A stretch of DNA of 64,000 bases, taken from Nocardiopsis alborubida (GTDB lineage Bacteria > Actinomycetota > Actinomycetes > Streptosporangiales > Streptosporangiaceae). The stretch spans positions 124,001-188,000 of the forward strand of contig NZ_JAAXPG010000006.1 in assembly GCF_012396365.1 (NCBI RefSeq). Direction: 5' to 3'. This document shows positions 1 through 64,000 of this stretch, piece by piece. The notes beneath the pieces are model-generated. The model worked only from the letters and a program-made list of their open reading frames with translations, made no database searches and had not been told where the DNA came from. The first letter of the stretch is position 1, and each line of letters opens with the position of its first letter. The position numbers were made by a program, and so were the translations under genes.

Positions 1-922
1 TGAGGTTGGCGGTGCGGATCAGCAGCGTGGCCTCGGGGATGTCCTCGCCCAGGAAGTCGTACTTGGTGAGGACGTAGTGGGCCTCGTCGCCGAGGTCCAC
101 CTCCTTGTCCTCCTCCACGTTCGCGGAGTCGTAGAAGGTGTTGTAGTCACCCTCGCCCCTGAGCTCCTGCACCCCGGACTGGAAGTCGGTGGTGGCGGCC
201 TCGACGGAGTCGGCGGCGGAGTAGGGCACCTGGTAGCTGATCTCGAACATCGCGTAGCTCTCGGACGGGTTGCCCTCCGGGGCAGCGCCTTCCAGGCTCT
301 CGCAGTAGGAGTTGTTGTCCTGGACGTACTTGTCGCCCTCGTCCTGGATCAGGAAGTCGGAGAGCACCTGGTCGGTGAAGGCGTCGCAGGGCTCGGCGGG
401 CACCGCGTAGGGGGGCTCGCCCGCGGGGGCCGCGTTGGTGGTCGGCTCGGTCGTCTCCTCGCCGCCGGTGGTCGCCTCCGCGCTCGGGGAGGGATCGGGC
501 TCGGGCGCCACGGTCTGCTGTCCGCTGTCGTTGGTGACGAGGACGACCACGACCGCGATGACCAGGATGATGATCACGGCGCCGCCGCCGATCACGACCC
601 ACAGGCCCGCCTTGCTGCCGCCGCCCTGGGGCTGCTGCGGCGGAGGGGGGTACCCGGGGCCGCCGGGGCCGCCGTAGGGCGGCTGGCCGCCCCCGTACAT
701 CTGCTGCTCCTGGGGGCCGGGGAAACCCGCGGGACCGCCGTGGGGCGGTTGTCCGCCGGTGTTGGGGTCACCGTAGGGGGCGCCGTAGGGCGGCTGCCCG
801 CCGGTGTTGGGGTCACCGTAGGGGGCACCGTGGGGCGGGCCGTAGGGCGGTTGGCCCCCGCTGTTGTCCCCACCGCCGTATGGGTTCTGCGGCGGCTGGT
901 TGTATGGTCCGTTTTCGCTCAT
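1..922 (-). CDS. proline/glycine-rich single-pass membrane protein (3' part beyond window)
   Basis: An open frame starts at an ATG (922-920) behind a GAGGGGAG ribosome site and runs without a stop to position 1, so the C-terminus lies outside the window. Residues 1-100 are cytoplasmic-looking and rich in Pro, Gly, Tyr and Gln with repeated QPPYG motifs. Residues 107-129 form one hydrophobic segment (VIIILVIAVVVVLV core). An acidic Ser/Thr/Pro linker follows, then a globular extracellular domain with at least two Cys. This is the common actinobacterial layout of a proline-rich cytoplasmic tail, one membrane anchor and an exported domain of unknown function. I cannot name the exported domain from what is visible. 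The 45-bp tandem repeat at 751-840 lies inside the tail. Confidence 0.75.
   Translation of the reverse strand, partial: MSENGPYNQPPQNPYGGGDNSGGQPPYGPPHGAPYGDPNTGGQPPYGAPYGDPNTGGQPPHGGPAGFPGPQEQQMYGGGQPPYGGPGGPGYPPPPQQPQGGGSKAGLWVVIGGGAVIIILVIAVVVVLVTNDSGQQTVAPEPDPSPSAEATTGGEETTEPTTNAAPAGEPPYAVPAEPCDAFTDQVLSDFLIQDEGDKYVQDNNSYCESLEGAAPEGNPSESYAMFEISYQVPYSAADSVEAATTDFQSGVQELRGEGDYNTFYDSANVEEDKEVDLGDEAHYVLTKYDFLGEDIPEATLLIRTANL
751..840 (-). repeat. two tandem 45-bp coding repeats
   Basis: Copies at 751-795 and 796-840 differ at only a few bases and encode two units of the 15-residue motif GGQPPYGAPYGDPNT in the proline-rich tail of the partial membrane protein. The copy number may vary between strains, as is usual for such coding repeats. 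Confidence 0.8.
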
Positions 923-1374
923 GGCTCCCCTCGCCCGTGTGTGATGACCGTGTTGTCTGGGACGCGTGTGTGCGCCGTTGGGTTCTCACGACTTCCCGTG
1001 CGCCCCCGGAAGGGGCACGGTGACCGTGTGGGGGAGGCGCACCTGTCGCCACTGCCGTCCCGCGGGCGAGGGCGGGGGAGTGGGCGGGCGTTCCCCGCCT
1101 CCGTGCGGAGGTTGCGGTGGACCGGGGGACCGACCACCGGGGGCGGCGGTCGGGTGAGGCCGAAGACGTCCTTCGGCCCGGGCCGGGACGTGTGCATCCT
1201 AGCCGCGAGTGGTGTCCCCTGGGCAGGTCAGACCGGGGGTAGCAGGGTGAATCGTCACTGTTTTGTGTCGGTTGTGTAGGAACTCATCCCGCACGTGACG
1301 CAATCGTGACGCTGTTCCCCGCGCGGTCGCGTCCCGCGCGGGGTAATGGGGTGTCCGTCGCGGACGCCGCCGGA
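923..1374. other. intergenic region, 452 bp
   Basis: This holds the upstream region of the leftward membrane-protein gene and the 3' flank of the leftward gene ending at 1375. I see two hairpins: arms 1158-1165 and 1171-1178 (GGCCGAAG/CTTCGGCC), and the stronger one at 1317-1343 listed separately. No credible coding sequence is visible. Confidence 0.6.
1317..1343 (-). terminator. hairpin downstream of the coiled-coil protein gene
   Basis: A perfect 10-bp stem (CCCCGCGCGG at 1317-1326, CCGCGCGGGG at 1334-1343) with a 7-base loop lies about 30 bases beyond the stop codon at 1375. There is no U tract, which is typical of GC-rich actinobacterial terminators. Confidence 0.5.
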
Positions 1375-2424
1375 TCAGAACATCGAGATGTGCACGTGGT
1401 CGAAGTGGTTCTCGGTGATGCTGCCGCGGTCGGCCATGTCGCGCCAGCCCTCGTCGCCCCGGCGGATGTCCCAGATCTGCTGCCGGTAGATGATGTACAT
1501 GATGCCCAGGCGGTCGGCGTTCTCCCTGGCCCACTCGGCGATCGCGTAGCCGCGTTCGACCTGTTCGGGGATGGGGGTGTTGCCGTTGGGGTCCACCATG
1601 AAGTCGCAGGCGCGGCCCTTGGGGTGCTCGCCGACCACCCAGCCGCCGACCGCCCGGTAGCAGCCCACACCGCCGTACTCGGTGCCCTCGCCGAACTTCT
1701 CGATGATCAGCTCACGCATCTGCTCGGTGCGCGGGGTGATGTTGAGCGGGCCGCCCATCGGCTGTACGGGGTGGTCCGCGATCATCTCCTGGACCTCCTC
1801 GCGGCGCCCCTCCAGCTCGTCCAGGTCCTCCTCGGCCGCGGCCAGCTGTTCCTCGGCGTTCTCCTGCGCGGTCTCGTCGCGCTCCAGGGCCTGGCTGAGC
1901 TGGTTGATCTTGTCCTGGTTGCTGGTGGACAGGTAGTTGATCACCACCGCGCGGTCGATGACCTCGTCGGGCTCGGCCTCGACGAACAGCGACATCGACA
2001 GGCCGATCCCGCTGCTGGTGTAGGTGGCCACCGCCAGGGCGCGCACCTGCTCGCGCGCGGCGTCCACGTCCTCGCGGGTGCTCTGGGCCCGCTCCTCCGC
2101 GCGCTCGGCCTCCTGGATGACGCCCTCCATGTCGCGCAGCTCGCCGTTGAACTCCTCGCTCAGGGCCTCCGCGCGGTCCTGGAGGGCGCTCATGTCCTCC
2201 GGCTCACCGGGCACCGGCGCCGCCACGGCCGTGGCCTGGGGCGCGAACAGGAAGCTCCCCAGCACAGCCACCGCCAGCGCCGCCACACGCGCGCGGCCCG
2301 GGCGCGCGGCGGCGGGAAGGAGGCCCGCCAGGGCCCGGACGCGGTCCGGCCAGCTGAGTTCGGGAGGGTCGGGAGCCCAGAAGTCGGCGAAATCGTCCAC
2401 TCGGCTCAGATCGTCGGGCTGCAC
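1375..2424 (-). CDS. secreted coiled-coil protein with C-terminal VanY/ARB_07466-like domain
   Basis: The protein is about 349 residues from a GTG at 2424 preceded by GAGGAG at a good distance; a longer frame opens at 2550 but lacks a ribosome site. A basic then hydrophobic stretch ending in ATAVAAPVPG looks like an export signal after an unusually long N-region. A long Glu/Arg/Gln-rich coiled coil follows (roughly residues 75-220), as in PcsB/RipA-type cell-wall hydrolase partners. The C-terminal ~110 residues contain GRACDFMVDPNGN, a run on WARENADRLGIMYIIYRQQIWD, and a final HFDHVHISMF. The D..M and H-x-H pattern resembles a metallopeptidase-like M15/D,D-carboxypeptidase fold. I infer a role in peptidoglycan remodelling; catalytic activity is unproven. 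Confidence 0.7.
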   Translation of the reverse strand: MQPDDLSRVDDFADFWAPDPPELSWPDRVRALAGLLPAAARPGRARVAALAVAVLGSFLFAPQATAVAAPVPGEPEDMSALQDRAEALSEEFNGELRDMEGVIQEAERAEERAQSTREDVDAAREQVRALAVATYTSSGIGLSMSLFVEAEPDEVIDRAVVINYLSTSNQDKINQLSQALERDETAQENAEEQLAAAEEDLDELEGRREEVQEMIADHPVQPMGGPLNITPRTEQMRELIIEKFGEGTEYGGVGCYRAVGGWVVGEHPKGRACDFMVDPNGNTPIPEQVERGYAIAEWARENADRLGIMYIIYRQQIWDIRRGDEGWRDMADRGSITENHFDHVHISMF

Positions 2425-3067
2425 GGTGTGGTCGCTCCTCGGGCCCGCGCGGCCCCCGGGCAAGGGAGCGGAGCGGGCGCTGTTTCTCGTCGTTTCCCAC
2501 GTGGGGCCGACAGCCGCGGGAGCGGCCTCCGGCCCTGGCCTCTCGCGCACACCCGGGGGCCGGGGGCGAGAGCAACGGGACCGTCATGAGTGTAGGCACT
2601 CGCGCGGGGATTCGGGAGGGACAGGACGAATCCACCGTGCCGCGGGAGCCCCGATGTGGTGGATGTAACCCGGCCCGAACAGCGAAATCCGGTGAACCGA
2701 CCTTTTTCCCCGTGGTTGAGTAGGAAACGTGAAGGCTCCCGTGCACGACCCAGCGACCACCGCGCCCACGCGGTCGGACACCGCCGAGCGGTGTCTGCCG
2801 CTGCCCGGCGGACGCTGTCGTGTCCGACCGGTCCCGTGGACCCGCCCGCAGCCCCCGGACACCGGGGAGTAGGGGGCCCCGCCGGGGGCGGCGCGTCCCC
2901 GAACCGGCCGCCCCGCGCGGGCGCGCCACCGCTGCCGGCGCCCGCCCGGCCACCGGCGCGCCGCCGCCCGCGCCCGCGGGGCGCTCCGTACGCTCGAACG
3001 CGGGCGACGGGCCCGTGCCGGATCCCCGCCGGGCGCCACACCACCGCCAGACGTCGATGGGAACACC
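2425..3067. other. divergent intergenic region, 643 bp
   Basis: This separates the leftward coiled-coil gene and the rightward metNIQ operon. It contains a hairpin GACACCGC-CGA-GCGGTGTC (2775-2793) nested beside a wider inverted repeat CGGTCGGACAC (2769-2779) / GTGTCCGACCG (2820-2830). An AT-richer patch at about 2690-2735 is a plausible promoter zone for the leftward gene. I looked for SAM and c-di-AMP riboswitch signatures and found neither. Confidence 0.6.
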
Positions 3068-4036
3068 GTGATTGACGCAGTGGGCCTCCACAAGGCCTAC
3101 AGGTTGAAGAAGCACCGGGTGACCGCCCTGGACGGGGTCGACCTGCACGTCGAGCCCGGCGAGATCTTCGGTGTCGTGGGCCAGAGCGGCGCGGGCAAGA
3201 GCACCCTGCTGCGCTCGGTCAACCTCCTGGAGCGCCCCGACGCCGGATCGGTCCGGGTCGACGGCGAGGAGCTCACCGCGCTGCGCGGCGCGCGGCTGCG
3301 GGTGGCCCGCCGCCGCATCGGCATGGTGCACCAGCACTTCGCCCTGCTGTCCTCGCGCACCGTCGCGGGCAACGTGGCCTTCCCCATGGAGGTCTCCGGC
3401 GTCGACCGCGCCCGCCGCAGGAGGCGCGTGGGAGAACTCCTCGAACTCGTGGGCCTGGGGGACAAGGCGCGCGCCTACCCCTCCCAGCTCTCCGGCGGTC
3501 AGAAGCAGCGGGTGGGCATCGCCCGCGCGCTGGCATCCGACCCCAAGGTGCTGCTCAGCGACGAGGCCACCTCCGCGCTCGACCCGGCCACCACCGACGC
3601 CATCCTCGCCCTGCTGCGCCGCCTGCGCGACGAGCTGGGCCTGACCATCCTGCTGATCACCCACGAGATGGACGTGATCAAGCGGATCTGCGACTCCGCG
3701 GCGATCATGGAGAACGGCGCGTTCCTGGAGTCGGGCCGGGTGCTCGACCTCATCGGCACCCCCGGCTCGCTGCTGGCGCGCTCGCTCTTCCCGCTGCCCG
3801 CGCACGGCGGCCCCGACACGGTCTACGTCACCTACCCGCGCTCCTTCGACGAGCCGCTCATGTCCGAGCTCACCCGCCGCTTCGACGTGGACGTCAACAT
3901 CCTGGGCGGCGGCGTGGAGGAGGTCGCCGGGCAGTCCGTGGGCCGCCTGAGCGTGGACCTGCGCGGCGACCGCCGCGACCAGGCGCTCGCCTACCTGTCC
4001 GAGCACGGCCTGCTGGTCGAGGAGGCCCGCAAGTGA
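3068..4036 (+). CDS. metN: methionine ABC importer, ATP-binding subunit MetN
   Basis: This is the ATPase of the MetNIQ importer, which drives uptake of D/L-methionine. The GTG start at 3068 gives 322 residues. Walker A is GQSGAGKST (38-46), the signature is LSGGQKQR, and Walker B is VLLSDEATSALD. The C-terminal ~90 residues form the NIL/ACT-like domain through which methionine inhibits transport in characterised MetN proteins. The stop overlaps the MetI start (GTGA at 4033-4036), so the two are translationally coupled. No SAM riboswitch is visible upstream, so control must be by other means. Confidence 0.95.
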   Translation: MIDAVGLHKAYRLKKHRVTALDGVDLHVEPGEIFGVVGQSGAGKSTLLRSVNLLERPDAGSVRVDGEELTALRGARLRVARRRIGMVHQHFALLSSRTVAGNVAFPMEVSGVDRARRRRRVGELLELVGLGDKARAYPSQLSGGQKQRVGIARALASDPKVLLSDEATSALDPATTDAILALLRRLRDELGLTILLITHEMDVIKRICDSAAIMENGAFLESGRVLDLIGTPGSLLARSLFPLPAHGGPDTVYVTYPRSFDEPLMSELTRRFDVDVNILGGGVEEVAGQSVGRLSVDLRGDRRDQALAYLSEHGLLVEEARK

Positions 4037-4773
4037 GCACCAACCCCGCCGACGTCCTCCACCTCGCCGCCGCTGCCGGGGGAACCGGTCCCTGGGACGC
4101 CGTCGTCGCGTTCGTCCAGGCCTGGCCCGCGATGTGGCCGCACCTGTGGCTGGGCACCCTGGACACCGTCTACATGGTGTGGTGGGCCACCGTCGTCAGC
4201 GTCCTGTTCGGCCTGCCGCTGGGCGTGCTGCTGGTGGCCACCGACCGGGGCGGGCTCATCCCCGCCCCCGCCGTGCGCGCCGTGCTCAGCGCCGTCGTCA
4301 ACATCGGCCGCTCGCTGCCGTTCATCGTCCTGATGGTGGCGGTGCTCGCCCTGACCCGCCTCCTGGTGGGCACCACCCTGGGCCCCACGGCCGCGATCGT
4401 GCCCCTGAGCATCGGCGCGATCCCCTTCTTCGCCCGCCTGGTGGAGACCTCCCTGCGCGAGGTGGACCGCGGGGTTGTCGAGGCCGCGCACGCCATGGGC
4501 ACCCGCCGCGTCACCATCGTGGGCAAGGTGATGCTGCCCGAGGCCCTGCCCGGACTCATCGCGGGCCTGGTGATGACCGTGGTCACCCTCATCTCCTACT
4601 CGGCGATGGCCGGTGCCATCGGCGGCGGCGGCCTGGGCGACCTGGCCATCCGCGAGGGCTACCAGCGCTTCAACGACCACTACCTGTGGGCCACCGTCAT
4701 CCTGCTGATCGTCATCGTGCAGATCGCGCAGAGCCTGGGCGACCTGCTGGTGCGCCGCCTGGCGCGGCGCTGA
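4033..4773 (+). CDS. metI: methionine ABC importer, permease MetI
   Basis: A 246-residue integral membrane protein with about five hydrophobic segments and the EAA-type cytoplasmic loop (EAAHAMGTRRVTIVGKVMLPEALPG) that docks on MetN. It starts with a GTG overlapping the metN stop codon. The N-terminal extension with an Ala/Gly stretch before the first membrane span is somewhat longer than in enteric MetI. Identity follows from both the motif and the N-I-Q gene order. Confidence 0.95.
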   Translation: MSTNPADVLHLAAAAGGTGPWDAVVAFVQAWPAMWPHLWLGTLDTVYMVWWATVVSVLFGLPLGVLLVATDRGGLIPAPAVRAVLSAVVNIGRSLPFIVLMVAVLALTRLLVGTTLGPTAAIVPLSIGAIPFFARLVETSLREVDRGVVEAAHAMGTRRVTIVGKVMLPEALPGLIAGLVMTVVTLISYSAMAGAIGGGGLGDLAIREGYQRFNDHYLWATVILLIVIVQIAQSLGDLLVRRLARR

Positions 4774-4846
4774 AGCGACCGGGTACACACAGAAGAGCGA
4801 CCCCCTCCCCCCACGAGTTGTCCTGACGGCACGGAGGGAGACGGCG

Positions 4847-5710
4847 ATGACCGGAGACGCGAGGAGGCGCACGGCGCGGGGCACCGCTGCCGCGGCGACG
4901 GCGGCGGTGCTGCTGGCGTCCTGCGGAAGCCCCAGCGAGCGGGCCCAGGAGGAGACCGGCGGGGAGGACGTGACCGTCCTGAGGATCGGCGCCACGCCGA
5001 CACCGCACGCCGAGATCCTGGAGTTCGTCGACGAGAACCTGGCGGCCGACGCGGGCCTGGCCCTGGACGTGTCCGTGTACACCGACTACAACCAGCCCAA
5101 CGCGGCGCTAGCCGAGGGCGAACTGCACGCCAACTACTACCAGACGCGGCCGTTCCTGGAGGAGTACCTCCAGGGCAACCCGGACGCGGACCTGAGCTAC
5201 GTGGCGGACGTGCACCTGGAGGCCTTCGGCGTCTACTCCCAGGAGCTGACCGACCTGGCGGACCTGCCCGAGGGAGCGCAGATCGGCGTGCCCAACGACA
5301 CCTCCAACATGGCCCGGGCCCTGGACCTGCTCGACACCGAGGGCGTCATCACCCTGGCCGACACGGGCGACGAGGCGCCCTCGGTCGACGACGTCGAGGA
5401 CAACCCGCTCGACGTCACGATCACGCCGGTGGAGGCGGCCCAGCTGCCGCGCTCGCTCCAGGACCTGGACGCGGCGGTCGTCAACGGCAACTACGCCCTG
5501 GAGGCGGACCTGACCTCCACCGCCAACGTGCTGGCCTGGGAGGAGACCGAGGACAACCCCTACGCCAACGGGCTGGTGGTGCCCACGCACGACATCGGCG
5601 ACGAGGAGATCGTCCGGCTCGACGAACTCCTGCACAGCGACGAGGTGCGCGCGTTCATGGAGGAGCGCTGGCAGGGCGTCGTGGTCCCCGTCGGCGGCGA
5701 GGGCACCTGA
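4847..5710 (+). CDS. metQ: methionine-binding lipoprotein MetQ
   Basis: A 287-residue substrate-binding lipoprotein. The signal peptide has a twin-Arg-like basic N-region, an Ala-rich core and a lipobox LLAS-C with Cys26 as lipidation site. The mature part opens with the NlpA-family phrase LRIGATPTPHAEILEF and contains the NANYYQTRPFLEEY and GVPNDTSNMARAL segments typical of MetQ. It lies 73 bp after metI, with GGAGGGAGACGGCG before the ATG. It should capture methionine outside the membrane and deliver it to MetI. Confidence 0.95.
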   Translation: MTGDARRRTARGTAAAATAAVLLASCGSPSERAQEETGGEDVTVLRIGATPTPHAEILEFVDENLAADAGLALDVSVYTDYNQPNAALAEGELHANYYQTRPFLEEYLQGNPDADLSYVADVHLEAFGVYSQELTDLADLPEGAQIGVPNDTSNMARALDLLDTEGVITLADTGDEAPSVDDVEDNPLDVTITPVEAAQLPRSLQDLDAAVVNGNYALEADLTSTANVLAWEETEDNPYANGLVVPTHDIGDEEIVRLDELLHSDEVRAFMEERWQGVVVPVGGEGT

Positions 5711-5724
5711 GGGCGGAGCCGGAG

Positions 5725-5763
5725 GGCCGTGCGGGCGGTGCCGCGGGATCCCGCCGCACGGCC
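5725..5763 (+). terminator. hairpin after metNIQ
   Basis: Arms GGCCGTGCGG (5725-5734) and CCGCACGGCC (5754-5763) form a perfect 10-bp stem 14 bases after the metQ stop. No U tract follows. Confidence 0.5.
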
Positions 5764-5889
5764 GTCGCGGCACGGGTACGGTACGGAGCCGGTCCCGGGG
5801 CGCTCCTGCGGGGTGCCCCGGGGGCGCCTCGGAGCCGTCGCCACCACCGCTTTCCCGTAACGTTTGGATTGCGGTGCGAGGGCTGTTGA

Positions 5890-5934
5890 TTGACATCAAG
5901 GTACTTCTCTGTTTCTTTTATGGGAGCGCTCCCA
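5890..5934 (+). promoter_or_regulatory. beta-glucosidase promoter with CebR-type operator
   Basis: The 14-bp perfect palindrome TGGGAGCGCTCCCA at 5921-5934 is the consensus reported for the cellulose-utilisation repressor CebR of Streptomyces. A TTGACA box at 5890-5895 precedes it in an AT-rich stretch unusual for this genome. The operator lies about 40 bp upstream of the chosen start, where bound repressor would block initiation. The LacI-family gene just downstream of the target is the obvious candidate repressor. Confidence 0.9.
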
Positions 5935-5973
5935 AACGATGTCCCCTCGTCATGGAAGGTGCGTACACCAGCA

Positions 5974-7371
5974 GTGAGCAACCGCAACGATTTCCCTGAG
6001 GGCTTCCTCTGGGGGGCGGCCACCGCCTCGTTCCAGATCGAAGGCGCCACGACCGCCGACGGCCGAGGCCGCAGCATCTGGGACACCTTCGCCGAGACAC
6101 CCGGCAAGGTCCTGGGCGGAGACACCGGCGACCCCGCCGACGACCACTACCACCGCTACGCCGACGACGTCGCGCTCATGAGCCAGCTCAACCTGGGCGC
6201 GTACCGCTTCTCCGTCGCCTGGCCGCGGATCATCCCCGAGGGCACCGGCGCCGTGAACCAGGCCGGGATCGACTTCTACGACCGCCTGGTGGACACCCTC
6301 CTGGCGGCCGGGATCCAGCCCTGGGCGACCCTCTACCACTGGGACCTGCCCCAGCCGCTGGAGGACGCGGGGGGCTGGCCCCACCGCGACACCGCCTACC
6401 GCTTCCGCGACTACGCCCAGGTCGTCGCCGAGGCCCTCGGCGACCGCGTCAGCAACTGGATGACCATCAACGAGCCCTGGTGCTCGGCGTTCCTCGGCTA
6501 CGAGAACGGCCACCACGCGCCGGGCCACAAGGACCCGGCCGCGGCTCTGGCCGCCGCCCACCACCTGCTGCTGGGCCACGGCCTGGCGGTCGAGGCGATC
6601 CGCTCCACCGGGCACCCCGCCCGGGTCGGCCTCGCCCACAACCAGGCGGTCGTGCGGCCCCACGGCCCCAGCGCCGCGGACGCCCGCGCCGCCCGCCGCG
6701 CCGACGGCGTGCGCAACCGCATCTTCACCGACCCCCTGCTCAAGGGCCGCTACCCCGCGGACGTCAGGGAGGACCTCGCCGACGTCAGCGACTTCTCCTT
6801 CATCCAGGACGGCGACCTGGACATCACCTCCGCCCCCATGGACTTCCTGGGCGTCAACTACTACTCGCCCGAGTTCGTCGCGGCCTCCGCCAAGGGCCTG
6901 GACCCGGCGCTGGTCAGCGGAGAGGGCGGCGCCTGGCTCGGTGCCGAGCGCGAGGAGGTGCACGTCTCGCAGGGGCTGCCCGTCACGCACATGGGCTGGG
7001 AGATCGACCCCACCGGCCTGTACGACGTGCTCGCCCGCCTGGCCGGGGAGAGCGGCGGCATCGACCTCTACGTCACCGAGAACGGGTGCGCCTTCGAGGA
7101 CACCGTCACCGAGGGCGGCGAGGTCAACGACACCGACCGGATCGACTACTACGAGGGCCACCTGAGGGCGGCCAAGGAGGCCGTCCTGGCCGGGGTGCCC
7201 CTGCGCGGGTACTTCGCCTGGTCGCTCCTGGATAATTTCGAGTGGGCGTGGGGATACTCCCGCAGGTTCGGCATCGTGCACGTCGACTACGAGACGCAGC
7301 GCAGGACCATCAAGGACAGCGGTCACTGGTACGCCGAACTGGCCAAGACGGGGCAGTTCCCCGAGCGTTAG
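5974..7371 (+). CDS. family-1 glycoside hydrolase (beta-glucosidase)
   Basis: A 465-residue GH1 enzyme, probably cytoplasmic because no signal peptide is seen. The fold starts at FPEGFLWGAATASFQIEGA. The acid/base Glu is E167 in TINEPW and the nucleophile Glu is E369 in YVTENG. The C-terminal FAWSLLDNFEWAWGYSRRFGIVHVDY is diagnostic of GH1. I chose the GTG at 5974, just before conserved sequence; GTG 5959 or ATG 5890 would add residues, and 5890 would place the operator inside the gene. It likely hydrolyses imported cellobiose or short cello-oligosaccharides, with cellobiose relieving CebR-type repression in related systems. The sugar importer genes usually found beside it (cebEFG) are not here. 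Confidence 0.93.
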   Translation: MSNRNDFPEGFLWGAATASFQIEGATTADGRGRSIWDTFAETPGKVLGGDTGDPADDHYHRYADDVALMSQLNLGAYRFSVAWPRIIPEGTGAVNQAGIDFYDRLVDTLLAAGIQPWATLYHWDLPQPLEDAGGWPHRDTAYRFRDYAQVVAEALGDRVSNWMTINEPWCSAFLGYENGHHAPGHKDPAAALAAAHHLLLGHGLAVEAIRSTGHPARVGLAHNQAVVRPHGPSAADARAARRADGVRNRIFTDPLLKGRYPADVREDLADVSDFSFIQDGDLDITSAPMDFLGVNYYSPEFVAASAKGLDPALVSGEGGAWLGAEREEVHVSQGLPVTHMGWEIDPTGLYDVLARLAGESGGIDLYVTENGCAFEDTVTEGGEVNDTDRIDYYEGHLRAAKEAVLAGVPLRGYFAWSLLDNFEWAWGYSRRFGIVHVDYETQRRTIKDSGHWYAELAKTGQFPER

Positions 7372-7439
7372 GACACGTCCGGCGCACGCTGCCCCTCGCG
7401 TGGCGGGGTAGGCGTCCGCCGAGCACGTCCTGCATCGCG

Positions 7440-7473
7440 CCGGACCGCCGCCGCGCACGCGGCGGCGGTCCGG
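7440..7473 (+). terminator. strong hairpin after the beta-glucosidase gene
   Basis: A perfect 13-bp stem (CCGGACCGCCGCC at 7440-7452, GGCGGCGGTCCGG at 7461-7473) with an 8-base loop lies 68 bases after the stop. It is the first of three hairpins in the 251-bp gap. Confidence 0.65.
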
Positions 7474-7490
7474 CGAACCGCGGAAGGATC

Positions 7491-7596
7491 GTGGGGTGTC
7501 CCCAAGGGCACCCCACACAGTCGTTCCGGGCGGGTATGACCGTGGATGCCCGTCGCACACGCCGCCGCCCCGGGGAAGCAGTCCCCGGGGCGGCGG
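7491..7596. repeat. two further hairpins before the LacI gene
   Basis: The first has 8-bp arms GTGGGGTG (7491-7498) and CACCCCAC (7509-7516), with an inner CCC/GGG pairing. The second is a perfect 15-bp stem, arms 7562-7576 and 7582-7596 with a 5-base AGCAG loop, ending only 26 bases before the LacI start codon. The second would sit in the leader of the regulator mRNA if transcription starts upstream of it. Confidence 0.7.
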
Positions 7597-7622
7597 GACA
7601 CGATCCCAGAGGGAGCCTCGAA

Positions 7623-8657
7623 GTGGCCAAGACCGGTGGTGGTCGGAAGCGTCCGACCCTGGAGATGGTGGCGCAGCGCGCCGGGGTCGGACGAGGGACC
7701 GTCTCGCGGGTGATCAACGGGTCCGCGCAGGTGAGCCCCCGCACCCGGGAGGCCGTGCACGCCGCGATCGCCGAACTCGGCTACAGCCCGAACCAGGCCG
7801 CGCGCACCCTGGTCACCAGGCGCACCGACACGATCGCGCTGGTCGTCTCCGAGCCCCGGGACCGGCTGTTCTCCGACCCCTTCTTCGCCGACATCATCCG
7901 CGGCGTGAGCTCGGTCCTGCACGAGCGCGACCTCCAGCTCATGCTCACCACGGCCCGGACCGAGGCCGAGCACAAGCGCGTGGGCGACTACCTCAGCGGC
8001 TTCCACGTGGACGGGGCGCTGCTGATCTCCCTGCACAGCGACAACCCGCTCTCGGCCCGGCTGGACGAGGCCGGGGTGCCGGTCGTCCACGGCGGTCGCC
8101 CGCACTCGCCCGAACAGCCCGCGCCCTACTGCGTCGACATCGACAACATCGGCGGGGCCCGGGTGGCCATCCGCCACCTCCTGGAGCGCGGGTGCCGACG
8201 GGTGGCCGCCATCACCGGCCCCCTGGACATGAACGCCGGCGTGGAGCGCCTGCGCGGCTACCGCGAGGTCATGGCCGCCGCCGGGCTGGAGGTCGACGAC
8301 AGGCTCGTCGTGCAGGGCGACTTCAGCGTGGAGGGGGGAGCCGAGGCGATGGAGCGGCTCCTGGACACCGGGCTGGAGCCCGACGCGGTGTTCGCGGCCT
8401 CCGACATGATGGCGCTCGGAGGACTGCGGGTGCTGCGCGCACGCGGCCTGAGCGTGCCCGGGGACGTGGCACTGGTGGGCTACGACGACACCGTCATGGC
8501 CCAGCACAGCGACCCGCCGCTGACCACCATCCACCAGCCCACGGTGCAGATGGGACAGGAGATGGCGCGGCTGCTGGTGGACGTGGCGATCCCGCGTACG
8601 GCGGAGGCCGAGACCGTCATGCTCGGCACCCACCTGGTCGTCCGCGAGACCGGCTGA
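7623..8657 (+). CDS. LacI-family repressor, CebR-like
   Basis: A 344-residue LacI/GalR regulator. The N-terminal helix-turn-helix reads PTLEMVAQRAGVGRGTVSRVINGSAQVS with a hinge helix PNQAARTLVTRRT. The periplasmic-binding-protein-like effector domain follows (residues ~65-344), including SDMMALGGLRVLRARGLSVPGDVALVGYDD. The GTG start at 7623 follows GAGGGAG at a normal distance. Position directly downstream of a GH1 gene with a perfect CebR palindrome makes it the likely repressor of that gene, with a cello-oligosaccharide as inducer. This is inference from context; it may also control distant sugar transport genes. Confidence 0.88.
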   Translation: MAKTGGGRKRPTLEMVAQRAGVGRGTVSRVINGSAQVSPRTREAVHAAIAELGYSPNQAARTLVTRRTDTIALVVSEPRDRLFSDPFFADIIRGVSSVLHERDLQLMLTTARTEAEHKRVGDYLSGFHVDGALLISLHSDNPLSARLDEAGVPVVHGGRPHSPEQPAPYCVDIDNIGGARVAIRHLLERGCRRVAAITGPLDMNAGVERLRGYREVMAAAGLEVDDRLVVQGDFSVEGGAEAMERLLDTGLEPDAVFAASDMMALGGLRVLRARGLSVPGDVALVGYDDTVMAQHSDPPLTTIHQPTVQMGQEMARLLVDVAIPRTAEAETVMLGTHLVVRETG

Positions 8658-8801
8658 GCCGCGGGGCGTCCCGGCGCCGCCGACGCCCGCGCGCACACCG
8701 CCCCGCAGTGCTCTGACCCGCTCGTTCACGCCCTCCCGGGTGGACGCGGTGCGGTGACTGTGCAAGGCTGGTCGCGATTTCGCGGGAGACGGTGGGAGCG
8801 C

Positions 8802-9020
8802 ATGGAGCGGGAACCGACACACAACCGGTGTGCGATTTCCTCGTGCGGATGGTGTGAGCGGGACGGCGTCGACTGCCGGTTCTGCTCCGGCACGGGCTGG
8901 TGGCGACCCGAGCGGCCGCACCGCGACGGCAGCGGGGTGATCGTCTGGCTCCGCGTCGACGAGCCCTGCCGCGGGTGCGCGGGCACGGGCAAGGAGCACA
9001 GCCCCACCGCCGCCCTCTGA
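8802..9020 (+). CDS. small CxxCxGTG zinc-ribbon-like protein
   Basis: A 72-residue protein from an ATG at 8802 behind GGGAG. It contains eight Cys in all. Two copies of the DnaJ-type zinc-knuckle phrase are present: CRFCSGTG and CRGCAGTG, preceded by C-x4-C-x2-C. Two such repeats could bind one zinc ion. It has no J-domain and no membrane segment. The function is unknown; roles in protein binding or as an RNA/anti-sigma-type zinc knuckle are both possible. It stands alone between the LacI gene and the FAH-like gene, both co-oriented. Confidence 0.65.
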   Translation: MEREPTHNRCAISSCGWCERDGVDCRFCSGTGWWRPERPHRDGSGVIVWLRVDEPCRGCAGTGKEHSPTAAL

Positions 9021-9063
9021 GCGTGGACGCGCCGCCCCTTCCGCGGTGGACAAGGAGAAGCAC

Positions 9064-9729
9064 ATGCGCTGGGTGACCTATCTGTCGCCGAGCGGCGGCA
9101 GCGAGCGCGCCGGAGCCCTGGACGACGGCGACGTGCTGGGCAGCCCCGACCCCGTCCGTCTCGCCGACCTGCTGGAGGCGGGCGGTGACGTCCTGGCCGG
9201 GGCCCACGAACGCGCCGTCGCCGAGCCGATCGAGATCATCGTCGAGCCGGAGGCGCGCATGTGCGCCCCGCTGGTCCCGGCGGAGCCGGTGCCGGTCCGG
9301 GCGGGCGACGAGGTCTGGCAGGTCCCCCCGGAACTGGTGCGGGGCTCGGACGACGCCGTGCCGCCCCGGGCGCGTTCGGCCCGCGTGGGCGTGGCCGCCG
9401 TCGCCGGGGGAGGGGCGTCGGTGAGCGCCTACACGCCGGCCTGCCTGTGGCTGGACGGTGCGGGGCAGCCGGTGCAGCTGACCCTGGGACCGGTGCTGAC
9501 CACCGCCGACGAGGTGCCGGGGGAACCGCTGGGCGTGAGCGCCTCGGTGGAGGAGGGGGAGCTGGGCCGCGGCCTGGTGGACCCCGCGCACGAGTGGCTG
9601 GTGGCGGGCCCGGGACGGGTGCGCGCGTTGCTGCCGGTGGCGACCCCACCGCTGGAGACCGACGACGAGCTTTTCGTGGACGCCGACGTCCTGGGCACCT
9701 TCGAGGTCCGTGTCGGCTCCCAGGTCTGA
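9064..9729 (+). CDS. short, divergent fumarylacetoacetate-hydrolase-fold protein
   Basis: A 221-residue protein from the ATG at 9064 with AAGGAG six bases upstream. It opens with MRWVTY and ERAGALDDGDVLG like the N-terminal domain of FAH-family enzymes (DUF2437). Later LWLDGAG and LGPVLTTADEVPGEPLG echo the FAH core. The metal-binding E-x-E signature and the GLNY-type phrase are not recognisable, and the protein is shorter than usual (~250-290 residues). I infer a non-canonical or inactive FAH-fold protein; the substrate is unknown. Confidence 0.6.
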   Translation: MRWVTYLSPSGGSERAGALDDGDVLGSPDPVRLADLLEAGGDVLAGAHERAVAEPIEIIVEPEARMCAPLVPAEPVPVRAGDEVWQVPPELVRGSDDAVPPRARSARVGVAAVAGGGASVSAYTPACLWLDGAGQPVQLTLGPVLTTADEVPGEPLGVSASVEEGELGRGLVDPAHEWLVAGPGRVRALLPVATPPLETDDELFVDADVLGTFEVRVGSQV

Positions 9730-9887
9730 CCGCGGCCGCGGTGCTCCCCGGTGGACTGGCCGGAAGCGTCGCTGCGTGCCACGAGGGTTACGACCTGCGT
9801 CTTAGCCGGTGTCGGCGCCCGAACCCGCTGCAAGTACAAGGTCACGGCGGAGGGGGGGGGACGCGGCGGACCCTCGCGGTCCCGGCC

Positions 9888-11198
9888 CTAGGGGGTGAAC
9901 TCCCAGTGCCAGGGTTCGAAGCCGCCGCGGGCCCAGGGCGGGTTGTGCCAGCCGTGGGCGGGCGCGTGGGCCAGCATCCACCGGTGCTCGGCGGTGCCGA
10001 GGGTGTTCACGCCGCCGCACAGGTCCACGGCCAGGCCCAGGCCGTGCTGGCTCGTCCCGGGCCGGGCGGCCATACCGGGCACCATCTCCTGGAACAGGCG
10101 CACCTGCTCGTGGTAGGGCCGGTAGGAGTCGGCCACGCACATCGGCCGTCCGAACGCCTCGCGGTAGTCGCCGTCGAGTTCGATGAAGGCCTCGGCCGCG
10201 TCGGAGCGCAGCCGCTCGCCGGGCTGGGGCAGGGGGCACAGCACCGACTCCGGGATCCGTCCGTTGGCGTGGGCGGTCGCGACGCCCCCGGTGCACCCGT
10301 GGTCGGCGCTTTCCGCGACGGGAATTCCCTCCCCGCCGCCCTTTTCGCCATTGTGCCAATAGTCATTGTCGTCTTTTTCGTCCTGCACCGAACCCTCGGG
10401 GGAGTTCGCGGCCCGGGCGTCGCGCAGCGCCTCCTCGCGCCGCCTCTCCGCGGCCTCGGCGTCGCGCACCTCCGCGAGCCGCGCCTCCAGCCGGGTCTGC
10501 TCCTCCAACAGGTCCTCCAGCGCCGCCTCCTGGTCGGCCACGGCCTCCACCGCGTCCTCCCGGGCGCTCCTGGCGTCCCCGACCGCCTCGGCCTGCTCCG
10601 TCCGCGCGGTCTCGGCGACTTCGGCGAGGGTGTCGGTGGCCACCCGCGCGGCCTCGGCGCGGCCCACGTCGGCCTCCCGGTGCGAACCGAGCAGGGTCAG
10701 GTAGGCGCCCCGTTCGAGCATCCCGGTGGGCCCCTCGGGCCCGGCCCAGGCGTTGACCATGCCCAGCTCGCCGCCCTTGTAGGCGGTGGCGGCCTGGCGG
10801 GCGGCGGCCAGGCGGGCCGTCTCGCCGCGCTCGTCGGCCTCCCCCGCGCGCTCCTCCGCCTCGCGGCTGCGCTCGGTCAGCTCGGTGAGGCGTTCGCGCT
10901 CGGCCTCGTAGCGCTCGATCTTCTCCGACGCCTCCTGGCGCAGCGTCTCCATGTTCGCGCGCAGCGCGGCCAGTTCCACCCGCACGCTCCCCAGCGCGGT
11001 CCCCGCCGAGTCGCCGCCGTCGGAGGCGGCCCCGGGCGCGGCGGTGGAGAGACAGAGCAGCACCGCGAGGCCGGCCGGAAGCGCGGCGCTGACCGAAAAG
11101 GCGCGTACGGAGGGTCCGCGGGTTTTCCCGCGGGCAGAACCCTTCGCTTTCGCTTTGTCACCGAGTGTGTGTGATCCAGGACATGACGAGGCACGCAT
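9888..11198 (-). CDS. exported coiled-coil D-alanyl-D-alanine carboxypeptidase (VanY/M15B family)
   Basis: A 436-residue protein from an ATG at 11198 with GGAGGAAG upstream. A basic N-region and a hydrophobic segment ending STAAPGAAS form an export signal. A long coiled coil (about residues 65-270, very rich in Glu, Ala and Arg) comes next. The C-terminal domain carries the M15 zinc motifs: SQHGLGLAVDLCGG (S-x-H-x6-D) and FEPWHWEF (E-x2-H). It should trim the terminal D-Ala of peptidoglycan stem peptides outside the membrane. The coiled-coil plus peptidase layout matches the gene at 1375-2424, so the two may serve related cell-wall roles. Confidence 0.85.
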   Translation of the reverse strand: MRASSCPGSHTLGDKAKAKGSARGKTRGPSVRAFSVSAALPAGLAVLLCLSTAAPGAASDGGDSAGTALGSVRVELAALRANMETLRQEASEKIERYEAERERLTELTERSREAEERAGEADERGETARLAAARQAATAYKGGELGMVNAWAGPEGPTGMLERGAYLTLLGSHREADVGRAEAARVATDTLAEVAETARTEQAEAVGDARSAREDAVEAVADQEAALEDLLEEQTRLEARLAEVRDAEAAERRREEALRDARAANSPEGSVQDEKDDNDYWHNGEKGGGEGIPVAESADHGCTGGVATAHANGRIPESVLCPLPQPGERLRSDAAEAFIELDGDYREAFGRPMCVADSYRPYHEQVRLFQEMVPGMAARPGTSQHGLGLAVDLCGGVNTLGTAEHRWMLAHAPAHGWHNPPWARGGFEPWHWEFTP

Positions 11199-11670
11199 TT
11201 CCGCTTCCTCCCCGGGACCTGCGTCTACCGTCTTGTCACGATGTCATGTCGGTGGGGTGTTGGTGGGGAAGCTGGCGGTGTGTCCAAAAAGTTACCTCAG
11301 TCCCGGGATGGTTTCGGACGCCATCCCTGACCTGGCACATCGGCCATAATGCCGAGAATGACAGGCATTATGTACCGGTCAGGGGAAGAAGATCCCGCTG
11401 ATCGCCGTCAAACCGCCGAAGCGAGTCCTTCGCGCCCATTGGTACGCTATCCACCGCACGCGCACCTACGGAGATCTTCGGGTGCGCGGCTCCTCTCATC
11501 CCAGGCGAGTCCAGCGGACAGTCTTCACATCTCCCCACATTCCCGCCGCTTCCGGCTCGGTGGACCTCGTGGTCTGTACCGATTTCCCCGAAGAGCCTTC
11601 GGTTGGAGCGGTCGACCCCTGGGGGCCAACCAGCCGCTCGAAGCGGCGACACGAAAGGTTGCGAGGGTCC
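11199..11670. other. divergent intergenic region, 472 bp
   Basis: This lies between the leftward carboxypeptidase and the rightward conservon. An AT-rich inverted repeat at 11345-11372 is listed separately. A TACGCT -10-like box occurs near 11441-11446 for the rightward direction. A frame stays open upstream of the conservon start to 11482, but its sequence shows no conserved features. Confidence 0.55.
11345..11372. promoter_or_regulatory. inverted repeat, candidate operator
   Basis: Perfect 9-bp arms CATAATGCC (11345-11353) and GGCATTATG (11364-11372) flank a 10-base spacer. The AT-rich arms stand out in a region of very high GC. It lies 147 bp from the carboxypeptidase start and 299 bp from the conservon start, so it could serve either as a regulator site or as an RNA hairpin. 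Confidence 0.5.
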
Positions 11671-14600
11671 GTGTCGACACGAGCGACGAAAAACGGGGCC
11701 GGCGCGCAGAGCGAGGCAGCGCAGGCCGAACATGCCGATGCCACGCCCAAGCGCAGAGCCGACTGGTGGCGGCCACGTAACTGGCGGGTGCGCTCCCGGC
11801 TGGTGGCCCTCATCGTCATCCCCACCGCGGTAGCCCTGGCGCTCGGCGGCCTGCGGGTCTACGAGGCGGCGGTCTCCACCGTCACCCACGCGCACATCCA
11901 GGACCGCGCCGAGGTGGGCGTCCTCATCGTGGAGCTGGCCAACCAGCTGGGCCACGAGCGAAGCGCCAGCGCGGTCTACATCTCCGACAACGCCGACCCC
12001 GCGCGGCGCTCGGACGAGCTTCGCCAGCGGATGGAGGAGGAGCGCGACGCCTCCCGCGACCTCCAGCAGACCCTCACCGCCCGCCTGGACGACATGGGCG
12101 AGGTGGACACCGAGACCGCCACGAGCCGCCTGACCAGCATGCGCAGCCAGCTCTCCACGGTGGAAGCCCTGCGCACCGAGGTCGACGAGACCCGTATCAC
12201 CGTCCTGCCGGTGGTCACCAAGTACCGCGCGATCACCCGCTCGCTGGCCGAGTTCAACCAGACGATGGCGGACGAGACCGGCGACACCGACCTGCGCGAG
12301 AGCGTGCGCACGCTGACCGCGCTGTCCACCGCCCGGGACCAGCTCTCCTACGAGACCGCGCTGATGGGCCACTCCCTGGCCCGCAACACGATGACCGGCG
12401 GTGTCGCCGAGGCCATCGACTCCGCGCGAGCCCGCTACGAGAGCGAGATCTCCAACTTCGTCCAGGCCGCCTCCGAGGAGCAGCGGCAGATCTTCGACGA
12501 CAACTTCACCGGTCTGGAGGTCAGCCAGGTCTCCACGATGCGCATGCGCGTGATGTACCGCGCCGACCGCCAGGACGACCTCACCGGTGTGACCGCCAAC
12601 GACGGCCCCGAGGACTACCGCGAGATCGCCGACGTGGCCCTGGGACGCCTCCAGACGGTCGAGGAGGGCATCGCGCAGGGCATCGCCGCCGACGCCAACG
12701 CCCTGCGCGACGAGGCCATGGGCCGCGCCCTGATCGACCTCCTCGTCGTCGCGGCCGTGCTCCTGGCGGTCTTCGTCCTCACCTCCCTCGTGGTCCGCTC
12801 CCTGGTGCGCCCCCTGCGCTCCCTGGAGGACGGCGCGCGCCGGGTCGCCGAGCGCGACCTGCCCGACGCGATCAACCGGATGCAGGAGGCCGGGACGGTC
12901 CCCGAGAACGTCAAGGTCACCCCGATCGAGGTCGACACCCACGACGAGATCGGCGAGGTCGCCCGCGCCTTCGACGACGTCCACCGCGTCGCGCTCACCC
13001 TGGCCTCCGACGAGGCCGCGCTGCGCAGCAACGTCAACGCGATGTTCGTCAACCTGTCCCGCCGCAGCCAGACCCTGGTGGAACGGCAGCTGCGCCTCAT
13101 CGACGGCCTGGAGCAGTCCGAGCAGGACGCCGACCGCCTCTCCGACCTGTTCCAGCTGGACCACCTCGCCACGCGCATGCGCCGCAACAACGAGAACCTG
13201 CTGGTCCTGTCCGGCCAGGACAACACCCGCAAGTGGGCCCAGCCCGTCCCGCTGGTCGACGTCCTGCGCGGCGCCGTCTCCGAGGTCGAGCAGTACGAGC
13301 GCGTCAACGTGCGCGCCCCCTCCCACATCTCGGTGCTCGGCCGCCCCGTCAACGACGTCATCCACCTGGTCGCCGAGCTGGTGGAGAACGCCACCTCGTT
13401 CTCCCCGCACGACACCGAGGTCCTGGTCAGCGCCAAGACCCTCGACAACGGCGGCGTCCAGGTCGACGTCACCGACAGCGGCATCGGCATGGCGCCGGAG
13501 GACATGGCGGGGATCAACGCCCGTCTGGCCGCCCCGCCGGTCATCGACGTCGCGGTCTCTCGCCGCATGGGCCTGTTCGTGGTCTCGCGCCTGGCCCACC
13601 GCCACGGTGTCAGGCTGCGCCTGGAGGAGGCGCACGGCGGCGGAACCACCGCGCACGTCATCTTCCCGCCGGACCTGCTGATCACCCCGGTCGAGGGCCA
13701 GCACGCCCTGGGCGGCGCGGACAGCCGTCCCGAGCTCACCTCGGGCGTGCCCAACACCTACGCCGACGCCGAGGCGGCCTTCGCCTCCACCCCGGCGCCC
13801 GTCGAGCCGAACGACCCCTGGCAGACCCAGGAGAGCGGCAGCGTCCCGGGCGACCTGGGCGGTCTGCCCAGGCGCCAGCCCACCGGGTCCCACCCCGAGG
13901 AGCACCCGCCCAGCGGGCAGGACCTGTGGGGCAACACCAGCACCGGTTCGGTGTGGGACACCACCAGGGGAGCCGGGACCACCGGGGCCTCCTCCGGCGG
14001 CGCCAACGGCCAGCCCGTGGTCGACCCCTACGACGCCTCCGAGGACGACGAGCCCCAGCGCCCGCAGCCCGAGAGCGGCGGACGCAACTTCTTCGACCCG
14101 AGCCCCCGGGGCGACTCCTTCGGCGGCGGCTCCGTGGGCCGCTCGTCGGACACCGGGTCCTTCAGCAGGCCCTCCGACACCGGTGCCTTCCGCCGCCCCA
14201 CCGGCGACACGGGCGAGTTCCGCCGACCCGCCACCGACACCGGCGCGTTCCGCCCCACGGCGAACGAGTCCCACGACGTGTTCGGCAACACCGGCGCGCA
14301 GTCGGGCGGCCACAACGGAGCCTCCTCCGACAACGGCGCGTCCGCGGGCGGCGAGGCCTTCTCCGGCAACGGCTCGGGCCACGCGTTCGGCGGCCGCGAC
14401 ACCGGCGCCCACGAGCGTCCCGCGGCCAGGGAGCGTGACGACAACACCGAGACCTTCCCGGCGGTCCCCTCGTCCCAGGACGGCGGAAACTGGCGCTCCG
14501 GGGGCATCGACTCCCGCGAGGGGTACGGCTCGACCGCCTACCTCTCCCGCCGCTACGGTGGCGCCCAGGGGCCGAACAACACCGTCGTGCCGCCCACCCC

Positions 14601-15054
14601 GTCGGGTGAGGAGAGCGACTCGCTGCCGATCTTCGACGCGATCGAGTCCAACTGGTTCAAGCGCCGCAGCGGCGGCCCCACGGTGGACACGACCGAGACC
14701 GGCCCGATCCAGCAGGTCCCGGCGGCCCAGGAGCAGCGCTCCCCGGGCGGCACCGACCAGGCGTCCCGTCCCGCCCAGGGGGCCCGCTCCGACCAGGAGT
14801 GGACCTCCGCGGCCGACCGCGGCTGGAAGGCCGCGCGCACCGCCGCGGAGCCCCGGGCGGACGGGCTGACCACCTCGGGCTTGCCAAAACGCGTTCCCAA
14901 GGCAAACCTTGTTCCGGGGACGGCGCCCAAGCCGGAGAACTTCAAGCAGATGCCCACGCGCAGCGCGGACCGCGTCCGCAACCGCTTCTCGGGCTTCCAG
15001 AAGGGCGTCCGCGAGGGACGGGACCGGCTCGGGGAAGGCCCGACGGAGAGGTGA
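11671..15054 (+). CDS. cvnA: conservon sensor histidine kinase-like protein CvnA
   Basis: A 1127-residue membrane sensor. Transmembrane helix 1 is at about 44-64, a nitrate/nitrite-sensing-type (NIT) extracytoplasmic domain runs about 70-340, helix 2 is at about 353-378, and then HAMP. A dimerisation region contains LDHLATRMRRNNENLL with a conserved His. The HATPase domain has VAELVENATSFSP (N-box, ~568) and DVTDSGIGM (~600). The last ~480 residues are low-complexity Gly/Ser/Pro with repeated DTGxF-RP motifs near 826-870. GTG 11671 is the chosen start, giving the usual basic cytoplasmic N-terminus; the frame extends to 11482. In characterised conservons CvnA assembles with CvnB, CvnC and CvnD into a GPCR-like signalling complex at the membrane. 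Confidence 0.92.
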   Translation: MSTRATKNGAGAQSEAAQAEHADATPKRRADWWRPRNWRVRSRLVALIVIPTAVALALGGLRVYEAAVSTVTHAHIQDRAEVGVLIVELANQLGHERSASAVYISDNADPARRSDELRQRMEEERDASRDLQQTLTARLDDMGEVDTETATSRLTSMRSQLSTVEALRTEVDETRITVLPVVTKYRAITRSLAEFNQTMADETGDTDLRESVRTLTALSTARDQLSYETALMGHSLARNTMTGGVAEAIDSARARYESEISNFVQAASEEQRQIFDDNFTGLEVSQVSTMRMRVMYRADRQDDLTGVTANDGPEDYREIADVALGRLQTVEEGIAQGIAADANALRDEAMGRALIDLLVVAAVLLAVFVLTSLVVRSLVRPLRSLEDGARRVAERDLPDAINRMQEAGTVPENVKVTPIEVDTHDEIGEVARAFDDVHRVALTLASDEAALRSNVNAMFVNLSRRSQTLVERQLRLIDGLEQSEQDADRLSDLFQLDHLATRMRRNNENLLVLSGQDNTRKWAQPVPLVDVLRGAVSEVEQYERVNVRAPSHISVLGRPVNDVIHLVAELVENATSFSPHDTEVLVSAKTLDNGGVQVDVTDSGIGMAPEDMAGINARLAAPPVIDVAVSRRMGLFVVSRLAHRHGVRLRLEEAHGGGTTAHVIFPPDLLITPVEGQHALGGADSRPELTSGVPNTYADAEAAFASTPAPVEPNDPWQTQESGSVPGDLGGLPRRQPTGSHPEEHPPSGQDLWGNTSTGSVWDTTRGAGTTGASSGGANGQPVVDPYDASEDDEPQRPQPESGGRNFFDPSPRGDSFGGGSVGRSSDTGSFSRPSDTGAFRRPTGDTGEFRRPATDTGAFRPTANESHDVFGNTGAQSGGHNGASSDNGASAGGEAFSGNGSGHAFGGRDTGAHERPAARERDDNTETFPAVPSSQDGGNWRSGGIDSREGYGSTAYLSRRYGGAQGPNNTVVPPTPSGEESDSLPIFDAIESNWFKRRSGGPTVDTTETGPIQQVPAAQEQRSPGGTDQASRPAQGARSDQEWTSAADRGWKAARTAAEPRADGLTTSGLPKRVPKANLVPGTAPKPENFKQMPTRSADRVRNRFSGFQKGVREGRDRLGEGPTER

Positions 15055-15286
15055 CCTCAGTGGAACCTGGTGGGACGGGGTCCCCCTTAATCCCAGGGGC
15101 TGGATGCAATAGCATCTACCGAGCTTCTCGGACGCGTCTTACCCACAGCTTGACGAGAGCAGAACACCAGACTCCCGGCCACCCCCACGGGAGGGGCCGG
15201 GCAGTTCGTAGAGGCAGTGCTGTCACATGCCGTGCCGGCGGTAGCAGTGCCCAGAGACCAGCCGGCGAAACTGGACAGGAGATCAG
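15055..15286. other. cvnA-cvnB gap with hairpins
   Basis: This 232-bp space is longer than is usual inside a conservon. It contains GATGC-AATA-GCATC (15103-15116) and a GC-rich hairpin around 15175-15201 (CCCGGCC/GGCCGGG arms). A separate promoter or an attenuating structure for cvnBCD is possible. Confidence 0.4.
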
Positions 15287-15688
15287 ATGAGTCGACAGGT
15301 GAATGAACTCAACTGGTTGATCACTGACTTTGCCGACCGTGTCCCCGATGTCGCCCACGCGATCGTCGTCTCCTCTGACGGCCTTCCGTTGGCCTCGTCG
15401 GCGGGCTTCCCCACGGACCGGGCCGACCAGCTGGCGGCCATCGCCTCCGGTCTGTCGAGCCTGACGCAGGGTGCTGCCCGGGTGTTCGAGGGTGGAGCGG
15501 TCGCCCAGACCGTCGTGGAGATGGAGCGGGGGCTGATGCTCATCATGGCCATCAGTGACGGCTCCTGCCTCGCGGTCCTGGCGTCGGCTGAGAGCGACCT
15601 GGGTCTGGTCGCGTACGAGATGACCCTGCTCGTCGAGCGGGCGGGGCGGGCGCTGACACCAACGGCGCGCACCTCGGGAATCCACTGA
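15287..15688 (+). CDS. cvnB: roadblock/LC7-domain protein CvnB
   Basis: A 133-residue protein from an ATG behind ACAGGAG. The phrases NWLITDFADRVPDVAHAIVVSSDGLPLA and RGLMLIMAISDGSCLAVLA are typical of the MglB-like roadblock domain. In characterised systems these proteins act with the small GTPase CvnD, as MglB acts on MglA. It is cytoplasmic, with no membrane segment. Confidence 0.95.
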   Translation: MSRQVNELNWLITDFADRVPDVAHAIVVSSDGLPLASSAGFPTDRADQLAAIASGLSSLTQGAARVFEGGAVAQTVVEMERGLMLIMAISDGSCLAVLASAESDLGLVAYEMTLLVERAGRALTPTARTSGIH

Positions 15689-15711
15689 ACCACCACCGAC
15701 AGGAGGAAGTG

Positions 15712-16203
15712 GTGGCACCTCACAGTAGAGATGCCGGGAGCGCCTCGTGGTTCGGACAACAGCCGAGCGGTCCCCCCACGGGGGGAATGCCGGCGGTTCC
15801 GGGCGGCGGAGATGTTCCCCGACCAATCCAACAACCGTACGACCAACGATCCGCTGCGGGGAGCGCGCCCAGTTCTCTGGTCCGTCCCTACGCGGTGACC
15901 AAGGGCCGCACCAAGCCGAAGTCGCAGCTTCCCCTGGAAGCCCTGATCTCGGCCACCGCGGCGGCCCGCAACGAGTCTGGGACGCTGACGCCCGAATGGC
16001 AGGCGATCAGCGACCTGTGCCGGGAATGGCGTTCCGTGGCGGAGATCTCCGCGCTGTTGCGGATGCCGCTCGGTGTGGCGCGGGTGCTTGTGGCGGACAT
16101 GTCCGAGCAGGGACTGGTCCAGATCAGGTCCTCGCTCAACAACGACGCCCGTCCCAACACCAACCTGCTTGAAAGGGTGCTCAGTGGACTTCGCAAGCTC
16201 TAG
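15712..16203 (+). CDS. cvnC: DUF742 protein CvnC
   Basis: A 163-residue protein with a Pro/Gly-rich N-terminus and a C-terminal DUF742 domain (SLVRPYAVTKGRT then a winged-helix-like VAEISALLRMPLGVARVLVADMSEQGLV). Two GTG codons adjoin (15709 and 15712); AGGAGG at 15701-15706 is better spaced for the second. It overlaps cvnD by 20 bases, so the two are probably translated together. Confidence 0.93.
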   Translation: MAPHSRDAGSASWFGQQPSGPPTGGMPAVPGGGDVPRPIQQPYDQRSAAGSAPSSLVRPYAVTKGRTKPKSQLPLEALISATAAARNESGTLTPEWQAISDLCREWRSVAEISALLRMPLGVARVLVADMSEQGLVQIRSSLNNDARPNTNLLERVLSGLRKL

Positions 16204-16831
16204 CCCAGCCGAGGAAGGCGGTGCTGGGGGGAACGCGATGACGTCGGTCAAGATCGTCGTCGCCGGGGGCTTCGGTGTCGGGAAGACGACATTCGTTGGC
16301 TCCGTCTCCGAGATCGTGCCGCTGACCACCGAGGCGGTCATGACCAGCGCCAGCGTCGGGGTGGACGACCTCGCAAAGACGCCGGACAAGCAGACCACCA
16401 CCGTGGCGATGGACTTCGGCCGCGTCTCCCTCGACTCCGACCTGATCCTGTACCTGTTCGGCACCCCCGGACAGCACCGGTTCTGGTTCATGTGGGACGA
16501 CCTGGTCAAGGGCGCCATCGGCGCCGTCGTGCTGGTGGACACCCGCCGCCTGGCGGACTGCTTCCCCGCGATCGACTACTTCGAGGAGGCGCGTCTGCCC
16601 TTCATCGTGGGGATCAACGGGTTCGACGGCTACTACCCCCACGCGGCCGACGAGGTCCGGGACGCGCTGACGCTCAGCCCGGAGATCCCGATCGTCCAGG
16701 TGGACGCCCGTGACAAGGCCTCCACCAAGTCGACGCTCATCACCCTCGTCGAGCACGCCATCACGGTGGGGGACCCCGAGGGCGCGGCCGGACAGCCCAC
16801 TTCCACGGGCGGCCAGAACTCCTGGCGCTAG
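16184..16831 (+). CDS. cvnD: conservon small GTPase CvnD
   Basis: A 215-residue MglA/Ras-like GTPase. The GTG start inside the end of cvnC gives the usual VDFASS N-terminus. The P-loop is GGFGVGKTT, the switch II-type phrase is YLFGTPGQHRFW, and the base-recognition region reads VGINGFDG instead of NKxD, as is normal for CvnD. The C-terminus carries a VDARDK segment in place of SAK. It completes the A-B-C-D order of a conservon. Confidence 0.95.
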   Translation: MDFASSSPAEEGGAGGNAMTSVKIVVAGGFGVGKTTFVGSVSEIVPLTTEAVMTSASVGVDDLAKTPDKQTTTVAMDFGRVSLDSDLILYLFGTPGQHRFWFMWDDLVKGAIGAVVLVDTRRLADCFPAIDYFEEARLPFIVGINGFDGYYPHAADEVRDALTLSPEIPIVQVDARDKASTKSTLITLVEHAITVGDPEGAAGQPTSTGGQNSWR

Positions 16832-16868
16832 GAGGGCCACCCGGGCCGGGGTCCCGCACAGAGCACGG

Positions 16869-16895
16869 CCCGGTTCCCGTCGGACGGGAACCGGG
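16869..16895 (+). terminator. hairpin after the conservon
   Basis: A perfect 12-bp stem (CCCGGTTCCCGT 16869-16880, ACGGGAACCGGG 16884-16895) with a CGG loop follows the cvnD stop by 37 bases. Confidence 0.75.
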
Positions 16896-16919
16896 CGTCT
16901 GTGCTGGCATCATGGCGCC

Positions 16920-18602
16920 ATGAGCTCTTCCTCCCAGCCCGACCCAGAGGCGATGACCAGGCGGTTCCGCGAGGTGGCCGAGCGCGTGCTCGACTCCCTG
17001 CTCCACGACGCCCCCGAGTGGGCCCTGGAACTGGGCGACACCCGTGGCGCCTCCCGTCTGTCCGACCACTCCGCCGAGGCCGACGTGCGCCGCGTCTCCG
17101 TGCTCACCGACGCCCTCGGCTCCCTGGACGAGATCGACCCCGACCTCGTCCCCGTCGGCGACCGGGTCGACCTGGAGGTGCTGCGGACCCGCGTCAGCGC
17201 CGACCTGTGGCACACCGCGGAACTGCGCCCGCACACGTGGGACCCGCTGCTGTACTCGCCGGGCGAGGCCCTGCACGCCCTCGTGGAACGCGGGGTCCTG
17301 CCCCTCCCCGAACGCCTGTCGGCGCTCGCCGCGCGCTGCGCGGCCCTGCCCGACTACCTCGCCACCGCCCGCTCGCGCCTGTCGGAGGGCTCCGGCATGC
17401 CCCGCGTGCACGTGGAGACGGCCCTGGCCCAGGCGGCCGGGGCCCGTGCCATGCTCGCCTCCGACGTGCCCGCCCTGGCCGCGGGAGGAGCGCCCTCCGA
17501 CCTGGAACCGGCCCGCGAGGCCGCCCTGGCGGCCGTGGAGGAGCACGCTGCCTGGCTGCGCGACCGGCTGGAGACCGCCACCGCCGACCCCCGCCTGGGG
17601 GAGCGCGACTTCGCCGCCCAGCTCTGGTACACCCTCGACTCCGAACTCTCGCCCGAGGCGCTGCTGGTGCGCGCCGAGAGCGACCTGCTCGCCACGGAGG
17701 AGGCGATCGCCGAGACGGCGGCCGAGTACCTGGGCGGGACGCGCCGACGCGAGGGGGTGGCCGAGGCGCTCGCCGAGCTGGCCGCACGGGGCGCCACCGA
17801 CGCCGACACCGTCCGTCCCGCCTGCGCCGACGCCCTCCTGCACCTGAACGAGCGGGTGCGCGCGCTGGACGTCGTCACGGTCCACGACGACCCCGTCCGG
17901 ATCGTCCCGATGCCCGAGGCCCGCCGCGGGGTGTCGGTGGCCTACTGCGAGCCTCCCGGCCCCCTCGACCCGCGTGCCGGGGAGCAGGCGACCCTGGTCG
18001 CGGTGGCCCCGCCGCCCGAGGACTGGCCCGCCGAGCGCAGGGAGTCGTTCTTCCGCGAGTACAACGCGGGCATGCTGCGCAACCTCATGGCCCACGAGGC
18101 CGTGCCGGGGCACGCGCTCCAACTCGCCCACGCCGCCCGCCACGAGGGCGGCACCCGGGTGCGCCGGGTCCTGTGGAGCGGCACCTTCGTGGAGGGCTGG
18201 GCGGTCTACGCCGAGGAGGTTCTGGCCCGCCACGGCTGGTCCGGCGACCGGCGCGAGGACCTGGCCCTGCGCCTGGTACAGCTCAAGATGCGCCTGCGGA
18301 TGATCATCAACGCGATCCTGGACGTGCGCCTGCACACCGGCGACCTCACCGAGGCCGAGGCGATCTCCCTGATGACCCGGCGCGGGCACCAGGAGGAGGG
18401 CGAGGCCGTCGGCAAGTGGCGCCGGGCCCAGCTCACCAGCGCCCAGCTGTCCACCTACTACGTGGGCTACGCGGAGGTCTCCGACATCGCGAGCGACCTG
18501 GCCCTGGCCCGGCCCGCGCTCACCGAGCGCGAGCGCCACGACGCGATGCTCGCCCACGGCAGCCCGCCCCCGCGCCACCTGCGCACCCTGCTGGGGCTGT
18601 AG
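16920..18602 (+). CDS. DUF885 family metallopeptidase-like protein
   Basis: A 560-residue protein. The key motif is HEAVPGHALQ (H392, E393, H398), the zinc-binding-like signature of DUF885 proteins. It is followed by EGWAVYAEEVL and by YYVGYAEVSD near the C-terminus, which are also family hallmarks. No signal peptide is visible, so it is probably cytoplasmic. The ATG at 16920 lies only 25 bases after the conservon terminator, with no clear ribosome site, so the message may be almost leaderless. The family is mostly uncharacterised; a peptidase role is inferred from the motif. Confidence 0.88.
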   Translation: MSSSSQPDPEAMTRRFREVAERVLDSLLHDAPEWALELGDTRGASRLSDHSAEADVRRVSVLTDALGSLDEIDPDLVPVGDRVDLEVLRTRVSADLWHTAELRPHTWDPLLYSPGEALHALVERGVLPLPERLSALAARCAALPDYLATARSRLSEGSGMPRVHVETALAQAAGARAMLASDVPALAAGGAPSDLEPAREAALAAVEEHAAWLRDRLETATADPRLGERDFAAQLWYTLDSELSPEALLVRAESDLLATEEAIAETAAEYLGGTRRREGVAEALAELAARGATDADTVRPACADALLHLNERVRALDVVTVHDDPVRIVPMPEARRGVSVAYCEPPGPLDPRAGEQATLVAVAPPPEDWPAERRESFFREYNAGMLRNLMAHEAVPGHALQLAHAARHEGGTRVRRVLWSGTFVEGWAVYAEEVLARHGWSGDRREDLALRLVQLKMRLRMIINAILDVRLHTGDLTEAEAISLMTRRGHQEEGEAVGKWRRAQLTSAQLSTYYVGYAEVSDIASDLALARPALTERERHDAMLAHGSPPPRHLRTLLGL

Positions 18603-18611
18603 GAAACCGGA

Positions 18612-19067
18612 TCAGAGCAGTCGGCGCCGCCAGGCGACCTCGCGGTCCAGCTGTCCCGTCTCCACGAACAGGCGCACCTGGTGCGTGTCGGGGAGCCTGC
18701 GGGCCAGCTCGCGGCGGTCGGCCTCCTCGAAGCCGAGCCCCCGCCAGAAGGGCCCCGAACGGCGGCTGAACAGCCAGGCCCGCCGCGCGCCCAGCCCGGC
18801 CGCCCGGCTGATCGCGTGGCGGGCCAGCACGGACCCGGCGCCCGCACGGCGCCGGTCCTCCCGGACGGCCACGCTGCGGATGAGGGCGTCGCGGCCGTCG
18901 GCGCTGAGCTCGAAGCCGGTCGTGGCGGCGACGGACCCGTCGGCGTCCCGTTCGATCCACAGGCGCACCGACGGCGAGTCGAGTCCGCTCAGGGTCAGGT
19001 CGACCCCGCGCAGGAAGACGGTGAGGGCTTCGAGGTCCGCTGGAACGGCGGGACGGAGTGTGCTCAC
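18612..19067 (-). CDS. GNAT family N-acetyltransferase
   Basis: A 151-residue protein from a GTG at 19067. The acetyl-CoA-binding motif A reads IRSVAVREDRRRAGAGSVLARHAI (R-x2-G-x-G/A type), preceded by the AATTGFEL strand and followed by ARRAWLFSRRSGPFWRGLGFEEADR. The layout resembles the ArsN2/amino-acid acetyltransferase-like branch. The substrate is unknown. It converges on the DUF885 gene with about 9 bp between them. Confidence 0.85.
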   Translation of the reverse strand: MSTLRPAVPADLEALTVFLRGVDLTLSGLDSPSVRLWIERDADGSVAATTGFELSADGRDALIRSVAVREDRRRAGAGSVLARHAISRAAGLGARRAWLFSRRSGPFWRGLGFEEADRRELARRLPDTHQVRLFVETGQLDREVAWRRRLL

Positions 19068-19463
19068 GGGCGCCGATCCTACAAAGCGTCCGGGAAAGCC
19101 CCGCCGGGCACCCGTGGGCACCCGGCCGACGGACAACCACGAACCGTGTGGCCGGCGGTGCGCCGGACGCTCCACCTCCTCGGGGCCGCTGTTCCCGGGC
19201 CCCCGACCTCTCACCCGTCGGGGCGGGTCACGGCTGAAGGGATCGACTCCCACCCGCCGGGCCGGACACCGGGACGGGCGCACACCCGTACGGGCGGGCA
19301 CTCCGGCCGCTCCCCACGCGTTGGTACACCGGCGGCTGTGCCAGGCGCGACCGGATCCCGCGGAGTTGTCCACAGGCCGGTTCGGGTTCGACCCGCGGTC
19401 GCCACCGCGCTTCTATGCTGGAGACGCGAGAGAGTACGGACAGGCGACGGAAACGGACGAGCC
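19068..19463. other. intergenic region, 396 bp
   Basis: This divergent space precedes the HIT-pgsA-pim genes. TATGCT at about 19413-19418 is a plausible -10 box for the rightward operon. One TTGTCCACA (19366-19374) matches the actinobacterial DnaA-box consensus, but I see no cluster of such boxes. No credible coding sequence is visible. Confidence 0.5.
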
Positions 19464-20039
19464 ATGCGCGGTGCCGACAACGAGCACGGAGACGTTCCGA
19501 TCGACCCTCCCGGCACGGGCACGGGGAGCCCCGACGGCTGGGAGCGACTGTGGACGCCACACCGCATGGCCTACGTCAAAGGCGAGGGCAAGCCCAGCGG
19601 CTCGCGCCCCGAGGACGGGTGTCCCTTCTGTCGCGCCCCCGGACTGTCCGACCCCGAAGGCCTCGTGGTCGCCCGGGGCAAGTCGGCCTACGCGGTCCTC
19701 AACCTCTACCCCTACAACAGCGGCCACCTGCTGATCTGCCCCTACCGCCACGTGTCCGACTACACAGCCCTGGACGAGGACGAGACCGCGGAGGTGGCCG
19801 CCCTCACCCAGGCGGGCATCCGGGCGCTGGGCGCCGCCTACGGGCCGCAGGGCTTCAACGTCGGCATGAACCTCGGCGGCGCGGCCGGTGCCGGGATCGC
19901 GGCCCACCTGCACCAGCACATCGTTCCCCGCTGGGGCGGCGACGCCAACTTCATGCCCGTGGTCGGCCGGACCAAGGTGCTGCCCGAGATGCTGGAGCAG
20001 ACCCGGGCCAGGGTCGCCGCGCACTGGCCCAGAGACTAG
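19464..20039 (+). CDS. HIT-domain nucleotide hydrolase/phosphorylase (Rv2613c-like)
   Basis: A 191-residue HIT-superfamily protein. The catalytic triad motif is HLHQHIVPRW (H148-x-H150-x-H152). The N-terminus has CPFC with a later His, as in actinobacterial Ap4A-phosphorylase relatives. The mycobacterial homologue at the same place, directly upstream of pgsA1, is Rv2613c, reported to act on diadenosine tetraphosphate. The conserved neighbourhood supports orthology; the activity is inferred. Confidence 0.9.
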   Translation: MRGADNEHGDVPIDPPGTGTGSPDGWERLWTPHRMAYVKGEGKPSGSRPEDGCPFCRAPGLSDPEGLVVARGKSAYAVLNLYPYNSGHLLICPYRHVSDYTALDEDETAEVAALTQAGIRALGAAYGPQGFNVGMNLGGAAGAGIAAHLHQHIVPRWGGDANFMPVVGRTKVLPEMLEQTRARVAAHWPRD

Positions 20040-20181
20040 GGCGCGTCCCACGGGAACACGCGACATGCCCCCGGACGCCGCCCCGTCCCCCACGAGTCCA
20101 CCCGAGCCGCCCGAGCTCACCTGCGCCAACCCGAACCCACCGAACCCACCGACCCACGCGAACCCGCACAGCCCGACCCCC

Positions 20182-20242
20182 GAGCCGCCCCCGCCGGCGC
20201 GGTTCCCACCCCGAGCCGCCCCGCCGGTGCGGTTCCCACCCC
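20182..20242. repeat. imperfect 30/31-bp tandem repeat
   Basis: GAGCCGCCCC(C)GCCGG followed by GCGGTTCCCACCCC occurs at 20182-20212 and again at 20213-20242, just upstream of the pgsA promoter. The copies differ by one base change and one inserted C. Confidence 0.7.
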
Positions 20243-20259
20243 CGCGACCCTTCCCGCCC

Positions 20260-20265
20260 TACGAT
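20260..20265 (+). promoter_or_regulatory. -10-like box of pgsA
   Basis: TACGAT lies 11 bases before the pgsA ATG, which would give a message with a leader of only about five bases. Confidence 0.35.
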
Positions 20266-20276
20266 TCCAAGAAGAC

Positions 20277-20927
20277 ATGCTGAGAATCCTTCGCCCCATG
20301 ATCTCCCGGGTCACCACTCCGCTCGGCCGGAGCCTGGCCCGCCTCGGCCTCACACCGAACATCGTCACCATCGTCGGCGCCCTCGGCGTCGTCGTCAGCG
20401 CCCTGTACTTCTATCCGCAGGGACAGCTGTACGCCGGGTCGGTCGTCGTCACCGTCTTCGTGCTCTTCGACATGCTCGACGGGGCCGTGGCCAGGGCCCG
20501 CGACAGCGCCAGCGCGTTCGGCGCCTTCCTCGACTCCAGCCTCGACCGGGTCGCCGACGCCGCCATCCTCGCCGGGCTCCTGTGGTGGTTCATCGGTGAG
20601 GGCGACGACCCCCTGCTCGCCGGACTCGCCCTCTTCTGCCTGGTCAGCGGCTTCATGGTGTCCTACATCAAGGCCCGGGCCGAGGGGCTGGGCGTCAACT
20701 GCGACGTCGGCGTCGCCGAGCGCACCGAGCGCCTGGTGGTCATCCTCGTCGCCGTGGGCCTCGGCGGCCTGGACGTGCCCTACGTCCTCGCGGGCGGCCT
20801 GTGGCTGTTGGCCGCGATGAGCCTGCTCACCGTCCTCCAGCGCCTGGTGGAGACCCGCGCCCGCCTCAACGACCCCGACTACGCCGAGGGCGCCGCGGGA
20901 ACCGGCGAAGCCAACAGCGGAGCCTGA
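20277..20927 (+). CDS. pgsA: CDP-alcohol phosphatidyltransferase, phosphatidylinositol-phosphate synthase type
   Basis: A 216-residue integral membrane enzyme with about six hydrophobic segments. The CDP-alcohol phosphotransferase signature is DMLDGAVARARD...G...D...D (starting near residue 65), with all four metal-binding Asp present. In actinobacteria the homologue in this position (PgsA1, Rv2612c) joins CDP-diacylglycerol to inositol phosphate, the first committed step to phosphatidylinositol and PIMs. The following acyltransferase and PimA genes complete the pathway. Confidence 0.93.
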   Translation: MLRILRPMISRVTTPLGRSLARLGLTPNIVTIVGALGVVVSALYFYPQGQLYAGSVVVTVFVLFDMLDGAVARARDSASAFGAFLDSSLDRVADAAILAGLLWWFIGEGDDPLLAGLALFCLVSGFMVSYIKARAEGLGVNCDVGVAERTERLVVILVAVGLGGLDVPYVLAGGLWLLAAMSLLTVLQRLVETRARLNDPDYAEGAAGTGEANSGA

Positions 20928-20966
20928 GCACACGCGAAACAGGGAGACCGGGAACGGGGACACGAC

Positions 20967-22067
20967 GTGGACGAACGCACGGCCGACCTGGCCTACACGG
21001 CGGGGTGGACGGTGATCCGCCGCACGCCCGAGCGTGCGGGGCGGGCGGTGTTCCAACGCCTGGCCGACCGCTCCTGGCGAGCCCACGACGAGAGCACACG
21101 CGGCCTGGAGCGCAACCTGAGGCGCCTGGTCGGACCCGGCGCCACCGACGCCCAGCTGCGCGCGCTCTCCCGCGCGGGCATGCGCTCCTACATGCGCTAC
21201 TACTACGAGATGTTCCGCCTCCCCGCGATGAGCGAGGAGTACGTCCTGGGCCGGACCCGCGCCACCGGGATCGAGGTACTGGAGAAGCACGTCCGGTCGG
21301 GCCGCGGCGTGGTCGCCGCCCTGCCCCACATGGGCAACTGGGACCACGCCGGAGCCTGGATCGCCCTGAGGGGCACCCCGCTGACCACCGTCGCCCAGCG
21401 GCTGCGCCCCGAGAGCCTGTTCCAGCGCTTCACCGCCTACCGCGAGTCCCTGGGCATGGAGGTGCTGCCGTTGACCGGAGGCTCGGGCACCGTGGGCACC
21501 CTGGCCCGGCGGCTGCGCGAGGGCGGCCTGGTGTGCCTGCTCGCCGATCGCGACATCGGCGGCACCGGCCTGGAGGTGGACTTCTTCGGGGAGCGTGCGC
21601 GCGTGCCCGCGGGGCCCGCCGCGCTGGCCCTCAACACCGGTGCCGCCCTGATGCCGGTCTCGCTGTGGTACGACGGCCCGTACTGGAACATCCGGGTCCA
21701 CGACGAGATCCCCGTCGCCGGGGGAGCCACCCGCGCCGAGCGGGTCCAGGCCACGACCCAGGAGCTGGTCCGCGTCTTCGAGGGGGCGATCGCCGAGCAC
21801 CCCGAGGACTGGCACATGCTCCAGCCGGTGTTCAGCGCCGACCACGTGCGCGCCGTGCGCGAGGGGGCCGGGGAGGCCGCCGTGCCTGAAGTGACGGACG
21901 GCGGCACAGCGCCGGGCGGGCCGGGCGACGGTACACCGGACGGGCCGGGCGCACCGGGCGGGGGCACCGTACCGGCCGCGGAGGGAGGGTTCCCCGCGGC
22001 GAACGGGGTAGGGGCCCCTCAAGGCAGCGGGGAGAGGGCCCCCGGACGAGACGAACGGAACGGGTGA
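20967..22067 (+). CDS. phosphatidylinositol mannoside acyltransferase (PatA-like)
   Basis: A 366-residue LpxL/HtrB-superfamily acyltransferase. The catalytic H-x4-D motif is in LPHMGNWDHAGAW, with RDIGGTGLEVDFFGERARVPAGPAALA downstream. The last ~60 residues are a Gly/Pro/Thr-rich tail (GTAPGGPGDGTPDGPG...) not usual in the family. It starts at GTG 20967 and overlaps pimA by four bases (GTGA). It likely acylates the mannose of PIM, like Rv2611c. Confidence 0.9.
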   Translation: MDERTADLAYTAGWTVIRRTPERAGRAVFQRLADRSWRAHDESTRGLERNLRRLVGPGATDAQLRALSRAGMRSYMRYYYEMFRLPAMSEEYVLGRTRATGIEVLEKHVRSGRGVVAALPHMGNWDHAGAWIALRGTPLTTVAQRLRPESLFQRFTAYRESLGMEVLPLTGGSGTVGTLARRLREGGLVCLLADRDIGGTGLEVDFFGERARVPAGPAALALNTGAALMPVSLWYDGPYWNIRVHDEIPVAGGATRAERVQATTQELVRVFEGAIAEHPEDWHMLQPVFSADHVRAVREGAGEAAVPEVTDGGTAPGGPGDGTPDGPGAPGGGTVPAAEGGFPAANGVGAPQGSGERAPGRDERNG

Positions 22068-23296
22068 CCGTGGGCATGCGGGTCGGCCTGGTCTGCCCCT
22101 ACGCCTGGGACGTCCCGGGCGGGGTGCAGCAGCACGTCGGCGACCTCGCCGAGGCGCTCACCGGCATGGGGCACGAGGTGTCGGTACTGGCTCCGGTGGG
22201 TGACGCGGACACCGGCGCCCTGCCCGGATACCTCGTTCCCGCCGGAAGGCCGGTCCCGGTGCCCTACAACGGCTCGGTGGCCCGGCTCACCTTCGGCCCC
22301 AGGGCCGCCTCGCGGGTGCGCAGGTGGATCGCCGAGGGGGAGTTCGACGTCCTGCACATCCACGAGCCGTCCGCGCCGAGCGTCTCACTGCTGGCGTGCT
22401 GGGCGGCCGACGGCCCCGTGGTGGCCACCTTCCACACCGCCAACCCCCGGTCGCGGGCGATGGCGGTGAGCTCCCCCGCGCTGCGTTCGGCGATGGAGAA
22501 GATCAACGGCCGCATCGCCGTGTCCGAGGCCGCACGGCGCACCCTGGTCGAACACCTGGGCGGGGACGCCGTGCTCATTCCCAACGGGGTGGCGGTGCGC
22601 AGGTTCGCGCACGCCGCCCCCCTGCCCGGCTGGCCGGGCGAGGGCGGCTCGATCGGTTTCCTGGGGCGCCTGGACGAGCCCCGCAAGGGGCTGGGCGTCC
22701 TGCTGGAGGCCTTCGTGCTCATGGCCCACGAGCGCCCCGGCCTGCGTCTGATGGTGGCCGGGCCCGGTGACGCCTCGGCGGCCATGGAGACCGTCCCCGC
22801 CCACCTGCGCGAACGCGTCGTGCTGCTGGGGCGCCTGGACGACGCAGACAAGGCGCGCGCCTACCACTCCGCCGACGTGTTCTGCGCGCCCAACCTGGGC
22901 GGGGAGAGCTTCGGCATCGTGCTGACCGAGGCGATGGCCTCCGGCGCGGCCATCGCGGCCAGCGACATCCCCGCCTTCGCCGCGGTCCTGGACGACGGCG
23001 CCGCGGGGGAGCTGTTCGCCGCGGGCGACCCCGCCCACCTGGCCGAACGCGCCGGTGCGCTGCTGGACGCGCCCGGGCGGCGCGCCGAGCTCTCACGTGC
23101 CGCCCGCCGAGCGGTGCGCGCCTACGACTGGGACACCGTGGCCGCCGACGTCGCCCACGTCTACCGGACCGTCCTGCTGTGGGACGGGAACGGGGGCGGG
23201 GACGGTTACTCCGCGGGGGCGAGCCCGGACGGCGGGCCCCGGGCCACCGCCCTGCTGCCCGGGGCCACCGCCCTGCCGCGCCGGGGGGCGACGTGA
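22064..23296 (+). CDS. pimA: GDP-mannose-dependent alpha-mannosyltransferase PimA
   Basis: A GT4-family glycosyltransferase of ~410 residues. The N-terminal VGLVCPYAWDVPGGVQQHVGDLAEAL matches PimA closely. IGFLGRLDEPRKGLGVLLEAF and the E-x7-E motif ESFGIVLTEAMASG are present. It adds the first mannose to phosphatidylinositol on the inner membrane face. The start may be GTG 22064 (coupled to the previous stop), GTG 22070 or ATG 22076; I list the first. Confidence 0.94.
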   Translation: MTVGMRVGLVCPYAWDVPGGVQQHVGDLAEALTGMGHEVSVLAPVGDADTGALPGYLVPAGRPVPVPYNGSVARLTFGPRAASRVRRWIAEGEFDVLHIHEPSAPSVSLLACWAADGPVVATFHTANPRSRAMAVSSPALRSAMEKINGRIAVSEAARRTLVEHLGGDAVLIPNGVAVRRFAHAAPLPGWPGEGGSIGFLGRLDEPRKGLGVLLEAFVLMAHERPGLRLMVAGPGDASAAMETVPAHLRERVVLLGRLDDADKARAYHSADVFCAPNLGGESFGIVLTEAMASGAAIAASDIPAFAAVLDDGAAGELFAAGDPAHLAERAGALLDAPGRRAELSRAARRAVRAYDWDTVAADVAHVYRTVLLWDGNGGGDGYSAGASPDGGPRATALLPGATALPRRGAT

Positions 23297-23438
23297 CCGC
23301 GATCGCCGGAGCGGACGCGTTCGCCGGGGGCGCGCCGCGTGTGACCGCCCCCCTTCCGCGCGACTCCCTCCGAGCGCACGCCCCGCTTCTGCGCACATCC
23401 GCTCCCGCTCCCACCCCAGCGGAACGGGGTGAACGGCC

Positions 23439-23996
23439 CTGACCGAGGACGTCCTCTTCGTCGCCACCGTCGTCGGCATCCTCCTGGCCCTGGTGCTGTT
23501 CGGCTTCTACCTCTCGTGGCGGGCCACCCGCCTGCACCGCCTGCACCACCGGGTCGACACCGCCCGCGCGGCCCTGGAGGCCGCCCTGGAGCGGCGCCTG
23601 GACGCCGCGTCCGCGCTGGCCGCCGCCGACGGCACCGACGCCACGCGCGCCCTGCCCGGGGCCGCCGCGGCCGCCCGCGAGGCGCGCGACCGGCAACGCG
23701 AGCTGGCCGAGAGCGCGCTCTCGCGTACGCTGCGCGCCGCACTGGAATCTCCGGGGCCCGCCGAGCGTTCCGAACTGCTGCGGCCCCACCTGATCGAGGT
23801 GGAGGCCGCCGCCAAGGGCGTCCACATGGCCCGCACGTTCTACAACGGCGCGGTCGCCGACACCCGCCGCGCCCGCCGTTCACGCCTCGTCCGGACGTTC
23901 CGCCTGGCGGGCACGGCGTCCCTGCCGGACTTCTTCGAGATCGACGACCAACCGCCGCGCATCCTGCTCCTGCACGTCGGCCCCGACACCCCGTAG
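23439..23996 (+). CDS. small membrane-anchored protein of the pim locus (Rv2609c position)
   Basis: The frame encodes an N-terminal hydrophobic helix ([22 protein letters not shown]), a charged coiled-coil-like helical region rich in Arg/Ala/Glu, and a C-terminal [14 protein letters not shown]. The only start codon in frame before the helix is CTG at 23439, since TGA lies at 23430-23432; GTG 23493 would cut the helix. I favour the CTG start (185 residues). The position between pimA and pdxS matches that of Rv2609c. The function is unknown; LemA-like helical topology is a guess. Confidence 0.6.
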
Positions 23997-24178
23997 AGAC
24001 GGGGCCCGGGAAAACACCGATCTGGCCAAAACCCTCGAAAGGGGGTGGAAGTAGGATGAGGGGCTGGTCGACCAGGGTGCGCGGCGCCGACGGTGTCCGC
24101 GTACCGCCGCGTGGGGCCGCCGACTCCGCTGCCCGCAGGCAGCCCTCAGCAGAACCGAGACAACGGGAGTCCACCATC

Positions 24179-25090
24179 GTGGCCAACAACGCATCGAACA
24201 CCTCCGACAACGCCGTCGGTACCGAGCGTGTCAAGCGCGGCATGGCCGAGCAGCTCAAGAACGGCGTCATCATGGACGTCGTCACGCCCGAGCAGGCCAG
24301 GATCGCCGAGGACGCCGGTGCCGTCGCGGTCATGGCTCTGGAGCGCGTCCCCGCCGACATCCGCAGGGACGGCGGCGTCGCCCGCATGTCCGACCCCGAC
24401 ATGATCGACGGCATCGTCGAGGCCGTCTCCATCCCGGTCATGGCCAAGGTCCGCATCGGACACTTCGTCGAGGCCCAGGTCCTGGAGTCGCTCGGCGTCG
24501 ACTTCATCGACGAGTCCGAGGTCCTCACCCCGGCCGACGAGGCCTACCACATCGACAAGTGGGCCTTCACCGTCCCGTTCGTGTGCGGGGCGACCAACCT
24601 GGGCGAGGCGCTGCGCCGCATCGCCGAGGGCGCGGCCATGATCCGCTCCAAGGGCGAGGCCGGTACCGGCAACGTCGTCGAGGCCACCCGCCACATGCGC
24701 TCCATCCGCGGCGAGATCCGACGCCTGGGCAGCCTGGACGAGGCCGAGCTGTTCGGCGCGGCCAAGGAGCTGCGCGCCCCCTACGAGGTCGTCAAGGAGG
24801 TGGCGGCGCTGGGCAGGCTCCCGGTCCCGCTGTTCTCCGCCGGAGGCGTGGCCACCCCGGCCGACGCCGCGCTCATGCGCCAGCTCGGCGCCGAGAGCGT
24901 GTTCGTGGGCTCGGGCATCTTCAAGTCCGGCGACCCGGCCAGGCGCGCCGACGCCATCGTGCAGGCCACCCTGCACTACGAGGACCCCGCGGTCATCGCG
25001 CGCGTGTCCCGTGGTCTGGGCGAGGCGATGGTCGGCATCAACCTGGACGACCTGTCCGACTCCCAGCGCTACGCCGGCCGCGGCTGGTAG
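24179..25090 (+). CDS. pdxS: pyridoxal 5'-phosphate synthase subunit PdxS
   Basis: A 303-residue TIM-barrel protein from GTG 24179. The strings [36 protein letters not shown] and [15 protein letters not shown] contain the two catalytic Lys of PdxS (K in MAKVR and in RSKGEAGTG). It condenses ribose 5-phosphate, glyceraldehyde 3-phosphate and ammonia to PLP in a 12+12 complex with PdxT, whose gene follows. Confidence 0.97.
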
Positions 25091-25211
25091 CCGTCGCACG
25101 ACGGGTGCCCGCCGTACCCGCCGCGGCCGTCGCGCGGGCGGCGGGGCCGCGACCGGCCCCGCCGCCCGCCCGCAGGAGAACACGAGCCTACGTCCACGAG
25201 TGAGGCCGTAC

Positions 25212-25820
25212 TTGACCGCCAGACCCACCATCGGCGTCCTCGCCCTCCAGGGCGACGTCGCCGAACACCTGCGCGCGCTCCAGGCCCTGGACGCGCACAC
25301 CGTCAAGGTGCTCTCCCCCGACCAGATCGACACCCTGGACGGGCTGGTCGTCCCCGGAGGGGAGTCCACCACCATGTCCAAACTGGCCGTCCGCTACGGC
25401 CTGATGGAACCGCTGCGCAAGCGGATCGCCGCGGGGATGCCCGCCTACGGCACGTGCGCCGGGATGATCATGCTCGCCGACCGCATCCTGGGCGGTACCG
25501 CCGACCAGCAGACCGTCGGCGGGATCGACATGACGGTGCGCCGCAACGCGTTCGGGCGCCAGACCGAGTCCTTCGAGGCCGCCGTGGACATCGACGGCCT
25601 GGGGGGCGACCCCTTCGACGCGGTGTTCATCCGCGCGCCCTGGGTGGAGTCGGTCGGGCCCGGGGTCGAGGTGCTCGGCGCAGTCCCCGGCCCCGACGAG
25701 GCCGGTAGGATCGTCGCCGTACGGCAGGGCGGCCTGATGGCCACGTCCTTCCATCCCGAACTGACCGGCGACACGCGCATCCACCGCCTCTTCGTCGACA
25801 TCGTGAAAGGACATTCATGA
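25212..25820 (+). CDS. pdxT: pyridoxal 5'-phosphate synthase glutaminase PdxT
   Basis: A ~202-residue class-I glutamine amidotransferase-like protein. GGESTT (oxyanion region), the nucleophile Cys in YGTCAGM and the His/Glu in SFHPEL are all present. It makes ammonia from glutamine and passes it to PdxS. The start is TTG 25212 with GAGG six bases upstream; GTG 25200 in the same frame lacks a ribosome site. Its stop overlaps the yebC start (ATGA). Confidence 0.95.
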
Positions 25821-26566
25821 GCGGCCACTCCAAGTGGGCCACCACCAAGCACAAGAAAGCCGTCATCGATGCCAAGCGCGGCAAGCTCTTCGCCAAGCTG
25901 ATCAAGAACATCGAGGTGGCCGCGCGCACCGGCGGTGGGGACCCCGACGGGAACCCGACGCTCTACGACGCCATCCAGAAGGCGCGCAAGAGCTCCGTAC
26001 CGCTCGACAACATCGAGCGCGCCCGCAAGCGCGGCTCCGGCGAGGAGGCGGGCGGCGCCGAGTGGCAGACCATCATGTACGAGGGCTACGCCGCCGGTGG
26101 CGTCGCCCTGCTGGTGGAGTGCCTGACCGACAACCGCAACCGCGCCGCCTCCGAGGTGCGCGTGGCCGTGACCCGCAACGGCGGCAACATGGCCGACGCG
26201 GGTTCGGTGTCCTACCTCTTCAACCGCAAGGGCGTCGTGATCGTGCCCGCCGAGGGCACCACCGAGGACGACGTGACCCTGGCGGTGCTGGAGGCCGGTG
26301 CCGAGGAGGTCAAGGAGCTGGGCGACGTCTTCGAGATCGTCTGCGAGGCCACCGACCTGGTCGCCGTGCGCACCGCGCTCCAGGAGGCGGGCATCGAGTA
26401 CGACTCCGCCGAGTCCAGCTTCCTGCCGACCATGGAGGTCCCGGTCGACGCCGAGACCGCCAAGAAGGTCATGCGGGTGGTGGACGCGCTGGAGGACTCC
26501 GACGACGTGCAGAACGTCTTCACCAACGCCGACATCCCCGACGAGGTCATGGCCGAGATCGGCTGA
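25817..26566 (+). CDS. yebC: YebC/PmpR family protein
   Basis: A 249-residue protein opening [25 protein letters not shown], the diagnostic N-terminus of the family. Members are described as transcription factors and, more recently, as aids to translation of proline stretches. It overlaps pdxT by four bases. In mycobacteria this gene lies just ahead of the ruvCAB region; here a block of unrelated genes follows. Confidence 0.96.
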
Positions 26567-26574
26567 CCCTCCGG

Positions 26575-27447
26575 TCAGGTGACCTCCCGCAGCAGGTCGC
26601 GAACGCGCGCGGGCGCCTCGTGGAGCGCGAGGTGGCCCGCGCTCGCGATCGTGCGCACGTCGGTGCCCAGCAGCCTGTGCACCGCACCGCGCAGCAGCGC
26701 GGGGGTGAAGACGCGGTCGTGGGCTCCGGTGGCCACCGTGACGGGTGTGCCCGACCAGTCCCGGAAGTCCTCGCCCCGCAGTATGCCCGGGACCGGGCTG
26801 GGGCGGCAGTGGCGTCCGACCAGGGTCGCCCACTCCGTGAGCGGGTGGGTCGCGCTGCCCGCGGCGACGGGCCCGCTGAGCAGGCGCAGGAGCCGCGAGC
26901 TGGTCCGCTCGCCCGGTGAGAGCCGCCAGGAGAACGTGGCGCGCAGCCTCTCGCCGTCCATGACGGGGGCGGCCAGACCCGCCGGACCGACCAGCACGAG
27001 CCCCGCCACGAGCGGGGAGGGCATCGACGCCAGGACGGCCGCGGCACCCGTCGAGTGCCCGAGCAGGATCACCGGTTCGGAGGTGACCTGGGGTAACAGC
27101 GCGTCCAGCCAGGCGCCGTAGGCGTCCGCCCGTCCGAGCAGGGGGCGCCGGGAGTCGCTCGTGCCCGGGTGCCCGGGCAGGTCGGCCAGGAGCACGGTCC
27201 GGTCGGCGCGGAGCACCCGCGCGGTCGCGACCAGGTTCGCCGACCCGAGGAGGGCTCCGGACAGCAGCAGGACGGGAGTCCCCGGCCCGCCCGGCAGGAC
27301 GTGCACCCGGGTCGCGCGTCCGGCGGCGGTCACCGCCCCCGGCGAGCGCAGGTCACGGGCCCCGCCCAGTGTCCGCTCGCACCAGGAGCGCACCGCGATC
27401 TCACCGGCGTCGGACCGGTAGACCCGGGTGAGGGACAGCGTGGACAT
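26575..27447 (-). CDS. alpha/beta hydrolase
   Basis: A 290-residue alpha/beta-hydrolase fold protein. The nucleophile elbow is GHSTGAA, the acid is in VTVATGAHDRVF, and the catalytic His is in IASAGHLALHEAP. The oxyanion region reads LLLSGALLGS. No signal peptide is seen. The closest family-level comparison is with carboxylesterase/acyltransferase-type hydrolases; the substrate is unknown. It ends 8 bp from the convergent yebC gene and marks the left edge of the accessory block. Confidence 0.85.
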   Translation of the reverse strand: MSTLSLTRVYRSDAGEIAVRSWCERTLGGARDLRSPGAVTAAGRATRVHVLPGGPGTPVLLLSGALLGSANLVATARVLRADRTVLLADLPGHPGTSDSRRPLLGRADAYGAWLDALLPQVTSEPVILLGHSTGAAAVLASMPSPLVAGLVLVGPAGLAAPVMDGERLRATFSWRLSPGERTSSRLLRLLSGPVAAGSATHPLTEWATLVGRHCRPSPVPGILRGEDFRDWSGTPVTVATGAHDRVFTPALLRGAVHRLLGTDVRTIASAGHLALHEAPARVRDLLREVT

Positions 27448-27568
27448 CGTTCACCTTCTCAGGGCGGGGACGTCCCGGTGGGAACGGGGACGTCGGAAGG
27501 GGCGCGGGTGTCTCCCGCGCACGGAAGGACCGGTGCCCCCTCGGGACACCGGTGCCGGAAACAGGGGG

Positions 27569-28828
27569 TCAGCGCAGCGGGTCGAGCGCCTCCAGCGCGC
27601 GCGGGCGGACGCCGGTCGCGATCTGCTCGGCCAGGAGGCCGCCGGTGACCGGGCCGTGTGTGAGCCCCCACATGCCGTGGCCGCCCGCGACGTAGACGCC
27701 GGGGGTGCGGGTGGCCCCCACCAGGGGCACACTGTCGGAGGTGACCGGCCTGGGCCCCACCCAGGTGTCGGTGCGCTCCCTCCAGCGCACCCCCCTGAGG
27801 TAGGGGCTGGCCGAGCGCTCGATGGCCTCGACCCGTCGCGGGTCGAGCGGGTCGTCGGGGCCCCGGAACTCCATGGTCCCCGCGACCCGCAGCGCACCCT
27901 GGTAGGGAGTGCACGCCACGCGGGCCTCCGGCAGGTAGACGGGGCCGGGCACCGGCTCGTCGGTGGGGACGGTGAAGGAGTAGCCCCGCCCGGCGCGGAC
28001 CCGGGCGCGCACGCCGTGTTCGGCGGCCAGCCGGTCGAACCAGGCGCCCGTGCACACCGCGACCGCGTCGGAGCGGATCCGTTCGCCGTCGCCGGAGACG
28101 GCGACGACCGCGCCGTCCTCCCGGCGGAGTCCGACCGCCTCGAACCCGGTGCGGACCCGACCGCCGCGCTCGCGCACCGAGGCCGCCAGGTTCTGGACGA
28201 GGGTGCCGGGGTCGACGTGGCGCTGTCCGTCCAGGCGCACCGCCGCCCCCACGGCCCCCGAGGCGTGGGGGAGGACCTCGCGGACCGCCGCTCCGGTGAG
28301 GGCGGCGTGGTCGACGTCCAGTCCCGAGGCCGTGATCCGGTCCAGCTCGCGCAGGAGCGCGACGGCCGAACGAGGGGAGCGGAAGAGGGCGGTGATGGGC
28401 CCGGAGGCCTCCGTGGTCTCCACGCCGCCCTTGGCCAGGGTGTCGAAGGCGTCCAGGGCCCCGGTGTTGAGGGCGAGGTTGGCGCGTACGGCCCTCTCCC
28501 ACGAGTCCCAGCGGCAGTGCGCGGCGAAGCGGGCCAGGAACAGCCACAGGTCCGGCGAGGCAGACAGCGGGACCGACAGGGGCGCGTCGCGGTCGAGCAG
28601 GGAACGCAGGCCGTAGCGCAGCACGCCCGGCTCGTTCAGGGGGATGGCCAGGCCCGGTGAGAGCCATCCGGCGTTGCCCCAGGAGGCTCCGGAGCAGACC
28701 CCGTCCCGGTCCACGACGGTGACGCGGACGCCGTGCTCCTGGAGGAACCAGGCCGTCGACAGGCCGACCACCCCCGCGCCCACGACCAGCACGTGCTGGA
28801 CCCCGCCGACACGCCCCACGTCCGCCAT
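27569..28828 (-). CDS. FAD-dependent oxidoreductase, D-amino-acid dehydrogenase (DadA) type
   Basis: A 419-residue DAO-fold enzyme. The dinucleotide-binding motif is VLVVGAGVVGLSTAWFLQEHGVRVTVVDRD, with GASWGNAGWLSPG after it as in DadA. The C-terminal GVYVAGGHGMWGLTHGPVTGGLLAEQI binds FAD. It probably oxidises a D-amino or imino acid and passes electrons to the respiratory chain. It is upstream of the hydrolase gene on the same strand, 121 bp apart. Confidence 0.87.
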   Translation of the reverse strand: MADVGRVGGVQHVLVVGAGVVGLSTAWFLQEHGVRVTVVDRDGVCSGASWGNAGWLSPGLAIPLNEPGVLRYGLRSLLDRDAPLSVPLSASPDLWLFLARFAAHCRWDSWERAVRANLALNTGALDAFDTLAKGGVETTEASGPITALFRSPRSAVALLRELDRITASGLDVDHAALTGAAVREVLPHASGAVGAAVRLDGQRHVDPGTLVQNLAASVRERGGRVRTGFEAVGLRREDGAVVAVSGDGERIRSDAVAVCTGAWFDRLAAEHGVRARVRAGRGYSFTVPTDEPVPGPVYLPEARVACTPYQGALRVAGTMEFRGPDDPLDPRRVEAIERSASPYLRGVRWRERTDTWVGPRPVTSDSVPLVGATRTPGVYVAGGHGMWGLTHGPVTGGLLAEQIATGVRPRALEALDPLR

Positions 28829-28971
28829 CGCTTCGGTTCCCCCTGTTCACCGCGTCTGTCGGCTCCCACCATGCTCGCTTTCCGGGGCTGAGGCCTTGTC
28901 GGGAAGCGACAAGCGGGGGTGGATTTCCTGTGCCTTTCGGACAAAGGGGAGCGGCGGGGTCCGCGCCCGGG

Positions 28972-30030
28972 TCAGGGCAGGCGGGAGAGCACCTCGGCGG
29001 TGAACTCGTCCGTGCCCGCGCTGCCGCCCAGGTCGGCCGTGCGCACGGGGGAGGAGGCCAGTACGGCGCGGACCGCGTCCATGACCTGCGCGCCCGCCTC
29101 GGGGTGGCCCAGGTGGTCGAGCATCATCGACGCCGACCAGATGGCCCCCAGCGGGTTGGCCAGTCCCTTGCCCGCGATGTCGGGCGCCGAGCCGTGCACG
29201 GGCTCGAACATCGACGGGTACTCGCGCTCGGGGTTGAGGTTGGCCGACGGCGCCACGCCGATACCGCCCGCCACGGCGGCGGCCAGGTCGCTGAGGATGT
29301 CGCCGAACAGGTTCGAGCCCACGATGACGTCGAACCGCGCCGGGTCCAGGACGATCTTGGCGGCCAGGGCGTCGATGTGCTCCTGCTCCCAGGCCACCTC
29401 CGGGTGGTGCGCCGCGCGCTCGGCCACCAGTTCGTCCCAGAACGGCATGGTGTGCACGATGCCGTTGGACTTGGTGGCCGAGGTCAGCCTCCCGCCGCGC
29501 CGTCCGGCCAGGGTGAAGGCGTGGTCGAGCACCCGCTCCACGCCCCTGCGGGTGAACACCGCCTCCTGGAGGGCCGCCTCGTACGGGGTGCCCTCGTGGA
29601 CCCGGCCGCCCACGCGCGAGTACTCGCCCTCGTTGTTCTCGCGCACGACCACGAAGTCGACCTCGCCGGGCAGCGCCCGCGCGACCGGGCTGGGCACCCC
29701 CTCCAGGACGCTGATCGGCCGCAGGTTGACGTACTGCTGGAAGCCGCGGCGGATGGGGATGAGCAGCCCCCACAGCGACACGTGGTCGGGGACGCCGGGC
29801 CAGCCCACGGCGCCCAGCAGGACGGCGTCGTGGTGGCGGATCCGGTCCAGGCCGTCGTCGGGCATCATGGCGCCCTCGGCCAGGTAGCGCGCGCAGGACC
29901 AGTCGAACTCGTCGTAGGAGAAGGAGAGCGCGTGGTGGGCACCGACCCGGTCCAGGACGGCCCGGGCGGGCGGCAGGACCTCCTTGCCGATGCCGTCCCC
30001 GGGGATCGTGGCGACGCGGTAGTGCTTCAT
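28972..30030 (-). CDS. tartrate/D-malate dehydrogenase (isocitrate/isopropylmalate dehydrogenase family)
   Basis: A 352-residue NAD-dependent beta-decarboxylating dehydrogenase. It has IPGDGIGKEV at the N-terminus, RPISVLEGVPSPV, VVRENNEGEYS, KSNGI, SNLFGDILSDLAAAVAGG (metal Asp) and FEPVHGSAPDIAGKG. The combination of ENNEGEYS and LLGAVGWPGVPDHVSLWGLLIPIRR fits the tartrate/D-malate branch, not LeuB. GGAAGGA precedes the ATG. It is likely co-regulated with the dehalogenase-like gene and LysR to its right. Confidence 0.9.
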   Translation of the reverse strand: MKHYRVATIPGDGIGKEVLPPARAVLDRVGAHHALSFSYDEFDWSCARYLAEGAMMPDDGLDRIRHHDAVLLGAVGWPGVPDHVSLWGLLIPIRRGFQQYVNLRPISVLEGVPSPVARALPGEVDFVVVRENNEGEYSRVGGRVHEGTPYEAALQEAVFTRRGVERVLDHAFTLAGRRGGRLTSATKSNGIVHTMPFWDELVAERAAHHPEVAWEQEHIDALAAKIVLDPARFDVIVGSNLFGDILSDLAAAVAGGIGVAPSANLNPEREYPSMFEPVHGSAPDIAGKGLANPLGAIWSASMMLDHLGHPEAGAQVMDAVRAVLASSPVRTADLGGSAGTDEFTAEVLSRLP

Positions 30031-30227
30031 GGAGGTGTCCTTCCAAGGGGTGTTCGGGGTGTTCGGGGCCGACAGGGGGCCCGGAGCCCGGCCGGGGAGG
30101 GGCGTGCGGGGATCGCTGGGCGGGCGTGTCGGGGGGCCGGGATCAGGTGGGACGGGGGCCGCACCCGGGGCGTGCGAACCCCGCGTTCGGGACGCGGGGA
30201 CCGCATCCGGCACGCCGAGGTCCGTGC

Positions 30228-31124
30228 TCAGGTCGCGGGACCCCCGCCCAGGAACGCACGCAGGTGCCGTGCCGTGTCCCCGGGCGCCTCCTCGGGCACG
30301 TAGTGGTCGCAGTCCAGCGCGTGGCCCCGCACGTCCCGGGCGTACCCGCTCCAGGCGCCCGGCACGTCGTAGTGGCGGCCCACGAAGCTGTGCCGCCCCC
30401 ACAGCAGCAGGACCGGGCACTCCAGGCGGCGCCCGGCGTCGGCCCGGTCGTGCTCCAGGTCGATGGAGGCCGCCGCCCGGTAGTCCTCGCACGAGGCGTG
30501 GATCGCGGCGGGGTCGCGGAAGCAGCGCACGTACTCGTCCACGGCGGCGGGCGCGAAGGGGGCGCCGCCGTGGTGGCGCGCCTCCATCCGGGTGCGGACC
30601 CAGAAGTCCGGGTCCTGCCCGATGAGGTGTTCGGGGATGCCGTCGCCCGCCGCCAGGAAGAACCAGTGGTGGTACCCGAGGGCGAACTCGGCGTCGGCGT
30701 GCTCGAAGGCGTACCGGGTCGGCACGATGTCCAGCGCGCACAGCGCCGTCACCGCCTCCGGGTGGTCCAGGGCGAGGCGGTGGCCGACCCGGCCGCCGCG
30801 GTCGTGGCCCGCCACGGCGAAGGAGTCGAAGCCCAGCTCGCGCATGACGAGGTACTGGTCCCGCGCCATGGCCCGCTTGGCGTAGGGGGCGTGCCGCTCG
30901 TCGGAGGCGGGCTTGTCGCTGTCCCCGTAGCCGCGCAGGTCGGTCATGACCACAGTGAACCGGTCCGCCAGGAGCGGTGCGACGCGGTGCCAGATCAGGT
31001 GCGTCTGCGGGTAGCCGTGCAGCAGCAGGAGCGGCGGACCGTCCCCGCCCACGCGGACGTTGACGCGCACGCCCCCGGCGTCCACGGTGCGTCGGGCAAA
31101 CCCGGAGGGAAAGAGGTCGCTCAT
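30228..31124 (-). CDS. haloacetate (fluoroacetate) dehalogenase-like alpha/beta hydrolase
   Basis: A 298-residue alpha/beta hydrolase with an Asp nucleophile. GHDRGGRVGHR gives D108-R109-R112, equivalent to the D-R-R set of characterised fluoroacetate dehalogenases. The neighbouring LDIVPT (D132), the HW pair H153-W154 (halide-stabilising pair in those enzymes) and the late His in CDHYVPEEAPGDTARHL (H274) are also conserved. The N-terminus LLLLHGYPQTHLIWHRVAPLLADRFTVV continues the match. Epoxide hydrolases share the Asp elbow but not the HW pair. I infer C-halogen hydrolysis of a 2-haloacid; the native substrate is unknown. Confidence 0.85.
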   Translation of the reverse strand: MSDLFPSGFARRTVDAGGVRVNVRVGGDGPPLLLLHGYPQTHLIWHRVAPLLADRFTVVMTDLRGYGDSDKPASDERHAPYAKRAMARDQYLVMRELGFDSFAVAGHDRGGRVGHRLALDHPEAVTALCALDIVPTRYAFEHADAEFALGYHHWFFLAAGDGIPEHLIGQDPDFWVRTRMEARHHGGAPFAPAAVDEYVRCFRDPAAIHASCEDYRAAASIDLEHDRADAGRRLECPVLLLWGRHSFVGRHYDVPGAWSGYARDVRGHALDCDHYVPEEAPGDTARHLRAFLGGGPAT

Positions 31125-31174
31125 GGGGGGATTCCAGCAGGCCGGGGGTGCGGACGTCCAAGACCGGCTGCCGA

Positions 31175-31203
31175 TATCGTTGATAGGACCGGCCTATAAG
31201 GAG
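31175..31203. promoter_or_regulatory. LysR-type operator candidate and strong ribosome site
   Basis: TATC-GTT-GATA (31175-31185) is an interrupted palindrome of the T-N9-A kind in the 80-bp divergent gap between the dehalogenase and LysR genes. AAGGAG (31198-31203) is five bases before the GTG at 31209 and decides that start over GTG 31206. Confidence 0.5.
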
Positions 31204-31208
31204 AAGTG

Positions 31209-32081
31209 GTGGACGTCCGGCAGCTGGAGTACTTCCTGGCCGTGGTCGACCACGGCGGGGTGAACCGGGCGGCCTCGGCCCTGTACCTGTCCCAGCCGTC
31301 CCTGTCGCAGGCGGTCCGGGCCCTGGAACGCGACCTGGGCAGCGACCTCTTCCACCGCATCGGCCGCCGCGTGGTGCTGACCGAGGCGGGCCGTGCGCTG
31401 ATCGAGCCCGCCCGCGAGGCGGTGCGCGCCCTGGACCTGGCCCGTTCGGCGGTCGAGTCGGTCCGGGGGCTGCGCGGCGGCCGGGTGGACGTGGCCGTGC
31501 TGCCCACCCAGGCGATCGAGCCGCTGACCGGCCTGGTGGCGGGCTTCACCCGGCGCCACCCGGAGGTGTCGGTGTCGGTCCGGAGCGCGCTGACCACGCG
31601 CGACGCCGTCGAGATGGTGCGCACCGGCGCCTGCGAACTCGGTGTGGTGGCCACCTCCGGGCCGTTCACGGGAACGGGGGTGCGCGCCCATCCGCTGGTG
31701 TGCCAGAGCTTCGTGCTGCTCGCCCCGCCCGACGGGCCCTTCGCCGCCGGGGAGACTGTGCGCGCCGAGCGGCTGGAGGGCCAGCGGCTGATCGTGGGGC
31801 AGCACGGCTCGGGCATGCGCCGGTTCGTCGACGAACTGGTCGCGGACGGCCTGGACGCCCGGGTCGCCGTGGAGAGCGAGCACCGGGTGTCCCTCCTGCC
31901 GCTGGTGCTGGGCGGGGCCGGGATCGCGGTGGTCACCGACGCCTGGCGGGACCTGGCCGAGCGGGCCGGGGCGCTGGTGCTGGGTCTGGAGCCCACCGGT
32001 CACCTGCACGTGTCCCTGATCAGCAGGAGGGGGCCGCTCACCGCGGCCGCGGAGGCGTTCGTGGCCCACGCGGTGGACTGA
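31209..32081 (+). CDS. LysR-family transcriptional regulator
   Basis: A 290-residue LysR-type regulator. The N-terminal helix-turn-helix reads LEYFLAVVDHGGVNRAASALYLSQPSLSQAVRALERDLG, followed by the two-lobed effector domain. Divergent transcription from the dehalogenase-like gene suggests it controls that gene and perhaps the tartrate-type dehydrogenase, with a small organic acid as inducer. This is context-based inference. Confidence 0.9.
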   Translation: MDVRQLEYFLAVVDHGGVNRAASALYLSQPSLSQAVRALERDLGSDLFHRIGRRVVLTEAGRALIEPAREAVRALDLARSAVESVRGLRGGRVDVAVLPTQAIEPLTGLVAGFTRRHPEVSVSVRSALTTRDAVEMVRTGACELGVVATSGPFTGTGVRAHPLVCQSFVLLAPPDGPFAAGETVRAERLEGQRLIVGQHGSGMRRFVDELVADGLDARVAVESEHRVSLLPLVLGGAGIAVVTDAWRDLAERAGALVLGLEPTGHLHVSLISRRGPLTAAAEAFVAHAVD

Positions 32082-32141
32082 CCGCGCCTTCCGCCACCCG
32101 GCCACGCGGCCGACCGGGGCCGTGCCCGGCCGGGCGGGTGC

Positions 32142-32567
32142 TCAGCCGGTCATGTCGAAGGCGGAGACCACCCTGGTCGGGCGCAGCCGCACCGCGAGTT
32201 CGCCGGGGACGCCGTTGCGCCGCCCGAACTCCTCGGCCCGCTCGGGCCCCACGTACCGGCGGGCGATCGCGGTCGCGGTGCGCACCAGCTCGTCGGGGTC
32301 CTCGGAGACGACGGCCTCGCCCTGCACCTGCACGAAGGCGTACGGCGGCTCGGGCAGGTCCACGGTGAGCGCCACCCTGGGGTCGCGCGCGATGGAGCGG
32401 CCCTTCGCGGTGGAGGCCCCGGTGTTGAAGACGATGTCGCCGTCCTCGACGACGAACCACACCGGCGCCGCCAGCGGCCGTCCGTCCGAGGCGGTGTAGG
32501 CGAGCATCCCGGTACGGGTGCCCTGGAGCAGGAAGTCGCGGACCCGCGGGTCGGAGAGAGAAGTCAC
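32142..32567 (-). CDS. PPOX-class, F420-type flavin-fold oxidoreductase
   Basis: A 141-residue split-barrel protein from a GTG at 32567. The opening LSDPRVRDFLLQGTRTGMLAYTASDGRPLAAPVWFVVEDGDIVFNTG and KGRSIARDPRVALTVD match the PPOX-class F420-dependent group of actinobacteria. It probably reduces an unknown substrate with F420H2 or FMN. It converges on the LysR gene, with a GC-rich hairpin region of 60 bp between. Confidence 0.85.
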   Translation of the reverse strand: MTSLSDPRVRDFLLQGTRTGMLAYTASDGRPLAAPVWFVVEDGDIVFNTGASTAKGRSIARDPRVALTVDLPEPPYAFVQVQGEAVVSEDPDELVRTATAIARRYVGPERAEEFGRRNGVPGELAVRLRPTRVVSAFDMTG

Positions 32568-32677
32568 GGCCCCACGCTAGTGCGCGGGCCGCCGACCCTC
32601 CAGGGGACACGGCGCCGGGCCGCCCGCGTGTCGGCGCGTTCCCGCGTGTCGGAACCGGTCCCGCCGGGGCGGTGCGG

Positions 32678-34141
32678 TCAGACCCGCGACGGGACGTGGG
32701 CGTCGGCGCGGGTCGGACCCGAGAACACCGCCTCCAGGGCCAGCCCCAGCTCCTCGCCGACGGCCTCGGCGGGGGAGTCGGGCGCGGGGGCGAGCACGGG
32801 CCGCGCCGCCAGCAGGGCGCGGGCCAGCCGCTCCTGCCGGTCCAGGCGCGCCGCGGCGTCCGCCGTCGCCGCGCCCGTTAGTGAGGCGCCCGGTCGGGTG
32901 GGCGCCGGTGCCGGTGCCGGAACCGGTTCCAGGGCGGATCCGTCCGGCGCGGTGTAGCCCGTGCACCAGCGCAGCCTCCCGCCAGCCCGCGCGGGGGCGT
33001 CGGCGTGCGTGACCACCAGCGAGTCCACCCCGCCGGTGGCGGCGAGCGCGTACCGGTGCGCCACCGCGTCGAAGTGCCCGACCCGGAACGCCCCCTGCCA
33101 CGGGTGCGCGCCGTTGTGCGCCTCGGTCAGCACCGCGCCCAGTCCCGGGTCCTCGGCCACGAGCGGGCCCGCGCCGTGCCGGGTGGTGTAGGCGCGCACC
33201 ACACCGATACGGCGGGCGTCGCCGGGGCGTCCGGCCTCGGCCAGGAGCGCGAGCGGGTTCGCGGTGGTCGTCGTGGACCAGGTGGTGTACGGGTGGAACC
33301 CGTGCCACTCGTCCAGCAGCACCCCCTGCGCCCCCTCGAACACCACGGGGGAGCGGGCGAGCAGCCGGGGCAGGTGGTCCTCGTCCACCAACCGCACCCG
33401 CCGTGCGAAGGCCAGGTAGGCCTCGACGCACTCCTCGACGTCGGGGCAGGCCTCGGGCCGGGGCCCGACGCCGAGGCTCGTTTCCCCGGACCCTGCCGCC
33501 GTGTCCCCGAACCGGGTTCCCGCGCCCGTGGTGCCCGGCGCGGTCCGCGCCGCGCCCGGGGGCTCCAGGGCGCGGCGCACCGCGTGCAGGTGGTCGGCCA
33601 GGCGGCGCAGCTTGCGGCGCAGTACGTCCGGCCGCGCGCAGTCGCCGGCGGTCGGCGCGTCCTCGGGGCGGGCCAGGGCGTAGGCCACGGTCTCGCCCAC
33701 CCCCATCCCGCAGGAGCCGTGCCGGGCCTCGCCCCGCGCCCGCTCCCGCGTCTGGTTGGCCGCCCGGTGCCACGGCGTGCTGATCAGCGCACGGCGGTCC
33801 ACGGTGACCAGTGCGAACGGGTCGGGCACGCCGAGCGATGCCAGGTGCCCGGCCTCGGCGGCCAGGGCGAAGGGGTCCACCACCATCAGCCGCGACAGGT
33901 GCGTGGGCACCGGGCCGCCGGGGGCCAGCGTGCCCGAGCCGAACTGCGCGAACGTGTGGTGGCGGCCGTCGGGGGCCACCACGTTGTGCGCGGCCTGGGC
34001 GCCCCCGTTGGCGCGCACGACGGCGCCGAAGCGCCGCCGCGCGCACAGCAGGTCGACCGTCACGCCCTTGCCCGCGTCACCGAACCCCAGGTCGACGACG
34101 ACGGCGTTCCCGTCGGCCCACGGGGTGGTCGCGCCGGTCAC
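32678..34141 (-). CDS. divergent adenylosuccinate-synthetase (PurA) paralogue
   Basis: A 487-residue protein with a PurA fold. GDAGKG (21-26) replaces the canonical GDEGKGK P-loop but keeps the catalytic Asp, and His52 lies in the GGAQAAHNVV equivalent of GGxNAGHT. FEGAQGVLLDEWHGFHPYTTWSTTTTANP parallels the IMP-binding segment and FDAVAHRYA parallels the late GWxDAV phrase. It has a Gly/Thr-rich insertion around residues 195-235 and a Pro/Ala-rich stretch near 410-425. Loss of P-loop Glu and the changed TTAGG-like loop make classic IMP-Asp ligation doubtful. Its GTG overlaps the vWA stop (GTGA), so it is coupled to the NUDIX/J-domain/vWA cluster. Confidence 0.82.
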   Translation of the reverse strand: MTGATTPWADGNAVVVDLGFGDAGKGVTVDLLCARRRFGAVVRANGGAQAAHNVVAPDGRHHTFAQFGSGTLAPGGPVPTHLSRLMVVDPFALAAEAGHLASLGVPDPFALVTVDRRALISTPWHRAANQTRERARGEARHGSCGMGVGETVAYALARPEDAPTAGDCARPDVLRRKLRRLADHLHAVRRALEPPGAARTAPGTTGAGTRFGDTAAGSGETSLGVGPRPEACPDVEECVEAYLAFARRVRLVDEDHLPRLLARSPVVFEGAQGVLLDEWHGFHPYTTWSTTTTANPLALLAEAGRPGDARRIGVVRAYTTRHGAGPLVAEDPGLGAVLTEAHNGAHPWQGAFRVGHFDAVAHRYALAATGGVDSLVVTHADAPARAGGRLRWCTGYTAPDGSALEPVPAPAPAPTRPGASLTGAATADAAARLDRQERLARALLAARPVLAPAPDSPAEAVGEELGLALEAVFSGPTRADAHVPSRV

Positions 34142-35133
34142 AGCCGGTCCACCCCGCCCGCGTCGGCCGGGCCGCCGAGCCCGCCCGGGGCGTCGGCCAC
34201 GACCACGGAGCCGCGGCTCGCGGACAGCGTCCGCAGCGCCCTGCCCACCGCCTCGCCCGCGTCCGAGCCCGCCTCGGCCAGGTCGGCCAGACCCCTCTCC
34301 AGGTCGATGGCCTCCTCGGCGAGCCCGACGGTGACCGCGATGGTCTCCGACACCGCGTCGAGGTCGTCCAGGTAGATGACGTTCTGGCCCATGTGGGTGT
34401 CCCAGAAGCCGCGGACCTTGTCGTTGTGGAAGTGCCCGCTGCCGGTCGGCATGATGAAGTACACCTCGAAGCTGCGCCGCAGCTCGGCCAGGATCCGCGG
34501 GAACGGGATGTCCTCGGTGAGGTCGTCGCCGATCACCTCGCGCACCTCCCGCGCCTTGACCGCCCCGTAGGCCATCTCGTCGCCGATGACGAAGAGGTGG
34601 CCGCGCCGCCCGCGCTTCTCCAGGCAGTCCATGGAGGTGTGCCGGGCCATGAAGTACATGGCCAGCTCGTAGGACTCCGTCACCTGGCCGCCACCGCCGC
34701 CCTCCAGCAGGATGTTGCCCAGGTCGTCCTCCAGCTCGTTGCCGGACTCGAACTGGCCGACCTGGAGCGGGGCCCGGTCGCAGGTGGCGTCGCCGATCGC
34801 ACCGAAGAGGATCTGCGGGTCCTGCACGTAGCCCTTGCGCAGCAGCAGGCCGAACAGGTCGGGCAGCTTGGTCTGCAGCACGCGCGGCACGTTGCGCATG
34901 GACCCGGTGACGTCGAAGAGCACCGAGATGGCCAGCGACTCGGGGTGCTCGGCGGAGTCGCGGCTCTCGCGCACGCCCACCCCGTGGGGGTCGAGGCTGT
35001 CGTGGACCCGCCAGGAGCTGCGCGGGGTCGAGGCGAGCACGTCGTCGGTGTAGCCGAAGCTGCTGGAGCCGACGGAGGAGTTGTAGGCCTGACGCGCGTG
35101 GTAGGCGTCGGTGGACCAGTGGCTGCTTCCCAT
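34138..35133 (-). CDS. von Willebrand factor A domain protein
   Basis: A 331-residue vWA protein. The MIDAS motif is DVTGSM (D74, T76, S78), with later LFVIGDEMAYG and YFIMPTG giving the Rossmann core. The N-terminus is Ser/Tyr-rich (SSVGSSSFGYTDD) and no signal peptide or membrane span is present, so it is likely cytoplasmic. It is coupled by a 4-base overlap to the PurA-like gene and lies 71 bp after the J-domain/kinase-like gene. vWA proteins usually scaffold metal-dependent protein complexes; here the partners would be the neighbours. Confidence 0.87.
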   Translation of the reverse strand: MGSSHWSTDAYHARQAYNSSVGSSSFGYTDDVLASTPRSSWRVHDSLDPHGVGVRESRDSAEHPESLAISVLFDVTGSMRNVPRVLQTKLPDLFGLLLRKGYVQDPQILFGAIGDATCDRAPLQVGQFESGNELEDDLGNILLEGGGGGQVTESYELAMYFMARHTSMDCLEKRGRRGHLFVIGDEMAYGAVKAREVREVIGDDLTEDIPFPRILAELRRSFEVYFIMPTGSGHFHNDKVRGFWDTHMGQNVIYLDDLDAVSETIAVTVGLAEEAIDLERGLADLAEAGSDAGEAVGRALRTLSASRGSVVVADAPGGLGGPADAGGVDRL

Positions 35134-35204
35134 GGGGGTTCTCCTTGGAACGGGGTGGGCGGACCGGGCCGCCGGGGTCGGGGGCGGGGATCGGGGGGAC
35201 GGGG

Positions 35205-36299
35205 TCAGGCTTCGGCGGCCGGTGCCGGGTCCGGCATGGTGAAGGGGCGGAACCGGCGCGGCCCGTAGAGGCGCTCCAGCACCTCGTCGAGCTCGCCGAG
35301 CAGGGCGAACCCGTCTCGGGGCCGCCGCTCGGGAGCGGGCAGGGTGCAGCCGCGGGCGAAGGCCCGCAGCTGCCGGGGCAGGCGGCCCGCGGTCACGTAC
35401 TCCACGCACCGGGTCGCCATGTGGATGTCGGTCTGGGCCAGCGCGGGGCGGCGGGCGGCCACCTCGGGCGGGTAGAGGTCCTCGCGGCCGGGCACCATCG
35501 CCGGGACGTGCGGCGCGGTGCGCGGGGCGTGCGCCGTCACCGAGTAGCACCAGTCGACCAGGACCAGGCCGTGCTCGGCCGGGTGGACCATCACGTGTTC
35601 GGGCACGACCGCGCCGTGCACCACCCCCGCCCGCGCGGCGTTGCCGACGGCGACCAGCAGCCGCCGCCACATCCACGCCGCGTCGCGCGGGTCGACGCCG
35701 TCGGGATGGGCGCGGCGCACCTCGGCCAGGGTGTGGAAGCCGCGCAGCCGCCCCAGGATGTTGGCCCGCCGCTCCACGCCCGTGGCGGCGTCGCGGTGCT
35801 TGAAGGACTCCACCAGTTCGGGGACGAAGGCCCGGTAGCGCTCGTGGCCGTGCTCCCGGACGCGGCGCAGCGCGGTCGCCTCGGCCTCCAGCAGGTCGTT
35901 GTCGCGCGGGGCGCGGGGCAGCTTGAGCACCGCGTCGCGCCACTCCGGGGCCCGGTAGCGCACCGGGTACAGGTCGGCCACGTCGCCCCGGGCCAACCGT
36001 TCCCGGCCGACCCGGTAGGCGTGCGCGCCGGTGGCCAGGGTGAGGTCGTCCACGCGCAGGTCGCCCGCGGCCATCGCCCGGTACAGGTCCCACAGCTCGG
36101 AGAGCCTGGCGAAGGGAACGGTGCCGCTTCCGGGCGGCGCCGTGTCGGGGTGCAGCGCGCGGGCGAGCCCGCGGTGGCGGGCCGTGGCGGCCGGGGGCAC
36201 GCCGCCGCCCTCGGGCAGCGGGCCGAACAGCTCCACGGGGTCGCCGGCCAGGGCGACCTGGCGCTCGGCGTCCTCGAAGGCGGGACCGGTGGCCGTCAT
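35205..36299 (-). CDS. J-domain-like / protein-kinase-like fusion protein
   Basis: A 364-residue protein. The N-terminus contains HRGLARALHPDTAP (HPD at 50-52) and FARLSELWDLYRAM, fitting helices II-III of a J-domain. A kinase-like fold follows: VLKLPRAPRDNDLLEAEATAL with Lys126 as the beta-3 Lys, then HGAVVPEHVMV (228-238) in place of the HxDxxxxN loop, and VLVDWCYS (D249) in place of DFG. The catalytic Asp is Ala230, so it is likely a pseudokinase or has altered chemistry. It is 17 bp downstream of the NUDIX gene. Recruitment of an Hsp70-type chaperone or of a client protein is conceivable but unproven. Confidence 0.72.
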   Translation of the reverse strand: MTATGPAFEDAERQVALAGDPVELFGPLPEGGGVPPAATARHRGLARALHPDTAPPGSGTVPFARLSELWDLYRAMAAGDLRVDDLTLATGAHAYRVGRERLARGDVADLYPVRYRAPEWRDAVLKLPRAPRDNDLLEAEATALRRVREHGHERYRAFVPELVESFKHRDAATGVERRANILGRLRGFHTLAEVRRAHPDGVDPRDAAWMWRRLLVAVGNAARAGVVHGAVVPEHVMVHPAEHGLVLVDWCYSVTAHAPRTAPHVPAMVPGREDLYPPEVAARRPALAQTDIHMATRCVEYVTAGRLPRQLRAFARGCTLPAPERRPRDGFALLGELDEVLERLYGPRRFRPFTMPDPAPAAEA

Positions 36300-36316
36300 C
36301 GGACTCCTCTCGGGGG

Positions 36317-37108
36317 TCACTGCGTGCTCCGCAGCAGGGGAGGGTGCAGCAGGGCGGCGCCGCCCGCCCGGTAGAGCCGGGCCCGCCGCCCGCCGCCCGC
36401 GCCGCCGCGTTCGGCGAGTTCCCCGGTGTCCTCCACGAACCCGGGGGCGGCGAGGATCTTGCGGTGGAAGTTGGCCGCGTGCAGGGACTGGCCCCACACG
36501 GCCTCGTACACCTCGCGCAGCGCCGTGATGGTGAAGGCGGGCGGCAGGAAGGCCGTGGCCAGCGGGGTGTACTCCAGCTTGGAGCGGGCGCGCTCGACGG
36601 CGTCGGCCAGGACGCGGCCGTGGTCGAAGGCCAGGTCGAGCCCGGCGCGGGCGCCGTCGCCGTGGCCGAGGTCGCGCCAGGGGACCCAGGCGGCCTCCTC
36701 GGTGTCCCGGCCGGTGTGCGGGTCGGGCAGGTCGGGGGCCAGCAGGACGTAGGCGACCGAGAAGACGCGCATGCGCGGGTCCCGGTCCCGGGCGCCGTAG
36801 GTGCCGAGCTGCTCCAGGTGCAGCTCGGTGGGCAGCAGGGTCTTCTCCGAGAGCACGCGCAGGGCGGCGTCGGGCAGGTCGGGGTCGGCGGGGCCGTCCG
36901 GTCCGTCCTGGGCCCGGACGAACCCGCCCGGCAGCGCCCACCAGCCGCGCTGGGGGTGGGCGGCGCGCCGCGTCAGCAGCACGTGCGGCGCGCCCGACCG
37001 GATGGTGAGGGCGACGACGTCGACGGTGACCGCGGCCGGGGCGAACGCGTGCGGGTCGTAGTCGGCGAGGAACCGGCTCTCGCCGTCCTCGCGCCGCGGA
37101 TCGGCCAC
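36317..37108 (-). CDS. NUDIX-domain transcriptional regulator, NrtR-like
   Basis: A 263-residue protein. An N-terminal NUDIX fold (PHVLLTRRAAHPQRGWWALPGGFV, residues ~40-64) has a degraded NUDIX box: AALRVLSEKTLL lacks the REUxEE pattern. A C-terminal winged helix (LPPAFTITALREVYEAVWGQSLHAANFHRKILAAPGF, ~170-210) is the hallmark of NrtR/ADP-ribose-responsive regulators. NrtR proteins sense ADP-ribose or NAD-derived nucleotides and repress NAD genes. This one is first in the four-gene cluster, right behind a long inverted repeat that is a likely autoregulatory operator. The effector is unknown. Confidence 0.85.
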   Translation of the reverse strand: MADPRREDGESRFLADYDPHAFAPAAVTVDVVALTIRSGAPHVLLTRRAAHPQRGWWALPGGFVRAQDGPDGPADPDLPDAALRVLSEKTLLPTELHLEQLGTYGARDRDPRMRVFSVAYVLLAPDLPDPHTGRDTEEAAWVPWRDLGHGDGARAGLDLAFDHGRVLADAVERARSKLEYTPLATAFLPPAFTITALREVYEAVWGQSLHAANFHRKILAAPGFVEDTGELAERGGAGGGRRARLYRAGGAALLHPPLLRSTQ

Positions 37109-37118
37109 GTGCGCCTCC

Positions 37119-37159
37119 AGTTGTTCTCAGTAAGAGTATTTCTCGAACTGAGAGCAACT
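37119..37159. promoter_or_regulatory. long inverted repeat, likely operator of the NUDIX regulator cluster
   Basis: Arms AGTTGTTCTCAGT (37119-37131) and ACTGAGAGCAACT (37147-37159) are complementary except for one base, across a 15-base spacer that itself contains AAGAG and TTCTC half-sites. The block is strikingly AT-rich. It starts 10 bp upstream of the NUDIX start codon, where it would cover the promoter or early leader. Confidence 0.75.
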
Positions 37160-37370
37160 TAGCACGCGTTCGGCGTCCCGTCCATCCCTTTTCTCCGGCA
37201 CGCGAAGGCGGCGCGCGGTCCCGGGCCGTGCGGCCGCGCCCGGTCGGGCGGCTACGCTCGCGACAGGGCGGCCCGCGGACGCGGCGGGTTCCGGCCCGGC
37301 CGGTGCCCCGGGGCGGACACGCCCGGGCGGTCCGGAGGCGGACGTCGTCGCCCGCCGCTAGCATGTGTGC

Positions 37371-37382
37371 GAACGGACGTTC
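37371..37382. promoter_or_regulatory. LexA (SOS) box of ruvCAB
   Basis: GAACGGACGTTC is a perfect match to GAAC-N4-GTTC, the Gram-positive/actinobacterial LexA site, and it is flanked by C and G to extend the palindrome by one base on each side. It lies 21 bp before the ruvC start, where LexA would block transcription until DNA damage. Confidence 0.85.
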
Positions 37383-37403
37383 GAGAAGACAAGGGTGAGG
37401 CGC

Positions 37404-37952
37404 GTGCGCGTGTTGGGGATCGACCCCGGACTGACCCGGTGCGGTGTCGCCGCCGTCGACGGCGCCATCGGCCGGCCGCTCACCCTGCTCGGCGCCGACG
37501 CCGTGCGCACCAGCCCCGACACCGACCTGCCCCACCGGCTCGTGGGCATCGAGCGCGGCATCGAGGAGTGGCTGGACCGCTACCGGCCCGACGCCGTCGC
37601 CGTCGAGCGCGTCTTCGCCCAGCACAACCTCAGCACCGTCATGGGCACCGCCCAGGCCAGCGGCATCGCCCTGGTCTGCGCCGCCCGCCGCGGCCTGCCC
37701 GTGGCCATGCACACCCCCAGTGAGGCCAAGGCCGCCATCACCGGCAACGGCCGCGCCGACAAGGCGCAGGTCGGCACCATGGTGGCGCGTATCCTCGGAC
37801 TCGACGGGCCCCCCAAGCCCGCCGACGCGGCCGACGCCGTCGCCCTGGCCATCTGCCACATCTGGCGCGGCGGGGCCCAGGCCCGCGTCGCCCAGGCCCA
37901 GCAGGACTTCGCCCGCAAGGTGGAACTGGCCCGCCGCACCCGCGGCCGCTAG
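37404..37952 (+). CDS. ruvC: Holliday junction resolvase RuvC
   Basis: A 182-residue endonuclease that cuts four-way DNA junctions. It begins [14 protein letters not shown] (first catalytic Asp), has VERVFAQHN (catalytic Glu) and ends with [11 protein letters not shown] (C-terminal catalytic Asp). GTG 37404 is chosen among three close GTGs because AGGGTGAGG lies just before it. It starts the ruvC-ruvA-ruvB unit under the LexA box. Confidence 0.97.
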
Positions 37953-38002
37953 CGCCCCGCCCCCAGGAAGGAGAGGGGTACCGTCCCCGGTGCCCACACC
38001 AG

Positions 38003-38623
38003 ATGATCGCGTTCCTCACCGGCCGGGTGGCCGCACGCGGCGCGGGCACCGCCGTCATCGACGTCGGCGGGGTCGGCATGACCGTGCAGTGCACGCCCTC
38101 CGCGCTCTCGCGCCTGCACGTGGGCGAGACCGGGACCGTGGCCACCAGCCTCGTCGTGCGCGAGGAGTCCCTGACCCTGTTCGGGTTCGCCGACGACGAC
38201 GAGAAGCACCTGTTCGAGCAGCTCCAGACCGCCTCCGGGGTCGGTCCCCGACTGGCCCTGGCCATGCTCTCGGTCCACAGCCCCTCCAGCCTGCGCCACG
38301 CCGTGTCCACCGAGGACACCACCGCCCTCACCCGCGTACCCGGCATCGGCAGGAAGGGGGCCCAGCGCATCGTCCTGGAACTGCGGGGCAAGCTCGACGC
38401 GCCCGTGCTCACCGACGGCACCCTGCCCGGGGCCGAGGCCGCCGCGTCCGGGAACGAACCCCGCGGCGCCTGGCGCGGACAGGTGGTCTCCGGCCTGGTC
38501 AACCTCGGCTGGTCGGCCAAGGACGCCGAGGCCGCCGCCTCCGCCGTGGCGACCGAGGCCGAGCACACCGACGACGTCGCCGTCCTGCTGCGCAGCGCCC
38601 TGCGCAGGCTCAGCCGCGCCTAG
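38003..38623 (+). CDS. ruvA: Holliday junction DNA helicase subunit RuvA
   Basis: A 206-residue protein with the N-terminal OB-fold [13 protein letters not shown], helix-hairpin-helix elements ([35 protein letters not shown]) and a C-terminal RuvB-contacting domain. It holds the junction in open square form and loads RuvB. Confidence 0.97.
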
Positions 38624-38640
38624 GAACAGGGAGGACCCCC

Positions 38641-39789
38641 GTGTACGACTTCCACGAGGAAGACCCCGGCGGCTCGGCCCCCGGCGGGTCCCCGCCCTAC
38701 GAGCGCGACGCGGTCTCGCCCGACGCGGGTACGGACGAGCGCCAGATCGAGGGCGCCCTGCGCCCCCGGGCCCTGGACGAGTTCGTCGGCCAGGAACGCG
38801 TGCGCGAGCAGCTCTCCCTGGTGCTGCACAGCGCCAGGCGGCGCAACCGGGCGCCCGACCACATCCTGATGTCCGGCGGTCCGGGCCTGGGCAAGACCAC
38901 CCTGGCCATGATCATCGCCGCCGAGATGGGGGCCCCGCTGCGCATCACCTCGGGCCCGGCCATCGAGCGCTCCGGGGACCTGGCCGCCGTGCTCTCCACC
39001 CTCCAGGAGGGCGAGGTGCTCTTCCTGGACGAGATCCACCGCATGGCCCGCCCCGCCGAGGAGATGCTCTACGTCGCGATGGAGGACTTCCGGGTCGACG
39101 TCGTGGTCGGCAAGGGGCCCGGCGCCACCGCCATCCCGTTGGACATCGCGCCGTTCACGCTGGTCGGGGCCACCACCCGGGCGGGAATGCTGCCCGCACC
39201 CCTGCGCGACCGCTTCGGGTTCACCGCGCACATGGACTTCTACACCCCCGAGGAGCTGGAGCTGATCCTCCAGCGCTCGGCGGGCCTGCTCGGCGCGCCC
39301 CTGGACGCGGACGCCGCCGTGGAGATCGCCGGACGCTCGCGCGGCACCCCCCGGATCGCCAACCGGCTGCTGCGCCGGGTGCGCGACTACGCCGAGGTGC
39401 GCGGGGACGGACGGCTGTCGCTGGCCACCGCCCGCGCGGCCCTCGAACTCTACGAGGTGGACGAACTTGGCATGGACCGGCTGGACCGCGCCATCCTCGA
39501 CGTGCTCATGAGACGGTTCCGCGGCGGCCCGGTCGGCCTGTCCACGCTGGCGGTGTCGGTGGGGGAGGAGGCCGAGACGGTGGAGACCGTCGCCGAGCCC
39601 TTCCTGGTCCGCTCCGGCTTCCTGGCCCGCACTCCGCGCGGCCGGGTGGCCACCCCGCAGGCCTGGGCGCACATGGGGCTCACTCCGCCGCCGGACGCGG
39701 CCTTCGGCGCGGCGGCGGCCAACGGCGGCATCACGGGTAACTCCGCTCCCGCGGGCAACGCGGGTAACAACGGTACGGCGAGTCCCTGA
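38641..39789 (+). CDS. ruvB: Holliday junction branch-migration ATPase RuvB
   Basis: A 382-residue AAA+ motor from GTG 38641 behind GGGAGGA. Walker A is GGPGLGKTT, Walker B is LDEIHR, sensor I is GATTRAG, and the winged-helix [20 protein letters not shown] and [16 protein letters not shown] follow. The C-terminal ~40 residues are a Gly/Asn/Ala-rich tail that goes beyond the usual end of the family. Confidence 0.97.
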
Positions 39790-40109
39790 GCAGTGCGTCT
39801 GACACCGGGCCCCGATCCGGGCACAATGGATTCCGGCCGCGCGGATCGGGGACGAACCGTTAACACTCCGATCTCATCCGGTGGGATACCGGTGACCCAC
39901 GCCACGTAAGCTGGGACGAAACAGCCGATACGGGGCAAGACTCCGTACGTGTCGTTCGACACCGGTGGAACGAGTCGGCCCTCTGGCGCGTTGTACGTGC
40001 CGGACAGGTCCGGACCACGCGGTTCGTGCCGATGCGAAGAAGGTGGCCGTCGCGGTGTCCGATCCGACAGCCGTCGGCCACACGACGAAACGTCAGGAAG
40101 GACGCCCCC
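39790..40109. other. ruvB-yajC intergenic region, 320 bp
   Basis: No coding sequence is visible. It contains a small palindrome GTGTCG-TT-CGACAC (39949-39962) and an 8-bp inverted repeat CCCGATCC/GGATCGGG around 39822-39852. AT-richer segments near 39860-39890 could hold the yajC promoter. Confidence 0.45.
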
Positions 40110-40475
40110 GTGCAGGGCCTTTACCACCTCGCTGCCGAAGGAGAGCCCACGGGCGGACTCTTTGGCATGCTGTTCCCGTTCCTGCTGATCCTCGTGGTGT
40201 TCTGGCTGCTGTTCTGGCGCCCGGCCCAGAAGCGCCGTCAGCAGGAGACGCAGATGCACAACGCCCTGGTCCCCGGTGTCGAGGTGATGACCAAGGCCGG
40301 TATCTTCGCCACCGTCGTCGAGATCCACGAGCAGGACGTCCTGCTGGAGATCGCGCCCGGGACCCGCATCCGCATGCTCAAGGCCGGTGTCGGAGAGGTC
40401 GTCACCCCGGCCGCCGACGACACCCCGGTGGAGGACCGCCCCGACTTCGGCGACGACGACAAGCCCAAGGGCTAG
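40110..40475 (+). CDS. yajC: preprotein translocase accessory subunit YajC
   Basis: A 121-residue inner-membrane protein from GTG 40110 with AGGAAGGA upstream. One membrane span (FGMLFPFLLILVVFWLLFWRP) is followed by the family phrase QKRRQQETQMHNALVPGVEVMTKAGIFATVVEI. Its tail is acidic. YajC associates with SecDF, but the secD/secF genes usually directly downstream are not present here. Confidence 0.95.
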   Translation: MQGLYHLAAEGEPTGGLFGMLFPFLLILVVFWLLFWRPAQKRRQQETQMHNALVPGVEVMTKAGIFATVVEIHEQDVLLEIAPGTRIRMLKAGVGEVVTPAADDTPVEDRPDFGDDDKPKG

Positions 40476-40864
40476 GCGTACCTCCTCGGGCCTCCGCTCC
40501 GCTTCGGCCCAGGTCCGGGCGCCCAGAGCGCGGGAACCTCCGGCGCCTCCGGTGAGACGGCTCGTTCCCCGCAGCCTCACCTCCGGCGCCTCCAGAGCCC
40601 CGCGGGCGCCCGAACTCCCCGGGCCTTCGCTCCCCGCGCGGTGAGCGGACGGCCCGCCCGTCGCCAGCCGGGGCGTTCCGCGCCGAGGAGGGCCACCGCC
40701 CTCGACCGCGCGCGGTACTTTCCCGGTTCGCGCGCGCCCGACCCCGGTACCGGCTCCCGCACGGGAGCCGGTACCGCCGTGTCCGGCCCGACGCGGACCG
40801 CCGCCGCGTCGCCCCGGCCCCATCGGTCCCGACACACGAGAACCCAGCAGAAGGCCCATCCCAC
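40476..40864. other. yajC-apt intergenic region where secD-secF are expected
   Basis: This 389-bp GC-rich stretch has no open frame resembling SecD or SecF. It contains the 32-bp perfect inverted repeat listed separately. Confidence 0.7.
40745..40776. terminator. 32-bp perfect inverted repeat after yajC
   Basis: Arms of 15 bp (40745-40759 and 40762-40776, reading CGGTACCGGCTCCCG and its complement) surround a CA centre. No U tract follows. It probably ends the yajC message before apt. Confidence 0.6.
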
Positions 40865-41419
40865 ATGCCCGACGACACCGCCACCGCGGCGCCCGTCCCG
40901 AGCCCGGAGCTCATCCGGGCGCACATCCGCGACATCCCCGACTTCCCGAAGCCCGGCGTCCTGTTCAAGGACATCACGCCGCTGCTCAACCACCGGGAGG
41001 CCTTCGCCGCCGCCGTGGAGGGCCTCGCCGCCCCCTTCCGCGCCGCCGGGGTCGACCACGTGGTCGGACTGGAGGCGCGCGGGTTCATCTTCGGCGCCCC
41101 GGTCGCCATGGCGCTGGGCTCCGGCTTCGTCCCCGCGCGCAAAGCCGGGAAACTGCCCTCACGGACCATCGGGCAGGCCTATGATCTGGAGTACGGCACC
41201 GCGACCGTCGAGATCCACGCCGACGCGGTCTCCCCGGGCAGCCGTGTGCTGATCGTCGACGACGTCCTCGCCACCGGCGGCACCGGCAGGGCCGCGGTGG
41301 ACCTGGTCCGCAAGGCGGGTGGTACGGTCGTGGGATTCTCCGTCCTGATGGAGCTCTCCGCGCTCCGGGGACGGGACAGGGTGCCCGACGTGGAGCTGCA
41401 CACCCTCCTCACGGTCTGA
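40865..41419 (+). CDS. apt: adenine phosphoribosyltransferase
   Basis: A 184-residue purine salvage enzyme making AMP from adenine and PRPP. The PRPP motif is VLIVDDVLATGGTG. The opening IRDIPDFPKPGVLFKDITPLL and GLEARGFIFGAPVA are typical of Apt. It is followed by a terminator and relA, the usual actinobacterial neighbour. Confidence 0.96.
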   Translation: MPDDTATAAPVPSPELIRAHIRDIPDFPKPGVLFKDITPLLNHREAFAAAVEGLAAPFRAAGVDHVVGLEARGFIFGAPVAMALGSGFVPARKAGKLPSRTIGQAYDLEYGTATVEIHADAVSPGSRVLIVDDVLATGGTGRAAVDLVRKAGGTVVGFSVLMELSALRGRDRVPDVELHTLLTV

Positions 41420-41497
41420 TCCGGCCGACCCGCGCCGCAGCCGACGCCCCTCCCCACGGGGGAATGCGCGAAGGCCCGTCATCGTTGACGTACTCCA

Positions 41498-41521
41498 CCA
41501 CCGGGGGTGAGCCCCCGGTGG
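41498..41521 (+). terminator. hairpin after apt
   Basis: A perfect 10-bp stem CCACCGGGGG (41498-41507) and CCCCCGGTGG (41512-41521) with a TGAG loop lies 78 bases after the apt stop. Confidence 0.7.
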
Positions 41522-41567
41522 CCAGTGTCACATCCGCCGCCGGGTGCGGCGGGAGCGGGGAGGCCGA

Positions 41568-41600
41568 GGCCGTTCCCGACGGGAACGGCCCCACTAGACT
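41568..41600 (+). promoter_or_regulatory. palindrome and -10 box upstream of relA
   Basis: A perfect palindrome with 11-bp arms GGCCGTTCCCG (41568-41578) and CGGGAACGGCC (41580-41590) around a single A is followed five bases later by TAGACT (41595-41600), a good -10 box. The palindrome covers the -35 position, so it could be an operator or a second terminator. Confidence 0.5.
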
Positions 41601-41718
41601 GGTGGGAGAGGTACCGCGGCGGCCACGTCACGACTGGCCCTGACGACACACGTGCACCGGTGGAGCCGGGCGGCGCTGACGGCGCCCGCGCGACCGGACG
41701 GATCCGCGGGAGGTAGGC

Positions 41719-44184
<2,466 letters not shown>

Positions 44185-44202
44185 CCCCGCCGGACGGCGG
44201 GG
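44185..44202 (+). terminator. hairpin after relA
   Basis: CCCCGCC-GGAC-GGCGGGG plus one closing pair starts directly after the relA stop codon at 44184. Confidence 0.6.
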
Positions 44203-44318
44203 GGAGGGGCCGCGGGCACGGCGGGCAGGGCGGTCCCGGCGCCGCGCGGACGCGAGCGGGCGGGACACGGCCGGGCTCCGGGCGCCCGGGCAGGGAGCCC
44301 GGGGCCCGTGCGCACCGG

Positions 44319-44786
44319 TCAGATGCGGATCGTGGTCGAGCGCACGATCTCGAACACCGGGTGGCGGTCGGCCTCGGCCGCGAACGCCTCCTCGGGGGCG
44401 TCCGGCGGCGTCTCGAAGTACAGGCCCACCACTGCGGAGCGCGGGTGGTCCAGGTACTCCTTGAGCAGCGGGGCGGCTTCCTCGGCCCCCAGTTCGCGCA
44501 CGCTGATCAACTCGATCCAGCCGCCCTGGCGCAGCGTCGCGAAGCCGTCCCCGCGCAGGTTGCGGACCCAGTCCACCTCCCCGTAGGGGGAGACCAGGAA
44601 CCGGCCGCGGTCGCTGTCCAGCACACTGAGCGGGATGGTGCGCAGGAAGCCCGACTTGCGCCCACGCGTGGTGAGCAGGTGCAACTCGGGCAGGCACACC
44701 CCGTACTTGACGAAGCCGCTGACGACGGCGTTGGCGGTCCGCCGCAGCCCCGTCATCTCGAACCGCTTCGTCGGCTCGTTCCCCAT
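44319..44786 (-). CDS. DDN-family F420-dependent nitroreductase-like protein
   Basis: A 155-residue protein starting at 44786. The phrase LHLLTTRGRKSGFLRTIPLSVL and the split-barrel order VSPYGEVDWVRNLRGDGFATLRQ match the deazaflavin-dependent nitroreductase family (Ddn) of actinobacteria. It likely uses F420H2; the substrate is unknown. It is transcribed toward relA, separate from the acyl-CoA dehydrogenase operon. Confidence 0.88.
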   Translation of the reverse strand: MGNEPTKRFEMTGLRRTANAVVSGFVKYGVCLPELHLLTTRGRKSGFLRTIPLSVLDSDRGRFLVSPYGEVDWVRNLRGDGFATLRQGGWIELISVRELGAEEAAPLLKEYLDHPRSAVVGLYFETPPDAPEEAFAAEADRHPVFEIVRSTTIRI

Positions 44787-44926
44787 CTCGGCAACTCCCT
44801 CGCTCGGCTGCTCCCCATTCTGGTGGCTGCGCGCACCCGGCGGCACCGGGGGAGGCGCACATCCCGCGGTGAGTCCCCCTGACCGGCCCGGACACGGACC
44901 GAAGCGGGGCGTCCGCAGGGGCGCGG

Positions 44927-46117
44927 TCAGCGGAAGGCGGAGATCCCCGTCACCGACTGGCCGATGCTGAGCGCGTGGATCTCCTCGGTGCCCTCGTAGG
45001 TGGCGACCGTCTCCAGGTTCACCATGTGCCGCATCACCGGGTACTCCAGGGTGATGCCGTTGGCGCCGTGCACCGAGCGCGCCGCCGCCGCCACCCGCTG
45101 GGCGGCCGCCACGCACGAGAGCTTGCCGAAGCTCACATGGTTGTGGTGGCACCGGCCCTCGTCCTTCAGGCGCCCGATCCGCAGCGCGGTCATGGCCGCC
45201 TGGTTGACGTCCACCACCATGTCGGCGAGCTTGCGCTGGGTCAGCTGGAACCCGGCGATCGGCCGACCGAACTGCTCACGGCTCAGCGCGTACTCCAGGG
45301 CCGCCTCGTAGCAGGCGCGCGCGGCGCCGGCCGCGCCCCACACGATGCCGTAGCGGGCCTCGTTCAGGCACGACAGCGGCGAGCCCAGGCCGCGGGACCC
45401 GGGCAGGACCGCGTCTGCGGGCAGCCGCACGCCCTCCAGCACGAGTTCGGAGGTGATGGACGCGCGCAGCGACAGCTTGCGGTGGATGACGTTGGCCGAG
45501 AACCCGGGCGTGCCGGCGGGCACCACGAACCCGCGCACACCCTCGTCGGTGGCGGCCCACACCACGGCCACGTCGGCGACCGAGCCGTTGGTGATCCACA
45601 TCTTGGTGCCGTCGAGCACCCAGTCCGTCCCGTCCCTGCGGGCGCGGGTGCGCATCGAACCCGGGTCGGAGCCGGAGTCGGGCTCGGTCAGGCCGAAGCA
45701 GCCGATCGCCTCACCGGCGGCCATGCGCGGCAGCCACTCCTCCTTCTGCTCCTCGGAGCCGAACTTGTGGATGGCCGCCATCGCCAGCGAGCCCTGCACC
45801 GACACGAAGCTGCGCAGGCCCGAGTCCACGGCCTCCAGCTCGCGGCAGGCCACGCCGTAGGCGACCGCGCTGGAGCCGCCGCAGCCGTACCCCTCCAGGT
45901 GCATGCCCAGCACCCCGAGGGCTCCGAAGGCCCTGGCCAGCCCGCGCGGGTCGGGCAGGGTTCCCGCGTCGAACCACTCGGCCACGTTCGGCGCCAGCTC
46001 GCGCGCGGCGAAGCCGCGCACGGCGTCGCGGACGTCGCGCTCGGTGTCGGACAGGTCGGCGTCCACGGCCAGGAAGTCGTGCGGGTCCGGGGCGGCGGGC
46101 CTGCGGGAGTCGCTCAT
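44927..46117 (-). CDS. acyl-CoA dehydrogenase, glutaryl-CoA dehydrogenase-like
   Basis: A 396-residue flavoenzyme. CFGLTEPDSGSDPGSMRTRAR and WITNGSVADVAVVWA give the FAD-binding core. The catalytic Glu lies in VATYEGTEEIHALSIG, the position used by glutaryl-CoA dehydrogenase. SREQFGRPIAGFQLTQRKLADM and the HGANGITLEYPVMRHMVNLETV ending support the GCDH branch. It is last in the DUF3870-CoA-transferase operon, 71 bp after the transferase. Confidence 0.9.
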   Translation of the reverse strand: MSDSRRPAAPDPHDFLAVDADLSDTERDVRDAVRGFAARELAPNVAEWFDAGTLPDPRGLARAFGALGVLGMHLEGYGCGGSSAVAYGVACRELEAVDSGLRSFVSVQGSLAMAAIHKFGSEEQKEEWLPRMAAGEAIGCFGLTEPDSGSDPGSMRTRARRDGTDWVLDGTKMWITNGSVADVAVVWAATDEGVRGFVVPAGTPGFSANVIHRKLSLRASITSELVLEGVRLPADAVLPGSRGLGSPLSCLNEARYGIVWGAAGAARACYEAALEYALSREQFGRPIAGFQLTQRKLADMVVDVNQAAMTALRIGRLKDEGRCHHNHVSFGKLSCVAAAQRVAAAARSVHGANGITLEYPVMRHMVNLETVATYEGTEEIHALSIGQSVTGISAFR

Positions 46118-46188
46118 GGTGGGGTGTCCCTTCGTGGTGCTGACGGCCGGTGCGGCCGTGCGGATCCGGTGCGTGACCCGCTGGGGTG

Positions 46189-47496
46189 TCAGGGCGGGTC
46201 GGGCTGCTGGACGGCTCCGCGCGCGACCATCGCGTCCACTCTGGCCCCATCGACGCCGAGTTCGGCCAGGATCCGCCGGGAGTGCTGCCCCAGCAGCGGC
46301 GGCGCGGTGAGCGGTGGCGGCGTGCCCTCCAGGCGGAACCCCGCGCGGACCTGTTCGAGCAGGCCTGCGGTGGGGTGCTTCACGGTGCGCAGGACGTCGT
46401 CGCCGCTGGCGTCGGCGGTGCGCAGCGCGTCGAGTACCCCGCGCACCCGCCCCACCGGCACCCCGGCCCCCACCAGCAGTTCCATCCAGTGGTCGGCGGG
46501 CCGGGAGCGAAGGGTCGCCGACAGTTCGCCGACCAGCTCCTCCCGGTGCGCCACCCGGCCGGGGTTGGTGGCGTAGCGCGGGTCCGCGCCCAGGTCGGGG
46601 CGGTCCAGGGCCGCGCACAGCCGCTGGTACAGGGCGTCGTTCCCGGCGGCGACGACGATCTCGGCGTCCGCCGTCGGAAAGGCCTGGTAGGGCACGATCG
46701 TGGTGTGCGCGTTGCCGACCCGGGCGGGTTCGGTCCCCGTCACCAGCGCCTGCTGGGTGAGGTTGACCAGCCCGGAGAGGGTGGAGTTGATCAGCGACAC
46801 GCTGATGTTCTCCCCGCGCCCGGTGACGCGGGCCCGCATGAGCGCGCCCAGGACGCCCACGGCGGCGTTGAGCCCGGTGAGCACGTCGGTCAGGGCCACA
46901 CCCACCTTGCTCGCCGGCCCCTCCGCGGGTCCGGTGGTGGCCATGAGACCGCTCTCGGCCTGCACCACGATGTCGAAGCCGGGGCGCGTCGCGGGCTCGT
47001 GTTCGGGGCCGAAGCCGCTCACCGAGCAGTACACGACGGCCGGATTGCGGGCGCTGACGGCCTCGTAGCCGAGCCCGAGCCGGTCGATCACCCCGGGCCG
47101 GAAGTTCTGGATGACCACGTCGGAGGCCGCGCACAGCTCCTGGACCGCGGCCAGGCCCTCGGGGTCCTTCAGGTCCACGGCCAGGCTGCGCTTGTTGCGG
47201 TTCACCGACAGGAAGTAGGCGGCCTCCCCGTGCCCCCCGGGTCCGGACTCCCCGGCCCAGGGCGGCCCCCAGGAGCGCGTGTCGTCGCCGCGTCCGGGCT
47301 GTTCCACCTTGACCACCTCGGCGCCCATGTCGGCGAGCAGCATGGTGGCGTAGGGGCCCGCCAGCACGCGGGACAGGTCGGCGACGCGTACGCCCGCCAG
47401 CGGCAGCGGCGCGGTCCGGGGCCCGGCTCCGGTCTCGGCCCCGTTTCGGGTTCCGGCTTCGGGGCGGGCCCCGTTCCCGGAAAGGTCGTCGGTCAC
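46189..47496 (-). CDS. class III CoA-transferase (CaiB/BaiF family)
   Basis: A 435-residue CoA-transferase. The N-terminus has LAGVRVADLSRVLAGPYATMLLADMGAEVVKVEQPGRGDDTR, and the catalytic Asp is in RPGFDIVVQAESGLM. Its partner gene is a glutaryl-CoA dehydrogenase-like enzyme, an arrangement that recalls the eukaryotic pair of succinyl-CoA:glutarate CoA-transferase (SUGCT) and GCDH. I therefore suggest activation of glutarate or a similar dicarboxylate, as inference. It overlaps the DUF3870 gene (ATGA). Confidence 0.9.
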   Translation of the reverse strand: MTDDLSGNGARPEAGTRNGAETGAGPRTAPLPLAGVRVADLSRVLAGPYATMLLADMGAEVVKVEQPGRGDDTRSWGPPWAGESGPGGHGEAAYFLSVNRNKRSLAVDLKDPEGLAAVQELCAASDVVIQNFRPGVIDRLGLGYEAVSARNPAVVYCSVSGFGPEHEPATRPGFDIVVQAESGLMATTGPAEGPASKVGVALTDVLTGLNAAVGVLGALMRARVTGRGENISVSLINSTLSGLVNLTQQALVTGTEPARVGNAHTTIVPYQAFPTADAEIVVAAGNDALYQRLCAALDRPDLGADPRYATNPGRVAHREELVGELSATLRSRPADHWMELLVGAGVPVGRVRGVLDALRTADASGDDVLRTVKHPTAGLLEQVRAGFRLEGTPPPLTAPPLLGQHSRRILAELGVDGARVDAMVARGAVQQPDPP

Positions 47497-47897
47497 GACA
47501 GCGCCTCCTGCCCGTCCCCGGGGCCTCCGGGCAACTGGTCGCCCTCCCGCAGCTGGCCGTAGGTCTCCAGACAGCGGCGGAGGGCGGTGGTCAGCGCGGC
47601 GCCGGACTGGCCCGCGTAGCGGGTCTGCACCCGCCGCACCAGCTCGGCGACGTCCTCGGTCACCGACTCCCCCTCGACCAGGGCTCGGAAGAAGTCCCGG
47701 GCGAGCTCGGTGAGCAGGGTGGTGTCCGCGGCGACGACGCGCCCGTCGGCGGTGTCCACGGCCAGCACGACCCCGAGCCGCTGGTACTGGGAGTGGCTCG
47801 CCACCGAGTCGGGGAGGCGGGCGTAGCCGGACACCAGGACGACCCTGGGGTTGCGCAGGACCTGTTGGATACGGTCGTCGCCGTACAAGGTGGACAC
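47493..47897 (-). CDS. DUF3870 domain protein
   Basis: A 134-residue protein. The N-terminal half contains IQQVLRNPRVVLVSGYARLPDSVASHSQYQRLGVVLAVDTADGRVVAAD, which I recognise as DUF3870-like; the second half is helical. It starts from the GTG at 47897 and heads the operon with the CoA-transferase. DUF3870 genes often lie near acyl-CoA and dicarboxylate enzymes; the function is unknown. Confidence 0.75.
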   Translation of the reverse strand: MSTLYGDDRIQQVLRNPRVVLVSGYARLPDSVASHSQYQRLGVVLAVDTADGRVVAADTTLLTELARDFFRALVEGESVTEDVAELVRRVQTRYAGQSGAALTTALRRCLETYGQLREGDQLPGGPGDGQEALS

Positions 47898-48088
47898 CTC
47901 TCGCTCACGGGCACGCGAAAACTCCGATGCTCTGGAGTCTCGCGCCTGGAGGGCGGCCGGGGGAAACCGGACACCCGCGGCGTGAGGGCAGGCAGGCACA
48001 AGTATGTCCCCACCGCGCGCGCCGCTGTCAAGCGGGGCGGTGGTCCGGGCCACATCCCGCCCCCCTGCCGCGCGCCGGACGGCTGTGT

Positions 48089-48094
48089 TAGTCT
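48089..48094 (+). promoter_or_regulatory. -10 box of the riboswitch-controlled transcript
   Basis: TAGTCT ends 8 bases before the first base-paired nucleotide of the SAM-IV aptamer, the expected place for a start site near 48101. Confidence 0.6.
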
Positions 48095-48102
48095 GCCTCG
48101 CA

Positions 48103-48185
48103 GGTCACGAGTACCAGCGTCAAGCCCCGGCTAGCTGGTCGGCAACCCTCCTACCGCGGTGGGGTGCCCCGGGTGAGGACCAGGT
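48103..48185 (+). ncRNA. SAM-IV riboswitch
   Basis: The stretch reads GGTCACGAGTACCAGCGTC, then CAAGCCCCGGCTAGCTGG, then TCGGCAACCCTCCTACCGCG, then GTGGGGTGCCCCGGGTGAG and GACCAGGT. The GGTC/GACC closing helix, the internal pairing of CCAGC with GCTGG, the GGCAACC core and the GGGGTGCCCC element match the actinobacterial SAM-IV motif. It directly precedes the aminotransferase gene by 94 bp. A 7-bp hairpin (CCGACAC 48187-48193 / GTGTCGG 48198-48204) follows at once and is a likely part of the expression platform. SAM binding should turn the gene off. Confidence 0.92.
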
Positions 48186-48186
48186 C

Positions 48187-48204
48187 CCGACACGACCGTG
48201 TCGG
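48187..48204 (+). terminator. hairpin right after the SAM-IV aptamer
   Basis: Arms CCGACAC and GTGTCGG around GACC. It may act as the termination or translation-control element of the riboswitch; no U tract follows. Confidence 0.45.
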
Positions 48205-48278
48205 ACAAGCGCGGACCCCTGAGGCGTTGCCGGAGTGACATCTCCGCGGGTCCCACGACCCGTAGGAGGGGTGTCTTC

Positions 48279-49628
48279 ATGACCACTGCCGTTTCCGTTC
48301 ACACCGCCCGTCGCGCCGCGCACCCGGCCGACACCGCCGCGTGCACCGTCGTCACCTCCGACGAGGGCGTCCCCCTGGTCACCGGCGAACGCGTCGAGTA
48401 CGCCAACTTCGACTACGCGGCCAGCGCCCCGTGTCTGACCCCGGTGGCCGATGCCCTGTCCGCGGCGCTGCCCTACTACGCCAGCGTGCACCGCGGCGCG
48501 GGCCACCACTCCCAGGTCAGCACCGACGCCTACGAGCGCGCCCGCCGCAGCGTCGCCCGCTTCGTGGGCGTGCGCTCGCGGCCCGACGACGCCGTCGTGT
48601 TCGTGCGCGGCACCACCGACGCCCTCAACCTGCTGGCCCGCTCGGTGCCCGAGGGCTGCACGGTGGTCGTGTTCGAGTCCGAGCACCACGCCAGCCTGCT
48701 GCCCTGGGAGCACCCCGCCGCCCGGGCCGGACGGGTGGTGCGCCTGCCGCTGCCCGCCTCCCCGCAGGAGGCGGTGGAGGCCGCGCGCTCCGCGCTGCGC
48801 CGGGCCCCCGAGGGCCCGCGCCTGCTGTGCGTGACCGCCGCCTCCAACGTCACCGGCGAGATCTGGCCGGTGGAGGAACTGGTGGAGGCCGCCCACGCCG
48901 AGGACGCGCGCGTGGTCGTGGACGCCGCCCAGTACGTGCCGCACCTGCCCTTCAGCCTGGAGGCGACCGGCGCCGACTACGTCGCCCTGTCCGCCCACAA
49001 GCTCTACGCCCCCTTCGGTTCCGGGGTGCTGGCCGGACGCGCCGACTGGCTGCGCGAGGCCACGCCCTACCTGTCCGGCGGCGGGGCCACACGGCTGGTC
49101 ACCGAGCACGACGTGGTGTGGAACGACCTGCCCGCGCGGCACGAGGCGGGCAGCCCCAACGTGCTGGGCGCCGTGGCGCTGGCCGCCGCCTGCGACGCCC
49201 TCGCCCCCGCCGTCCAGGAACTCCTGCACGTCCGCGAGTCGGCGCTGCTGGAGCGGCTGCGCGCGGGGCTGGCCGGGATCGACGGCGTCACCGAGCTGAC
49301 CCTGTGGGGCGGGGAGCACCCGCGGGTGGGCATCGTGTCGTTCACCGTGGACGGCCTGCCCGCCGACCTGCTGGCCGCGGCCCTGTCCGCCGAGTACGGG
49401 ATCGGGGTGCGCGACGGCCTGTTCTGCGCCCATCCGCTCACCCGGCACCTGCTGCCCCGGGGGCACAGCCAGGCGGTGCGGGCGAGCCTGGGGGTGGGCA
49501 CCACGCGGGAGCACGTGGACCGCCTCGTCGGCGCGGTCGCCGAACTCGTGGCCCGCGGACCGCGCTGGAAGTACGCCGACTGCGACGGCCGCCTCGCCCC
49601 GGTGCCCGACCCCGCGCGGGTGCTCTGA
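48279..49628 (+). CDS. class-V aminotransferase fold PLP enzyme (cysteine desulfurase-like)
   Basis: A 449-residue PLP enzyme. The Schiff-base Lys lies in LSAHKLYAPFGSG, the phosphate-binding phrase is RGTTDALNLL, and VVDAAQYVPHLPF gives the cofactor Asp/Gln. GSPNVLGAVALAAA is typical of the CsdA/SufS-like group. TAGGAGG is 8 bases before the ATG at 48279. Control by a SAM riboswitch places it in sulfur amino-acid metabolism; it may form or cleave a C-S bond, but the reaction is not decided by sequence alone. Confidence 0.9.
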   Translation: MTTAVSVHTARRAAHPADTAACTVVTSDEGVPLVTGERVEYANFDYAASAPCLTPVADALSAALPYYASVHRGAGHHSQVSTDAYERARRSVARFVGVRSRPDDAVVFVRGTTDALNLLARSVPEGCTVVVFESEHHASLLPWEHPAARAGRVVRLPLPASPQEAVEAARSALRRAPEGPRLLCVTAASNVTGEIWPVEELVEAAHAEDARVVVDAAQYVPHLPFSLEATGADYVALSAHKLYAPFGSGVLAGRADWLREATPYLSGGGATRLVTEHDVVWNDLPARHEAGSPNVLGAVALAAACDALAPAVQELLHVRESALLERLRAGLAGIDGVTELTLWGGEHPRVGIVSFTVDGLPADLLAAALSAEYGIGVRDGLFCAHPLTRHLLPRGHSQAVRASLGVGTTREHVDRLVGAVAELVARGPRWKYADCDGRLAPVPDPARVL

Positions 49629-49740
49629 CGGGCGCCGCGGACGGAGCCGTCCCGCCGGACCCTGCGGCGGTGCGGCACAGCGCGCTCAGCGTGACGGCGG
49701 GAGCGCGTGCGGCGGCTGGTCAGAAGGGTTCGGGCCAGCG

Positions 49741-49762
49741 CTGCTACAGCTGGCTGTAGCAG
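49741..49762. promoter_or_regulatory. 22-bp palindrome, candidate operator of the ABC exporter
   Basis: CTGCTACAGC (49741-49750) and GCTGTAGCAG (49753-49762) are exact complements around TG. It lies 115 bp upstream of the small membrane-protein gene that starts the ABC cluster. No regulator gene is adjacent. Confidence 0.6.
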
Positions 49763-49876
49763 GGGTCGGCGGGTGGGCGGGATGTTTCGGCGGGCCGCGC
49801 CTGCGTAGCGTCGTAGACGACACGGCGGGCGGTACACCGGCCGTGTCCAGCCACCCACCGAACCCAGGGAGCAGCC

Positions 49877-50146
49877 GTGCCCGACGACCCCTACCGCATC
49901 GACGCTCCGACCGCCGGAGCCCCGTCGCCCTCCGTTCCGCAGCCGCTTCCCGCGCCCTCCCGACCCCGGCGCACCCCCGCCCGCAGGGCCCTCCTGGCCC
50001 TGCTCGGCGTCGTCTTCGCCGGGTCCGCCGTGGCCAACGGAACCCTGTCCCTGCTCGGCCACACGCTGGTCGGGTCGGCCTTCGGACTCACCGCGCTGGT
50101 CTCGCTCATCGCGCTGATCGTCCTGGCCCGCCGGGGGGACCGGTGA
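49877..50146 (+). CDS. small two-helix membrane protein
   Basis: An 89-residue protein from GTG 49877, with a Pro/Ala-rich N-terminus and two hydrophobic segments (ALLALLGVVFAGSAVANG and GSAFGLTALVSLIALIVLA). It overlaps the ABC ATPase gene (GTGA). I do not recognise a family. As the first gene of the exporter operon, it may be an accessory subunit. Confidence 0.7.
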   Translation: MPDDPYRIDAPTAGAPSPSVPQPLPAPSRPRRTPARRALLALLGVVFAGSAVANGTLSLLGHTLVGSAFGLTALVSLIALIVLARRGDR

Positions 50147-50958
50147 GCGGCGCGAACCCGGCGGCCACCGCCCCGGACTTTACCGCGCCGGGCTCCACCG
50201 GTCCGGACGCCGACGGCGAGGCCGTCCGGCTCACCGACGTCCACCGCGTCTACTCCGACGGCGAGGGAGCCGTCTCGGCGCTGGCCGGGGTGTCGCTGCG
50301 GGTTCCCCGCGGGTTGTTCCTCGCCGTCATGGGGCCGTCCGGGTCGGGCAAGAGCACCCTGCTCAACTGCGCGTCCGGCATGGACCGCCCCACCTCGGGC
50401 TCGGTGGTGGTCGGCGGCACCGACATCAGCACCCTGCGCGAGCCCCGGCGCACCGAGTTCCGCCGCGAGCGGGTCGGCTTCGTGTTCCAGTCCTACAACC
50501 TGGTGCCCACCCTCACCGCGGAGGAGAACATCACCCTGCCGCTGCGCCTGGCCGGTCGGACCCCCGACCAGGGCTGGCTGCGCGCGCTCGTCGGCCGGGT
50601 GGGCGTGGGGCAGCGGCTGCGCCACCGGCCCACGGAGCTCTCCGGCGGCCAGCAGCAGCGGATCGCGATCGTGCGCGCCCTGGCCTCCCGCCCCGACATC
50701 GTCTTCGCCGACGAACCCACCGGAGCGCTCGACGGCGCGACCGCCGACAGCGTCCTGGGCCTGCTGCGGGAGGTCGTGGACGAGCTCGGCCAGACCGTGG
50801 TCATGGTGACCCACGACCCCAAGGCCGCCGCCCGGGCGCACGCCACCGCGGTCATGGCCGACGGCCGCCTCGCCGACGTCCTGCACGCCCCCTCCGCGGC
50901 CGACCTGGCCGAGCGCCTGGCCTCCCTGGAGACGGCCGGGGCGGAGGCGGACCGATGA
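50143..50958 (+). CDS. ABC transporter ATPase (LolD/MacB type)
   Basis: A 271-residue ATPase with Walker [10 protein letters not shown], signature LSGGQQQR, Walker [13 protein letters not shown] and the switch His in VTHDP. The [21 protein letters not shown] phrase is typical of MacB/LolD-like ATPases. It is coupled to both neighbours by 4-base overlaps and should power the FtsX-type permease. Confidence 0.95.
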
Positions 50959-53519
50959 CGGCGACCCCCGATCCCGTCGCGCCGGACCCCGTCGGCGGCC
51001 GCGGCCCCCTCGCGCTGAAGCTGGCGCGCGGCCGTGCCGGGGTGCTGACCGCCGTCGCCGTCGCGGTCCTGGGCGGATCGGCGTTCGTCACCGTCGGCGG
51101 CGTGCTCGCCGACACCGGAGTGCGCTCGTCGGTCCCCGCGGAACGGCTCCGGGGCGCGGACGCCGTGGTCACCGCGCCCCAGACGGTCGAGCAGGCCGAG
51201 GACCTGGACCTGCCACTGCCCGAGCGGGCCGGACTGCCCGAGGAGTTCACCGCCCGGCTGGCCGCCCTGCCCGAGGTCGGCACCGCCGTCGGCGACGTCG
51301 GGTTCCCGGCCGCCGTGCACACCGGGGACGGGGTCGTCACGGGAGCCGACCCCCGCACCACCGGCCACGGGTGGTCCTCCGCCGCGCTGCTGGAGGACGC
51401 CGCCCTGGAGGGGCAGGCCCCCCAGGGAACGCGGGAGGTGGTCCTGGACGCCGCCACGGCCGCCGCCGCCGGCGCCGGGGTCGGGGACCGGGTGCGGGTC
51501 ACCGCTGCCGGAAGCACCGGCGACCACCGGCTCTCCGGAGTGCTGGACACCGGCGCCACCGTGGTCCTGTTCGCCGACGACACCGCCGCCGACCTGGCCG
51601 GGCGCACCGGAGGTCCCCGTGAGGGCACCGTGGACCTGGTGGCCCTGCGCGCCGCGCCCGACGTGTCGGAGGAGCGGCTCACCGAGGCGGTGGAGGAGGC
51701 CCTGGCGGGCGAGGACGCGCTCGTGCGGACCGGGGACCGGATCGGCGACGCCGAGTCCCCGGCCGCCGGAGCCGCGCGCGGTGTCCTGGTCGCGGTGGCC
51801 GGTTCGCTCGGCGGCGTCCTGGTGATGACCATCGGCCTGACCGTCGCCGGAGCGCTGTCGGTCTCCGTGGCCGCCCAGCGCCGCGACCTGGCGCTGCTGC
51901 GGGCCGTGGGCGCCACGCCCCGGCAGGTCCGCCGCCTGGTCGCCGTCCCCAACCTCCTCGTCACCCTGGCGGTCCTGCCCTTCGGTGTGGGCGGGGGCTA
52001 CCTGCTGGCGGGGGTCGCGCTGGACTGGTTCGCCTCCCTGGGCCTCGTCCCGCCGGGCCTGCCTCCGGTGCTCGGACCGCTGCCCGCCCTGGCCACGGTC
52101 GTGCTGATGGCGCTCGCCGTGTGGCTGGCCTCGCTGGCCGCGGTCGGCCGGACCGCGGCCGCGCCGCCCACCGACGCGCTCGCCGAGTCCGTCGCCGAGC
52201 CGCGCGTTCCCGGCCGGGCGCGGACCTGGTCGGGGGCGGCGCTGCTCCTGGCCTCGGTGGGGGCTTCGGTTCCGGCGCTGGTGCTGGGCAACGAGATGGC
52301 CGCGGTCGGCCCGGCCTCGGCCAGCCTGCTCGCGGTGGTCGGGCTGGCCCTGGTCGGCCCCGCCCTGCTGAGGTCGGTGAGCGGGGCGCTCGGCCGCCGC
52401 CTGCCCGCAGCCTCCTCCGCCCTGACCTGGCTGGCGGTGCGCAACCTGCACGGCCACTCCCACCGGGTGGCGGGGGCGGTCAGCGCGCTGGCGATGCTGG
52501 TGGCCTTCGCCCTCAGCCAGGGCTACGTCAACACCACGCTGCTGACCGCGCAGGCGGAGCAGCGCGAGGACGGCGGGCTGGCCTCGAGCACGCTGACCGC
52601 GCCCGCGCTCGGCGGGCTTCCGCGGGGGCTGGCCGAGACCGTCGGGGAGGTCCCGTCCGTCGCCGCGGCCGTCACCGCCACGCCGACCGCCCTCGTGTGG
52701 ACCACCGAGATGCCGTTCGAGGAGGGGGCGCTGCACCAGGAGGTACCCGCGCTGGTCCTGGGGCCGGGCGCACCGGAGGTCGTCGACGTGGGCGTCACCG
52801 AGGGCGACCTGGGCGCGCTGACCGGCGACACCGTCGCGCTGGGCGCGCAGACCGCGCGCTCCCTCGGCGCGGAGCCGGGGCAGACGGTGACGTTCCGGAT
52901 GGGGGACGGGAGCGAGGTCAGCGCCGAGGTGGTCGCGCTGTACGAGCGCGAACTCGGCTTCGGCCGGGCCCTGGTCTCGCGGGACCTGGCCCGGGGGCAT
53001 CTGACCGGTGACCTGGCCGCCGAACTGCGGGTGCTCGCCGAACCCGGACGGGAGTCCGAGGTCCGCGAGGCCCTCGACGGCCTGGCCTCGGCCCACCCGG
53101 GGGTGGAGGTCGCCGACGCCGCCCCGGACGCGTCCGGGGCCGGGCTCGCGGCGAACACGTTGCTCAACCTCGTGGTGCTGCTCTGCCTGGCGGGGTACGT
53201 GCTGCTCTCGGTGGCCAACCGCCTGTCCGCCCAGACACTGCGCCGCCGTGCGGAGACGGACGCGCTGCGCGCCGTGGGCATGACCCCGGCGCAGGTCCGG
53301 TCGCTGCTGCGCAGGGAGGCCGCCCTGATCGCGGTCGGCGCGGTCGTCGCCGGTGTCCTGGCCTCCGCGGTCCCGCTCGCCTTCGCGGGGATGGGGCTTC
53401 TGGGGCGTCCGTGGCCCGGCGGCCCGTTCTGGCTGCTGCCCGCGACCGTGCTGGTGGTCGCGGTGGTGTCCTGGCTGTGCGCGGAGCTCCCCGCCAGGAG
53501 GCTGACCGCCGACCGGTAG
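50955..53519 (+). CDS. FtsX/MacB-type ABC permease
   Basis: An 854-residue permease with duplicated FtsX domains. An N-terminal helix is followed by a large extracytoplasmic domain (~residues 45-265), a membrane block (RRDLALLRAVGATPRQVRRLV), a second extracytoplasmic domain (~540-730) and a final membrane block with ETDALRAVGMTPAQVRSLLRREA. These two LRAxGxTPxQvR phrases are the cytoplasmic coupling motifs. Members usually export peptides or lipoproteins or act as sensors of cell-wall drugs; the substrate here is not clear. Confidence 0.93.
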   Translation: MTATPDPVAPDPVGGRGPLALKLARGRAGVLTAVAVAVLGGSAFVTVGGVLADTGVRSSVPAERLRGADAVVTAPQTVEQAEDLDLPLPERAGLPEEFTARLAALPEVGTAVGDVGFPAAVHTGDGVVTGADPRTTGHGWSSAALLEDAALEGQAPQGTREVVLDAATAAAAGAGVGDRVRVTAAGSTGDHRLSGVLDTGATVVLFADDTAADLAGRTGGPREGTVDLVALRAAPDVSEERLTEAVEEALAGEDALVRTGDRIGDAESPAAGAARGVLVAVAGSLGGVLVMTIGLTVAGALSVSVAAQRRDLALLRAVGATPRQVRRLVAVPNLLVTLAVLPFGVGGGYLLAGVALDWFASLGLVPPGLPPVLGPLPALATVVLMALAVWLASLAAVGRTAAAPPTDALAESVAEPRVPGRARTWSGAALLLASVGASVPALVLGNEMAAVGPASASLLAVVGLALVGPALLRSVSGALGRRLPAASSALTWLAVRNLHGHSHRVAGAVSALAMLVAFALSQGYVNTTLLTAQAEQREDGGLASSTLTAPALGGLPRGLAETVGEVPSVAAAVTATPTALVWTTEMPFEEGALHQEVPALVLGPGAPEVVDVGVTEGDLGALTGDTVALGAQTARSLGAEPGQTVTFRMGDGSEVSAEVVALYERELGFGRALVSRDLARGHLTGDLAAELRVLAEPGRESEVREALDGLASAHPGVEVADAAPDASGAGLAANTLLNLVVLLCLAGYVLLSVANRLSAQTLRRRAETDALRAVGMTPAQVRSLLRREAALIAVGAVVAGVLASAVPLAFAGMGLLGRPWPGGPFWLLPATVLVVAVVSWLCAELPARRLTADR

Positions 53520-53997
53520 CGCGGGGGTCCTGACGGGTGCCCTCCGACGGGGGACGGTTTCCGTGGCGGAGGGCCGGGCCCCTCCACCACGGGCCAGCGT
53601 CTCGGGACGGGCGGCCGGTGGCCGGACGGGGAGCCTCCGCCACCGGACGGGGCCGTTTCCCGGGAAACGGAGGAAGGTGGTGCCTTTCGGGATCGTCCGG
53701 CCGCGTCGGAGGGCTTTTCCGAGGACGCGGCGCGGTGACCTGCTGGAATCGCGGGGGAGCGGGGTGTGACGCCCCCTCTCCGTCCGCGGGGCCGGGTTCG
53801 TTCACTAGAAACACTTGCGCCCCAGGAAGCCCTAAAGGGCGAAATAGGGCGCATAACACCCATGTGTGTGCCGAGGATCACTTTCACAGGAGGTACCATC
53901 GGGCCCTGACGGCATGGCGCGACGCTGTCCGGGCCCGACCGGCCCGCCCCGCCGAGCGTCTGCCTCCCGCGAGCGAACCGGCTGGGGGAGCGTGAAC
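53520..53997. other. intergenic region, 478 bp
   Basis: It holds several hairpins: an imperfect stem around 53561-53592, and a perfect 18-bp palindrome CCGTTTCCCGGGAAACGG (53653-53670) within a larger foldback. AT-richer sequence near 53830-53870 is a promoter candidate for the following gene. AGGAGG at 53888-53893 does not fit any good start; the nearest in-frame ATG is 20 bases away (53914). Confidence 0.55.
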
Positions 53998-54705
53998 GTG
54001 ACCAACGTCCGAGGGCCCAAGACAGGTCGGCTCACGGCCGTGTTCCGCGGGCGCGGGTCCGTACCCGTCCCCGGCCAGCGGTCCGGTGTGGTCGACCTCG
54101 GCTCCCGCACGGGCGAGCGTCCCGATCCGCGGCACACCGAGCACATCCGCCTGCACCAGGCCTTCCTGGGGCGTGCGGTCGACTACCTGGCCGCCGACGC
54201 GGGCGTGCGCCAGTTCGTCGACTGGGGGTGCCCGGTGCCCGGGACCGCCGAGCGGGTGCACGCCGCCGCCCCCGACGCCTCGGTCGTCCACGTCGCCCCG
54301 CACGGCGCGGCGGGCATGCTCTCCACCGCCGGGGCCTCCGTGCTCTCCGGCGACGGATCCGGCACGGAAACGCTCCTGCGCCGCCTCGGCACCTCCGGGC
54401 TCGTCGACTTCGACGAGCCCGTCGCCGTTCTGATGACCCGCCCCTTCACCGCGGACGACCCGCCCGCCGGGATCGACGGCCTGCACGCCCTCATGCGCGG
54501 GGGCGGCTACCTCGCGCTCGCCTCCCCGGCTCCCCGCGCCGCGGTGGAGCGCGCCTTCGCCCCCTTCCAGCCGATCGAACCCGGGGTGGCCGACCTGCGG
54601 TGGTGGCCCTACCCGGACGAGGACGTGCCCGACCCGGGAACCGGCGTCCTCGCCGGCCTGGGCCGCGCGCCCGGCCGCGGAGGGGGCGTCCGCGGGTGGC
54701 GGTGA
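53998..54705 (+). CDS. degenerate DUF574-like (SAM methyltransferase-fold) protein
   Basis: A 235-residue protein with GTG at 53998, seven bases behind GGGGGAG. HIRLHQAFLGRAVDYLAADAGVRQFVDWGCPVPGTAERVHAAAPDASVVHV follows the outline of DUF574 proteins. The typical RVYDYLLGG start is missing. The SAM-binding GxGxP(T) becomes GCPVPGT, and the D-N-D-P loop becomes APHGA. I suggest a methyltransferase-fold protein that no longer methylates. Its stop overlaps the DinB gene start (GTGA). Confidence 0.6.
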   Translation: MTNVRGPKTGRLTAVFRGRGSVPVPGQRSGVVDLGSRTGERPDPRHTEHIRLHQAFLGRAVDYLAADAGVRQFVDWGCPVPGTAERVHAAAPDASVVHVAPHGAAGMLSTAGASVLSGDGSGTETLLRRLGTSGLVDFDEPVAVLMTRPFTADDPPAGIDGLHALMRGGGYLALASPAPRAAVERAFAPFQPIEPGVADLRWWPYPDEDVPDPGTGVLAGLGRAPGRGGGVRGWR

Positions 54706-55235
54706 ACTGGACCGGAGAGGTCCTGGCGCAGCTGCGGTTCTACTGGGACTTCTCCCTGTGGCCCCGTCTGGAGGGGCTCACCGACGAGGAGTTCCACTGG
54801 ATGCCGGTACCCGGCGCCTGGACCGTGCGCGAGGGGCCGGACGGGCGCCACCGGCCCGACACGGCCGTCCCCGAACCCGAACCGCCGCCGGTGACCACCA
54901 TCGCCTGGCGGCTCGGGCACATCGTCGTCGAGGTCCTGGAGACCCGCGTCAACTGGCACTTCGGCGACCGCACCGCCACGCGGGAGAACGCCGACTGGCC
55001 CGCGACCGCCGCCGAGGCCCGGCAGCGGCTGCGGCACGCCTACACGGCCTGGACCGCGCACGTCCAGGAGTTGGACGAGAGCGGCCTGGCCGCGCCGGTG
55101 CGCGGCGCCGAGGCGCCCCAGTGGGAGGACTTCCCGATGGTCGCCCTCGTGCTCCACGTCAACCGGGAGGTCATCCACCACGCGGCGGAGGTGGCCGCGC
55201 TGCGCGACCTGTACCGCGCGGAGTACGGCCGCTGA
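54702..55235 (+). CDS. DinB/DUF664 family protein
   Basis: A 177-residue four-helix-bundle protein from GTG 54702. The opening [52 protein letters not shown] and [20 protein letters not shown] supply the expected three metal-binding His. Family members are mostly uncharacterised; some are mycothiol- or bacillithiol-dependent transferases. It may be translated with the DUF574-like gene. Confidence 0.85.
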
Positions 55236-55302
55236 TCCACCCGCCCGCCGCGCAGATCAGGGCCTCCTGAGCCACACCGGGAACACTTCCGGCCGGGCAC
55301 GG

Positions 55303-57648
55303 CTAGACCACGTGCAGCGGGTCCATCCGCACCTGGGCCAGGTGCTCGTCGCGGCGCGCGCTACGCGCCGAGGCCGCCACCTTGAGCGACCGGGACAGCG
55401 CGCCCACCCCGCTCCGGGGCACCCGCAGCAGCGCGCGCTCCGTGGGGTGGGCGCCGTCCGGGCCGACCGCCCGGTCCGCGCCCACCGGCACCGGCCCCAG
55501 GAGCTCGGTGCCCTCGGGCAGCTCGATCTGGTCGAGCAGCTCGCGCACGTGCTCGGGGGCGCCGGTGACCGAGGCCATCGCCACCGCGGGAGGGAACCCC
55601 AGCTCCCGGCGCTCGGCCAGCTCGCGCTCGGCGAAGCCCGCCGGGTCCCACCGCACGAACGACTGCACCACCGGCAGCGAGGCGTCGGCCGACACCACCA
55701 CCGTGCCGCCCGGCCGCACCAGGGCCCCCGCGTTCAACCAGCGCCGCAGCGCCTCCTCCGAGGCGCGCAGGTCCATCCGGTTCAGCAGCGCCCAGCCGTC
55801 CAGCAGGACCGCCGCCGCGTACCCGTTCTCGGCCACCGGTTCGGCCCCCGGGGTGGCCACCACCAGCGACGGCGCGTCCGCCACCCGCGACAGCACGTCC
55901 TCGCGGCCCGAGGTGCGCACGGTCAGCGAGGGGAACGCGCGGCCCAGTTCCTCGGCTGTGCGGCGGGCACCCACCACCACGGCGCGCATGCGGGTGACGC
56001 CGCACTCCGGGCACGCCCACTGACCGGCGACCCGGCCGCACCAGCCGCACGAGGGCATGGCGTGCGAACCGCGCACGGCCAGCGGGCCCCGGCAGGAGTC
56101 GCAGCGCGCGGGTTCGCGGCACCCGGCGCAGGCCAGCGTGTTGAGGTAGCCCCGGCGCGGGACCTGGAAGAGCACCGGACCGGTCCGGGCGGCCTCGCGG
56201 GCCGCGCGCAAAGCCACGCTCGGCATCCGCGCCGACCGCGCCGCCTCGTCGCGGGCCAGCTCCCGGTCGTCCCCGGCCGCCCGGACCACGGGCGCGCGGC
56301 GGCGCAGGGTCGCCCGGTCGGCGGCCAGCGGGTGCGCCCATCCCGACTCCACCAGCAGCTGGGCGTCGGTGGTGCGCGTGTGCCCGCCGATCAGGGCACC
56401 GGCCCCGGCCCGGTGCGCGCGCATCGACAGCACCGTGCGCGAGTGCGGGTAGGGGGCGTGCGGGTCGGCGTGCACGTCGTCGCCGTCGTCCCACAGCACC
56501 ACCAGCCCCAGGTCCCGCACGGGCGCGAACACCGCCGCGCGCGTGCCGACCACGACCCGGACCCCGCCGCGCAGCACCGAGAGCCAGCGCCGGTAGCGCT
56601 CGGCCGGTCCGAGGTCGGCGGTGAGCGCCACGTACCGGCCCTCGCCCAGGCGCTGTTCCAGGGCGTGGTCGACGGCCTGCACGTCGCGGCCGTCGGGCAC
56701 GACGACCACGGTGCCGCGCCCGGCGGCCAGGGTCTCCCCGGCGGCGACCGCCACCGCGTCCGCCCAGTCGGTGCCGGGCAGGGCGTTCCACACCGCACGG
56801 GCGGGCTGACCCGCGCGCAGCGCGCGCAGGAACGCGGGGCCCTCGGGGTAGTCCGCCCAGGGGCCGGGATCCGCCCCGGCGACATCCTGTGCCGCTGCCG
56901 CGCCAGAGGGCGCGCCTGTCACGGTTGCGGACACCAGTGGGGTGTCGGCGGCGCTCGGCGCGGTGTCGGGGGGCGCCCCGGGCTGAGTGCCGTGCGGGAC
57001 CGCCCCGGGGGGCTCGCCCGAGGCCGTCACGGCGGGGGCGTCGTCCGGGTCCGCTCCGGTCGCCGCGGTCCCCGGGGACAGGCCCTGCCCCGGTGCCTCC
57101 GGAGGCGCGTCGGCCTCCGCCCCGGCCCCGGTCGCCTCCGGGGGTACGTCGGATCCGGCTGCCTCCGCGTCCTTCGCGGCCTTCGCCGCCTCCTTCTCCA
57201 CGCGGGCGTGGCGGGGCGGCACCGCCAGCCGCAGCACGTCGCTCAGCGTGCCCGCGTAGCGGTCGGCGACCGCGCGGGCCAGCCCCAGGATCTCGGGGGT
57301 GAGCACGGGCTCGGGGGAGACGACCGCCTCCAGGTACGCCAGCCGCCCCGAGAACTCCGAGGTCTCCACCCGCTCGGCCAGGAACCCTCCCAGCTGGCGG
57401 TTGTTGAACCGCACCTTCACCCGGCAGCCGGGCACCGCCGCCTCGTCCATGTCGGCGGGCACCCGGTAGTCGAAGTACCGGTCCAGGTGGGGCAGCGGGG
57501 TGTCCACGACCACGCGCGCGACGGGCAGCCGCTCGGCGGGCCTGCGTGGGGCCGGGCGGCGGGATCTGCTTGCCGCCCGAGCCGTGGCCTTCTCCTGCTC
57601 CGGAAGGTCGAAGAGGACCCCGTCGGGCTGACCGGGCTGCGCTGTCAT
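55303..57648 (-). CDS. priA: primosome protein PriA, actinobacterial form
   Basis: A 781-residue protein. The N-terminal 3' DNA-binding domain ([47 protein letters not shown]) and the zinc module with eight Cys (CAGC, CDSC, CGWC, CPEC) are clear. The helicase motifs are not: no GxGKT Walker A is found and DEEH is replaced by [12 protein letters not shown]. Such loss is known in actinobacterial PriA. A disordered Ala/Pro/Gly/Thr-rich insertion of about 110 residues sits near 155-265. It probably recognises stalled forks without ATP-driven unwinding. Confidence 0.92.
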
Positions 57649-57759
57649 CCTCTTCTGTCTACCAGAACCGTGCGACACCGCCCCGCGCACCGGGCGGCGC
57701 GGCCCGGCGCCACTGGTAGAACTGGGGAACCGACAGACCTCGGTGGAGGGGAACCCACG

Positions 57760-58695
57760 TTGAAGCTTGTCTTTGCCGGAACACCGCAGGTGGCGGTACC
57801 GTCCCTGCGCGCACTGATCGACTCCGGCCACGAGGTCGCCGCCGTGGTCACCCGTCCCGACGCCCGCTCCGGGCGCGGGCGGAAGGTCTCCGCCAGCCCG
57901 GTCGGCGAACTCGCCGCGAGCGAGGGCATCGAGGTCCTCAAACCCGCCAAGGCGGGCGACCCCGAGTTCCTGGAGCGGCTGGAGCGGATCGCCCCCGACT
58001 GCTGCCCCGTCGTCGCCTACGGCGCCCTGCTGCCCCAGTCCGCGCTCGACATCCCCCGCCACGGCTGGGTCAACCTGCACTTCTCCCTGCTGCCCGCCTG
58101 GCGGGGCGCCGCCCCCGTCCAGCACGCGGTCCTGCACGGCGACGACATCACCGGCGCGTCCACCTTCCAGATCGTCAAGGAACTCGACGCCGGACCCGTC
58201 TACGGCACCCTCACCGAGGCCGTGCGCCCCACCGACACCAGCGGTGAACTCCTGGAACGGCTCGCCGTCTCCGGCGCCGAACTCCTCGTGCGCACGGTCG
58301 ACGGCATCGCCGCCGACCGGCTCAGCCCGGTCGAGCAGCCCGCCGACGGCGTCTCCTACGCCTCCAAACTCACCACCGAGGACGCCGAACTCGACTTCAC
58401 CGCCCCCGCCCTGCGCGTGGACCGCACGGCCCGCGCCTGCACCCCCGCCCCGGGCGCCTGGACCACCTTCCGCGGCGGCCGCCTCAAGGTGGGTCCGGTC
58501 ACCCCCCTCACCGACGCCGACACACCCGCGCTCGACCCCGGCCAGCTGCACGCCGACAAGAAGCGGGTCCTGGTCGGGACCGCCACCCACCCGGTCGTCC
58601 TGGGCGAGGTGCAGCCCCAGGGCAAGCGCGCCATGGCCGCGGTGGACTGGGCGCGCGGCGTGCGTCCCGGCGACGAGGACCGCCTGGGGCGCTGA
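57760..58695 (+). CDS. fmt: methionyl-tRNA formyltransferase
   Basis: A 311-residue enzyme that formylates initiator Met-tRNA. It starts at TTG 57760 behind [58 protein letters not shown] (catalytic Asn and His) and [11 protein letters not shown] (catalytic Asp) are present, followed by the C-terminal tRNA-binding barrel. The priA-fmt-rsmB-rpe order is common in actinobacteria. Confidence 0.97.
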
Positions 58696-58763
58696 GCTGC
58701 CGTAGTCTCGACCTGGCGGGTGAGCCCGCCGGTCCCGTCCCCGGTTTGTTGAGGCAGCACACG

Positions 58764-60233
58764 TTGAGCGAGCAGTCCCGATCCCCGTACCGCCGTCCCC
58801 GCCGCGGCGGGAAGCCCGCGCAGGGCGGCGGCCGGGGCGGGGACGGACAGTCCCCGCCCCGCGACCCCTCCCGCCGCGTCGCCTACGACGTGCTGCGCGC
58901 GGTCGGCCAGCGCGACGCCTACGCCAACCTGCTGCTGCCCGCCCTGCTCAGCGAGCGCGGCATCAGCGGCCGCGACGCGGCCCTGGCCACCGAGCTGACC
59001 TACGGGACCCTGCGCCTCCAGGGCACCTACGACGCGATCCTGGAGGCCTGCGTGGACCGCACGCTCGCCTCCGTGGACACCGAGGCGCTGCCGCTGCTGC
59101 GCCTGGGCGCCCACCAGCTGCTGTCCACCAAGATCCCCCCGCACGCCGCGGTCAGCGCCACCGTGGACCTGGCGCGCAGGGTCGTGGGCCACCACCGCGG
59201 CCGGTTCGTCAACGCCGTCCTGCGCAAGGTGTCCGCCCGTGACCTGGACGCGTGGACGGCCGTGATCGCCCCCGACCGCGCCACCGACCCCAGCGGGTAC
59301 CTGTCGGTCGTGCACAGCCACCCGCGCTGGATCGTCAAGGAGCTGGCCCGGGCGCTGGGGGAGCGGTCCGCCGGCGGCCTGGTCGAGACCGAGCGCCTGC
59401 TCGCCGCGCACAACGAGCGCCCCCGGGTGACCCTCGTGGCCAAGCCGGGCCGCTCCACCGTCGCCGACCTGGTGGCCTCCGGTGCCGAGGAGGCCCGCTA
59501 CTCGCCCTTCGCCGCCTACCTGCCCGAGGGTGACCCGGCGGCGATCCGGGAGGTGCACCAGAACCGGGCCGCGGTGCAGGACGAGGCCAGCCAGCTGGTC
59601 GCCCTCGCCCTGACCAGGGTGGACACCCGCGGCGACGACGCGCGCTGGCTAGACATGTGCGCGGGGCCGGGCGGCAAGGCCGGTCTGCTGGCGTCCCTGG
59701 CCGGACAGCGCGACGCCCGCCTGCTGGCCGCCGAGGTGCAGCCCGCGCGGGCCGGGCTGGTGGCCGGTGCGGTGCGCCGCTCCCCGCGTGACGCGGGCCG
59801 GGTCGTGGTCGCCGACGGCACCAGGCCCGCCTGGCGTCCGGGGGCCTTCGACCGGGTGCTGGTGGACGCGCCGTGCACGGGCCTGGGCGCGCTGCGCCGA
59901 CGCCCGGAGTCGCGCTGGCGGCGCACCGAGAGGTCGGCCGCCGATCTGGCGCCGCTCCAGCACGACCTGCTGGTGAGCGCGGTCGAGGCGGTGCGCCCCG
60001 GCGGTGTGGTCGCCTACGTCACGTGCTCGCCGCACCTGGACGAGACCGACGGGATCGTGCGCCGGGTGCTCTCCGAGCGCGACGACCTCACGCTGCTGCG
60101 CGCCGCCGACTACCTGGACGGGGTGCCCGACCTCGCGGCCGGTCCGGAGGGAAGGTACGCCCAGTTCTGGCCGCACGTGCACGGGACCGACGCGATGTTC
60201 CTGGCGCTGCTGCGCAGGTCCGAGCAGGTCTGA
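58764..60233 (+). CDS. rsmB: 16S rRNA (cytosine967-C5)-methyltransferase RsmB
   Basis: A 489-residue enzyme with an Arg/Gly-rich N-terminus, an NusB-like RNA-binding domain (AYDVLRAVGQRDAYANLLLPALLSERG) and a methyltransferase domain. The SAM motif is DMCAGPGGKAG and both catalytic Cys are present (VDAPCTGLGAL and YVTCSPHLDETDG). I chose TTG 58764 because GAGG precedes it; TTG 58746 is possible. Confidence 0.95.
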   Translation: MSEQSRSPYRRPRRGGKPAQGGGRGGDGQSPPRDPSRRVAYDVLRAVGQRDAYANLLLPALLSERGISGRDAALATELTYGTLRLQGTYDAILEACVDRTLASVDTEALPLLRLGAHQLLSTKIPPHAAVSATVDLARRVVGHHRGRFVNAVLRKVSARDLDAWTAVIAPDRATDPSGYLSVVHSHPRWIVKELARALGERSAGGLVETERLLAAHNERPRVTLVAKPGRSTVADLVASGAEEARYSPFAAYLPEGDPAAIREVHQNRAAVQDEASQLVALALTRVDTRGDDARWLDMCAGPGGKAGLLASLAGQRDARLLAAEVQPARAGLVAGAVRRSPRDAGRVVVADGTRPAWRPGAFDRVLVDAPCTGLGALRRRPESRWRRTERSAADLAPLQHDLLVSAVEAVRPGGVVAYVTCSPHLDETDGIVRRVLSERDDLTLLRAADYLDGVPDLAAGPEGRYAQFWPHVHGTDAMFLALLRRSEQV

Positions 60234-60281
60234 TCCCGCCCGGGGCCGTCCGCGACCCGTTCGGGGCCGTCCGCGCGGTGT

Positions 60282-61208
60282 TCAGGCGCCGCCGTCCGGC
60301 CGGGGCGGGGGCGCGGGCGGCATGCTCGCGCGCAGGCGCAGGGTCAGCCGCTCGCCCACCTCCCCGCTGAACGACCCGTCGTGCGCCACCCCCGCGCGGT
60401 CGGCCAGCTCCACCGCGTGCAGGCGCACGACGGCCTCCACCAGCGTGGCGTAGGCCCCGGCCGCCGACCGGGCCCGCACCCACGCGATCCCCGCCACGGC
60501 GGCCGCGACGAGCGCGGCGGGCCACCACCACACGGTCAGCGGCAGGTACAGCAGAGCCCACGCCGTCAGCCCGGTGGCGCGGGCCAGGTCCTCGCGGGCC
60601 CCGGTGACCTCCACGCGCTCCTCCTCCGGCAGGACCAGCCACAGGTGCGGCCACAGCACGGAGAGGTCCGCGCGGTGGTCGCGGGCCAGCCGCGTGCGCA
60701 CGGCCCCGATCCGGTCACCGCACCAGGTGGGGCGCTCCGGCCGCTCGGGGGAGAGCCGCGCCATGCGGTCGTAGGCCTCCGCGAACGCCTCCTCCCCGCC
60801 CCCGCGCCGAGCCCGCTCGACCTCCCCGCGCAACCGGTCCCACCTCGCGCGGCGCGACCGCACCCACCGTCCGGTCCAGCCGCGCAGCGGCGGCGGCCAC
60901 CGCTCCCAGTCCGCGCCCGTCCACAGGCGCTCGACCAGCCAGCCCAGGCCCCGGGCGACCAGGCCCACGGCGGTGCTCCCGGCCAGCACGGCGGCCAGCA
61001 CCAGGACCTGGCCGCCGAGGGTGTCCACGCGCGGATCCGCGGCCCAGCCGGTGACCCGCTCGGCCAGGTGTCCCACGTCCCACGCCCCGGTCCAGCCGAG
61101 GGCGTACGCGGCGCTGGCGACCGCCAGGTAGAGGGCGCCGGGCAGCGCGAGGGCGCTGCCCCACCGCTCGGTGAGCCTGCGGCCCAGTTCCGCCCACAGG
61201 TCGCCCAC
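60282..61208 (-). CDS. uncharacterised membrane protein
   Basis: A 308-residue protein from GTG 61208. Three hydrophobic regions are visible (about 20-42, 65-90 and 215-245), separated by Arg/Glu-rich cytoplasmic-looking stretches. The C-terminus is Pro-rich. It follows the next gene by three bases, so the two probably form an operon. I recognise no family. Confidence 0.7.
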
Positions 61209-61211
61209 CGC

Positions 61212-61604
61212 CTACCGTCCCCGCGGCGGGCGCAGGGAGGCGCCGCTGACCAGGCAGACCGGCACGTCCTCGGCCGGTGTGGGCTCCCACGTGCGCGGGC
61301 ACCGGCCCTGGGGACACCCGTACAGGGCGAAGGCGGGGCGGGGCAGCCCGGCCCCGGTCACCCCCGCGCCCCCGGATCCCACCCGGTGCACGCCGTCGGC
61401 GTGGGCGGCCAGCCCGCGCCCGTCGAGGGCGACCAGGGCCTCCCGGAGCCGGGCCAGCTCCGCCGCCGCGTCCCCGCCGCCGCGTGCGGCCCCGAGCGCC
61501 GCGTCGACCAGTGCGGGTCCGCCGGGCACCCGTTCCAGCCGGTCGCGGATGTCGTGGGCGTGCTCGCAGACCACGCCCAGCTCCGTCGCGGTGTCCTCGG
61601 TCAC
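61212..61604 (-). CDS. uncharacterised small protein with C-terminal Cys cluster
   Basis: A 130-residue protein from GTG 61604. The N-terminal half is helical ([29 protein letters not shown]). The C-terminus reads [12 protein letters not shown] and PVCLVSG, a possible single-zinc site with three Cys. It is the first gene of a two-gene unit with the membrane protein and is divergent from rpe. The family is not recognised. Confidence 0.65.
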
Positions 61605-61887
61605 GGATCTCCCACCCTCCAGCCGCTCCTGGTACGCGGGGCGCCCTCCACGGCAACCGGCACGGGCCCACCTCCCCGGGGTCCGTGCCCGGTGCGCGCG
61701 GGCGCCCTCTCCTCCTCCTCTCGGCCAGCCCCCATGTCCGAAAAGGGCGATTTGTGATCTACGTCGTAAAGATCCGCCGCGAAGCCGTCCCCACGTGAGG
61801 GAGAGGGAAGCCGTTTCTCCGCGTCCTCCCCGCGTCACCGCAGTTCCGGGCCCCGCACCCCGGCCACCCGACCCCGCTCACCATGGC

Positions 61888-61893
61888 TACACT
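61888..61893 (+). promoter_or_regulatory. -10 box of a leaderless rpe transcript
   Basis: TACACT ends six bases before the GTG of rpe. A start site at or next to the G would give a leaderless message, which is common in actinobacteria. Confidence 0.55.
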
Positions 61894-61899
61894 GCACGC

Positions 61900-62571
61900 G
61901 TGGCCATCCAGATCTCACCCAGCATCCTGAGCGCCGACTTCGCGCACCTCGCCGACGAAGCGGCCGCCGTGTCCCCGTCCGCCGACTGGCTCCACGTCGA
62001 CGTCATGGACAACCACTTCGTCCCGAACCTGACGCTCGGCCTGCCCATCGTGGAGTCCCTGCTCAAGGCCACCGACACCCCCCTGGACTGCCACCTGATG
62101 ATCGAGGAGCCCGACCGCTGGGCCCCGGCGTACGCCGAGGCGGGCGCGGGCAGCGTCACCATCCACGCCAAGGCCGCCGGAGCCCCCGTGCGCACGCTGC
62201 GCGAGATCCGCCGCCTGGGCGCCCGCGCGGGCCTGGCCCTCAACCCCGCCGAGGCCGTCGAGCCCTACGCCGACCTCGTCGGCGAGATGGACATGCTCCT
62301 GCTCATGACCGTCGAACCCGGCTTCGGCGGGCAGAGGTTCCTCGACGTGGTCCTGCCCAAGATCCGCCGAGCCCGCGAGATCCTCGACAGCCGCGAAGCC
62401 TCCGTCTGGCTCCAGGTCGACGGCGGCGTCAGCGACGAGACCATCGAGCGGGCCGCCGAGGCCGGAGCCGACGTCTTCGTCGCCGGTTCGGCCGTCTACG
62501 GGGCCCAGGACCCGGCCAAGGCCGTGGAGTCCCTGCGCGCACTCGCCGCCGGGGCCTCCGCGAAGCCCTGA
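61900..62571 (+). CDS. rpe: ribulose-phosphate 3-epimerase
   Basis: A 223-residue TIM-barrel enzyme of the pentose phosphate pathway. [34 protein letters not shown] (metal-binding Asp/His), DCHLMIEEP and [14 protein letters not shown] are all diagnostic. It starts with GTG 61900. Confidence 0.97.
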
Positions 62572-62740
62572 CCCCGCCGTCACCGAACGTCCGTCCGTGC
62601 AACGATCGCGACACGGTCCCGCCCCCCGCTGGCCCCGTCCGGCGCCTCCCCCTATGCTGTGCGACTCGTAGTCGTGAATCTCGCTTGGTCGCGGCTCCGT
62701 CTTCCCCTCCGCCTCCGCGCGCGTGGGGGAGCGGCGCGGC

Positions 62741-63802
62741 GTGAGCGCGTTGCCAGGCGCGGACCCCCGGGAGTACGCGTTGAACGCTTGGACCGCCGAG
62801 CACCTGGCCATGGACGCGCTGTGGGAGGCGGAGACCGTCCCCATCCGCTGGCTCCAGGGCCTGGGGGACTGGCTCGCCCACCCGTTGGGCCTGGTCACCC
62901 ACCTGGGCTCCCACACCCTCGTCATCCTCGCCCTCACCCTGGTCTTCTGGTGCGTCAACCCCGCTCTGGGGGCGCGCCTGTTCGTCGTGGTGGCCTCCTC
63001 CGGTGTGGTCAACCAGCTGTTCAAGTCCGTGCTCTACGGGGCCCGGCCACCCTGGTTCGACGCCCGCGTCACGGCCCACACGAGTTCGGACAGCTTCGGG
63101 ATCCCCTCCGGGCACACCCAGGGCGCCACCGTCACCTGGGGCTACCTCGGGATCAGGTCCGGCCGTCGCGCCGTGCTGTGGGCGGCGGTCGCCGTCATCG
63201 CGCTCGTCTCGCTCTCGCGGGTCTACCTGGGCGCGCACTTCGTCAGCGACGTCGCGGCCGGGCTGCTGCTGGGCGCCGCACTGCTGTGGGCGGTCCTGCG
63301 CTGGGAGGAGCGCGTCACCGCCTGGTGGCTGGGCCTGGGCGCCGCCCGCTGGGCGGGCTACGCCCTGGCCGCCGCCCTGCTGCCCTGCCTGGCGGCCACC
63401 CTGTGGCAGCTGCTGGTGCGCGGCGACTGGACGGTCCCCGACGAGTGGATCGGCGCCGTACCCGCCGACCCGGCCGCCGAGACCCTCACCGGCCTGTACA
63501 CGGTGGCCGGAACCCTGTTGGGCGGGCTCGTGGGCTTCACCCTGCTCGCCCGGCGCGGCTGGTACAGCGCCGCGGGCACCCTGGCCTCCCGGGCCGCCCG
63601 CTTCGTCCTCGGCGTCTCGGTGATCGTGCTGGTACAGGTGTTCGTGAGCGTGTTGTTCGGTCACCTGACCGGGCTCGCCGACGCCGCCGTGTCCTTCGCC
63701 GCCTACGGCGCGATCACCTTCTGGGCCTCCTTCCTGGCCCCGGAGGCCTTCGTCCGCAGCGGCCTGGCCACCCGCCCCGAAACCGCGTCCGAAACCCCCT
63801 GA
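62741..63802 (+). CDS. PAP2-family membrane phosphatase
   Basis: A 353-residue integral membrane phosphatase. The three PAP2 motifs are K-x6-RP in KSVLYGARPP, PSGH in GIPSGHTQG, and S-R-x5-H-x3-D in SRVYLGAHFVSD. The N-terminal helices precede the active site, and four or more spans follow it. GTG 62741 has GGGGGAG nine bases ahead; GTG 62723 is upstream in frame. It may dephosphorylate undecaprenyl pyrophosphate or a phospholipid. Confidence 0.88.
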   Translation: MSALPGADPREYALNAWTAEHLAMDALWEAETVPIRWLQGLGDWLAHPLGLVTHLGSHTLVILALTLVFWCVNPALGARLFVVVASSGVVNQLFKSVLYGARPPWFDARVTAHTSSDSFGIPSGHTQGATVTWGYLGIRSGRRAVLWAAVAVIALVSLSRVYLGAHFVSDVAAGLLLGAALLWAVLRWEERVTAWWLGLGAARWAGYALAAALLPCLAATLWQLLVRGDWTVPDEWIGAVPADPAAETLTGLYTVAGTLLGGLVGFTLLARRGWYSAAGTLASRAARFVLGVSVIVLVQVFVSVLFGHLTGLADAAVSFAAYGAITFWASFLAPEAFVRSGLATRPETASETP

Positions 63803-63959
63803 GCGGGCGGGACGCGCGGTCGCGGCGACACGCCCGCCGGGGCCGCCCGCCCGCGCGTGCGCCGCCTCCGCCGACGGCGACGGGGCGGATGATTCGCGTC
63901 ACATCGGCTGGGCGCTCCTGTTGACGAGGGGTTAGGATCCCTACCAGCAAGTTCAACAC
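63803..63959. other. PAP2-riboswitch intergenic region
   Basis: It is GC-rich until about 63885. TTGACG at 63921-63926 followed by TACCAG (63942-63947) is a possible promoter for the riboswitch transcript. Confidence 0.4.
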
Positions 63960-64000
63960 GTGCTCCGGGGTCGGTGTAATTCCGAACCGGCGGTGACAGT
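63960..64000 (+). ncRNA. FMN (RFN) riboswitch, 5' part
   Basis: TGCTCCGGGGTCGGTGTAAT followed by TCCGAACCGGCGGTGACAGT matches the first arms of the RFN element, including the conserved AATTCC-like core and ACCGGCGGTGA. The rest of the element, and the riboflavin gene it controls (probably ribD or a transporter), lie beyond the window. Confidence 0.88.

Follow-up and report, generated by a model that had tools for sequence, protein, structure and literature searches.

A J-pseudokinase, vWA and PurA-like gene module common to large phages, plasmids and actinobacterial chromosomes, with an NrtR-type regulator in Nocardiopsis alborubida

The comparison of actinobacterial, plasmid and viral loci showed that a compact three-gene module, which encodes a J-like domain fused to a pseudokinase (JK), a von Willebrand A protein (VWA) and a paralogue of the PurA superfamily (PURL), is common to large phages, bacterial plasmids and actinobacterial chromosomes. 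The bacterial copies usually have an additional gene for an NrtR-like NUDIX regulator (NUD), and a predicted operator is conserved in the family of the window, i.e., the whole stretch of 64,000 nucleotides of Nocardiopsis alborubida that was analysed. Judged by its residues and tree placement, PURL is a third branch of the PurA superfamily, neither PurA nor PurZ, in which the catalytic residues are kept and the nucleotide and aspartate contacts are replaced.

Organisation and conservation of the locus

The initial annotation described four leftward genes separated by 17 bp, 71 bp and a 4-base overlap, and the open reading frames were found as claimed, with a span of 32678-37108 (Table 1). It also asked whether the set is conserved elsewhere, and it is: among the best 80 of 205 actinobacterial loci, the order NUD-JK-VWA-PURL was complete in 75, while three of the remaining five lacked genes at contig ends and two had no match to JK. 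With start codons chosen by the script, a 4-base overlap was found between NUD and JK in 46 of 75 of these loci and between VWA and PURL in 38 of 70. The flanks of the operon vary from genus to genus, as judged from gene clustering of the actinobacterial loci with a crude gene caller that merged JK and VWA. The four genes thus form a real unit. JK-VWA-PURL is the core and NUD an optional part.

Table 1. Features of the four-gene locus in the window
Feature	Position	Strand	Description
NUD (P0001)	36317..37108	-	NUDIX and NrtR-type winged-helix domains, predicted local autorepressor; GTG start, 263 aa
JK (P0002)	35205..36299	-	J-like domain fused to pseudokinase; ATG start, 364 aa
VWA (P0003)	34138..35133	-	von Willebrand A domain, MIDAS DVTGS; ATG start, 331 aa
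PURL (P0004)	32678..34141	-	PurA-superfamily paralogue (Pfam PF00709, tree, residue table); GTG start, 487 aa
Predicted operator	37125..37153		two CTC-N5/6-GAG units just upstream of NUD

Among the congeners, VWA and PURL, the two genes tested, are all-or-none: all three genomes that carry VWA also have PURL, while in all ten that lack VWA the PurA match was at the canonical level only, i.e., both genes are jointly absent. In six of these ten genomes, the matches to ruvC and to the other flanking gene lie 80-303 bp apart. The copies in some congeners look damaged, with VWA interrupted by one stop in one genome, a VWA fragment only in another and a PURL match with one stop in a third; dN/dS ranged from 0.12 to 0.48 across 12 comparisons. 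The operon is patchy, since the vWA profile, searched across the phylum, was positive in only 2 of 396 genomes, its own genome included. A search for known defence systems with PADLOC returned nothing for VWA or PURL and at most weak matches for JK (best E 2e-5) and NUD (E 0.047), and the assignment to a known system was rejected on this basis. No description of this gene combination was found in the open-licence literature, and print beyond that may differ.

Occurrence in phages and on plasmids

The viral scans (IMG/VR) by PURL and by VWA covered the best 80 of 226 and of 167 loci, respectively, and the 160 loci were reduced to 112 after deduplication by identical protein stretches, a gene being counted as present if it lay in the fetched stretch of up to 8 kb on either side. 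VWA and PURL occurred together in 108 of the 112 distinct loci; the complete JK-VWA-PURL module was found in 76 and VWA with PURL without JK in 32. VWA was found within 8 kb in 77 of 80 loci picked by PURL and PURL in 77 of 80 loci picked by VWA, and the next commonest neighbour family after the module genes reached 11 of the 112 loci. All four genes were scored in nine deduplicated loci, but two of these (L195 and L277) match NUD only weakly (56 and 58 bits) through a different Nudix protein, which leaves seven with an NrtR-like regulator. Mycobacteriophage I3 carries JK, VWA and PURL (the last as gp273), and about 200 sequenced phages of Mycobacterium, Rhizobium and Vibrio carry VWA and PURL, the proteins being annotated as 'PurA-like adenylosuccinate synthetase', 'kinase' or 'hypothetical'. 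Moreover, four-gene sets are present on plasmids of Rhodococcus, Tsukamurella, Agrobacterium, Rhizobium and Acetobacter, and JK-VWA-PURL on a plasmid of Variovorax (VWA matched in 21 plasmid records, of which 7 were inspected for the neighbouring genes).

The PurA-like protein

PURL matched Pfam Adenylsucc_synt (PF00709) with 183 bits at a cut-off of 27 and stayed far below the cut-offs of the PurA equivalogs TIGR00184 (101 vs 395.55 bits) and NF002223 (135 vs 402) and of the PurZ family NF038379 (33.9 vs 300). On a point raised by the initial annotation, it is not the only purA-like gene of the genome, in which a separate canonical purA is present. In the tree, which was built from 30 randomly drawn viral PURL and from those 19 of the 23 PurA loci fetched that had a GDEGKGK-like motif in one frame, the PURL clade received a moderate support of 0.815.

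The residue table comprised 120 PURL members, 107 of them viral, and follows the E. coli PurA numbering. Asp13 (119, with one gap), Lys16 (119), His41, Gln224 and Asp333 (120 each) and Gly416 (115) are kept; in PurA, Asp333 and Gly416 bind guanine. The near-invariant changes are Val273 to His (120), Asn38 to Gln (119), Thr301 to Gln (116) and a gap at Arg303 (120), while position 129 is Cys or Val instead of Thr in 116, although one of the two patterns of the viral PURL scan contains GSCG and biases the Cys129 count. All five of these IMP and aspartate contacts are changed in PURL of the window and kept in 19 of 19 PurA; Asn38, Thr129 and Val273 are also kept in five of five PurZ. The column of Arg143, the phosphate contact from the partner subunit, is variable and poorly aligned (Arg in 5 of 120), and PURL of the window has Arg in one alignment and Glu in another. 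The initial annotation had pointed to a change from GDEGKGK to GDAGKG in a protein that retains the catalytic Asp and His; PURL of the window does read so, but the change is no family signature, since 86 of the 120 members retain Glu14 and the near-invariant changes lie at other sites. The residue pattern suggests that PURL is an active enzyme with another substrate than that of PurA. Synthesis of Z-DNA by a PurZ was rejected as its function, given the low score against NF038379, the retained Asp13 and the differences at positions 38, 129 and 273.

The partner proteins

Neither VWA nor JK had a Pfam domain above the cut-off. The expected MIDAS of VWA was found (DVTGS at 74-78) in a vWA-domain fold. 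For JK, both reported features, i.e., Ala230 in place of the catalytic Asp and an HPD at 50-52, were recovered. In the AlphaFold model (mean pLDDT 93), the protein folds as a kinase, with PknB 1mru as the top Foldseek match (TMt 0.71), and the HPD lies between the helices 36-49 and 60-77; JK also matched PHROG 3043 'kinase' at 4.8e-43. The HPD is present in all 26 aligned actinobacterial members and in 77 of 97 members of the family, while the position of the catalytic Asp is A, G or S in 89 of 97. An active Ser/Thr kinase was rejected, as the Asp of the HRD motif is Ala in JK of the window and Asp in only three of the 97. Pfam DnaJ did not match JK of the window; among its relatives, 21 of 26 matched at E<=1 (best 2.6e-4), and six divergent members reached at most 25.7, under the cut-off of 27.8. 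Taken by sequence, JK appears to be a pseudokinase throughout the family, with the HPD mostly kept. None of the 23 carrier phage records had a match to HSP70, and the J-protein would therefore use host DnaK.

The regulator and its predicted operator

NUD contains NrtR_WHD (53.9 bits) and NUDIX (47.9 bits), both above the Pfam cut-offs, and its family profile scored 144.6 bits against 3gz5 (MutT/nudix family protein), which we take to be the Shewanella NrtR, and 131.6 bits against AraR 5bs6. The score against the equivalog NF050029 was 126.3 bits, below its cut-off of 400. The initial annotation had reported a broken NUDIX box beside an intact NrtR winged helix; the winged helix stands, while the breakage characterises the Nocardiopsis-type members and not the family, in which the RE..EE core is kept in 58 of 77 members and the full box is matched by 20.

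The repeat that had been noticed at 37119-37159 is a real and conserved inverted repeat. The predicted operator within it matches the pattern without mismatches, at a chance expectation of 0.06 matches in the window at up to three mismatches, and the tandem palindrome is conserved among the upstream regions of the orthologues, in 69 of 77 (control: base-composition shuffles). There is no second site in the genome at two mismatches or fewer; NUD therefore has no visible control of NAD genes here, and a genome-wide NAD regulator was rejected. Since NrtR is released from DNA by ADP-ribose (PMC6800001), the ligand of NUD may by analogy be ADP-ribose-like.

Discussion

The initial annotation saw in the four genes a nucleotide-sensing system that makes or consumes a purine-derived ligand and switches a chaperone-like complex. 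The sensor gained support from NUD and the conserved operator at its own promoter, and the chaperone-like partners from the vWA protein and the HPD-bearing J-like domain; a purine-derived ligand, made or consumed, would fit an enzyme of the PurA fold in which the catalytic residues are intact and the pockets altered.

The reading that we favour, with a confidence somewhat short of even, is that PURL uses GTP to drive a purine ligation which is not the synthesis of adenylosuccinate, that the vWA protein and JK with host DnaK present the partner, and that an NrtR-type sensor represses the bacterial operon. PURL would be a working GTP-dependent PurA-fold ligase that phosphorylates a lactam (6-oxo) oxygen, most likely that of a purine, via Asp13, His41 and Gln224, and then joins an amine; because the IMP and aspartate contacts are replaced, neither partner would be bound in the manner of these substrates. 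The vWA protein, through metal-dependent peptide binding, and JK would hold or hand over the modified or substrate-carrying protein, with JK acting as a non-catalytic kinase fold whose HPD J-motif would recruit host DnaK. NUD would keep the bacterial operon off and would leave the operator on binding a nucleoside-diphosphate compound that resembles ADP-ribose and signals NAD+ breakdown of the kind that infection or stress brings. Since the core is mostly without the regulator in phages, the most economical role would be chemistry in phage-host conflict or nucleotide stress. That PURL and its vWA and J-pseudokinase/DnaK presenters conjugate a purine nucleotide (or a nucleoside-diphosphate-X, e.g., of the ADP-ribose type) to an amine of protein or RNA, as a weapon or counter-measure in this conflict that bacteria hold under an ADP-ribose-sensing repressor, we consider unlikely.

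PURL may instead be a small-molecule enzyme only, whose product would be a modified purine nucleotide that serves as a signal, as a precursor of DNA or RNA or as an antimetabolite, with the vWA protein and JK as regulators or assembly factors and not as substrate carriers; this is conceivable but doubtful. It would accord with the retained guanine-binding positions, Asp333 in 120 and Gly416 in 115 of 120. The PurA relative PurZ does so for the 2-aminoadenine DNA of other phages (PMC12884076). However, VWA and JK are the only recurrent neighbours in the viral loci, with no recurrent family of nucleotide kinases, lyases or polymerases (from Pfam runs on one or two proteins per neighbour cluster), and the near-universal loss of Thr129 also speaks against it. 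A far slighter chance is given to a second adenylosuccinate synthetase of the ordinary kind, accompanied by accessory genes: the membership in PF00709 and the phage annotations agree with it, but this duplicate was rejected in view of the separate canonical purA, the TIGR00184 score below the cut-off and the replaced substrate contacts.

It is also improbable that the module serves NAD+ repair, either as an accessory to NAD+ reconstitution in phages or as a bacterial response to NAD+ loss, by acting on ADP-ribose or an NAD-like dinucleotide. The NrtR-type regulator of the bacterial operon and the cytidylyltransferase-like and NADAR genes near the module in some loci are in its favour, as are the NAMPT family in 11 of 112 viral loci and, in only seven of the 112, an NrtR-like regulator and NAMPT together beside the module. 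The module was present in 8 of 19 viral NrtR-like loci and in 3 of 80 NAMPT loci (best 80 of at least 597), but these counts are circular, since the queries were built from module-linked genes; all eight and all three were query loci or near-identical contigs, and the further loci gave 0 of 11 and 0 of 77. Additionally, 15 of 19 carrier phages not selected for NAMPT had no NAPRTase-family match. NAMPT was absent in 18 of 18 control loci from the RtcB and anaerobic-RNR viral scans (12 + 7 loci), too few for a firm baseline.

A four-gene set with a rebuilt purine-making enzyme and two chaperone-like proteins, the core of which occurs in many large bacteriophages, points to undescribed chemistry common to phages and their hosts. 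If the favoured ligation is right, the PurA fold would gain a third chemistry, one that is coupled to chaperones and serves both the phage and its host during infection. A cultivated system in which this can be tested directly is phage I3 with M. smegmatis.

Comparison with known systems

Among the closest parallels are the Nudix-TF/ARG systems (PMC9503650), operons of a Nudix sensor-repressor and a vWA chaperone that were proposed for phage-host conflict; they are centred on an ADP-ribosylglycohydrolase, often with phosphatases, neither of which is in this operon, which has a PurA-like ligase and a J-pseudokinase instead. The MoxR-vWA ternary systems (PMC7159879) are also multi-gene actinobacterial systems with a vWA partner, whereas the four genes of this operon include no MoxR AAA+ ATPase and no VMAP/iSTAND protein; the main text of that paper has no match for adenylosuccinate or PurA. 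With the NrtR regulators NUD shares the NUDIX and winged-helix domains and a palindromic predicted operator at its own promoter, but in this genome that operator lies at a private operon alone and not at NAD genes.

PURL has in common with PurA the superfamily, the P-loop Asp13/Lys16, His41, Gln224 and Asp333, and differs from it in the replaced IMP and aspartate contacts and the separate clade. PurZ of the Z-genome phages is likewise a phage enzyme of this superfamily with altered substrate contacts, and the gap at the position of Arg303 is also found in PURL. Ser replaces Asp13 in all 147 phage PurZ reported in PMC12884076. The five PurZ compared here have Ser13 and keep Asn38, Thr129 and Val273, whereas PURL has Asp13, Gln38, Cys or Val129 and His273. 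Their contexts differ as well: purZ of S-2L lies with mazZ and datZ, and PURL with a vWA protein and a J-pseudokinase.

Results and Discussion

The four leftward genes of the initial annotation, with their strands, gaps and domain calls, agreed in full with the ORF and domain analysis of the window. The expectation that they would be conserved together was also borne out, as the order NUD-JK-VWA-PURL (Nudix regulator, J-like pseudokinase, von Willebrand A protein and PurA-like protein) was complete in 75 of 80 actinobacterial loci found using tblastn (the best 80 of 205), among which the closest named ones were mostly Nocardiopsis. Three of the remaining five (L031, L050 and L066) were truncated by contig ends, and in L100 and L108 there was no tblastn match for JK. 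Four-base overlaps were found between NUD and JK in 46/75 loci and between VWA and PURL in 38/70, with start codons chosen by script, and the bordering genes varied from genus to genus. The dN/dS values (0.12-0.48 in 12 comparisons) suggest purifying selection on all four genes. PURL is a paralogue because a full-length purA (612 bits) is located on a different contig of the same genome. One locus labelled Glycomyces fuscus (L052), whose VWA is 97% identical to that of the window and whose flank families are of the Nocardiopsis type, is probably a mislabelled Nocardiopsis.

Coordinates of the features in the window and in the fetched loci
Feature	Position	Strand	Description
NUD	36317-37108	-	NUDIX and NrtR-type winged-helix protein
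JK	35205-36299	-	J-like domain (HPD) and pseudokinase
VWA	34138-35133	-	von Willebrand A protein with MIDAS
PURL	32678-34141	-	PurA-superfamily paralogue
Predicted operator	37125-37153		5' of NUD
Inverted repeat	37119-37159		5' of NUD
Rhodovulum plasmid copy	L122:5990-8918		NUD, JK and VWA
ORF of phage I3	L114:11645-11983		112 aa, between VWA and PURL; PHROG 3263, family of unknown function
NADAR-domain gene	L148:12193-12702		ADP-ribose processing family, 3' of the module

The presence/absence comparison in congeners covered VWA and PURL. VWA was matched in 26 of the 36 congeners (once as a fragment only and once with a stop) and in none of the 23 genomes of other genera in the same sample. 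All ten VWA-less congeners had a PurA match of the canonical level only (split in two in G027 and incomplete in G032), and the three VWA carriers tested each held two PurA-type matches, one PURL match having an internal stop. In six of the ten VWA-less congeners, the matches to ruvC and the other flank were 80-303 bp apart, compared to 4.8 kb in the window, which leaves no room for the operon. Its distribution is patchy, since vWA was found in only two of the 396 genomes of the phylum sample, its own genome included.

Two IMG/VR scans, PURL-led and VWA-led, from which the best 80 of 226 and of 167 loci were taken, revealed VWA in 77/80 of the former, PURL in 77/80 of the latter, and JK in 57/80 and 61/80, respectively. 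After duplicates were removed, 112 distinct viral loci remained: 67 with JK, VWA and PURL, 32 with VWA and PURL, nine with all four genes (in two of which the NUD match was weak, via a different Nudix protein), two with PURL only, one with JK and PURL and one with JK and VWA. No further neighbour family occurred in more than 11 of the 112 loci by a clustering that may split divergent families. Because the viral loci mostly hold the trio without NUD or any other recurrent family, JK-VWA-PURL is regarded as the core and NUD as an add-on. vWA is the constant partner of PURL and the J-pseudokinase its usual one, in a module common to phages and hosts.

Several viral loci had features of their own. 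In a phage sub-branch (L237-L266), JK is short and strongly diverged with little kinase motif left, and in four phages (L129, L133, L142 and L145) it lies behind PURL in the order NrtR-NAMPT-VWA-PURL-JK. The tested member of a cluster 3' of PURL in 11 loci was an R2K ATP-grasp, that of an upstream cluster in eight loci was HAD_SAK_2, and the cluster of the NADAR-domain gene was found in five.

Gene context was examined in seven of the 21 plasmid records that matched VWA. The order was JK-VWA-PURL-NUD in Rhodococcus and Tsukamurella; in Agrobacterium vitis, Rhizobium leguminosarum and Acetobacter a divergent NUD was followed by JK-VWA-PURL, and in Variovorax JK-VWA-PURL was present and NUD was not found. 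The Rhodovulum copy, which has an IS3 transposase nearby, a VWA frame annotated as a TonB-dependent receptor and no PURL match, looks decayed. In mycobacteriophage I3, gp270, gp271 and gp273 correspond to JK (277 bits), VWA (296 bits) and PURL (415 bits). Annotated phages, compared by totals per host genus, gave 216 records with the PURL query and 208 with the I3 VWA query, each including 189 Mycobacterium, 10 Rhizobium and six Vibrio phages. VWA adjoins PURL in Rhizobium phage RHph_TM61 and in Vibrio phage Va1, where JK was not matched within the stretches covered. A genome announcement names a serine/threonine kinase and the PurA-like gene among the phams that are confined to subcluster C1 and occur in every one of its members (PMC9476963).

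PURL residues were surveyed in 120 sequences (107 viral) using E. coli PurA (L113) numbering. Asp13 and Lys16 (119/120 each) and His41, Gln224 and Asp333 (120/120 each) were kept, the latter three presumably being functional residues of PurA. Replaced were Val273 by His (120/120), Asn38 by Gln (119/120) and Thr301 by Gln (116/120); Thr129 was Cys in 92, Val in 24 and Thr in four, the Arg303 column was gapped in all 120, and that of Arg143 was poorly aligned. Asn38, Thr129 and Val273 were identical in 19/19 PurA and 5/5 PurZ proteins, and hence PURL departs where these two agree. The PurZ base pocket is lined by Ser, Asn, Thr, Gln and Val, a partner-subunit Arg pairs with the alpha-phosphate and a Thr-tipped loop contacts aspartate, while Arg303 of PurA touches IMP and aspartate (PMC8342488); the position-by-position correspondence of these residues was assigned in the present analysis. 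PURL resembles a ligase in which the catalytic machinery is intact and the two substrate pockets are rebuilt.

In the tree, PURL, PurZ and PurA formed separate groups (support 0.815, 1.0 and 0.94), and bacterial PURL was scattered in several places among phage PURL, a pattern that fits phage-host transfer. A 2026 study counted 481 phage PF00709 homologues, of which 147 were PurZ, all with Ser13, and the section cited holds no description of the others (PMC12884076, section 24). PHROG 1211, named '2-aminooxy adenylosuccinate synthetase', also matches the window PURL, and in phage records this label covers both PurZ (Ser13) and PURL (Asp13); therefore, PURL phages may be misread as Z-genome candidates.

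The inverted repeat noted initially upstream of NUD is conserved as part of tandem CTC-N5/6-GAG units in 69 of 77 upstream regions, compared to a mean of 0.02/77 in base-composition shuffles. A loose -35/-10 pattern lay immediately 5' of the units in 39/77 regions, as an uncontrolled count, and was not matched in the window's own upstream region. A genome-wide pattern search found the operator at this promoter alone; there were four other matches, each with three mismatches, and the reversed-pattern control gave equally many. Because of this restriction, NUD is predicted to act as an autorepressor of its own operon alone. The NrtR protein of M. smegmatis likewise represses its own expression; it is released by ADP-ribose and has undetectable Nudix hydrolysis (PMC6800001). 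By analogy, the NUD ligand may be ADP-ribose-like. Of the NUDIX box, initially described as broken, the RE..EE core is lost in the Nocardiopsis-type homologues and intact in 58/77 homologues overall.

An NAMPT family occurred in 11 of the 112 viral loci, and in seven of the 112 the module was accompanied by both NAMPT and an NrtR-like regulator. Scans with the module-linked NrtR-like regulators and NAMPTs gave 19 loci and the best 80 of at least 597; the module-bearing ones (eight and three) were query loci or a near-identical contig, and the module was found in none of the further 11 and 77. An NAPRTase-family gene was present in 4/19 carrier phages that were not selected for NAMPT. It is plausible that NAD+ is a signal for the module.

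Beyond the anatomy, conservation and residue pattern, which are observed directly, we propose that PURL would ligate a pair other than IMP and aspartate, that vWA and JK with DnaK would act as presenters and that an ADP-ribose-like ligand would induce the operon. Among published proposals, the closest is a Nudix-regulated ARG/vWA system put forward as a counter to viral ADP-ribosylation (PMC9503650, section 3.8), whose enzyme, as presented in that section, differs from that of the JK-VWA-PURL operon.
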